Shown here: positions 1 through 33,091 of the stretch, piece after piece
Layout: each line of letters begins with the position of its first letter
Numbering within the stretch: the first letter of the stretch is position 1
Origin: a virus
Strand: one strand, 5' to 3'
Virus record (IMG/VR): IMGVR_UViG_3300001097_002749
Location: 1 to 33,091 of that record
DNA: 33,091 nucleotides
Position numbers and translations under genes: made by a program
Notes under the pieces: generated by a model
Database searches by the model: none
The model's input: only the letters and a program-made list of their open reading frames with translations
Told to the model about the DNA's origin: nothing

Positions 1-954
1 CTACTCTACTATTGGCTCTAGTGTGCTTTTTAAGCTGCTGGCTGTTGATTTGTGGCCCGTAAATTCGCCTTTGGTAATTGGTGGCCCCGCGCCTGTTTTT
101 GTGTGGCCGTGGGTTTCTAGGCTTTGGTTTATGTCTTTAACCAGGCTTATTAAATCTAGCAATACTTGCGCTACGTTTACTGAGCCATCCCCAAGCCATA
201 CTGTTTTACCCTCTACTTTTGCCAGTTCGGTTGCTTTGGCGTGTAGGGTTTTTAGCGTGGTTAGGTTCATGTTTTCGGTGGCTTCAATGTCTACTTGTTT
301 TTTACTGCCAAGTAATAGCCCCTCTAACGCGACAATTAAGGCCTTTTCTCCGACTACTGTTTTTAGGGCGCCCATTACTTCGGTTACTTGATTGCCGTCT
401 ACTTTTAGCATGTCGTGCGTGGCTATGTTGGTGCTGCGTTGGTGGTAAATTTCTTCGCGGTTGCGCGTTTTTATTTTACTGCTATCGCTGGCTTGGGTTA
501 TGTCGCCGTCGGTTGTGGTGTGCCAATTGCCGTCGCGGCCTTGTATTTTGCTGCGGCTATTTTGCTGTAATGTTACGTCGGTGCGTTTGTGCTCAGGCAC
601 TAGACTTTGCCATGGCAATAGACTGGTGATCACGGGGTGGCTGTTTAGGCCGTCGATATACTGTATTAAACAATGCATGCCTGGCGCTGGCTCGTTTAAC
701 AATCCGTGATCGGATGCTTGGCCGGTGCCAAGTGTGACTTGTTGAAATACGGGCACGGCCAATGGCTCGCCCGTTAGCGGGTTTAATAGCTGTACGTCGG
801 CTGCTTTTAGCGGCCTAAATGCGGTGCTAATTGCTGCGGTGCCACTTGGTAGGTCATATATTTTTTCAATGCGCGCCAATTGCGGCAGGTGTTTGCGCTC
901 GCTTAGCTCTGGAAAGTAGCGCTGTATTAGGCGTTTAATGGCTTGTTTGACCAT
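1..954 (-). CDS. Baseplate spike / assembly protein, gpV-like
   Basis: Complete 317-residue protein whose stop codon is the first three bases of the window. The central part is rich in short beta-type segments with many D/N/G turns (residues about 120-240). The tail contains an H-G-H-T-K-T-G-A-G-P-P segment, as seen at the end of phage spike/gpV and VgrG-like proteins. By family knowledge such trimeric proteins form the membrane-piercing tip under the tube. It is the last late gene visible and overlaps the preceding hub-like gene by 28 bases, which suggests coupled translation. The role is inferred from composition, the C-terminal motif and position; the exact family is not certain. Confidence 0.6.
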   Translation of the reverse strand: MVKQAIKRLIQRYFPELSERKHLPQLARIEKIYDLPSGTAAISTAFRPLKAADVQLLNPLTGEPLAVPVFQQVTLGTGQASDHGLLNEPAPGMHCLIQYIDGLNSHPVITSLLPWQSLVPEHKRTDVTLQQNSRSKIQGRDGNWHTTTDGDITQASDSSKIKTRNREEIYHQRSTNIATHDMLKVDGNQVTEVMGALKTVVGEKALIVALEGLLLGSKKQVDIEATENMNLTTLKTLHAKATELAKVEGKTVWLGDGSVNVAQVLLDLISLVKDINQSLETHGHTKTGAGPPITKGEFTGHKSTASSLKSTLEPIVE

Positions 955-1631
955 CGTATGTGCATCCTGTCGTTGATTAGTGTTACTTCGGTTATGTGGC
1001 GGCCGTTTATTTGTATGCCTGGTCTTAATTTTGGGATAGCTATTAGCTCGCCGGTGGTTGAGCTTTTAGCGGTTATTGTGTGCTCCGGAAAGTCATTGAT
1101 AGCTGCGAGCGGCCAGCGGGAGTCATGCCAACTGCCTACAAATATTTTACCGTCAGGGCGCTGCTGAAATATAAAATCGCTAATGCCCCACACTTTAGCT
1201 ACTTGTCTAAGCGCTTCAATACCTGTGCCGCTGTGATAAAACGCGGGTGCTATTTTATTTAAATATTCGGCGTTTTCAGGTGTTACGAACTCAACACCGA
1301 GCTTTGCCAATTCATCGAGCACGGCTTTTATTGTTGCGTGACGAATAGCAAGCGGGGCGGGAAAGCTTAGCGCGCCGAGCAGTTCGCGGCAGGTTAAATA
1401 CCAGCGGCCGTTGGCTTGGTGCTTTGACTCAATTACGCCAAGGAAATACGGGATCATATTATCAAGCGTATAGCCTAAGTGCAGCTCGACTAACCCGCTT
1501 GGCTCTTGCTCTGCGACTACTTCAAATTTTGCGCGGCCTGTGCTGGCAATGTCTAGCTGCACGGTTTTGCTAACAATATTGGTTACTGTGTTGCCGCCAA
1601 TTGTTAGCGTGTTAGAGAGGCGGGTACTCAT
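927..1631 (-). CDS. Baseplate hub protein, gpD/gp27-like (tentative)
   Basis: 234 residues with no signal peptide or membrane segment. The N-terminal half reads as beta-rich with a Y-F-L-G-V-I-E-S segment (about 62-69). The middle has a helix-turn pattern typical of hub proteins, with a stretch resembling the late-control D family (about 100-165, including S-G-T-G-I-E-A-L-R and W-G-I-S-D-F). P2 gpD is the hub that carries the gpV spike, and this gene directly precedes the spike gene. It is shorter than P2 gpD. The ATG overlaps the end of the upstream gene by 4 bases. Assignment rests mainly on position and weak sequence resemblance. Confidence 0.5.
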   Translation of the reverse strand: MSTRLSNTLTIGGNTVTNIVSKTVQLDIASTGRAKFEVVAEQEPSGLVELHLGYTLDNMIPYFLGVIESKHQANGRWYLTCRELLGALSFPAPLAIRHATIKAVLDELAKLGVEFVTPENAEYLNKIAPAFYHSGTGIEALRQVAKVWGISDFIFQQRPDGKIFVGSWHDSRWPLAAINDFPEHTITAKSSTTGELIAIPKLRPGIQINGRHITEVTLINDRMHIRWSNKPLNA

Positions 1632-2113
1632 GGCCCTTCGACCTCGTTAAATTTATTTTGTACGTCGTCGTTACTGGTTGATGCTTGCGGCTCTGCGCTT
1701 TCGGTTGCTTGTTCGTCTAACTGCTGCTGCTCGCGCTCTGATACAGATTGCACTTCTACCAGTTTAAATGTTACTTGCCAGCCTTTTTTGTTTTCTATTT
1801 CGCTGGCGCTTATGTCGCCGTCGAATTTGGCTTTACGTATTTTATATGCTGCGGCTAGCTCGTTATTTACGGTGTAAATGATACGCGCGCCGTTTTCATC
1901 CAGCGCTTTTGCTTTGCTTATTAATAATGCCAGGCTAGCGCTTTCGTTAAATGGGATTTTAGTATTTACGGTTAGTGTGCCCGACTTTACGCCTTGGTCG
2001 CTACTTAGTGAAAAGCTGCCAAGGCCTGACATATCGCCACCGGCTAATTTTACGCCTGCGTTTACGCGGGTTTCGAACCCGGGCACGTTCCAACCGTCGA
2101 GTGCTATGCTCAT
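1628..2113 (-). CDS. Hypothetical tail/baseplate protein
   Basis: 161 residues that I do not recognise. Residues 1-115 look like a compact beta-rich domain with G-G-D-M-S-G-L-G-S-F-S-L-S near residue 25. Residues 120-161 are a hydrophilic tail rich in E, Q, S and N, probably disordered. It overlaps both neighbours by 4 bases, so it is tightly embedded in the tail operon between an unknown gene and the hub-like gene. A baseplate component or hub-assembly role is plausible from context only. Confidence 0.55.
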   Translation of the reverse strand: MSIALDGWNVPGFETRVNAGVKLAGGDMSGLGSFSLSSDQGVKSGTLTVNTKIPFNESASLALLISKAKALDENGARIIYTVNNELAAAYKIRKAKFDGDISASEIENKKGWQVTFKLVEVQSVSEREQQQLDEQATESAEPQASTSNDDVQNKFNEVEGP

Positions 2114-2739
2114 AATACCTCTTTAATTTTATTTAGCTCGCTTGCTTGGCCTACAAATACGCACATTGCCCAATACGTTTGGTCGCTGCCTTTACTCGCT
2201 ACTGAGTCTGCTAGCTGTTTTGCGGTGCCTGCTGTTATTAATTGCACATCTACGGCGCTGCTTTTTGCTGTGAACTGTGCTTTATTTAATCGCTGGTCGC
2301 GGGCTGTTTTTAGCTCTGCGGCTTTGATTAATGCATCGTCGATAGTGGCTATTAATTGTTTGCCGCTGTCGTTTACTATGGCTAGCTCGTCTGCTATTTG
2401 CTTTTTGCGCAAAGGCTGCAAGTTTTGCAGCGCGTTTATTTGCCACTCTAAGCTTTGGCCTTCGTACGTTGCCAGCTTACTTTGCTCTAGCGTGCTTTGA
2501 CTTTGGCCGTATTGCGCGCAGGCGATGAACTCGGCTATTGGGCAGTATTCATTTATTGTGCTGAGCGAGCTTGCCAGTGCGGCGGGGTCATTTGCGCTTA
2601 CAGATAAAAGCAGCGCGTTGTATTGGGCTGGTTTATCTGTGCGCGAGTCGTCTTTTATTGCTGATGCAAGCAGCCGCGCGCCCACTTGCATTGAGCAAGG
2701 GGCGGCGGCTTGGTGGTAGCATAGCGCTATGTTATGCAT
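2110..2739 (-). CDS. Hypothetical protein of the baseplate segment
   Basis: 209 residues with no recognised family. It is alanine-, serine- and glutamine-rich and largely helical by eye. Residues about 85-160 have heptad-like spacing of L, I and A, suggesting a coiled coil, and it has no secretion signal. It overlaps the upstream small gene by 8 bases and the downstream gene by 4, so it belongs to the same translationally coupled tail block. Possible roles are a tail-fibre chaperone or a baseplate subunit. Nothing in the sequence decides between them. Confidence 0.5.
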   Translation of the reverse strand: MHNIALCYHQAAAPCSMQVGARLLASAIKDDSRTDKPAQYNALLLSVSANDPAALASSLSTINEYCPIAEFIACAQYGQSQSTLEQSKLATYEGQSLEWQINALQNLQPLRKKQIADELAIVNDSGKQLIATIDDALIKAAELKTARDQRLNKAQFTAKSSAVDVQLITAGTAKQLADSVASKGSDQTYWAMCVFVGQASELNKIKEVL

Positions 2740-3019
2740 TTTCTGCTGTACTTGCTGGCAATGGGTAGCGGGCTTTTATTTCGGCTACTTTGTCGCGCCA
2801 TTTTTGTAGCGATTCTGGCGTGCCGTCGAACTGCGCTTCCATATATAGCGGGTCTGACTCTTTTGCGTATGCGGCTTCGCGCTTTTCTAGGTTTTGGCTT
2901 AGCTCAAACTGCTGCTGATTTAATACAGATTCGATTGCCTCTTGTTCCATACCTAGCGATTGCATGTATTCAGCGCTTGTATTGCTGTGGCTTGCGCCTT
3001 TGTAAATGTACGTAAACAT
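2732..3019 (-). CDS. Small protein, tail-fibre assembly-like
   Basis: 95 residues. The C-terminal half (about 50-90) has the layout Y-A-K-E-S-D-P-L-Y-M-E-A-Q followed by W-R-D-K-V-A-E-I-K-A-R-Y-P. I associate this layout with small tail-fibre assembly or accessory proteins next to phage fibre genes (family resemblance from memory). It starts 4 bases after the reverse transcriptase stop and overlaps the next gene by 8 bases. If it serves the fibre, the retroelement has been inserted between a fibre gene and its helper. Confidence 0.5.
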   Translation of the reverse strand: MFTYIYKGASHSNTSAEYMQSLGMEQEAIESVLNQQQFELSQNLEKREAAYAKESDPLYMEAQFDGTPESLQKWRDKVAEIKARYPLPASTAENA

Positions 3020-3023
3020 AGTT

Positions 3024-4289
3024 CTACCTTTTAAATGGAGTGTTAAATAATTTTAGCTTTATGCTGTGCGTGTCGGCATGGCTTGCATGGCCTAACCACG
3101 ATTGCACGCATTGGTTTATTTCGACTAGTGACACTTTACCTTGCGAAAATTCTTTTCTAAATCTTTTAAGCTTGGTGCTTATTTTATTCACGCTGCTTTT
3201 TCTTAGCAGTCTATGGCTTGCATATATTCTATACCCTAAAAAATCGAGTGATCGGCCGTTCGTTTTTGCTATTGGGAACACCTGCGTTTTGCTGTTTGTT
3301 TTTAGTCGTAGGTTTTTATATAAAAACTCTTCGATTAAATTTCTCCACTCGTTAAGTTGCGCCTTGTTCTTGTGTATTATTACAAAGTCGTCCATATAGC
3401 GAATATAACGCCTTGCTTTTAGCGTGTGCTTTGCAAAGTGATCTAGCTCGTGAAGGTAGATGTTTGCAAATATTTGGCTCGTTAAATTTCCGAGCGGTAT
3501 ACCTACGCCCACTGCGTCGCTTGGGCTGTTGTCGATAATGTAAAAAAGCAGGCTTTTTGTTTTTTGGCATTTTAACTTGGCGCCCAATATATTTTTTAAT
3601 ACCTGGTGATCAATGCTTGAAAAGTACTTGCTTATGTCGGCTTTTAGCGCATACGCTTTGCCGCTTTCGCTTTCCACCTGCTTAATAAATAGCTGCGCTC
3701 TGTCGGCTCCGGCATGTGCGCCCTTGCCTGTTCTGCATGCGTAAGAATCGTGTATGTATCGTTTGTCGAATAACGGCTCAATTACATTGTAAATTGCTCG
3801 ATGTATAACACGGTCTTTAAAGTGCGGCGCTGAAATTAGCCTGCGCTTTGGCTCAAATACATAAAAATGCCTGTACGGTAATACGTTGTACATTTCCCAC
3901 ATTAGCTCGTTTTGTATTTGCACTATGTTTTCTTCGAGGTTATTGAAGAATGCAAGCGCCGATGCTGATGTTGTTTTTCCTTTTCGGCATTGGTATGCCG
4001 CGTTTAATATATTTTCGAACTGGTATATTTGCTCGTACGTGCAGCCTGTTGACGCGTCGACAGGCTTTATTGCTTTTTCAGCTATAGCTGGGGCAGCTGC
4101 ATCCTTTTCAAAGTTGCACTGGCAGCCCCCCTTAAGGGTACTGCTTCTGGCATAATCAAGAGCGGGACGAAAACCGATATTACTGTTCGCATTCGAACGC
4201 GCATTGTTCAGATTGAGCGCGCCCAGCCCAGCGTTCGAGCCATTGTTCCAGTTGCCGCCACGTAGCGGGAATCGATTCCGTGCATTCAT
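3024..4289 (-). CDS. DGR reverse transcriptase, with template repeat inside the N-terminal reading frame
   Basis: 421 codons. The catalytic domain begins near residue 84 (T-Y-E-Q-I-Y-Q-F-E-N). It shows the metal-binding D218 region (A-D-I-S-K-Y-F), the DGR-type L-G-N-L-T-S-Q at 266-272 in place of the retroviral QG..SP, and Y-M-D-D at 298-301. This enzyme copies the template RNA with adenine errors, and the cDNA then replaces the variable repeat. The ATG (4289) overlaps the avd stop as ATGA, with only a weak Shine-Dalgarno. Codons 5-43 are the template repeat itself, and no ATG, GTG or TTG occurs in frame between the repeat and the catalytic domain. Either the protein carries a template-encoded leader or it starts at an unusual codon. 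Confidence 0.95.
   Translation of the reverse strand: MNARNRFPLRGGNWNNGSNAGLGALNLNNARSNANSNIGFRPALDYARSSTLKGGCQCNFEKDAAAPAIAEKAIKPVDASTGCTYEQIYQFENILNAAYQCRKGKTTSASALAFFNNLEENIVQIQNELMWEMYNVLPYRHFYVFEPKRRLISAPHFKDRVIHRAIYNVIEPLFDKRYIHDSYACRTGKGAHAGADRAQLFIKQVESESGKAYALKADISKYFSSIDHQVLKNILGAKLKCQKTKSLLFYIIDNSPSDAVGVGIPLGNLTSQIFANIYLHELDHFAKHTLKARRYIRYMDDFVIIHKNKAQLNEWRNLIEEFLYKNLRLKTNSKTQVFPIAKTNGRSLDFLGYRIYASHRLLRKSSVNKISTKLKRFRKEFSQGKVSLVEINQCVQSWLGHASHADTHSIKLKLFNTPFKR
4044..4065 (-). ncRNA. Stem-loop in the DGR template-RNA spacer
   Basis: A 22-bp near-palindrome with 6-bp outer arms GCCTGT/ACAGGC and inner arms around GACGCGTC lies between the template repeat and the catalytic part of the reverse transcriptase. 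In the transcript it can fold as a stem with one C-A mismatch. In the Bordetella DGR a spacer RNA downstream of the TR is required for cDNA priming (family knowledge). This roughly 120-nt stretch has the same position, so the spacer role is inferred. Confidence 0.5.
4162..4277 (-). repeat. DGR template repeat (TR)
   Basis: 116 bp that align without gaps to 4708-4823. The 11 differences are all at adenines of the coding-strand (minus) template, which carries about 26 A in total. The changed codons are mainly AAC and AAT, giving N in the template. The repeat starts 12 bases after the reverse transcriptase ATG and stays open in the same frame as the target gene. The A-free 3' end (plus 4162-4176) is shared exactly with the variable repeat and diverges immediately afterwards. 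Confidence 0.96.
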
Positions 4290-4639
4290 AATGCAACTGC
4301 CTGTTTGTTTCTGATGGACTTAATCCAACCGCCTAGCATTTTGCCAATTTCTACTAATCGCTCTATCCATAATTGATATTTTTTTACGTCTATATAGCGC
4401 AAGTCTTTTGCCAAGCGAACTTGGCGCTTTAGTATTGCTAGCTCAATGTCTAACTCTGTTAGCGTTGTTTTTTTATGATAACGCTTAAATGCAGTAACTA
4501 TTAAACGCTGCAGCTGCAGCATAGACTTGCGTATTTCTGCTGCTAGCACGTGCGTTTCGTGCTTTGGGAATTGCTTTATTGCTTGATACCCGTACATCAA
4601 CATGTCTCTGCATTTTTCTTCGATTGTTAGCGCGGTCAA
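4286..4639 (-). CDS. avd: DGR accessory variability determinant (Avd)
   Basis: 117 residues, helical throughout and strongly basic (many K and R), the usual size and make-up of Avd, which forms a pentameric four-helix-bundle barrel that binds the reverse transcriptase and its RNA. The pattern of helices around residues 5-35, 36-60, 62-85 and 87-112 fits. The best start is TTG at 4639, preceded 4 bases away by AAGGAGGAAA, an unusually strong Shine-Dalgarno; the next Met is at residue 13. The gene sits between the variable fibre gene and the reverse transcriptase and ends in the ATGA overlap. The name is based on position and composition, without an alignment. Confidence 0.9.
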   Translation of the reverse strand: MTALTIEEKCRDMLMYGYQAIKQFPKHETHVLAAEIRKSMLQLQRLIVTAFKRYHKKTTLTELDIELAILKRQVRLAKDLRYIDVKKYQLWIERLVEIGKMLGGWIKSIRNKQAVAL

Positions 4640-4656
4640 ATTTCCTCCTTGTTATG

Positions 4657-4674
4657 CCCGCGCTATCGCGCGGG
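4657..4674 (-). promoter_or_regulatory. DGR target-site hairpin downstream of the variable repeat
   Basis: Perfect 7-bp GC stem CCCGCGC/GCGCGGG with a tetraloop reading GATA on the coding strand. It starts 33 bp after the end of the variable repeat, between the fibre-gene stop and the avd ribosome binding site. DGR targets are known to need a GC-rich hairpin or cruciform with a GRNA tetraloop just after the VR for efficient retrohoming (Bordetella phage work). GATA fits GRNA. Confidence 0.85.
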
Positions 4675-4694
4675 GTTCAAATTTCAATAACCAA

Positions 4695-5912
4695 TTACGC
4701 AAAGAAAGCGGGACGAAAACCGACAGAACTGTACGCATCCGAACGCGCATAGTTCAGATTGAGCGCGCCCAGCCCAGCGTGCGAGCCACTGACCCAGTAG
4801 CCGCCACGTAGCGGGAATCGATTGCCATAATTTCGACAGTAGATGTAGCCGCCAACCGTAGTTGTTGATTCTGACTCGATTAACAGGCGGCGTAACAGCT
4901 CAATTTTGTTGTAGTCGAGCGCCTTTTCGATTGCTGCAAAGTGGCTGTTTGTTAAATAAGGGTTGTCGTTTGCGTCATTGCCCGCTGGGCCGTTGCGATT
5001 TGTAACGCTGTTACTTAGTTTTGGAGATCCAGCGCTGCCGCTGCCTTCCGTGTTTGCCGTTGGCGAGTCGAAAAACGCAGTGTGCTTGTTCCAGTTTTCT
5101 TCAATTACTGCTGGGTTGTTGTCGAGCGTAGTAATGATCTGCCCTTCGTCTAGCATCATTTGGTCTAGCCATTCCCACACGTTACCTACTAGGTCTTGAA
5201 TACCCCATTCTGTGTGGTCGTGCGACCATGCTGCAGGGCCTTTGCCCGTGTCGGTTCTGCCTAGGCCTGATGCATCGCCTGGCAAACCGTTATCGCCACG
5301 GCGTGCTGTTTCTAATTTGTTTTCGTGGCTGCGGCCGTAGTTTGTATTGCCGCGCGGCACTGTGCCATTTGCATAAGACCACAGCGCTATTGCTGCCCAT
5401 TCGTGAATGCTCATCATGTGCCAGCCGTCGCCTTTGTTGTTGCATAGCGCCTTTGCCTGGTCGTAATTAACTGATGTGCGCGGCTGCACGCCACCGATAA
5501 CACTGCAACCGCCATTTGCTCCGGCTGATGCTAGGTATTTACCAATGTACACTTCGCCCAGCTGAACACCGTTACGCATAAACATGGTTGGAATGCCTGT
5601 GCCTAGGTTTAAATCTATGCTGTATTTTTCTTGGATTGCGGCGGCTAGCTCTTCGTATGTGAACGGGGCAATTGGCACCATTACGTTTGGGTTGCCTTGC
5701 TCGTCGATGATCACTTTGTTGCGGCCACCTGATGCATGCTCGATTGCCTTGCGGTAACCGTCTGATGCAACGATTGCCATTTCGCTTGCTTTGCCTTTTA
5801 CGAACTGGTCTAGCTGCGTTGTTTTGCTGTCGATTTCTGCTGCTTTGCCTTCGATTGCTGATGTTAGCTGGTCGGCTGCGGTTACTAGCTGGTTTATTTG
5901 CTCTACGCTCAT
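4695..5912 (-). CDS. DGR-diversified tail fibre / receptor-binding protein with C-type-lectin (FGE-sulfatase-like) domain
   Basis: 405 residues. Residues 1-60 form a probable coiled coil for fibre attachment. Residues about 110-405 form a formylglycine-generating-enzyme-like C-type-lectin domain, marked by G-N-V-W-E-W near 245 and the closing R-F-P-L-R-G-G, L-G-A-L-N-L and V-G-F-R-P-A elements. The diversified positions sit in the last 42 residues, as in Mtd-type receptor binders, leaving only three residues after the VR. The ATG overlaps the upstream fibre gene stop and has AAGGA upstream. By context this is the host-receptor binder of the phage tip, and its displayed surface is what the retroelement changes. 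Confidence 0.93.
   Translation of the reverse strand: MSVEQINQLVTAADQLTSAIEGKAAEIDSKTTQLDQFVKGKASEMAIVASDGYRKAIEHASGGRNKVIIDEQGNPNVMVPIAPFTYEELAAAIQEKYSIDLNLGTGIPTMFMRNGVQLGEVYIGKYLASAGANGGCSVIGGVQPRTSVNYDQAKALCNNKGDGWHMMSIHEWAAIALWSYANGTVPRGNTNYGRSHENKLETARRGDNGLPGDASGLGRTDTGKGPAAWSHDHTEWGIQDLVGNVWEWLDQMMLDEGQIITTLDNNPAVIEENWNKHTAFFDSPTANTEGSGSAGSPKLSNSVTNRNGPAGNDANDNPYLTNSHFAAIEKALDYNKIELLRRLLIESESTTTVGGYIYCRNYGNRFPLRGGYWVSGSHAGLGALNLNYARSDAYSSVGFRPAFFA
4708..4823 (-). repeat. DGR variable repeat (VR) with IMH-like 3' end
   Basis: 116 bp encoding residues 364-402 of the fibre protein. Compared with the template it has nine amino-acid changes: N to Y (three times), V, S (twice), H and D, plus I to V. 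Eleven base changes are seen, five to T, four to G and two to C, all at template A. The coding-strand 3' end (plus 4708-4722) has no A and is identical in both copies, then diverges. This is where the initiation-of-mutagenic-homing (IMH) element should lie. Confidence 0.96.
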
Positions 5913-6487
5913 GATAGTTCCTTGCTGAAATTGCTGAAGTTTTTATTTAAAAAGTAATTGCGCACAGTGCGGCGCATGTTGTTTATTTGTGCCGTTGCAT
6001 TGCTGGTTGCTAGCAGTGTTAGCGCGTCTATTTGCGGGCTATAGTCGAACATCCATGATTGCGCGGGAATAGTAATGCGCGCTAGGGCTGCGGCGGCCGC
6101 AAACTTTAAAACGAACGAGCGGTTATGCACGTTATTTACACCTTGTCGCTTGCGCTGCAGGGGTAAGTAATCTACTGCTAGCAGTGTGCCGTTGCGTGTA
6201 ACTAGGCCAATCCAGTTATAGTCAAAGTCGCCGATGTCTTGCTCTAGCACTACTGCCCACGCGACTGTGTTTGCATCAACATACCCTGACGTATCTATGT
6301 TGCGGCGGTAAACTATTTGTGCGCCGCCCGGCATTTTCTCGTTTGGGTTGCGGGTTGCTTGCTCGTTTAGCCCGGGTATATTTGCAAATACTAGCTCTGT
6401 TACTTCAAGCCCTTTATTTTGCAGCGTTGCTGTTGTTATGTATGCCTTGCCAGCATTGGTCATTATGCCGGTTATTGCCTGATTCAT
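5909..6487 (-). CDS. Tail-collar fibre protein, gpH N-terminal-like (DUF3751 type)
   Basis: 192 residues. The first 150 match the pattern of the baseplate-proximal end of P2 gpH-type fibres (Met-N-Q-A-I-T-G-I-M-T-N-A-G start, D-Y-N-W-I-G-L near 90, then L-P-L-Q-R-K). The long distal fibre and tip of gpH are absent, so the protein probably forms the baseplate anchor, and the following DGR gene provides the tip. It overlaps both neighbours by 4 bases. The split of one fibre into an anchor gene and a variable gene is inferred. Confidence 0.7.
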   Translation of the reverse strand: MNQAITGIMTNAGKAYITTATLQNKGLEVTELVFANIPGLNEQATRNPNEKMPGGAQIVYRRNIDTSGYVDANTVAWAVVLEQDIGDFDYNWIGLVTRNGTLLAVDYLPLQRKRQGVNNVHNRSFVLKFAAAAALARITIPAQSWMFDYSPQIDALTLLATSNATAQINNMRRTVRNYFLNKNFSNFSKELS

Positions 6488-7194
6488 AGTTGCTCCTTGG
6501 CGGTGCTTATGCCGCCGTCTTTGCTTAAAAACCCATAATGCTGGTGCGCGGTAATGCTGTGCTGCACACCAATGCTTATTGCTTGGTGCTGTGTGTTACT
6601 TGTTAGCGCGTCTAGCCCTAAAAAGCTATGAACTACGCCGTGATCAATACCCGTTATTGCGTTTATTTTTGTTGTTGAGTTAACGTAATTGCTATCCCAT
6701 TGCACATGCGTTAAGCCAAGGCTTAGTGATACTGCCGCTAAATTATGCACTGTTAGTTCGTATCGTCGGCATGTTCGGCCGTACAGCTGTATTAGCTCTG
6801 GCAATAGTTCGTATGCGCTTGCTAGTGTTGAGTCGGTCATGTCGATTGCAATAATATCCCAGTCGCGGCCCTCTATTCGCTCTCGCACATTTATGACCTG
6901 GAGATCCAGCCGGTTAAAAATATCTTTTATGGTTGCTATTTCTCCGGCGTCAATTGTATTGACTAGTGCGTGCTGCACGCGCTTACGGTAGAGATCCAGC
7001 GGTTCACTATTTAACCGCTGCGTTAATCGCTCCCATGCTAGCAGCCCGAGTATTGGCTCTTCGTTTTGTAGCTCGTCTTTTTGCTGAACTGCCCACATAA
7101 CGTAATTACGTGACTGGCTCCAATATCCTGTTGCTGCCTTTACAAGCTTTTCGGCGTAGCCTTTGTTTAGCCATGTTGCTATTTGATTAGCCAT
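6484..7194 (-). CDS. Baseplate protein, gpI-like tail protein
   Basis: 236 residues. Early part W-L-N-K-G-Y-A-E-K-L-V-K-A-A and later L-Y-R-K-R-V-Q-H-A (about 70-80) resemble the P2 gpI/tail protein I family, which joins gpJ in the baseplate wedge. It lies between gpJ-like and gpH-like genes, the P2 order J-I-H. It ends with a 4-base overlap with the fibre gene and starts one base before the gpJ stop region. Confidence 0.65.
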   Translation of the reverse strand: MANQIATWLNKGYAEKLVKAATGYWSQSRNYVMWAVQQKDELQNEEPILGLLAWERLTQRLNSEPLDLYRKRVQHALVNTIDAGEIATIKDIFNRLDLQVINVRERIEGRDWDIIAIDMTDSTLASAYELLPELIQLYGRTCRRYELTVHNLAAVSLSLGLTHVQWDSNYVNSTTKINAITGIDHGVVHSFLGLDALTSNTQHQAISIGVQHSITAHQHYGFLSKDGGISTAKEQL

Positions 7195-7195
7195 T

Positions 7196-8335
7196 TTAGC
7201 CCTTGGTCACTGTTAGCGATGAAAGCACTGGCAGCCAGTTGGCGGCTGTTATGTCGTCAATGTCGAACTTGATTGATTGCAGCTCACTAAATTGCGCGTG
7301 GCACTCTGCCACCAATTGGCTAACGCTAAACACGCATTGGTGCGCTACGCGGGTGGGTGCGTACGCTGCATTTTGCCTGAATGCTGCTTGTATAAATGCT
7401 GTTAGCTCGCTTTGTATGTCTTCGCTTTGCGAGTGCAGCTTGTATGTTGCTGTTACATTAAACCCAGTGGTTGCCATTGCATACACTATGAAGTCGTCGC
7501 CTAAGCCGTGATGCCCTGCGTTTCTTATGTGCTGATTGATTGCACCCAGCAATGCGGTTGGCGCTGCGCCTATGTCTAGGTATATGTAGGCATTTGCTGT
7601 ACCTGGACCGCGCGGCGCTCCGGTTTGAATGTAGATGTTATCTATTGGCACACCAAAGCTGGAAATTATTTGTTTATACACAGCGTTAATGTGCCAGCGG
7701 GCTGCTGTTCCGAACACGTTACGTATGCGTAGGCGGTAATGCTCTGTGCTTTCTGTGTCGGCTCCGGGCTTTATTAGCCAGTCTTCGTTATTAGTTACTG
7801 TTATGCCCTCTTGCTGCTCAACAAAGTAACGGTATGCATTGGCTGGCAAGTTGTATGCTGCGCCCTCTTCTTGCGCCTGCGCCAGTGCGTACGCTGTGCT
7901 TTGCCCTGGTGCAAAGTGCACGTCTTGCATTGTGGTTAATTTATACACTTGCTGGCCTAGCGTGTCGGTTGCTATTTGTGCACCGGCGGTAATTGAACTT
8001 TCGCCTTCGGTGTTTTGGCGTGTGAACGTGAGTATGCCTTGAGCTGCTACGCCCGCCTGAATGAATACGTTGCGCGCGGGGCCGTGCTTTTCTATTAGCG
8101 CGTCGCGGTTGGCGGTCATTATAAATAAGTTTGGCATTAGCTGCTGCGCAACCCAGTTTAATAGCTGCACTAGCGGCTTGGTTATTAACGCTTCAACTGT
8201 TCGCCAGAACGGGCTAAACGGTGAGTTGTTAGCAACCTGTATGTTTTGCTCTTTTAGCTGAGCTTGCCATTGTGTTTGCGCTGTTTGCTCGTCCATTGGC
8301 AAGCCTGCGTTTTGCATCATTGTTTTAAAGTTCAT
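7196..8335 (-). CDS. Baseplate assembly protein J (gpJ / Mu gp47 family)
   Basis: 379 residues from the ATG at 8335, chosen because CGGGAG stands 6 bases upstream; an in-frame ATG at 8365 lacks this. Recognisable baseplate-J features are the N-terminal helix region, the G-I-L-T-F-T-R beta domain (about 100), the A-P-G-Q-S-T-A-Y-A segment (about 145) and the T-E-H-Y-R-L-R-I-R-N-V-F-G-T-A-A-R-W stretch near 200. The protein is a wedge subunit of the contractile-tail baseplate. It overlaps the DUF2590-like gene by 11 bases. Confidence 0.88.
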   Translation of the reverse strand: MNFKTMMQNAGLPMDEQTAQTQWQAQLKEQNIQVANNSPFSPFWRTVEALITKPLVQLLNWVAQQLMPNLFIMTANRDALIEKHGPARNVFIQAGVAAQGILTFTRQNTEGESSITAGAQIATDTLGQQVYKLTTMQDVHFAPGQSTAYALAQAQEEGAAYNLPANAYRYFVEQQEGITVTNNEDWLIKPGADTESTEHYRLRIRNVFGTAARWHINAVYKQIISSFGVPIDNIYIQTGAPRGPGTANAYIYLDIGAAPTALLGAINQHIRNAGHHGLGDDFIVYAMATTGFNVTATYKLHSQSEDIQSELTAFIQAAFRQNAAYAPTRVAHQCVFSVSQLVAECHAQFSELQSIKFDIDDITAANWLPVLSSLTVTKG

Positions 8336-8651
8336 TGCTGCTCCCGTACTGGCGCGTTTGCGCATTAATGCTTAGCGTGCCATCGTCGTTGCGGTGCACT
8401 TTTATTGTGCCTGGCTTTACGCGATTGTCTTGCTCGGTTAGTAACTCGAGTTCGGTTAATATTGGCTCTATGGCGTTTTTGTTGCGCAGGCCAACAAGCT
8501 TGGTTAGTAAGCCGCTTTCTAAAATGCGGTGCTTTATATCCTGGCTTATTACGTCTGCTTTTTTAAACGTGCTTGGGCTTAGCGAGTCGTTAAGCATAAA
8601 GTCGCCGTCTTGTATCTCTAGGTCTATGTGTAGCGCTATATCAAATTCCAT
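8325..8651 (-). CDS. DUF2590-like baseplate protein
   Basis: 108 residues beginning with an acidic strand-rich segment (I-D-L-E-I-Q-D-G-D-F-M-L). This resembles the small gp25/gpW-like wedge proteins and, in this genomic setting, the DUF2590 family of K139-like phages. Position between tape measure and gpJ is where gpW-type lysozyme-like wedge proteins lie. It touches the tape-measure stop (one-base overlap). The family name is given from memory of gene order. Confidence 0.6.
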   Translation of the reverse strand: MEFDIALHIDLEIQDGDFMLNDSLSPSTFKKADVISQDIKHRILESGLLTKLVGLRNKNAIEPILTELELLTEQDNRVKPGTIKVHRNDDGTLSINAQTRQYGSSNEL

Positions 8652-11600
8652 TAACCTGCTAGCTCCATCATTTGTTCAAAGCTTTGCGCTAAGTCGTCTG
8701 ATTTAAAGTTTACGTTCTCAATGCTTATATGCTTGCTGCTGTCACTGCTATTGCTGTTGTTGTTTGTGTTACTGCTGTTGTTGGTTAGGCTTTGCAGGTA
8801 AGCCGACTTTTGCAGCTTAGGCTTATATGCAGTGGCCTGTTGTTCTGCGCTAATTTGCTGTGCTTTTTCGGCGCTGTTGCTGGCTGTGTTAGTAATTACC
8901 TGATCTGTTTTTACGCTTGGTAATGCTGGCTCTGGTGCTGCGCCTTGGTTAACGCTTACCAGTTGCGCTTGCTTTGAACTGTAAACAGGCGAGTTTGCCG
9001 CGTTAGTAATATTGTTAGTTGCAACCGTAACTGCGTTGTTTTGCTCGCTTGGAAATGCATTGTTTATTAACGCCTGGCTACGTGCTTGCGCCTGTAAATT
9101 TAACGGGGCGGTGCTGTCGGTTGGCACTGCCGGTAACTGCTGGCTAGTAAATTTAAATGCGTCTTGCGCTGCTTCACGCTCAGTCAATGCTTTTGGTTGA
9201 GCAGTTATGGCGGTTGGCGCTACGTTATTTTGAACGGCGTTAACTGCGCTGCTAGTTGCTGCGGTGCTTTGCGTTGTGCTAACCGCACTGTTATTTAGTG
9301 CTGTTAATGCCTGTGTGCTATTGGCTGTTTCATTAATTGCAGTGCTAGCCGCGCTGTTAGTTACCTCTGCCACATTGTTTTGCGCGGCGTTAGTTGCGGC
9401 GTTGGTTACTGCAATGCTTGTAGTGGGGCCGTTAATTGCGCTACTTACGGCTTCATTAATTGCAGTGCTGGCGGTGCTGTTAGCTAGCGTTACCGCATTG
9501 TTTTGCGGGGCGCTAGCTGCGCTGTTACTTGCTGTGGTACTTGTGGCATTGCCATTAATTACACTGTTAGTTACTGCGTTGTTTTGCTCGCTTGGGAATG
9601 CATTGTTTATTAATGCCTGGCTACGTGCTTGCGCCTGTAAATTTAACGGTGCGGTGCTGTCGGTTGGCACTGCCGGTAGCTGCTGGCTAGTAAATTTAAA
9701 TGCGTCTTGCGCTGCTTCACGCTCAGTCATTGCTTTTGGCTGGGCCGAATAAACAGGGTCGTTTGCTGCTGTTTGCTCTGCCAATGCCTGCGTGCGCATT
9801 CCTTCAGTTTCAGTAATTGCTGTTACTTTAGGTGCTGCATAATTCACAGCGCTGTTTGGTGCTATATACTGCGAGCTTGCTTGCGGTGTAGGTGCGTTTG
9901 CTTTGCTGATAACGCTTTGGCCGTAGTCGCGGCTGTACGCTTGGTCGGCACTTTGCATAACCATTGTTTGCGGCTGAACTGCTTGGGTTACCTGATCTAC
10001 TTTGTTTGATACTTTTTCTGGCTCGTCGTCTGAGAAAAACGAGATAACCGAGTTTAATACTCCGTTGTCGGCGATGGCTGAAATAAAGCTGCTTACGCCG
10101 TCAAATATTCCACTGATGCCGCTGGCTATGCCGCCGAAAAAGTCGCCCAAAAAGCCGAACGTTTCGGTTAGGTAGTTTATTAGCGATTCGATTATGTCGA
10201 CTGCGCTTTGCCAAATGCCGGTGAAAAACCCTGATACAGAACTCCCCATGCCTGAGAAAAATCCGGTGATGGCGCCGCCAAAGCTGGACAGTAAATTGCC
10301 CACATATGAAAACGCTGATCCTATGGCGTTAACCATACCCATAACCACACTGCCAATTGCTGAAAATGCGGGTGCAAAAAAGTCGTACACACCTACGGCT
10401 ATTGTTTTTATTAGCCGCCACACTAATTGCAGTGGTAACGTTAGCAGGTCGAACGCAACTTTAAGGTATTTAAACACCGTTGAGCTTTGCGCCCACTCGT
10501 TAAATGCGGCTGTTATGTCGTCAAAATAATAGATAAGCGCAGCAACGGCGGCGATTAATGCAACAGCTGCTATAACAATCCACGTTAATGGGTTTGCCCA
10601 AAGTGCTGCGTTAAACAGCCATGTGGCCGCTTGGCCTGCAAGCATAACCGCTTTAAATGTACCCATTGCAATAGCAGCCGCGCCCATGGTGGCTATAAGT
10701 GACAAGAACCCTGCAACACGCAGTGCGATTAATGCGCCTTGCCATAGCTTAGTTACTATTAACTGTGCATTAGTTAGCGTTATGCCAATGCCTGTAGCAA
10801 AGTTATACAGCCCCATTGCAAACGTGGCTATGCCAAAGGCGGTCATAAGTGCGACTACGCCCACCACAGCGACTGATATTACGCTTGATAGGAACGGAAA
10901 CTCTTCTGTTAGCGAGACGATGCCAGCAAACATTGATGCTAGCACTTCTACAAATGGCTCTACCACTGGCAATAAGCGGTTACCCATTGCTGTGGCTGCT
11001 GCATTGAATGAGCCGCCTAGCCTATCCCATGGGCTAGCAATGATGTTTGCCATTTCGGCCGCTTTGGAGTTGTCTTGCACACCTTCGAAAACTGCAATAC
11101 CGTCTTTTAATTTGTCTACTTTGGTGCTTAGTACGTCGACCGCCTTTGCGCCTTGCTTGCCAAATATTTGCGTTAGCACATCGCCGCGCGCAACAGAACC
11201 CAGTGATGACAGGCGGTTATTAATACGCCCTAGCACTACGTCTATTGCGAGCATGTCGCCGTTGTCGTCGGTTAATTGAATGCCTAGCGACTGCTGCGCT
11301 TTGCCAATACCCTGCAATAGTGATGCTGCTTGCGTGCCCGCTACCGAACCCGACTTAGCAACCAGCTGCAACTCGCCCACTAGGGCAAATTGCTGAGCTG
11401 AGCTTAGGCCAATATTTGTTGCAGTTGCGCCAAGGTTTGAAAACGCCGCCTGCATTTCTGCGCCGGTGGTTTTGTAAAGCTGTACTGCGGTTGCGGTTTG
11501 GCCTGCTATTTGATTTACCCAATTAGACTTGCCCATTTTGTTGGCTGTCTTTTCGAATATGCCATACATGGTACCCATGTAGCTGGTAATGGTGGCCGCG

Positions 11601-12028
11601 TCGGCTTTGGTTGCTACCGCTAGTATGTTTGATGTTTTAGTAAATTCTGATAGCTCATCGCCCGTTAGCCCGGCAATGGCTGATTGAATATCGTAGGCAC
11701 TGCGCACAAACTCGGCAGAGTTACCGCCGAATTGAAAGCCAAATTCGTATGATGTTTTGGTTAGTTTTTGTAATGCGTCGTCGGCAACGCCTAATGATTG
11801 CACCTCGCCCAGCGCGGCAACATGATCAATTGCGGGGGCTAGTGATTTAGCCAGTGCGTAACCACCGCCAACGGCTGTGGCTGCGCCGCGCATCATCTGA
11901 TCTTGCGCGGCGGCTGTTTGCTGGCTCAGCTGATTAATTTTAGCCATGACTTTATTAACCGGACCCGTCACCTTGTCGATGATACCGATTGAATAATTAA
12001 GCTTGTCTAACTTGCTGAGCGTGGCCAT
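8651..12028 (-). CDS. Tail tape measure protein
   Basis: 1125 residues, the longest gene, placed right after the tail chaperone. Residues about 1-350 form the conserved TP901-type tape-measure core (A-G-L-T-G-D-E-L-S-E-F, then K-T-T-G-A-E-M-Q-A-A-F-S-N-L-G-A-T-A). Residues about 360-530 hold several hydrophobic, membrane-spanning-type helices, followed by glycine/phenylalanine-rich segments to about 640. The last 450 residues are low-complexity, rich in A, N, S, T and Q, and contain a near-perfect 54-residue duplication. A tape measure sets tail length and is expelled with the DNA; its length should scale with the tail. Confidence 0.93.
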   Translation of the reverse strand: MATLSKLDKLNYSIGIIDKVTGPVNKVMAKINQLSQQTAAAQDQMMRGAATAVGGGYALAKSLAPAIDHVAALGEVQSLGVADDALQKLTKTSYEFGFQFGGNSAEFVRSAYDIQSAIAGLTGDELSEFTKTSNILAVATKADAATITSYMGTMYGIFEKTANKMGKSNWVNQIAGQTATAVQLYKTTGAEMQAAFSNLGATATNIGLSSAQQFALVGELQLVAKSGSVAGTQAASLLQGIGKAQQSLGIQLTDDNGDMLAIDVVLGRINNRLSSLGSVARGDVLTQIFGKQGAKAVDVLSTKVDKLKDGIAVFEGVQDNSKAAEMANIIASPWDRLGGSFNAAATAMGNRLLPVVEPFVEVLASMFAGIVSLTEEFPFLSSVISVAVVGVVALMTAFGIATFAMGLYNFATGIGITLTNAQLIVTKLWQGALIALRVAGFLSLIATMGAAAIAMGTFKAVMLAGQAATWLFNAALWANPLTWIVIAAVALIAAVAALIYYFDDITAAFNEWAQSSTVFKYLKVAFDLLTLPLQLVWRLIKTIAVGVYDFFAPAFSAIGSVVMGMVNAIGSAFSYVGNLLSSFGGAITGFFSGMGSSVSGFFTGIWQSAVDIIESLINYLTETFGFLGDFFGGIASGISGIFDGVSSFISAIADNGVLNSVISFFSDDEPEKVSNKVDQVTQAVQPQTMVMQSADQAYSRDYGQSVISKANAPTPQASSQYIAPNSAVNYAAPKVTAITETEGMRTQALAEQTAANDPVYSAQPKAMTEREAAQDAFKFTSQQLPAVPTDSTAPLNLQAQARSQALINNAFPSEQNNAVTNSVINGNATSTTASNSAASAPQNNAVTLANSTASTAINEAVSSAINGPTTSIAVTNAATNAAQNNVAEVTNSAASTAINETANSTQALTALNNSAVSTTQSTAATSSAVNAVQNNVAPTAITAQPKALTEREAAQDAFKFTSQQLPAVPTDSTAPLNLQAQARSQALINNAFPSEQNNAVTVATNNITNAANSPVYSSKQAQLVSVNQGAAPEPALPSVKTDQVITNTASNSAEKAQQISAEQQATAYKPKLQKSAYLQSLTNNSSNTNNNSNSSDSSKHISIENVNFKSDDLAQSFEQMMELAG
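9030..9196 (-). repeat. Tape-measure direct repeat, copy A
   Basis: 167 bp matching 9573-9739 at all but 5 positions, 543 bp (181 codons) apart and in the same frame. It encodes the block E-R-E-A-A-Q-D-A-F-K-F-T and onward to P-S-E-Q-N-N-A-V-T. Most differences are silent. Confidence 0.95.
9573..9739 (-). repeat. Tape-measure direct repeat, copy B
   Basis: Second copy of the 167-bp block. The 376 bp between the copies encode degenerate A/N/S/T-rich repeats with recurrent A-I-N-E and A-x-Q-N-N-V/A elements. This suggests an internally duplicated 181-residue unit. Confidence 0.95.
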
Positions 12029-12032
12029 TACA

Positions 12033-12484
12033 TTACTCGCTTAGTGCTTGGCATATGCCGTTATTTACAGCAACCACAAAGTTTTCTTGCTGCTGCGTTT
12101 CGAGGTATAGCGCTTGCGCTAGGCTCTCTTGTGTGGCGGTAACCGCGCCAAAATACTTGGCGTGGTATGCCTGTAGCTGATCTAACCGAGACTTGCCTAT
12201 TTGCTTGGCTCGGTCTTCGATTTTTTTACCGTGAAATTAAACTCCGGTTGGTATTCTTCAACAATTGCGCCCACTAAAAACAATGCTGCGCCTGGCTGTT
12301 GCACTAGCTCTTTTAATTTTTTAGCGTCTTCTTGCACTACGGTGTTTAATACAAAGTTAGTTGCCGGCTGCACTTTGCTGTTTGGCTGCGTAGAGTTGAT
12401 GTATTTGTTGTAATCGGCTGCGTTTACGTTAAATGTAATTTCGCCTACCGGTGTTTCTAATGTGATTTTTTTCTCGAACGCCAT
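12033..12484 (-). CDS. Tail assembly chaperone -1 frameshift fusion (gpGT-type)
   Basis: Reading slips from frame 0 to -1 at the heptamer A-AAA-AAA (12227-12221). The -1 frame is then open for 62 codons to a TAA at 12035-12033, giving an 88 + 62 = 150-residue product. The extension reads I-E-D-R-A-K-Q-I-G-K and on to Q-A-L-S-E, ending 4 bases before the tape-measure ATG. Six nucleotides after the slip site the RNA can form a 6-bp stem (ACCGAG/CTCGGT; plus 12209-12214 with 12185-12190, 18-nt loop), a typical stimulator. Without slippage the 160 bases before the tape measure would be empty. The extension lacks its own start codon and Shine-Dalgarno. Confidence 0.82.
12197..12484 (-). CDS. Tail assembly chaperone, short (gpG-type) form
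   Basis: 95 residues, acidic, starting with K-K-I-T-L-E-T-P-V-G-E-I-T-F. It lies immediately upstream of the tape measure, where tail chaperones are found in nearly all long-tailed phages. The end of the gene carries A-AAA-AAA in the correct frame for -1 slippage (12227-12221). The short form is expected in excess and binds the tape measure during tail assembly. It follows the candidate endolysin gene after 2 bases. Confidence 0.75.
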   Translation of the reverse strand: MAFEKKITLETPVGEITFNVNAADYNKYINSTQPNSKVQPATNFVLNTVVQEDAKKLKELVQQPGAALFLVGAIVEEYQPEFNFTVKKSKTEPSK

Positions 12485-12486
12485 GA

Positions 12487-13107
12487 TTATTTACTCGCTT
12501 TAATGTCGGATTGGTTTAGCAATGTGTATGTAAAATACGGGCCGTACTTGGCTGCTGACTGGTCACACAAATTAATGAACTCGTCAAAGTCGTTTGGGTT
12601 AGCTAGCACTTGGCAACCTGCAGACCACTTATCAACTTGGATTGATGTGGTTTTGCTGTTTGCACGGTGGCAGTTAATACCAAAGTAACCTTGCTGTAGC
12701 TCGGCTTGTGGTGTGACTTCCGTGTCTAACTCGGTGTTTTTGTCGTTGTCGCGCAGGACAACAACAGGCTTGTGCTGCACTAGGGCGCGGTATTTGCCCT
12801 GGTGATAACCCAGCTTCCATAAACTTTTATGCTGCCCTGCAATAAGTACTGCAGTTCCATCTATGTTCATTGGGTTTTGACGCCAGTAAATACCGGCGTC
12901 GGTGGTTGCTTTGTATTGCTTTAATTGCCACTCGCCGCCTTGCTGATACAGCATGCAAATAACATCGTTAAAGGTATTGGCGCGTGTGTTGTTGTGACGA
13001 ATACCTATGATGTTTAGGTTTAATTCGCCCTCGAACACGCGGTAGCCGCAGGCCTTTAAAGTGCTAAGCAATGTTGCGGCAGTTAGTTTGCGAATGGCTT
13101 TGGTCAT
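12487..13107 (-). CDS. Putative peptidoglycan hydrolase (H...SxGC motif), candidate endolysin
   Basis: 206 residues, cytoplasmic by sequence (no signal peptide). The C-terminal half contains C-H-R-A at 146-149 and W-S-A-G-C-Q at 161-166, so H147 and C165 are separated by 17 residues, close to the H...[S/T]xGC layout of L,D-transpeptidase-like and related phage wall enzymes. No other lysozyme, amidase or muramidase is visible, while holin and spanins are present at 22144-23109. It sits between tube and chaperone genes, overlapping the tube stop by one base. The enzymatic role is inferred from the motif and the missing endolysin; it may instead be a tail-associated protein. Confidence 0.5.
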   Translation of the reverse strand: MTKAIRKLTAATLLSTLKACGYRVFEGELNLNIIGIRHNNTRANTFNDVICMLYQQGGEWQLKQYKATTDAGIYWRQNPMNIDGTAVLIAGQHKSLWKLGYHQGKYRALVQHKPVVVLRDNDKNTELDTEVTPQAELQQGYFGINCHRANSKTTSIQVDKWSAGCQVLANPNDFDEFINLCDQSAAKYGPYFTYTLLNQSDIKASK

Positions 13108-13556
13108 TACAAGTCTCTCACTTCATCAGATGTTAGGTACGGCACGCCGTTAATTTTTACAAAGTCGGGACTGGTGATCGGACACTTAATTGATGTTGTG
13201 TCTTCTTCGCCGCCGTCGGCTTTAATGTTTAGAATTTCGTCTAGTTGCGGCAGGCAGCCAAACGCTTCAATGTTCTTTTTGCCTGCTGCTACTTCAGCGT
13301 TAAATGCTACGTCGAACGGCTCAATGCCTTTCCAGCTACCCGCTTTTGCCGCTTGCGCTTGCACAATTAGCCAGTTTTCGTGGTCTAGCTTTAGCGTTAC
13401 TTCGCCTTCTACGTCGCCGTCGATAAAGCCTTTTGGTACGCCACGCACTTTTTTAACTGTGCGACCGTCGGTGATTTTTACGGTTGCTTCGATTACGTGC
13501 ACCATTGAATTACCAATGAAAATATCGAAGTCTTTACCGCCTAGTACTTTTTGCAT
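13107..13556 (-). CDS. Tail tube protein (DUF2597-like)
   Basis: 149 residues. Beta-rich with K-V-L-G-G-K-D-F-D-I-F-I-G near the start and the segment G-V-P-K-G-F-I-D-G-D-V-E-G-E-V-T-L-K-L-D (about 38-58). Size and position directly after the sheath gene match the contractile-tail tube (P2 FII position). The DUF2597 family name comes from the K139-like gene set. The gene follows the sheath stop after 8 bases and has a GAGCG-type weak Shine-Dalgarno. Confidence 0.75.
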   Translation of the reverse strand: MQKVLGGKDFDIFIGNSMVHVIEATVKITDGRTVKKVRGVPKGFIDGDVEGEVTLKLDHENWLIVQAQAAKAGSWKGIEPFDVAFNAEVAAGKKNIEAFGCLPQLDEILNIKADGGEEDTTSIKCPITSPDFVKINGVPYLTSDEVRDL

Positions 13557-13564
13557 GTTCGCTC

Positions 13565-14665
13565 CTACTCTGCGTTATCTAACATGATGCCAACTATGAT
13601 GGTGTTGGGTGAATCGATTGGCTTAACTTTTAGGACGACTTGCAATGTGGTTGCGTTCATAAACGTTAGGCTAATGCTGTCGTCTTTTGGCGTGTCGATT
13701 AAGCCCGGGAACTTGTCGGCACCAATGTTAATTGAGCGCGCCATTTCGCGTAGCGGCTTGCCCATGATGCGCTTGCCAAATTCAATGCCGCTGGCGCTGT
13801 TGTTTAGGCGGCGGTTTTTAATGTTTTGAATTGCAATAATGCGCACGTCGCGTGCGGCCTTATCGACAATGCGGCCTGTTTCGACTTGCTGAAAGTCGCC
13901 GCCTTCGGCATCTAACATGTTTACGTCGCCAAAATATGTGCCGTCAAAGTCTGGGTAAAACTGCGTGCAACTAAATCGCAGTGCGTCTAGCGCGGCTGTG
14001 GTTGAGTTGGTTAGCGGTTTGCCTGCGGCATCTTCCGGATGCGGCATTAGTGACATTGCCCCCGTAAGTACGCGCATTGGGCTATCGGCAATAGTGACTG
14101 CGCTTTTACATAAACGCCCAGTTACTGCGCCTAGCTCGTCGCCAAATAACAAAGGAACAACAGCTGTTTGCGGTGCTACTACGCCGTCGGTGATTGGCTG
14201 TAATGCGGTTACTAAATCAGACCAGTTTTGTAGCTCGGTTAGCCCTGGCGCTGCTACTAAAAAGCGCACTCGGCGAGCAAGGCTTGCTAGTATTTCAAGC
14301 GCTTTAGCTTGATAGCTTTCTACTTCGGCTTTGCCTGTTACTGGCGTACAAATAACAATGATTTCTGGACTTACGTCCTGATCCATTGCTTCGTCAATAA
14401 GCGCCATTACGTCGGCGTCGATTGCGTGCGCTATTGCATAACCGCTTACTAGGTCGTCGCCGTTGCGCTGCCATGCCTTAACTTGGGTTTTTAACGGTGA
14501 GTCGGCTACGCCAAACTCAGCATCAAAGTCGCTTTGTGCATTAATGGGTAGAATTTTGCCGTTGTTTTCGGCCGCTTGGCCTATGAACAATACGGTGCGT
14601 TCTACCTGTTTTGTAGCGCCACTGCCTGTTTGAATGGCGGCAACGGATACTTTACCTTGTGCCAT
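13565..14665 (-). CDS. Tail sheath protein (DUF2586-like)
   Basis: 366 residues. The start A-Q-G-K-V-S-V-A-A-I-Q, the Q-A-A-E-N-N-G-K-I-L stretch and the C-terminal half with I-A-I-Q-N-I-K-N-R-R and F-G-K-R-I-M-G-K-P-L-R-E-M-A-R-S-I-N fit the DUF2586 sheath family of K139-type myophages. That family is shorter than P2 gpFI but plays the same contractile role. It precedes the tube gene, as in other contractile tails. Confidence 0.82.
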   Translation of the reverse strand: MAQGKVSVAAIQTGSGATKQVERTVLFIGQAAENNGKILPINAQSDFDAEFGVADSPLKTQVKAWQRNGDDLVSGYAIAHAIDADVMALIDEAMDQDVSPEIIVICTPVTGKAEVESYQAKALEILASLARRVRFLVAAPGLTELQNWSDLVTALQPITDGVVAPQTAVVPLLFGDELGAVTGRLCKSAVTIADSPMRVLTGAMSLMPHPEDAAGKPLTNSTTAALDALRFSCTQFYPDFDGTYFGDVNMLDAEGGDFQQVETGRIVDKAARDVRIIAIQNIKNRRLNNSASGIEFGKRIMGKPLREMARSINIGADKFPGLIDTPKDDSISLTFMNATTLQVVLKVKPIDSPNTIIVGIMLDNAE

Positions 14666-14687
14666 GGTCGTTCCTTTTTTGCTTGCG

Positions 14688-15320
14688 CTACGCCACTTGC
14701 ATAGCTTTGTTTAAAATAAAATTCATTTGCTCTTTTTGCTCTGGCATTGTTTGCCCCAAAAAGGAGCGGGCCGGTAAATCAATTTTCCATGTGCTCTTGC
14801 CTGAGCTGCCCTTTAATTCGCGCAGTAAAAACCCTGCTTGGTTTTTGCTTAGGTTTGCTGTTATCCATTTTATGCTTGGCCGCTTGCTGCCCTTGCCTTT
14901 GCCGCGCGGTATTTTGTAACCCTCGGCTATTAATGCGCGGGCTAAGTTGCGCGTGGCTGGACCTTCTTTATTTTGTGCTGCACTGCCTTTTGGCTTGCCT
15001 GCATCTAGGCTTATACCTTCTTGGTGTGCGCGGGCTATTTTTCCGCTGTTGCCACCTTTAAAATATACGCTTGCGCTATTTGCGCCGTAGCGCACTTTCA
15101 TGTTTCGCTTTAGCTTGGTTAGCATTTTCTTTTTTTTGCCGTTGGCGCGGCCCTGCCATGTTTTACCTGCTAAATCGCTTTGCCTGGTAATGCGCTCTTT
15201 ACTGCTTTTGTTTGCTGCACGTATTGCGCTGCGCAATATGTTGCGGCGCTTTTGCGGCTTAAGCTGTAAAAACGCTAACTGCTCTTTGCTGCGGCCTTCG
15301 TCAAACTTGAGGTTAAGCAC
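14688..15320 (-). CDS. Phage virion morphogenesis / tail completion protein S-like
   Basis: 210 residues, very basic. Contains K-T-W-Q-G-R (about 53), A-R-A-H-Q-E-G (about 95) and P-A-R-S-F-L-G-Q-T near the C terminus, the pattern of the P2 gpS / Mu gpG virion morphogenesis family that completes the tail terminus. The gene overlaps the gpR-like gene by 8 bases, matching the P2 R-S order. A lysine-rich stretch (G-K-K-K-K-M) near 60 is more basic than usual. Confidence 0.72.
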   Translation of the reverse strand: MLNLKFDEGRSKEQLAFLQLKPQKRRNILRSAIRAANKSSKERITRQSDLAGKTWQGRANGKKKKMLTKLKRNMKVRYGANSASVYFKGGNSGKIARAHQEGISLDAGKPKGSAAQNKEGPATRNLARALIAEGYKIPRGKGKGSKRPSIKWITANLSKNQAGFLLRELKGSSGKSTWKIDLPARSFLGQTMPEQKEQMNFILNKAMQVA

Positions 15321-15786
15321 GGCTTACTTGGCCTTCAAGTATGAACGCTTCTGCTATCCACAGGCTTTGCTCGCCAAAGTCGTAACGGTTGCCGTTAAAT
15401 TCAAACGGGCCGTTGGGCGCTTGTATTAGCTCTATTTCTTCGCATAGCTGGTTTATTGTTAGCTCTACTTCGTTGCTGTTGTCGTCGTTAACGTCGGCGC
15501 TAAATTCAATGTCGGCGCTGTCGTATCGCTCGCCGTTGTTTTGCAGCCAAAACGATGCAAAGGCACAAATAAGTGCGGCCGGTGCTGCGCATGGGTTTAT
15601 GCTGATCACCCCTGAGTAATAAAACCTTGCTGCCAATAGACCATTGCCGTTAATGGTTTTGCTGCTTGGCTCTATGCGGCCGCCTTCTATCCAGCTGTCG
15701 AATTGGGTGCTTAGCGCTAGGTTGCGGCCTTGGTATTCTGCGGTTGCTAAATGCTGCTTAAGTTTTGCTATTTTGCTTTGGCTCAT
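15313..15786 (-). CDS. Tail completion protein R-like
   Basis: 157 residues. The central part (A-L-I-C-A-F-A-S-F-W-L-Q-N-N-G-E-R-Y-D) and the acidic strand region after it (F-S-A-D-V-N-D-D-N-S-N-E-V-E-L-T-I) match the P2 gpR layout. GpR and gpS act together at the head-proximal end of the tail. The start overlaps the head-completion gene by 4 bases and the end overlaps the S-like gene by 8. Confidence 0.7.
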   Translation of the reverse strand: MSQSKIAKLKQHLATAEYQGRNLALSTQFDSWIEGGRIEPSSKTINGNGLLAARFYYSGVISINPCAAPAALICAFASFWLQNNGERYDSADIEFSADVNDDNSNEVELTINQLCEEIELIQAPNGPFEFNGNRYDFGEQSLWIAEAFILEGQVSRA

Positions 15787-16220
15787 AGTAGCTCTACCGA
15801 TAAATTAGGACTTAAGCCTTGCAGTTGGCGCATGGCATCTATGCTTTGTTTTATCCAGTGACTGTGGTTATCAACCGCTGATTGGCTTTGTGCTGTTGCG
15901 CTGTCGCGGTGCGTGCTGCCTAGCTTTGATACCAGCAAGCTGGCTTTTGCTTTGCTGTAAACTGCGCGCTTATAAAACAGTGCTTGCGCGGCGCTTAGCG
16001 TTTGGCCATTGGTAAGCTGTGTATTTGCTAGCTCTTGGTTAATTTCGGCCTGCGCGTAAAGTAGCTTTTCTAGCAGTACGTCGCTTTTGCTGGCGTACTC
16101 TTGGGCTATTGCGTAGTGCTCAATAAAATGGGCGGTGCTTAGCGCTGGGTAATAGCCGCTGGCTTCAATGATTACATTGACGCTTTGTAAATCTGCCTGA
16201 GGCATACCGCTTAAGTTCAT
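15783..16220 (-). CDS. Head completion / stabilisation protein L-like
   Basis: 145 residues, mostly helical. Position just after the small terminase gene and before R/S matches P2 gpL, which plugs the filled head. The Y-A-Q-A-E-I-N-Q-E-L and F-Y-K-R-A-V-Y-S-K-A-K-A-S-L-L segments (about 68-110) agree with gpL-type connector proteins. The ATG has AAAGGTG about 4 bases upstream. The upstream 106-bp gap holds a large stem-loop. Confidence 0.68.
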   Translation of the reverse strand: MNLSGMPQADLQSVNVIIEASGYYPALSTAHFIEHYAIAQEYASKSDVLLEKLLYAQAEINQELANTQLTNGQTLSAAQALFYKRAVYSKAKASLLVSKLGSTHRDSATAQSQSAVDNHSHWIKQSIDAMRQLQGLSPNLSVELL

Positions 16221-16253
16221 ATTGCACCTTTAAAAACACACGTTAAATTGGGT

Positions 16254-16315
16254 GCGGGCGCCACTTAGTCACGCGCGTTAAGCAAGTAATGCTAACGTTG
16301 TGCTAAGTTGCCCGC
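16254..16315 (-). promoter_or_regulatory. Large imperfect stem-loop between terminase M-like and L-like genes
   Basis: 62-base inverted structure. Outer arms are GCGGGC/GCCCGC and ACTTAG/CTAAGT, then CAC/GTG, then CGTTA-A-GCA against TGCTAACG with a 5-base AGTAA loop. Three small bulges separate the paired blocks. No U-tract follows on the transcribed strand, so this is not a normal terminator. A processing site or a translational control element is possible. Confidence 0.6.
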
Positions 16316-16326
16316 TGGCGTTGGAG

Positions 16327-17067
16327 CTAGTTAGCGGTTTGCTGTTCTGGCTCCGCTGGTTTAATCATTTTTTGCAATTCTTTTAGCAGGGTTTTAACGC
16401 CTGCTTTGTCGTTAATGGATTGGGCCATTTCTGCAAAGTAAAGCGCGTTGCCTAGGTTAAGCTGGGCTTTGTTGACTTTTGCGGCGATTGCGTAAAGCTT
16501 GCCGCCGACTACTTCTAGCCCTGACCAGTCTTGGTTTTTAACCACAAAAATTAAGCGGCGCAGCGTAAAGCCAATGTCGTACAGGCCTTGCTGTTGCGAT
16601 TCGGCAAGGTAGTAATTTGCGTCGTCGTATAGTTGGTCGATAACGAACGCCGCCCAGTGCTTGGTATTAAACACGGTTGGCAGTGGTTGCTTTTGCTCGA
16701 TCATTAACGGCAATAAGTCCATTACTGCATCCCAGCGCTTTAAATCAACTAACCAAATAAACACCCATGCCAACACTTTGTTGTGGTGGCTTTGCTCGCT
16801 TAGGCGATATTGGTTTATGTACGCTAGGTAGCCTTGGCGTTCTAGCGCTTCTGATTTGTATGTTGCTTTGTCGCTAATGTCGGCAAATGTTTTTAATTGA
16901 GCCAAGTCGGATTCTATAGCTGCTGCATAAAGCTGGTACTCGGTTTGCTCGTTTACGGTTGCTGGCGCATTGGCTTGAGTGGCGTTAGCCGCTGCCGTTG
17001 GCGCTTTATTTTCAGTGCTTGTTGGTACTGCTTTAGCTTTGGCTAATGATTTTTTGAAAAGGCTCAT
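16327..17067 (-). CDS. Small terminase subunit, gpM-like
   Basis: 246 residues. An alanine/threonine-rich, probably disordered N-terminal stretch (about 10-45) is followed by a helical domain with H-H-N-K-V-L-A-W-V-F-I-W-L-V-D (about 95-110) and P-T-V-F-N-T-K-H-W-A. This is the signature layout of P2 gpM (phage small terminase, endonuclease partner) that works with the large subunit at 19299. It follows the capsid gene after a terminator-like hairpin and has no clear Shine-Dalgarno. Confidence 0.8.
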   Translation of the reverse strand: MSLFKKSLAKAKAVPTSTENKAPTAAANATQANAPATVNEQTEYQLYAAAIESDLAQLKTFADISDKATYKSEALERQGYLAYINQYRLSEQSHHNKVLAWVFIWLVDLKRWDAVMDLLPLMIEQKQPLPTVFNTKHWAAFVIDQLYDDANYYLAESQQQGLYDIGFTLRRLIFVVKNQDWSGLEVVGGKLYAIAAKVNKAQLNLGNALYFAEMAQSINDKAGVKTLLKELQKMIKPAEPEQQTAN

Positions 17068-17090
17068 TTAAAAATACTCGCTAATTGTTA

Positions 17091-17129
17091 AAAAAAGCCG
17101 CCCCGAAACTAGGGAGAAAGAGGCGGCTT
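17091..17129 (-). terminator. Terminator-like hairpin between major capsid and small terminase
   Basis: On the minus strand an 8-bp stem AAGCCGCC/GGCGGCTT with a 19-base loop is followed by six T (plus 17091-17096). It lies in the middle of the late operon, downstream of the most strongly needed gene. Partial termination would raise capsid over tail gene dosage. Confidence 0.65.
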
Positions 17130-17144
17130 GCTGCTGCTAAAAAA

Positions 17145-18182
17145 CTATTCCCAGCCGGTGCCTGCTTTGTTTGGCAGTTTTACGTTGGCTGATTCGAAGT
17201 ACGCTATTTTTTCGAGGTCTTCGATGTAGTAACAGTCGTTACGTGATAGGTAATCTTCTACGCGTTTCTTTTTTGGGTTGTCTTCTACGTGTGTGCGGGT
17301 TGAGCCTGCTTGCACGTAGTGACTTAGGTTGTCGAAACTTGTTACTAAAATACCGCGCGATGGGAAGAACGGAATTTTATAGCTGGCTAAGCCGCCATAC
17401 GTTTTAATGATTTGCTCAAGTTCGATTTTGGTTTTTTCGCTTGGCGTGTGCGACTGCTTTGCATACAACTTGTTTTGGTCGTTTGCTAGTAGTTCGTCGC
17501 CAATGATGGCAACCATGTTTACGCGCTTGTGCTCTGGTACTGCTTGCAGTGCGTCGAACACGGCTTGGTCTAGGTTTTCGTAATCGCCACCGGCACCAAT
17601 GCGAATTTCGTCAACGGTTGCGCCTTCGCTAATTGCGCGCTCTGGTGCGTCGCGGCGAATGAGTTGTAGCCAGCCGATATTTACGTCTTGCAGCATTGTG
17701 TTAGTTGCAATGTTTGTAAACGCTGCGGCTGATGTGCCATGAAAGCCAATTTTAATAATGTCGAGCGCGATTGCCTGGCGCACGTGATTACGATAGCGCT
17801 GATGGAAGTCGGGGAATTTTGACCACTGATCCATTTTTGCCCACGATAAATGAATGTCACATTCTACTGGGTGACAACGGTATTCGCGTTTTGCTAGGCC
17901 TGCTACATCGCGCGTTTGACGCTCTTTGGTGTCGTCGCCTTCTACACCTGCACGGCCTGTTACGCCACCGTCTACGCTCATCATTACTGATTGGCCTACG
18001 ATGTCGTCTACTAGTGCGGTGTTGATTAATTGCAGAAATTCTACCGAGTCGTATGTTGCGTCGTATAGGCGCTGTTCGGTTGTTGGCTCTACGTTGAACT
18101 GTTCGTTCATTGATGCTACGCCGTAGTTGCTGGCCATGCCTGCAAGTACTGCGACAAATAATTGTTTTGTTCTGGTTTTCAT
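17145..18182 (-). CDS. Major capsid protein, P2 gpN-like
   Basis: 345 residues. The N-terminal part is removed in the gpN family by the scaffold protease. Features include S-V-M-M-S-V-D-G-G-V-T-G-R (about 65-77), the W-A-K-M-D-Q-W-S-K-F-P-D-F segment near 115-125, G-F-H-G-T-S-A-A near 148 and N-P-K-K-K-R-V-E-D-Y-L-S-R-N-D-C-Y near 305-320. All are typical of P2-type HK97-fold capsids. The start has CAGGAAC about 5 bases upstream. It follows the scaffold gene after 42 bases. Confidence 0.92.
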   Translation of the reverse strand: MKTRTKQLFVAVLAGMASNYGVASMNEQFNVEPTTEQRLYDATYDSVEFLQLINTALVDDIVGQSVMMSVDGGVTGRAGVEGDDTKERQTRDVAGLAKREYRCHPVECDIHLSWAKMDQWSKFPDFHQRYRNHVRQAIALDIIKIGFHGTSAAAFTNIATNTMLQDVNIGWLQLIRRDAPERAISEGATVDEIRIGAGGDYENLDQAVFDALQAVPEHKRVNMVAIIGDELLANDQNKLYAKQSHTPSEKTKIELEQIIKTYGGLASYKIPFFPSRGILVTSFDNLSHYVQAGSTRTHVEDNPKKKRVEDYLSRNDCYYIEDLEKIAYFESANVKLPNKAGTGWE

Positions 18183-18224
18183 TTTCGTTCCTGCGCTTTG
18201 CTAAGTTAAGTTAGGGTGCTGCAA

Positions 18225-19106
18225 TTACAAGCAGTTGCTGTATTTGCCTTCGTCGCCTTCGTGCTCTTCGTCGGCGTTGGTTGTGTCACCCGCAGGTGTT
18301 TTTAATGCTTTGGCAAACTTTTCGTTAAGTTCGTCAAGCGCTACTTTTGTGCTTGATAGCTCTTCTTTAAGCTTTGTTAGCTCGGCTGACTCTTCGGCTG
18401 GCGGGGCTGTTTCTTCTTCGCCTTCCACTTTAGTGGTTGAGAATGAATCAAGCTTTGTGGTTAGGCCGTCTAGCTTTTTGCCAAACTCTTCAAGCGGTGC
18501 GCCGAGTGCATCTTTTAATGCATTGGCTAATTGTGTTTCGTTCATGTCGGGTTCTTCCTTAGTGAATAGTCGTTTGAAAAAGGGTTTTTTAGGTGTGTCG
18601 ATAGGCTCACATGACCCTAAGTCAACGGTTAATAAAGAGACTTCCGTGTCGTCTGCTTTGCTCTTACTACTGAAATGAATGCGGTCGGTGTAGCAGCTTG
18701 CTGGGTAGTCGGTAACTGCTAGGCCGGTTAGGTAGGTTTTGCCAGTGCCCATGAAGTCGCGGCTAATTTCGATGCTAAAATATACGGCTTGGTCGGCTTT
18801 GTTTAATGCTACAAACCCTTGATTGGGCGCGAGCACGGCGTATAGGCACACTACGCCTTCTTCGTTTTCGTATGCTTCTACACTTACTACGTCGCCTAGC
18901 ATTCCTGGTATGTCTACGTTGTGTAGGTTTTTAGCTGCCCAGCCTGACCAGTTAAATTCGTGATCAAGATTTATGCGTGCGCCGTATTTGCGGGGGTTGT
19001 AGGTTTCTACTATGTCGGCTACGTCTTGCTCTGTTATTTCGCGGCCGTCGACGGTCATGCCAACGGCGGCAATTGATAATGGTTTTGTGCGTAGTTGACC
19101 TGACAT
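18225..19106 (-). CDS. Capsid scaffold / serine protease, P2 gpO-like
   Basis: 293 residues. The N-terminal half is the protease, with D-H-E-F-N-W near 45-50 and Y-F-S-I-E-I-S near 107-113 supplying the expected His and Ser elements of the gpO family. Residues about 175-265 form the acidic coiled-coil scaffold core (repeated K-x-x-L-x-S/E). Residues 270-293 are highly acidic. The protein shapes the procapsid, cleaves itself and the capsid, and leaves. It is the first gene of the minus-strand late operon. Confidence 0.9.
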   Translation of the reverse strand: MSGQLRTKPLSIAAVGMTVDGREITEQDVADIVETYNPRKYGARINLDHEFNWSGWAAKNLHNVDIPGMLGDVVSVEAYENEEGVVCLYAVLAPNQGFVALNKADQAVYFSIEISRDFMGTGKTYLTGLAVTDYPASCYTDRIHFSSKSKADDTEVSLLTVDLGSCEPIDTPKKPFFKRLFTKEEPDMNETQLANALKDALGAPLEEFGKKLDGLTTKLDSFSTTKVEGEEETAPPAEESAELTKLKEELSSTKVALDELNEKFAKALKTPAGDTTNADEEHEGDEGKYSNCL

Positions 19107-19298
19107 ATAAACAAACCTTTTAAATGTTTTTTAATTAAGCTTAATGCTTTAAAGTAACTGCAGTTTGCACCCTCCTTTTGCACCTTTCCAACGGTTTAAC
19201 TTTTTGAAATTCCTATATTTAACTTTTAGGAATGGGCAGGTTTTTAACAAACAGATTACGTGCTTTATTACTAATACACTGCCGCCATGGATTAATTA
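19107..19298. promoter_or_regulatory. Divergent late-promoter region with inverted repeat
   Basis: 192 AT-rich bases between the two divergent late operons. An inverted repeat ATTCCT-N13-AGGAAT sits at 19209-19233, and a short direct repeat (TTTGCACC) lies at about 19166-19188. In P2 the same gap carries the Ogr-activated promoters. I do not see a P2-type TGT-N12-ACA activator box. These repeats are therefore the best candidates for binding the late activator. Confidence 0.45.
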
Positions 19299-21083
19299 AT
19301 GTGGCGCAATATGAAGGCTAACTACGGACCAGACGTACGCAAAAAAGCACGGGATTTGTATGTTGTTGAGGGCTATACCTACGAGGAAATAGCCGATTTA
19401 GCAGGCATGCCAAGTGCGCGCAGTGTTAGGCGCTGGTCTGAGTCTGAGAACTGGGCGGACATGTGCCCAACGTATAATGCCGAAATGGCGTATAGCCGCC
19501 GCATTAATCTGTTAGCTGACAAAGACAATAAAACCGATGCTGAATATAAAGAGCTAGACTTTTGCACGCGCCAGCTGTGTGCGCTTAATAAAAGCAAGCT
19601 TGCACCTGCCCCTAAGCAACGCGCTAACAATGACGATGCTATTGCTGGCAATAGTGGCGGCAGTGGCAAAAAATCGAAGAAGAAAAAGAAAAATGATTGC
19701 TCTGGCATTACGCTTGAAATGCTTGACGAGCTTAAAGACAAGCTTCTTTATCCCCACCAAAAACATTGGTTTGAAAACCAAGATCACCGCACCCGCTTTA
19801 TTTTAAAGCCCCGGCAAATTGGGGCTACTTTTTACTTTGCGTTTGAAGCGTTTTACGACGCGGTTATTAATGGCCGCAATAAAATATTTATATCGGCGAG
19901 CCGTGATCAGGCTGAGGTATTTAAAGCCAATATTGTGGCGCTGGTGCGTGAGCATTTTAATGTTGAGCTGACCGGTTCGCCAATGGTGCTTAATTTGGCT
20001 GGCGGCAAAACTGTTAAGCTTATTTTTAAAAGCACTAATGCGCGTACTGCTCAGTCGGAAAGCGGCGACCTATATATAGATGAAGTTTTTTGGATTCCTA
20101 AATATAAGAGCTTGCGCGGCTTGGCGCAGGCTATGGCAACGCATAAGCATTTACGAATAACCTATTTTAGTACGCCGAGCGTTACGAGCCATGAAGCGTA
20201 TGATCACTGGAACGGAAAGTGGTACCGCAAAACAAAAGCATGTAACGACCCTGAGTTTGCGATTGATGTTAGCCATAAAAGTTTAAAAAATGGCAGGCTT
20301 TGCGATGATGGCATTTGGCGACAAATACTTACTGTGTACGATGTGGTTACTAGCGGGTTTGACCGCATTGATATTGGCGTGCTTGAAAACGAGTACAGTG
20401 TAGATGAGTTTAATAACTTGTTTATGTGTAAGTTTATTGATGATGCGCACAGTGCGTTTAACCTTAAACAGCTTATGAACTGCGTGGGCGATTCGACCAA
20501 GTGGCCTGACTTTGATTTAGATTACGAACGCCCTTACGGGTTAAAGCCGGTGGTTATTGGTTTTGACCCTGCGCGGTTTGGCGACAAAGCGAGCGTAGCT
20601 ATTTTAAGTGCGCCAATGAAGCCTGGCGAAAAGTTTTTGCTGCTTGAAGCAATTGATTTAAGCGGCAATGATTTTGAAGCGATGGCCAGCGAAATAAAAC
20701 TGCTTACCGAAAAATACAACGTTGTGCACATTGGCGTTGATACCACTGGTATTGGTTACGGCGTGTGGGAGCTTATTACTAAGTTTTACCCTAACGCTGA
20801 GCCAATACATTACAACCCTATTATTAAAAACCGTATGGTTATTAAAGCAATTAACGTTATTCAAAACCGACGCCTTGAGTTTGACCAGGACGCGGTAAAC
20901 ATTGCTAGCTCGTTTATTAATATTCGCCGCAAAGTTGTTGGTGACCAAATTACATATGCTACTAACCGCACGGCCACTACGGGCCATGCCGATATTGCGT
21001 GGGCAATTATGCACGGCTTATTATTCGAACCACTAGACGGCAACGCCCATAGCCGCCAAACATCTGTAGGAATTGCAGCTTAA
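19299..21083 (+). CDS. Terminase large subunit (ATPase/nuclease), P2 gpP-like
   Basis: 594 residues. A helix-turn-helix (about 22-50; Y-T-Y-E-E-I-A-D-L-A-G-M-P) is followed by a lysine-rich linker at 122-132. The ATPase has R-Q-I-G-A-T (172-177) as the Walker A-like loop and L-Y-I-D-E (258-262) as Walker B. The nuclease has G-F-D-P-A-R-F-G (421-428) with its first metal-binding Asp. It packages DNA into the head with the gpM-like subunit. An in-frame ATG at 19311 is an equally good start. Transcribed away from the capsid genes, as P2 genes P-Q are. Confidence 0.93.
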   Translation: MWRNMKANYGPDVRKKARDLYVVEGYTYEEIADLAGMPSARSVRRWSESENWADMCPTYNAEMAYSRRINLLADKDNKTDAEYKELDFCTRQLCALNKSKLAPAPKQRANNDDAIAGNSGGSGKKSKKKKKNDCSGITLEMLDELKDKLLYPHQKHWFENQDHRTRFILKPRQIGATFYFAFEAFYDAVINGRNKIFISASRDQAEVFKANIVALVREHFNVELTGSPMVLNLAGGKTVKLIFKSTNARTAQSESGDLYIDEVFWIPKYKSLRGLAQAMATHKHLRITYFSTPSVTSHEAYDHWNGKWYRKTKACNDPEFAIDVSHKSLKNGRLCDDGIWRQILTVYDVVTSGFDRIDIGVLENEYSVDEFNNLFMCKFIDDAHSAFNLKQLMNCVGDSTKWPDFDLDYERPYGLKPVVIGFDPARFGDKASVAILSAPMKPGEKFLLLEAIDLSGNDFEAMASEIKLLTEKYNVVHIGVDTTGIGYGVWELITKFYPNAEPIHYNPIIKNRMVIKAINVIQNRRLEFDQDAVNIASSFINIRRKVVGDQITYATNRTATTGHADIAWAIMHGLLFEPLDGNAHSRQTSVGIAA

Positions 21084-22147
21084 TGAAACCACGATTACAA
21101 GTAAGCAACGGCCAAGCGCCTAATTACAACCAACGAACTGCGGTGACTGATGCGTTTAGTTTTGGCGACCCCGAGCCGTGCTTAGATAACAGGCTAACCG
21201 ATTACGTTGGCGTATTTAGTGACAGCAACGGCATTTATGCGCCGCCCATTAGTTTGCAGGGTTTAATTAAACTGCTGCGCGTTAATGCCCAGCACGGGCC
21301 CATTTTGTATTTTAAGCGCAACATGATTTTAAAATGGTATAAGCCGAACGCGCTGTTAAGCCATCAAGCATTAAGTAAATTTGGCTTTGATTTGTTGTGG
21401 AGCGGCAACGCTTATTTGCAAATTATTAGAAATTCGTTTGGGCAAATTATTAAACTGCGACACCTGCCCGCACTGACTATGCGCTATACAAGTACGCGCG
21501 GTGTGTATGCGCAATTAAGTAACCGCAGCCATGAGCCTATTTATTTTAATGCGGGCGAAATTATACATGTAAAAGAGTACGACCCCGGCCAAGGCATTTA
21601 CGGTATACCGCAATATTATGGCGGTATTCAGTCGGCATTATTAAATGAAGATGCGACTTTATTTCGCCGCCGGTATTACAAAAACGGTGCGCACATGGGT
21701 TTTATATTTTCAATGGCTGATCCTAATTTAAGCGCTGAAGATGAAACGGCATTAAAAGATGCTATACGCGATAGCAAAGGCGTGGGTAACTTTAGAAGTT
21801 TGTTTTTTAATTTTCGTAGCAATAAGGCCGATGCTGAAAAAGCGATAAACATTACACCGGTTGGCGATATATCAACTAAAGATGAGTTTGAGCGGATTAA
21901 AAAAATTACGCTTAACGATATGCTAAGTATGCACCGCGCGCAAGAAGCGCTAAGCGGCCAGTCGTCTGGTGATAAAAACGGCTTTGGCGACTTAGATAAA
22001 ATTACCCGTGCCTATTACAACAATGAAGTTGTGCCAATGCAGCAAGATGTTTTAGGTATTAATAATTACTTGCCTGCAGCGCAGCGCATTGAATTTAAAG
22101 AGCCTGAATATTCAGACCTTAACCCAACACCCAAGGAAGATGCATGA
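21083..22147 (+). CDS. Portal protein, P2 gpQ / PBSX-family
   Basis: 354 residues. Typical portal segments are Y-F-K-R-N-M-I (about 77), Y-L-Q-I-I-R-N-S-F-G (about 112), I-I-H-V-K-E-Y-D-P-G-Q-G-I-Y-G-I-P-Q-Y (about 160-180) and L-S-M-H-R-A-Q-E-A-L-S-G (about 285). It forms the dodecameric ring through which DNA enters. The start overlaps the terminase stop (TAATG), and the end overlaps the holin start by 4 bases. Confidence 0.93.
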   Translation: MKPRLQVSNGQAPNYNQRTAVTDAFSFGDPEPCLDNRLTDYVGVFSDSNGIYAPPISLQGLIKLLRVNAQHGPILYFKRNMILKWYKPNALLSHQALSKFGFDLLWSGNAYLQIIRNSFGQIIKLRHLPALTMRYTSTRGVYAQLSNRSHEPIYFNAGEIIHVKEYDPGQGIYGIPQYYGGIQSALLNEDATLFRRRYYKNGAHMGFIFSMADPNLSAEDETALKDAIRDSKGVGNFRSLFFNFRSNKADAEKAINITPVGDISTKDEFERIKKITLNDMLSMHRAQEALSGQSSGDKNGFGDLDKITRAYYNNEVVPMQQDVLGINNYLPAAQRIEFKEPEYSDLNPTPKEDA

Positions 22148-22470
22148 GCTGGATAGATATAGTTGAATTTATTAAACAGTGGGGGCAGTTGCTTATGTTG
22201 AGCTTTTTAGCGGCGGCTATACAAATGTATTTAAGCCGTAAAGTGTTTACGTTTTTTCATTATTTTATGAGTGTGTTAATTGCTGTTTTTGCCGCGTACT
22301 TGGCGGCTATGTTTTGCGAGTGGCGGCAATTTGATGAAAGCTTAAAAACGGGTGTTATTGGTGTAACTGCGTATGCGGCCCCGCACATTTTGGAAGGGAT
22401 CAATAAATTTATTGAAACGTTTAGCAAAGACCCAAAGGGCTTTATTAAATTAATTAGGGGCGGCAAATAA
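22144..22470 (+). CDS. Holin
   Basis: 108 residues with three hydrophobic segments (about 14-33, 40-58 and 68-86) and a basic C-terminal tail (K-G-F-I-K-L-I-R-G-G-K). This is the build of a small phage holin that opens the inner membrane for the endolysin. It is followed by a spanin pair, giving a lysis cassette without a neighbouring endolysin. It starts by ATGA overlap with the portal gene and abuts the spanin gene (TAATG). Confidence 0.75.
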   Translation: MSWIDIVEFIKQWGQLLMLSFLAAAIQMYLSRKVFTFFHYFMSVLIAVFAAYLAAMFCEWRQFDESLKTGVIGVTAYAAPHILEGINKFIETFSKDPKGFIKLIRGGK

Positions 22471-22886
22471 TGGGATGGTTTACTTTGTTTAAATTGCTTA
22501 AAAATAATTTTAGCTTTGTTTTAATTGCGGCGGCTTTGTTTGTGGCGGGTGTTTTTTATATTCAAACGTTGCATTTAAAAGTTAGCGTTAACGATGCCGC
22601 GTTAGCAAATGCATCGCTACTAAGCGAGGTTGATTTGCTAGAGCAAAACAGCGACCAGCTGTTAGCGACGTTAAACGATGAGCAGTTGCAACGCGAGCGG
22701 CTTGAAGCTGAGATTGCAAATTCTCAGGCCAGGCTAAACAGTTTTATGCAAAAAACATCGATGCTTGAGCAAATAAGCAAAAGCAAAACCAAACAACTTA
22801 ACGATATAGCGAGTAATAAAAATGAAACAGATTGCATTAATGCTGATATGCCTGCTGGGGTTATTGGGTTGCACGCTAACCCCTGA
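22470..22886 (+). CDS. Inner-membrane spanin (Rz-like)
   Basis: 138 residues. One N-terminal membrane anchor (about 11-30) is followed by a long coiled coil (about 45-118) rich in E, Q, L and K, as in Rz-type i-spanins. It would pair in the periplasm with the Rz1-like lipoprotein to fuse inner and outer membranes at the final lysis step. The last 65 bases overlap the Rz1-like gene in another frame. Confidence 0.85.
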   Translation: MGWFTLFKLLKNNFSFVLIAAALFVAGVFYIQTLHLKVSVNDAALANASLLSEVDLLEQNSDQLLATLNDEQLQRERLEAEIANSQARLNSFMQKTSMLEQISKSKTKQLNDIASNKNETDCINADMPAGVIGLHANP

Positions 22887-23109
22887 GCCTAAAGAGCGGG
22901 TTGTTATTCAAACGAGGTATAAGTATTTACTGCTTGATGATTGGATTGTTGCCCCAGTAGCGCACCCAACTTTGCAGGGCGCAAAATGGAAAAGCCTGAG
23001 CAGGTTAGCAATTGAATATAACAGCGCGTTAACGCAGTGCAATTCACAACTGCAAGCGGCTAAAAGTGTGGCTGACAGCAAGCTAGAAAAAACAAGCGCT
23101 AGTGACTAG
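22822..23109 (+). CDS. Outer-membrane spanin lipoprotein (Rz1-like)
   Basis: 95 residues with a lipoprotein signal peptide: K at position 2, hydrophobic core, then L-G-L-L-G-C with the lipid-bearing Cys at residue 17. It starts inside the Rz-like gene in the +1 frame, the classic overlapped spanin arrangement. The mature part is longer than that of lambda Rz1 and not very proline-rich. The stop is directly followed by the end of the convergent PapB-like gene. Confidence 0.85.
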   Translation: MKQIALMLICLLGLLGCTLTPEPKERVVIQTRYKYLLLDDWIVAPVAHPTLQGAKWKSLSRLAIEYNSALTQCNSQLQAAKSVADSKLEKTSASD

Positions 23110-23355
23110 CTAGCGATTTTTCCAATCAAGCTCTTTTACTTTTTCAACCTTCCCCGCCGTGACCTCAAGACGCTTAAGTGCTCTTGTTAAATTTGGGCTT
23201 TTTACGCTATTAAGTAACGCGGCATTTGTTTTACCAATGCCGCGAACTAAGTAGTCGCTAAGCGCCGATTTTATATCTTCACTGGTACTTTTACCAAACG
23301 ACAAAAGCACATCTAATCGCTCTTGGCTTTGCGAGCCTTTATATAAATACTTCAT
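23110..23355 (-). CDS. PapB/adhesin-type transcriptional regulator-like protein
   Basis: 81 residues. The pattern S-F-G-K-S-T-S-E-D-I-K-S-A-L-S-D-Y-L-V-R-G near 20-40, then helix-turn-helix-like residues about 42-62 and a final V-E-K-V-K-E-L-D-W, resembles the PapB family of adhesin regulators (family resemblance by eye). It is the only minus-strand gene in this stretch, transcribed away from ogr and convergent with the spanins. An 18-bp near-palindrome lies just before its start and may serve autoregulation. Confidence 0.5.
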   Translation of the reverse strand: MKYLYKGSQSQERLDVLLSFGKSTSEDIKSALSDYLVRGIGKTNAALLNSVKSPNLTRALKRLEVTAGKVEKVKELDWKNR

Positions 23356-23362
23356 AAATTAT

Positions 23363-23380
23363 TTATCGCTTAAGTGATAA
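23363..23380. promoter_or_regulatory. Near-palindromic site upstream of PapB-like gene
   Basis: An 18-bp sequence matching its reverse complement at 16 positions (TTATCGCTTAAGTGATAA). It lies 8 bases upstream of the PapB-like start codon. It could be an operator for that gene. No protein is known to bind it. Confidence 0.4.
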
Positions 23381-23444
23381 TTAATTTATTATATTTTAAT
23401 ATTCAGCAAATGCCCACCTATTTGATCTTTATACTGCCACTTTG

Positions 23445-23548
23445 TGTCAAACATTGTCACATTTTTGTCATTACGATCCTTTTCACCTGTCATTCTGATC
23501 CTTTGGTTATAAGGTTTAGCTAAAAATGGCTTGTCACTGGGGTTGTCA
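23445..23548 (+). repeat. Array of six TGTCA pentamers, helically phased, with a 17-bp direct repeat
   Basis: TGTCA occurs in the same orientation at 23445, 23455, 23466, 23488, 23532 and 23544, spaced 10, 11, 22, 44 and 12 bp. Two of them start 17-bp near-identical direct repeats (23466-23482 and 23488-23504, two mismatches, TGTCATT-N3-ATCCTTT pattern), 22 bp apart. The array fills the otherwise gene-free stretch 23356-23686. It looks like a regulator- or replication-protein-binding array. Confidence 0.6.
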
Positions 23549-23578
23549 ATTTAACGCATTTTTTGCACGAAAGCGGAA

Positions 23579-23590
23579 GGCGAGGAGGAG
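23579..23590 (+). other. Possible cos-like sequence
   Basis: GGCGAGGAGGAG resembles the first 12 bases of the P2 cohesive end (GGCGAGGCGGGG, from memory) with two differences. It stands in the gap between the portal/lysis side and the replication side of the genome, where P2 has its cos. The orientation is opposite to that predicted from the direction of the portal gene, so this is only a candidate. Confidence 0.25.
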
Positions 23591-23636
23591 TGATTTTTTT
23601 AGCTCTTTGATTCTCAGCCAATAGTTAAATGGTTAT

Positions 23637-23672
23637 TTGTAACGCACTCAACCACTGTATATAATGACAGTG
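23637..23672 (+). promoter_or_regulatory. ogr promoter overlapped by a LexA-type SOS box
   Basis: A sigma-70 promoter with -35 TTGTAA (23637-23642), 17-bp spacer and a perfect -10 TATAAT (23660-23665) stands 34 bp before the ogr ATG. Overlapping the -10 is CACTGT-N8-ACAGTG (23653-23672). Its 6-bp arms are perfect inverted repeats that fit the gammaproteobacterial LexA consensus CTGT-N8-ACAG. Confidence 0.78.
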
Positions 23673-23698
23673 TACTTTATTAACGATTGGTGAATATT

Positions 23699-23944
23699 AT
23701 GGCGCGGGTTACTTGTCCAAATTGCGAAGCTAAAGCTACGATTACATCGCGTGAAACGCAAAGCGCGCACGTAGTAAATTTATATTGTTCGTGTACTAAT
23801 ACTCGTGAATGCGGGGCAACGTTTCGCATTACCCAATCGTTCGATCACTTCTTAAACCCTCCGGTACAAACCACACAGCAATTAGCCGCTGCACTTATTA
23901 AAAGCCTACCTCGCGAACAACAATTGGAATTAGTTGGGCTATAG
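23699..23944 (+). CDS. ogr: Ogr/Delta-type zinc-finger late transcription activator
   Basis: 81 residues from the ATG at 23699. A TTG at 23687 would add four residues, but the family start M-A-R-V-T-C-P-N-C fits the ATG. It has a zinc site C-P-N-C (6-9), then C-S-C (29-31) and C-G-A-T-F-R (37-42), the Ogr/Delta pattern. These proteins contact RNA polymerase alpha and activate P2-type late promoters. The gene has its own promoter with a LexA-type box and a strong terminator, unlike P2, where ogr follows gene D. Confidence 0.88.
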   Translation: MARVTCPNCEAKATITSRETQSAHVVNLYCSCTNTRECGATFRITQSFDHFLNPPVQTTQQLAAALIKSLPREQQLELVGL

Positions 23945-23966
23945 TCTTTACTTTATTTCACGCATT

Positions 23967-23994
23967 AAAAAGCCCGCATTAAACGGGCTTTTTT
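23967..23994. terminator. Bidirectional terminator after ogr and after the early operon
   Basis: A 10-bp stem AAAAAGCCCG/CGGGCTTTTT with a 7-base loop followed by T on either strand. It closes ogr from the left and the minus-strand early operon (ending at 24006) from the right. Confidence 0.9.
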
Positions 23995-24005
23995 GTGGGT
24001 GCTGT

Positions 24006-24371
24006 TTACTGTCTGCGCTGGTTATATTGTGACTGGTTTTGCTGTGGCGCATTTTGCGGCTGTTCATACTGCCCTTGATATTGCGGCGGTGCGTAACCTT
24101 GGCTTTGGTTTTGTGGCTGGTTATTGTGCGTTTGGCTTTGCTGGCTTTCACTTTCCCAAAATATATATAGTTTTAACGGGCCTTGTTGATTAATTGGCAT
24201 AGTGTCGAGTTCTATTTCAATGCTATCGCTGCCGCCTTGGTTGTTACTCGGCCATTTAGTGGCACGACCTAAAGTAGCGTAACGGTTTTTGGTTTCGTTG
24301 CCTTGCTGGTATTTTTCGGCAATACAAGCAACACGGCCTTTATCTAGTGGTTTGTTATTTTGTGGGTGCAT
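24006..24371 (-). CDS. Hypothetical early protein with Q/N-rich tail
   Basis: 121 residues. Residues 1-75 form a compact beta-rich domain (K-G-R-V-A-C-I-A-E-K-Y and P-L-K-L-Y-I-F-W). Residues 76-121 are almost wholly Q, N, P, S and Y, a disordered tail like that of single-strand DNA-binding proteins. It is the last gene of the early operon, after the replication gene. An accessory replication role is possible but not shown by any motif. The 97 bases upstream show no gene. Confidence 0.5.
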   Translation of the reverse strand: MHPQNNKPLDKGRVACIAEKYQQGNETKNRYATLGRATKWPSNNQGGSDSIEIELDTMPINQQGPLKLYIFWESESQQSQTHNNQPQNQSQGYAPPQYQGQYEQPQNAPQQNQSQYNQRRQ

Positions 24372-24468
24372 AGTGCGATTCCTTTTTGTTTAATGTTTTA
24401 TTTAATGATTTGTGTTTTACAACTGAGTGATACACCCAGTTGCGACGCTTAACGTTTGGTTTCATTGA

Positions 24469-24867
24469 TCACCATAATTCGCTTAATTCTTTTTCTAACT
24501 GCATTTGCGCTAAGCGCTCTTCTAGCAGTTCGCGGGTTGACTTGCTGCGCTGCTGGTATTGCGGGCGCGGCTCTTGGTTTTCGTGGTGCGGCATTTTAGC
24601 CGGTGCACTTACTGTTTTTGGTGAAACAATTCGCGCTTTTTTAGTACTTGGCTTTGCTGTTGTTTTTATTTGCCCGGTGCGAAATTTATATTCTTTTCGC
24701 TCGCAACCGCAGCCCTGGACATGACCTAAATTATCTTTGCGTACTACGCGAGTAGTGCCGCATACGCATTTACACATAAAATGCTGCACCCCTCGGTTGC
24801 GGCGGTCTTCGTTTAATACTGTCCAATTATTGAAAACGTCACCCGCCGTTACTTTACCTGTTGCCAC
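24469..24867 (-). CDS. Small Cys-rich DNA-binding-like protein
   Basis: 132 residues, starting at GTG 24867 with AGAGGAG 7 bases upstream. N-terminal W-T-V-L-N-E-D followed by C-K-C-V-C-G (32-37), then V-V-R-K-D-N-L and G-C-G-C (52-55). This Cys-rich beta unit often precedes AP2/HNH-type DNA-binding regions in phages. The rest is a basic linker and a terminal Q/E-rich helix (about 108-132). The function is not established. Confidence 0.55.
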   Translation of the reverse strand: MATGKVTAGDVFNNWTVLNEDRRNRGVQHFMCKCVCGTTRVVRKDNLGHVQGCGCERKEYKFRTGQIKTTAKPSTKKARIVSPKTVSAPAKMPHHENQEPRPQYQQRSKSTRELLEERLAQMQLEKELSELW

Positions 24868-24870
24868 TGG

Positions 24871-25023
24871 CTACTCCTCTTCGGTTCTTTTTGTTCTTTT
24901 TTCTGGCAACGTGTTGTCATGCACTGCATCACCCAACCAAATAAATGAACGCCCTAATGCATTAAGTATTTGCATTATTGGATGCGCTATAATGTTGTGT
25001 ACCCACCAATTTTTATAAAGCAT
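24871..25023 (-). CDS. Small membrane-associated early protein
   Basis: 50 residues from the ATG at 25023, chosen because GGGAG stands 8 bases upstream. A start further upstream would run deep into the neighbouring gene. It contains N-W-W-V-H-N-I-I-A-H-P-I-M-Q-I-L, a short amphipathic or membrane segment seen in small phage proteins of unknown function, and a charged tail. It overlaps the preceding gene by 11 bases. Confidence 0.5.
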   Translation of the reverse strand: MLYKNWWVHNIIAHPIMQILNALGRSFIWLGDAVHDNTLPEKRTKRTEEE

Positions 25024-25297
25024 GGCTATCACTCCCAACCAATAAGCTTGGGCGCTTAAATAGCAATGCGGCATTTTGTAACTGGTCAATAGTGACTCTG
25101 CGGCCATCAATAGCGACGACTTTAATTTTGCTCACTGGGTCGTTTTCTTCAATAATTTCGTAGCGTGAGTTCTTTTTAATATTTTCAATACTGCGCTTAC
25201 CATCTTTTAGCGACTCGCCAAAGGCATGGCCTAGCATTCCTGCGGTATAAAATAACCCGGTTGAAAGCATTTTTTCGGCTGCTGATTGTGTGTTCAT
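25013..25297 (-). CDS. Hypothetical early protein
   Basis: 94 residues that I do not recognise. A hydrophobic stretch at about 11-27 (L-S-T-G-L-F-Y-T-A-G-M-L-G-H-A-F) is too polar for a certain membrane span, and the rest is basic. The ATG overlaps the Cys-rich gene stop (ATGA), marking coupled translation. No motif allows a function. Confidence 0.5.
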   Translation of the reverse strand: MNTQSAAEKMLSTGLFYTAGMLGHAFGESLKDGKRSIENIKKNSRYEIIEENDPVSKIKVVAIDGRRVTIDQLQNAALLFKRPSLLVGSDSHAL

Positions 25298-25560
25298 AAT
25301 GTCACCTGCTGTTTTGGTTGTGGTCTGTTGGTTACTGTAAATACGTTGGCGTTAGGTTCTTGCTGATAACCGGTGCAAATTTCGGTAGCAAAAACGCTGT
25401 TATTGGTTTTACCGCACTGGCCGTATTGGGTTTTAGGCGCGGGCTTATCGAATTTTGTAACAAACGGGCTATGCTGATCATCTGCAAAACCTTTTGGGCA
25501 AAATGCCTGGCAACTAATACATGCCTTTGGCATTAATACTTTTGAAATTTGAATAGTCAT
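25294..25560 (-). CDS. Small Cys-containing early protein
   Basis: 88 residues from the ATG at 25560, preceded by TAGGAG 5 bases away; the longer reading frame has no such site. C-I-S-C-Q-A-F-C at 14-21 and two further Cys (near 48 and 61) could bind a metal. It directly follows the replication gene (8 bases between stop and start) and overlaps the next gene by 4 bases. The family is unknown to me. Confidence 0.55.
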   Translation of the reverse strand: MTIQISKVLMPKACISCQAFCPKGFADDQHSPFVTKFDKPAPKTQYGQCGKTNNSVFATEICTGYQQEPNANVFTVTNRPQPKQQVTL

Positions 25561-25568
25561 ATTTTCTC

Positions 25569-28049
25569 CTACGCCATTAAATCGAGTGACCACCAATCGT
25601 TATCGCTGATTGCTGATGCACTGCCTTGTTTAACTAAATTAACTAGGTCCCAATCGCCAATAGTGACTAGGCCGCGTTCGTTTGTGGTGGTATTAAGTGA
25701 TTTACGCCCATCGAGCTGCGCGTATTTATAAGCAAGCTCTACAAATTCGCGTGCTTGTTGCCAATGCGCGTCGGTTATGTGCCAGCTAGCTGATTTTTGC
25801 GCGAGTGTTTGCGCTCGGTATTCAATATCGAGCTGCTTGTTTTGCTTAAGCTGGGCGCTTTCGTCTAATGTATGTAACTGGCCATCGCGAATTTGATAAA
25901 TTAGCCCGTTTCTACTGATCCTTTTTCCGCTATTTAGATCACTTACCAGATCATCAAGGTCGGTTTTTGATAAACCCACGGCATCAAGTAACAACTCAGC
26001 TCTAGAGCCTGCGGCTATAGGCGTACAGTTATTACCACTAGTCCAAGATAGGTCGGCTGCGCCGACGTTGGTGTTGCCCTTAGCACTGAGTTTTTCGGCT
26101 GTGCCCTTGAGTTGTCTTGTCCATTCGATAAGGCGCGTTTTTAAGCTGGTGTCGGCAATTACGTTATGCACGTTTTCTAGCGTGCGCTTAAGTACGGCTT
26201 TGTAGTCGGTATTCGTAAGCACGCCCTTAATGCGGCGCACTACTTCGGCGTAGTCGTTGCCTTGCGGGGTTAGCTCATACATTGATTTAAAGTTAGCAGC
26301 GCGGCCAATACACATACCGCCTTGTAATTTTACGTAGTCTTTCCAATTGGCAGTGTCGGCAGCGTGGCGAATAGGCTCTATTACGTCGTCACTTATTGCA
26401 GTGCGCATGCGTCTAAGCTCGCGGTAAACGGTAACGCTTGGCGAACCCTGAAATTGAAACTGGCGAATATTCCACGTACTAGCCCAGGCTAAAACGGGGT
26501 TAGCTTGCTCTTGCAGGTTTTCGCCTGTTTCAGCATCTTCATGATCGCCTAGCATGTAACCATCAATATTTTTACTGATGTATTTAGCAATGTAGCTGGC
26601 CGCACTGCCTTTGCTTTTATCCATTGTTATGGCGTCAAAGCGTGGGCTAAATGTGCGATAAAACTTACTAGGCGCTTTGGCTTTTTTGCCTTGGCTTTTT
26701 TTAAGGCCCCACTCGCGGCGCTTTTGTTTGTAGGTTTTAAACAGCTCGCTTTTTTTAGTGCCTGCGCGATAGCTAACGCACTTTTCAACAGTTTGAACGT
26801 GTACGCCATGGGTGTTTATATCTACCCATTCGGTAACTACTTTGGCGCGAGTTGCTACTGGGCCGTAGTAATCGTAAAGCTCTGTTTTGTCTTCTTGAAT
26901 AAAGTACCAACGCAAAATAGCGTTTACTTCTTGCAGTTTGTTTTTTGGCATAAATAACATCATGTGCCAATGCGGGCACCCGTCAGCATGTGGCTCTACA
27001 ACACGCACGCCAAAATACTTAAGGCCACGGCGGTTTAATTTAGAACGAGCACGCGCCCATGTTTGGGTTAAATAATTTTGCGCGTCTTTCGGAGTTTCGC
27101 CATTCCATTTACTTGAATTAGCATGAAAACGCGACGGGCACGTAATAGTGTAAAACACACCTACATAACCCATTTCGTCGGCTAGCTCTTCGGTTTCGCG
27201 TATGCGTAGCATTAATTCGTTACGGCGGTTGGCTGGGTTTGCCATGCCGCTTTTAACCGCTTCAATTAAACTTATTACGTCGCCATCGCTGCTTTGTAAT
27301 TCCATCATTTCTAAAAACTGGCGGCCGCTGGCTTGGGCAAAGTTAAACTCACGCTGCGCTTGTTTTGACGAATACGGGCTAATGCCTTTACGTTTAAACT
27401 TTTTGCTTTTTTTATCGTGGTATAGGTCTTTGCCCACTTGGCCGGTGGCAATTTCTAGCAATTCTAAAAACTGGCGGCGTAGGGTTTTTAATTGGCGTGC
27501 CCACCACTTATCGCACTGCATTTTAAGCAGTGCAATTTCGTAGCATTCGGTTGGTAAGCTTTCTTCGCGCATAGCGTAAAAGGGTACGTTAGCACCCACA
27601 GCTTTAGCGTGATCAGCTATTACATCGTAGGTTAACGATACTATTTTTTCATAAGGTAGGTGCTGGTGCTCTTCGCTTACATCAAGCGCAATTTGCAGGC
27701 ATTCAATAGCTAGCGTATTTGCATGCTTTTTGGTTTTTTCAATACTGCTTAAAATATGCCATGGCAATGGCATATTTTGAGTAATACTAAACAACACGCC
27801 AAAGCGTGGCTTTAAACGACCAATAACACGGCGCAACCATGTATTAGCGCGGTATTCGCTACCCGCTTTTTTTTGGTTGTAACGGTCAATATATTTGCGG
27901 GCCATTCTGCTTTGCAGCGGAACGGGCACAGCCTGCAGGCCGCGCGCTAAAAAGTTACGATTATCAATATCGCTAATAGACGTAATTAAGCCCTCGGCTA
28001 CACTAGATAGTCTAAGGGCTTTTAGGTCAATTGGTTGCGGGTTAGCCAC
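25569..28049 (-). CDS. Replication initiation endonuclease, P2 gpA-like (HUH)
   Basis: 826 residues from a GTG at 28049. The HUH motif P-H-W-H-M at 359-363 and paired tyrosines Y486 and Y490 (Y-I-A-K-Y) identify a rolling-circle nickase of the phage replication gene A family. The upstream R-G-L-K-Y-F-G-V-R-V-V-E strand is also conserved. In P2 the protein nicks an origin inside its own gene and joins the ends. Length is close to that of P2 gpA (about 760). It follows a small unknown gene after 4 bases and has only a weak Shine-Dalgarno, implying coupling. Confidence 0.9.
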   Translation of the reverse strand: MANPQPIDLKALRLSSVAEGLITSISDIDNRNFLARGLQAVPVPLQSRMARKYIDRYNQKKAGSEYRANTWLRRVIGRLKPRFGVLFSITQNMPLPWHILSSIEKTKKHANTLAIECLQIALDVSEEHQHLPYEKIVSLTYDVIADHAKAVGANVPFYAMREESLPTECYEIALLKMQCDKWWARQLKTLRRQFLELLEIATGQVGKDLYHDKKSKKFKRKGISPYSSKQAQREFNFAQASGRQFLEMMELQSSDGDVISLIEAVKSGMANPANRRNELMLRIRETEELADEMGYVGVFYTITCPSRFHANSSKWNGETPKDAQNYLTQTWARARSKLNRRGLKYFGVRVVEPHADGCPHWHMMLFMPKNKLQEVNAILRWYFIQEDKTELYDYYGPVATRAKVVTEWVDINTHGVHVQTVEKCVSYRAGTKKSELFKTYKQKRREWGLKKSQGKKAKAPSKFYRTFSPRFDAITMDKSKGSAASYIAKYISKNIDGYMLGDHEDAETGENLQEQANPVLAWASTWNIRQFQFQGSPSVTVYRELRRMRTAISDDVIEPIRHAADTANWKDYVKLQGGMCIGRAANFKSMYELTPQGNDYAEVVRRIKGVLTNTDYKAVLKRTLENVHNVIADTSLKTRLIEWTRQLKGTAEKLSAKGNTNVGAADLSWTSGNNCTPIAAGSRAELLLDAVGLSKTDLDDLVSDLNSGKRISRNGLIYQIRDGQLHTLDESAQLKQNKQLDIEYRAQTLAQKSASWHITDAHWQQAREFVELAYKYAQLDGRKSLNTTTNERGLVTIGDWDLVNLVKQGSASAISDNDWWSLDLMA

Positions 28050-28053
28050 AGCG

Positions 28054-28332
28054 TTACAGCTCTATTTCCATTGGCTCACCGCCAATTTGCACAGCATTTA
28101 ATGCAATGCTCATTTGGCTGTAAACGCCTTCAAAATTAACGTCATCGTCTGCAATCATTTTTACTATAGGCAACAAGTCGGTTAGCGTGTCTTCGCACTG
28201 CATTAACATGCCAATGGTGCTGCGTTTGTTTAAATTTCTAATTGCAAAATTAACTTGCTCAATAGCGTGTAAAACAATGCTAAGTAGTAATTGCTTATTT
28301 TTAGGCATAGCTTGGTCTTTGATAGCGTTCAT
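28054..28332 (-). CDS. Hypothetical early protein
   Basis: 92 residues, helical, with leucine/isoleucine-rich stretches (about 14-35 and 45-62) and an acidic C terminus. AAGGA stands about 10 bases before the ATG. It immediately precedes the replication initiator, so it may be a replication accessory such as a P2 gpB-like helicase loader, but no supporting motif is seen. Confidence 0.5.
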   Translation of the reverse strand: MNAIKDQAMPKNKQLLLSIVLHAIEQVNFAIRNLNKRSTIGMLMQCEDTLTDLLPIVKMIADDDVNFEGVYSQMSIALNAVQIGGEPMEIEL

Positions 28333-28351
28333 TTTTTAGTGTCCTTGGGGG

Positions 28352-28675
28352 TTAAAATGGAATGTCGTTTAAAAATTCGTTTAAGTCTTCGCTTGGGTAT
28401 TCCGTTTGTAATTCATCCATTTGATAGTAAGTATCTAAAAAGCTTTCTGACTCACTCTCAAGATGGATTGAATATTCTGCGCCTAAGTAAAGCCACCAAC
28501 CATTAGGTATTGTCCTAAATGATGCGTCAATTCGCTTTGCAATTTTTGGCGCGTACTTTTTTAAGTCGCATAATGCATTTAGCACTTTTTGAAAATCACA
28601 CTTTGCTATATCGCGCTCTTTTCTGCATGCGTTGTAATAGCTAAGTGCGGCTTTTGCTTTTGGGTGTAGTTTCAT
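28352..28675 (-). CDS. Hypothetical early protein
   Basis: 107 residues, basic N-terminal helix (K-A-K-A-A-L-S-Y-Y-N-A-C-R-K-E-R-D) and an acidic C-terminal half with G-W-W-L-Y-L-G and S-I-H-L-E-S-E-S-E-S. Not recognised. GGGAG lies 11 bases before the ATG. It is 19 bp from both the methyltransferase gene and the next gene. Confidence 0.5.
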   Translation of the reverse strand: MKLHPKAKAALSYYNACRKERDIAKCDFQKVLNALCDLKKYAPKIAKRIDASFRTIPNGWWLYLGAEYSIHLESESESFLDTYYQMDELQTEYPSEDLNEFLNDIPF

Positions 28676-28694
28676 TTTTAGCAGCTCCCAGCGG

Positions 28695-29285
28695 TTAAAT
28701 TACAAAAAGCTCAGGCGCTAACTCATGGCCTTTGCAAAATACAAAGTGGGCGTATTCGGTTGAATCGGCTTTACTTGGTTTAGCTGGGTCAAAGCCCGGG
28801 CGCTTGCTATGCACATAAATCGCCGCTAATGGCAGCTTTTGCCACATTGCCTTGCGCTTTTGGCTACCCAACCAATTTAGGCGTTGCAGCATGATCACTA
28901 AGCCGTCCTCTTTAACTATTTCAAGCGCATGTTCTGTAAATTCTTGTGCTACGTTAAACGGCGGGTTTGTTATGATCATGTCGTATTTAGGCAATAATGC
29001 GCTCGGGACGTTTAAAAAGTTAACGCCTTTTAAGTTGGCGCGTGAGTCCTCGCGAATGTCCCAGCTTTCAACATTAAAGCCGTGCTTTTCTAATACCGTT
29101 GGGTAGCTCATTTCGTACTTATCACAACCGCCAGCGCTTGGGTCTAGCACTAGCGGGTTTTCATCTGGCGAGCAAGCCAACACATTGTTTTCAGCAAACG
29201 CTGCTAAAAAATCTTCAATCAACCAATGCGGTGTTATGTAGTAGTCTTCGGCATTGCGTACCGTTCCGCGATTTAATGAACTCAT
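28695..29285 (-). CDS. Phage DNA N6-adenine methyltransferase
   Basis: 196 residues. Motif I is L-D-P-S-A-G-G (47-53), which binds S-adenosylmethionine, and the catalytic motif is N-P-P-F (107-110), characteristic of adenine-N6 enzymes. No restriction nuclease lies nearby, so this is an orphan. Such phage enzymes may shield the DNA from host restriction or regulate replication. It starts 2 bases after the stop of the previous gene. The target sequence cannot be predicted. Confidence 0.85.
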   Translation of the reverse strand: MSSLNRGTVRNAEDYYITPHWLIEDFLAAFAENNVLACSPDENPLVLDPSAGGCDKYEMSYPTVLEKHGFNVESWDIREDSRANLKGVNFLNVPSALLPKYDMIITNPPFNVAQEFTEHALEIVKEDGLVIMLQRLNWLGSQKRKAMWQKLPLAAIYVHSKRPGFDPAKPSKADSTEYAHFVFCKGHELAPELFVI

Positions 29286-29287
29286 GA

Positions 29288-29674
29288 TCAGCCCTTGGTA
29301 ATTGTTAAATGTGAATAGTTGGTATTGGCAGGCTCAACCGGTGCATGTTGCACAAATTTAGCGGGGGCCATTGCGTTAGCGTCGGTAAATGCTTTTACTA
29401 ATTGCTCCATTTGCAAAATAGCCTTGTGTATTTTTAAGCGGGCTTCTGCATCAAAATTAGCAAAGCCACTTTCTAAATGATGGCGCTTTAAACCTGCTGC
29501 AAAACATACCAATGTGCGCTCTTGCGGGCTTAATACTTTGTTGTAAACGTACTCTGGCATGTGGCGCTCGCTGCCCATTAATGCTTTTATTTCGGCCAAT
29601 CCTTTTGGTACGTGGCGGTCAGTTACTGCTTTTAATGGTGCTGGGTTTGGGTAGTTAATAGCTGTGTTTGCCAT
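29288..29674 (-). CDS. Hypothetical early protein
   Basis: 128 residues, no family recognised. The central part (about 45-90) is helical with L-S-P-Q-E-R-T-L-V-C-F-A-A-G-L. The N- and C-terminal ends are rich in A, P and T. The ATG follows the previous stop within 2 bases, in the middle of the early operon. Confidence 0.5.
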   Translation of the reverse strand: MANTAINYPNPAPLKAVTDRHVPKGLAEIKALMGSERHMPEYVYNKVLSPQERTLVCFAAGLKRHHLESGFANFDAEARLKIHKAILQMEQLVKAFTDANAMAPAKFVQHAPVEPANTNYSHLTITKG

Positions 29675-29676
29675 GA

Positions 29677-29949
29677 TTAATTAACTCCTTGCTGGCTGCG
29701 TGTTGCTGCATTTAGGTAATTAGTTGCTTGTGTTTTTAACCAGAAAACTGCTTTTTGTATTGTTTGGTACTCGTCACCTGCGCAATAAACTGGTAAGTCA
29801 AAATCACCAACACGCGCTTGAAACACTGGGTCAAAACCAAACACCGCTTTGCGGGTAGTAATTTTACAGCTAAGCAAATAGCGGCATTGCTCTGCTAATG
29901 TTTTAAAACTGCTTAACGTTTCTCTGCTAAATACTTGGTATGTGCTCAT
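29677..29949 (-). CDS. Hypothetical early protein
   Basis: 90 residues from the ATG at 29949, with AGGAG 7 bases upstream; the longer reading frame would overlap the AlpA-like gene by 47 bases and lacks this site. It contains C-R-Y-L-L-S-C-K and V-Y-C-A-G-D-E-Y-Q-T-I-Q. Not recognised. Co-transcribed with the AlpA-like and Cro-like genes. Confidence 0.55.
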   Translation of the reverse strand: MSTYQVFSRETLSSFKTLAEQCRYLLSCKITTRKAVFGFDPVFQARVGDFDLPVYCAGDEYQTIQKAVFWLKTQATNYLNAATRSQQGVN

Positions 29950-29959
29950 TGCCCTGCTC

Positions 29960-30235
29960 CTAGTTATTAACTTGTTTATTGCCGTAAATTTCCTGAAACT
30001 TCTCACTGCCTAACCGCATAAACTCTTCAATATCTGCTTCAAGCCATACAACACGGCCGCTCGATATTTTATGTGTTTTAGGAAACTGCCCTTTATCCAT
30101 CAACCGATATAACGATGTGCGGTGCATGCCGCACTTTTGCGCCACGTCTGCAGGGCGTAAATAGCGGTCGTTTATTGTTACCACTTCACCACGTACATTG
30201 CGGCGGTAATGATCTGCTGCGATTAACTGGCTCAT
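29960..30235 (-). CDS. AlpA-family regulator / excisionase-like (Cox-like)
   Basis: 91 residues. The MerR-like winged helix of the AlpA family is clear: L-R-P-A-D-V-A-Q-K-C-G-M-H-R-T-S-L-Y-R-L-M (26-46), then F-P-K-T-H-K-I and W-L-E-A-D-I-E-E-F. Such proteins act as excisionase or early regulator (Cox position in P2-like phages). It overlaps the Cro-like gene by 4 bases. Confidence 0.8.
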   Translation of the reverse strand: MSQLIAADHYRRNVRGEVVTINDRYLRPADVAQKCGMHRTSLYRLMDKGQFPKTHKISSGRVVWLEADIEEFMRLGSEKFQEIYGNKQVNN

Positions 30236-30456
30236 GCTGCACTCTCCTTGTCGTCTTTTACGTGGTCGGCTAGCAGGTCTGCTACCGTTACTTGGCCGTT
30301 TGTTAGCTCTGAAATACGGGTAATGTATTTCGCTGGGGCTTGGCCGAACTTATTCATCCAATCCCAAACCGAACCTTGGGAAACTCCCAGCTTTTTACCA
30401 AGCTTTGTCTGCCCCCCTATTATTTTTACTGCTTTTTCTATGTTTGATTGTTTCAT
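30232..30456 (-). CDS. Cro/YdaS-like repressor
   Basis: 74 residues with one helix-turn-helix (G-G-Q-T-K-L-G-K-K-L-G-V-S-Q-G-S-V-W-D-W, 14-33) of the YdaS/Cro kind. It is the first gene of the early operon, divergent from the CI-like gene and controlled by the shared operators. GGAG stands 8 bases before the ATG. Expected to repress the cI promoter and so lock in lytic growth. Confidence 0.8.
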   Translation of the reverse strand: MKQSNIEKAVKIIGGQTKLGKKLGVSQGSVWDWMNKFGQAPAKYITRISELTNGQVTVADLLADHVKDDKESAA

Positions 30457-30470
30457 TTCTAGGCTCCAAA

Positions 30471-30528
30471 CTGTTTATAGCAGTATTTAATACTGTTAAT
30501 AACAGTTTGTCAACACCGTTAAAAACAG
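30471..30528. promoter_or_regulatory. Three CI/Cro-type operators with the early promoter
   Basis: Near-palindromic 13-mers of form CTGTTA-N-TAACAG stand at 30471-30483, 30493-30505 (perfect) and 30516-30528, spaced 22 and 23 bp. The early promoter reads leftward: -35 TTGACA at 30513-30508 and -10 TTAAAT at 30490-30485 with a 17-bp spacer. The perfect operator lies between -35 and -10, and the others flank the promoter. A weaker rightward promoter (TTGTCA at 30507-30512, near TACTAT) overlaps face to face. Confidence 0.72.
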
Positions 30529-30556
30529 TAATACTATGAACTGTACAAAATAAATA

Positions 30557-30577
30557 CTGTTTAAATGCTGTTTAAAT
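30557..30577. repeat. Direct repeat in the cI leader
   Basis: Two copies of CTGTTTAAAT (30557-30566 and 30568-30577), 11 bp apart, in the cI 5' leader. They are half-sites of the operator type and may be additional weak repressor contacts. Confidence 0.4.
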
Positions 30578-30613
30578 ACGTATCTTCTTGTTTTTTAAGC
30601 GATAGGGAAAATT

Positions 30614-31234
30614 ATGAGCGTTGGCGAAAGAATTAAAAAAAGAAGAGTGGAACTTGGCCTTACTCAGGCCAACTTGGCTGAGCTGGCAGGGATCATTCAG
30701 CAGTCATTGCAAAAAATTGAAAGCGGCTCAACTAAAAACCCGCGCAACCTAAAGGCCTTGGCTGACGCACTTGACTGCACCCCTGAATTTTTACAGTTTG
30801 GGATAGCTGAAAGCATTAATAGCAACGTTTCACCAGGGCCTGACATTAAATCAACTGTGCCGCTTATTAGCTGGGTTCAAGCGGGCGCATGGAGTGAAAT
30901 AAACGAGATACGCGAATGCGACGCTGAACGCTTTATGTGCCCAGTTAACGCAAGCAGTAAAACGTTTGCCCTGCGGGTGCAAGGCGTAAGCATGGAGCCT
31001 AAGTTTTACGAGGGTGATTTGATATTTGTAGATCCTGAGGCAGAGTGTATTCACGGCTCTTACGTAGTAGCACGTTTAGACGACGACAACCACGCCACAT
31101 TTAAACAGCTAATAATTGAAAGTGGCCACAAGTTTTTAAAAGCAGCTAACCCCAATTGGCCTGAGCAACTAATACCGATAAACGGCAATTGTACGTTGGT
31201 GGGTAAAGTGGTGTTTGCTGGAAAGTCGTTTTAG
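30614..31234 (+). CDS. CI-type prophage repressor, LexA-like with S24 peptidase domain
   Basis: 206 residues. Residues 5-60 hold the helix-turn-helix (L-T-Q-A-N-L-A-E-L-A-G-I-I-Q-Q-S-L-Q-K-I-E). The cleavage site is A90-G91, and catalytic S126 (G-V-S-M-E-P) and K164 (A-T-F-K-Q-L) form the S24 dyad. Activated RecA should cause self-cleavage, releasing the early promoter upon DNA damage. Faces the Cro-like gene across the operator region. Confidence 0.93.
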   Translation: MSVGERIKKRRVELGLTQANLAELAGIIQQSLQKIESGSTKNPRNLKALADALDCTPEFLQFGIAESINSNVSPGPDIKSTVPLISWVQAGAWSEINEIRECDAERFMCPVNASSKTFALRVQGVSMEPKFYEGDLIFVDPEAECIHGSYVVARLDDDNHATFKQLIIESGHKFLKAANPNWPEQLIPINGNCTLVGKVVFAGKSF

Positions 31235-31253
31235 TTTGCTGAATTACAGGCAC

Positions 31254-31278
31254 AAAAAAGCCCGCGCTGGGCGGGCTT
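31254..31278. terminator. Bidirectional terminator between repressor and secreted-protein genes
   Basis: An 8-bp stem AAGCCCGC/GCGGGCTT with a 5-base loop (31258-31278). On the minus strand it is followed by six T (31259-31254), so it ends the 31283-31762 gene. On the plus strand it ends the repressor gene, with a poorer T-tract. Confidence 0.85.
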
Positions 31279-31282
31279 CTTG

Positions 31283-31762
31283 CTATTGACTGGCTTTGTC
31301 CGCCCTCCTTAGCAGCTCTTCGATACTCATTCCTTTTGTTTTTTCTTTTTCCTGATCAACTTGCTTTTTTAGGTTTTGGTATTGCGGCTCAAACCTCTGC
31401 CTTATCTTTGGTATTTCTTCATGGTTACCACTATTTAGATTTTGCAGCACTTTTAACAATCCAAATTTAAATTCATTACATGCTGTAAATTCATCGTAAT
31501 ATTCACTATTTAGATCACCGGTTCTTTTAACTATTTTTTTAAAGTCATCGCAAACTTTATCCAGCCTTTTGTTGTAATCATTGCGAACACTAACAAATTG
31601 CTTTTTGTGCCTTGGCTCGTATGGCCCCTCAAACCACGCATCTAATTCATCAACCACTTGCTGAATATCAAACATTAAATCAACCGGGCTTGGTTCTTTG
31701 GCGTGAACCGACAATGAAAGTACCGCGACTGCGGCTAGCGCTATTATTTTTATATATCTCAC
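31283..31762 (-). CDS. Small secreted periplasmic protein, probable moron
   Basis: 159 residues from a GTG at 31762, preceded by AAAGGAG 5 bases away; an ATG seven codons upstream has no such site. A signal peptide (about 1-19; hydrophobic core A-L-A-A-V-A-V-L-S-L, cleavage after V-H-A) is followed by a charged helical protein with two Cys (C in V-C-D-D and C in T-A-C-N-E-F) and a Q/E/K-rich coiled coil near the end. It lies between repressor and integrase with its own terminator, typical for lysogenic-conversion genes. The function is unknown. Confidence 0.72.
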   Translation of the reverse strand: MRYIKIIALAAVAVLSLSVHAKEPSPVDLMFDIQQVVDELDAWFEGPYEPRHKKQFVSVRNDYNKRLDKVCDDFKKIVKRTGDLNSEYYDEFTACNEFKFGLLKVLQNLNSGNHEEIPKIRQRFEPQYQNLKKQVDQEKEKTKGMSIEELLRRADKASQ

Positions 31763-31858
31763 TTCAACTCCTTTTAATTGCATTTAATGTATAGGTTAAG
31801 TTTTTGCCCAGCCTTTGGCAAGTTGTCGACTTACACAGGCTCTAGGGCGCCTTTCCTT

Positions 31859-33091
31859 TTAGATGATTTTTTTAATAAACCTCTCCCACACTTCTATGCT
31901 TTCTCGCTTTTCGGCCATGTAGTCGTACCTGTCGTAATGCACGCTTGATACGTCAAATTTGTGGTGCTGCTGCAGTATGTCGCGGTTGGTTTTATTTATG
32001 CCTGCCTTGCCCATGAGTGTTTTACATGTGCGACGTAGGTCGCGGGGGTTAAATGGCTTTACGCTGTGCTTTTCACACCAACGCAATATTGCCATACGTA
32101 TTGTTGATACATGCGCGGTGGCTGTTGGGTTGTCGCGGTGCGGGAACATTTGCCCAGCGCTACCCTGTTGCTGCATGAGTTCTTGAATAATGGGTATGAC
32201 TAAATTAGACAGCGGCACTATGTGATCGCCCCGCTGTTTTATTTTTATTCGGGATGCGGGAATGGTAAATGTTTTATTTTTAATGTCGTATTCGCTGGCG
32301 CGGGATGCGTAAACTTCGTTTATGCGCTGTCCGCCAAGGCACAATGCGAGTTTTATGTATTGCTGGGTGTAATAAGGCAGGTCTTCTGCGTGCCACACTT
32401 TTTTTATTTCGTCTTCATTTAGCCAGCGCTCGCCTTTATTTTTTGGCGTTTCAAAATTTATGTCTCTTATAAAGTTGCTTTTAATGTCGTAAAGGCTGGG
32501 CTTTTTGTATTGCTCTGGCGAGTTATCAAAATCGATTGCGTATTTTAATATGCTCATTAGTACGCTGCGAACCAGTCGCGCTTGCTCTTTTGCTCCACGG
32601 TTGTATACGCGGTAAATAATGTCGCGGGCCATATCTATTGTGAACTCGTCGGGCATTAAATCGGGTGTTATAAACGGGGTGAGGTTTCGCTTTATTAGTT
32701 TTTCTGTTCGGTCGATGGTTGATGCTGCCCAGCGAGCACTTATGTATACGTTAAAATCATCAAGCATTTGATGCATTGTTTTTTTAGCTGCCGATTCAAA
32801 CTTGGTTTTTTGATTTTGTAAGCGGTGCTCTTGGGGGTCAATATTGTCGCTTAGCAATGCTGATATTTTTGCATGCTTACTACGTGCTTTTTTCAGATCA
32901 ACAATTGGGTAGTTGCCAAGGCCTATTACTTTACGCTTGCCGTTTATATGATATTGAACGCGAAACGTTTTAGCGCCCGATTCGCTGACTCTTATTTGTA
33001 AGCGCCCTTCGCCATAATTGCCCGACTCGGTTAATACGTAGCGTTTTTCTTTTGCTTTAAGTGCTTTTATTGATTTGTCTGTAAAGTTCAT
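31859..33091 (-). CDS. int: Phage tyrosine integrase (DUF4102 arm-binding type)
   Basis: 410 residues, complete; the start codon is the last three bases of the window. The N-terminal arm-DNA-binding domain (about 1-90) is followed by a core-binding domain (about 100-200) and the catalytic domain, with R256 (G-G-Q-R), the D-L-R-R-T box (R353/R354), H376/H377 and nucleophile Y386 (H-Y-D-R). In the canonical H-x-L-R box the His is replaced, here reading N-P-R-D-L-R-R. It integrates and excises the phage. The att site is not in the window. Confidence 0.95.
   Translation of the reverse strand: MNFTDKSIKALKAKEKRYVLTESGNYGEGRLQIRVSESGAKTFRVQYHINGKRKVIGLGNYPIVDLKKARSKHAKISALLSDNIDPQEHRLQNQKTKFESAAKKTMHQMLDDFNVYISARWAASTIDRTEKLIKRNLTPFITPDLMPDEFTIDMARDIIYRVYNRGAKEQARLVRSVLMSILKYAIDFDNSPEQYKKPSLYDIKSNFIRDINFETPKNKGERWLNEDEIKKVWHAEDLPYYTQQYIKLALCLGGQRINEVYASRASEYDIKNKTFTIPASRIKIKQRGDHIVPLSNLVIPIIQELMQQQGSAGQMFPHRDNPTATAHVSTIRMAILRWCEKHSVKPFNPRDLRRTCKTLMGKAGINKTNRDILQQHHKFDVSSVHYDRYDYMAEKRESIEVWERFIKKII

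Follow-up and report, generated by a model that had tools for sequence, protein, structure and literature searches.

Control of temperate phages by the host SOS repressor LexA is already known for phage antirepressors, for early promoters and for one unrelated late promoter. LexA times phage induction through the Gifsy antirepressors (PMC7067206) and through rstA/rstR in CTXphi (PMC3323433), and in the Bacillus phage GIL01 host LexA represses lytic transcription from P1 and from the late promoter P3 (PMC6182141). P2 itself is not SOS-inducible (PMC10612066). The record of phage 186 places LexA at p95/tum, which bears out the statement, made in a first-pass annotation of the DNA studied here, that the target of LexA in 186 is the antirepressor Tum. 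The phage ACA1 has a repressor without a cleavage domain, and in the paper on it LexA-type control comes up for no products other than gp1, which is Tum-like, and gp4, an S24 protein (PMC10612066). No earlier report of LexA at an ogr or B gene was found in the openly accessible literature that was searched. The feature described here is a LexA-type box on the late activator gene of a large group of P2-like phages from marine and aquatic bacteria, with Pseudoalteromonas, Vibrio, and Aeromonas as hosts. It was found in the window, by which we mean the whole 33,091-nucleotide stretch of viral DNA that was analyzed, and it was then followed through related loci.

The ogr promoter of the window

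The ogr gene of the window encodes a product with an Ogr/Delta zinc-finger domain (PF04606, E 4.5e-13). Its ATG, at 23699, is located 26 bp downstream of a palindrome that covers the -10 element and spacer of the promoter. The elements of this region are as follows.

23637–23642, plus strand: -35 element TTGTAA of the ogr promoter (sequence; TTG kept in 33-35 of 35 relatives)
23653–23672, plus strand: LexA-type box CACTGT-N8-ACAGTG, over the -10 element and the spacer (sequence, conservation, matrix)
23660–23665, plus strand: -10 element TATAAT, inside the box (sequence; invariant or nearly so in 35 relatives)
23699–23944, plus strand: ogr, late transcription activator, 81 aa (Ogr_Delta PF04606, phrog_603)
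24006–30456, minus strand: early operon (YdaS/Cro-like first gene, AlpA-like gene, replication protein A), convergent with ogr

The full box at 23653-23672 reads CACTGTATATAATGACAGTG, with ATATAATG as the inner 8 bases between two perfect 6-bp arms. Its CTGT-N8-ACAG core, at 23655-23670, overlaps the polymerase binding site (TATAAT) of the ogr promoter, and a 17-bp spacer separates TATAAT from TTGTAA, which on reading matches TTGACA at 4 of 6 positions. Direct reading agrees with the first-pass annotation on both points of anatomy, namely the perfect arms and a perfect TATAAT at the correct spacing under the box. Because the early operon runs toward ogr from the opposite side, it supplies no ogr transcripts, and this convergent arrangement means that ogr expression is decided by its own promoter. 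A small gene on the minus strand (23110-23355) is located between the lysis genes and ogr; its matches to PapB-type regulators and to phrog_10566, a 'transcriptional regulator', are both below threshold.

In the 33,091 bases of the window, CTGT-N8-ACAG occurs once, on ogr. The number expected by chance is 0.32 per window and the pattern was present in 24 of 100 shuffles; the bare pattern alone is thus weak and unremarkable, and this count is what speaks for a chance palindrome surrounding a good -10 element. A matrix of host sites was also applied. Built from twelve Pseudoalteromonas boxes (those of lexA, recA, recN, an ImuA-like gene, integron-integrase-like genes, and others), it gives the ogr box a score of 19.1 and the runner-up place in the window 10.8. 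In 100 order-1 random windows the best place scored 10.1 at the median, 14.7 at the 95th percentile, and 18.7 at most, so that the ogr box outscores the best site of every one of them, although such scores are a guide and no proof because some of the training sites were themselves picked by pattern. When an idealized 20-mer was scanned at 3 mismatches, no match was obtained, and the ogr box is therefore not a perfect consensus. The fit to the LexA consensus claimed at first pass holds at the level of the CTGT-N8-ACAG core and of the matrix of host SOS-type boxes.

Conservation of the box and its match to host SOS boxes

Conservation in relatives is much stronger evidence than single-window statistics. 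Viral contigs and genomes yielded 59 loci with related ogr genes, 56 of which are Pseudoalteromonas loci with a close ogr (78-99% identical). An exact CTGT-N8-ACAG is present in 54 of these 56 (54/59 overall), nearly always as CTGTATATAATNACAG and 41-46 bases upstream of the ATG. Removal of near-duplicates left 35 non-redundant ogr promoters. Of the 16 columns of the box, 15 show the same base in 34 or more of these promoters. The remaining inner column accepts all four bases, and host SOS boxes vary at this column too. At the -35 element, TTG is kept at the expected distance, and the DNA farther upstream of the box has diverged. Some Pseudoalteromonas relatives carry an extra strong LexA-type box, located in L013 at 19907, ahead of a UmuD-like S24 gene, and in ACA1 (L218) at 20523, in the stretch preceding the S24-only gene gp4.

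The box is also found on ogr in other phage lineages. In K139-like Vibrio phages it is present in 47 of 54 loci, mostly as CTGTAYAAAAAYACAG, at 63-66 bases upstream of ogr, and in phiO18P-like Aeromonas phages it is exact in 54 of 80 loci and has at most one mismatch in all 80. The box covers the -35 element in both of these groups, as opposed to the -10 element in the Pseudoalteromonas group, and the K139 record annotates promoter P13 at the box position with no LexA site marked there. Close to the ATG, as in the window, is where the box is found in a further small branch of Ogr (L546, L547, L574). No box was found on ogr in 80 loci from relatives of 186 or in 78 loci from relatives of a Pseudomonas phage. 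That the same recognition sequence recurs at a position shifted between groups suggests that LexA control was kept, as opposed to one ancestral promoter. The column-by-column conservation over 35 promoters, the occurrence of the box on ogr at another promoter position in other lineages, and the matrix score above all 100 random windows contradict a chance origin, which is extremely unlikely.

Some loci of these groups show further features. A phiO18P-related subgroup (L368-L383) has a weakened box at the same place, e.g., CTGTATAGAGATCCAG, and these are possibly low-affinity or decayed LexA sites. K139 (L305) has a second strong LexA-type box at 11766-11785, ahead of orf12 (11806-12051; phrog_5581). 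Most K139-like loci have this second box at the same place, and the small gene there is convergent with ogr. It is only a guess that orf12 could be a candidate LexA-controlled antirepressor with a Tum-like role.

As the virus record comes without a host genome, host boxes were taken from Pseudoalteromonas genomes with close relatives of the phage. LexA of Pseudoalteromonas has an E. coli-type DNA-binding domain, including the recognition helix, and CTGT-N8-ACAG is present in the lexA, recA, and recN promoters of the host, the genus of which is taken from the relatives; the lexA box is CTGTATATACTCACAG. The sequence CTGTATATANNNACAG occurs in 6-9 copies per host genome, with 0 copies of the reversed control, and a prophage ogr is among the hits in three of four host genomes. 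UmuD/LexA-type S24 genes are typical SOS targets, and in other viral contigs this same 16-mer is located ahead of such genes. Plasmids searched with the ogr promoter gave no match. Resemblance to the consensus is to be read with care, as in V. cholerae several LexA-consensus-related sequences were negative in gel shift (PMC5963079). With these points considered, the palindrome very probably serves LexA, the SOS repressor of the host, as an operator. The placement of the late activator under LexA, as proposed at first pass, has the strongest backing of all readings from the comparison of relatives, with the box as a predicted operator.

The phage repressor, the late genes and other readings of the box

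Other regulators of the phage could in principle recognize a palindrome at this position. The following features of the window bear on these readings.

30470–30529, no strand: three 15-bp candidate CI operators of ACTGT-N5-ACAGT type (repeats of the CI-cro region)
30614–31234, plus strand: CI-like S24 repressor, probably RecA-cleavable (Peptidase_S24, cleavage residues)
18225–19106, minus strand: gene O (scaffold/protease), first gene of the leftward late arm (position, homology to ACA1 gp27)
19210–19232, no strand: dyad TTCCTA-N11-TAGGAA between the divergent late genes O and P, candidate Ogr target (conservation)
19299–21083, plus strand: gene P (large terminase), first gene of the rightward late arm (position, homology to ACA1 gp26)

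The repressor is a LexA-type S24 protein (Peptidase_S24, E 4.4e-27) in which an Ala-Gly bond (VQAGAW), a serine (GVSMEP), and a lysine (ATFKQL) are placed as in RecA-cleavable repressors. With the domain, the bond, and both residues all present, the earlier assertion that this CI-like repressor is RecA-cleavable appears sound. The candidate CI operators have a LexA-like half-site, ACTGT, at a spacing of 5 bp versus 8 bp, and it may be that the phage repressor and host LexA recognize the same half-site.

The palindrome could thus be conceived as a site at which the phage is regulated by its own CI, after the model of 186 pB. There is precedent in 186, where by record annotation CI represses the ogr homologue B at pB, and the half-site ACTGT is common to the CI-region repeats of the window. 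These repeats, however, have N5 and not N8, and the box does not follow the repressor. With repressor types set at 70% identity (over the first 65 residues for S24 repressors), the S24 repressors of the Pseudoalteromonas relatives fall into six types, while other relatives have repressors without S24; their CI-cro regions differ widely in sequence and the ogr box is unchanged throughout. The K139 group likewise has 16 CI types (70% identity) with a constant ogr box, and its CI regions are without the box, except for one outlying locus whose ogr has none. Since the repressor types vary with different operators and the box is constant, the box is not expected to be the CI operator. This reading, rejected on the spacing and on the constancy of the box, is very unlikely.

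An alternative possibility is that the palindrome is a site of Ogr itself, used in autoregulation, or of another conserved phage regulator. P2-type Ogr sites are dyads too, and the box accompanies ogr in several lineages. Against this, the late promoter region carries a different conserved dyad, TTCCTA-N11-TAGGAA, which is missing from the ogr promoters. It reads TTCCTATATTTAACTTTTAGGAA at 19210-19232, occurs once in the window, and is kept between two sets of Pseudoalteromonas phages despite an identity of only ~41% between their P proteins. Because this different dyad marks the late promoter, the box is probably not Ogr's own site, and self-binding is disfavored. Furthermore, with its overlap of either the -10 or the -35 element the box is placed as for a repressor, and CTGT-N8-ACAG is the LexA pattern of the host. 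A site for Ogr or a second phage regulator is very unlikely indeed. The O/P dyad is instead the natural candidate for the Ogr target, unlike the P2 type; none of the regions listed has the P2-type TGT-N12-ACA ahead of its terminase gene. Separately, structural genes have been swapped relative to the window in L001, L005, L006, L010, L012, L016, L020, L033, and others, with terminases that are ~41% identical but with an unchanged ogr and O/P dyad.

Proposed circuit and comparison with known systems

What the sequences show directly is where the box is located, that it is conserved through different repressor types and lineages, and that it resembles the SOS boxes of the host; from here on, we infer LexA binding, repression of ogr, and induction by damage. 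In a lysogen, LexA on the box would cover the -10 element and the spacer of the ogr promoter, and the late activator would be silent. Upon DNA damage, RecA on single-stranded DNA would bring about LexA self-cleavage and ogr would be transcribed, after which Ogr would turn on both divergent late arms, probably from the O/P dyad as its putative target. As the S24 repressor is of the self-cleaving type, the same damage signal should also cleave it and free the early (replication) operon, giving the early and late arms separate SOS inputs. As anatomy, the double SOS gate put forward by the first-pass annotation is present, in the form of an S24 repressor plus a LexA-type box on ogr. With such a box directly over the ogr promoter, virus assembly is probably wired to the host damage alarm. 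The ogr box is retained where the repressor of the phage has changed: ACA1 and K139 have the box yet lack a cleavable repressor, the CI of K139-like phages being a 186-type protein without an S24 domain, and LexA control of ogr would therefore be wider than the double gate. If confirmed, virion production in common aquatic prophages would be set directly by host SOS status, and SOS control would extend to prophages whose repressor is not RecA-cleavable.

On infection of an undamaged cell, ogr expression could possibly come from leakage or from SOS induction by rolling-circle replication of the phage. The latter leads to a doubtful but conceivable proposal, that LexA on ogr serves in every lytic cycle as a sensor of phage DNA replication for late transcription. 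The A protein would start rolling-circle replication, the resulting single-stranded DNA would carry RecA filaments, LexA would fall, and Ogr would be made only at that point. If true, the late genes would depend on host RecA and on a cleavable LexA also upon infection of undamaged cells, and the sensor would be a host-based answer to the coupling of P2-type late transcription and replication. If confirmed, LexA control of ogr would also make an SOS link between phage replication and late transcription open to a clear test.

Operator control of ogr by host LexA, as predicted here, can be set beside the systems described above. P2 has a homologous late-gene activator, ogr, with its own promoter, as does the window phage; the P2 ogr promoter is without a LexA-type box, unlike that of the window, in line with the first-pass statement that P2 ogr is outside SOS control. 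Phage 186 is closer, being P2-like with an ogr homologue, B, whose own promoter is silent in the lysogen, and with host LexA as the damage input (record annotation). In 186, however, LexA is at p95/tum and CI is at pB, whereas in the window the LexA-type box is on the late activator. A Tum/DinI protein had no match among the early proteins of the window that were scanned, and a 186-type circuit, with a LexA box on a Tum/DinI antirepressor gene, was not encountered, the sole box being on ogr. The K139 and phiO18P groups share the CTGT-N8-ACAG box on the ogr promoter with the window, and differ from it in having the box at -35 instead of -10 and a CI of the 186 type instead of S24. GIL01 is similar to the proposal made here in that host LexA acts on lytic transcription including a late promoter, but there LexA is the lysogeny repressor, with the cofactor gp7 and tandem boxes, in an unrelated phage with no Ogr. 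Lastly, while the targets in Gifsy and CTXphi are antirepressors or replication/repressor genes, the target in the window is the late activator.
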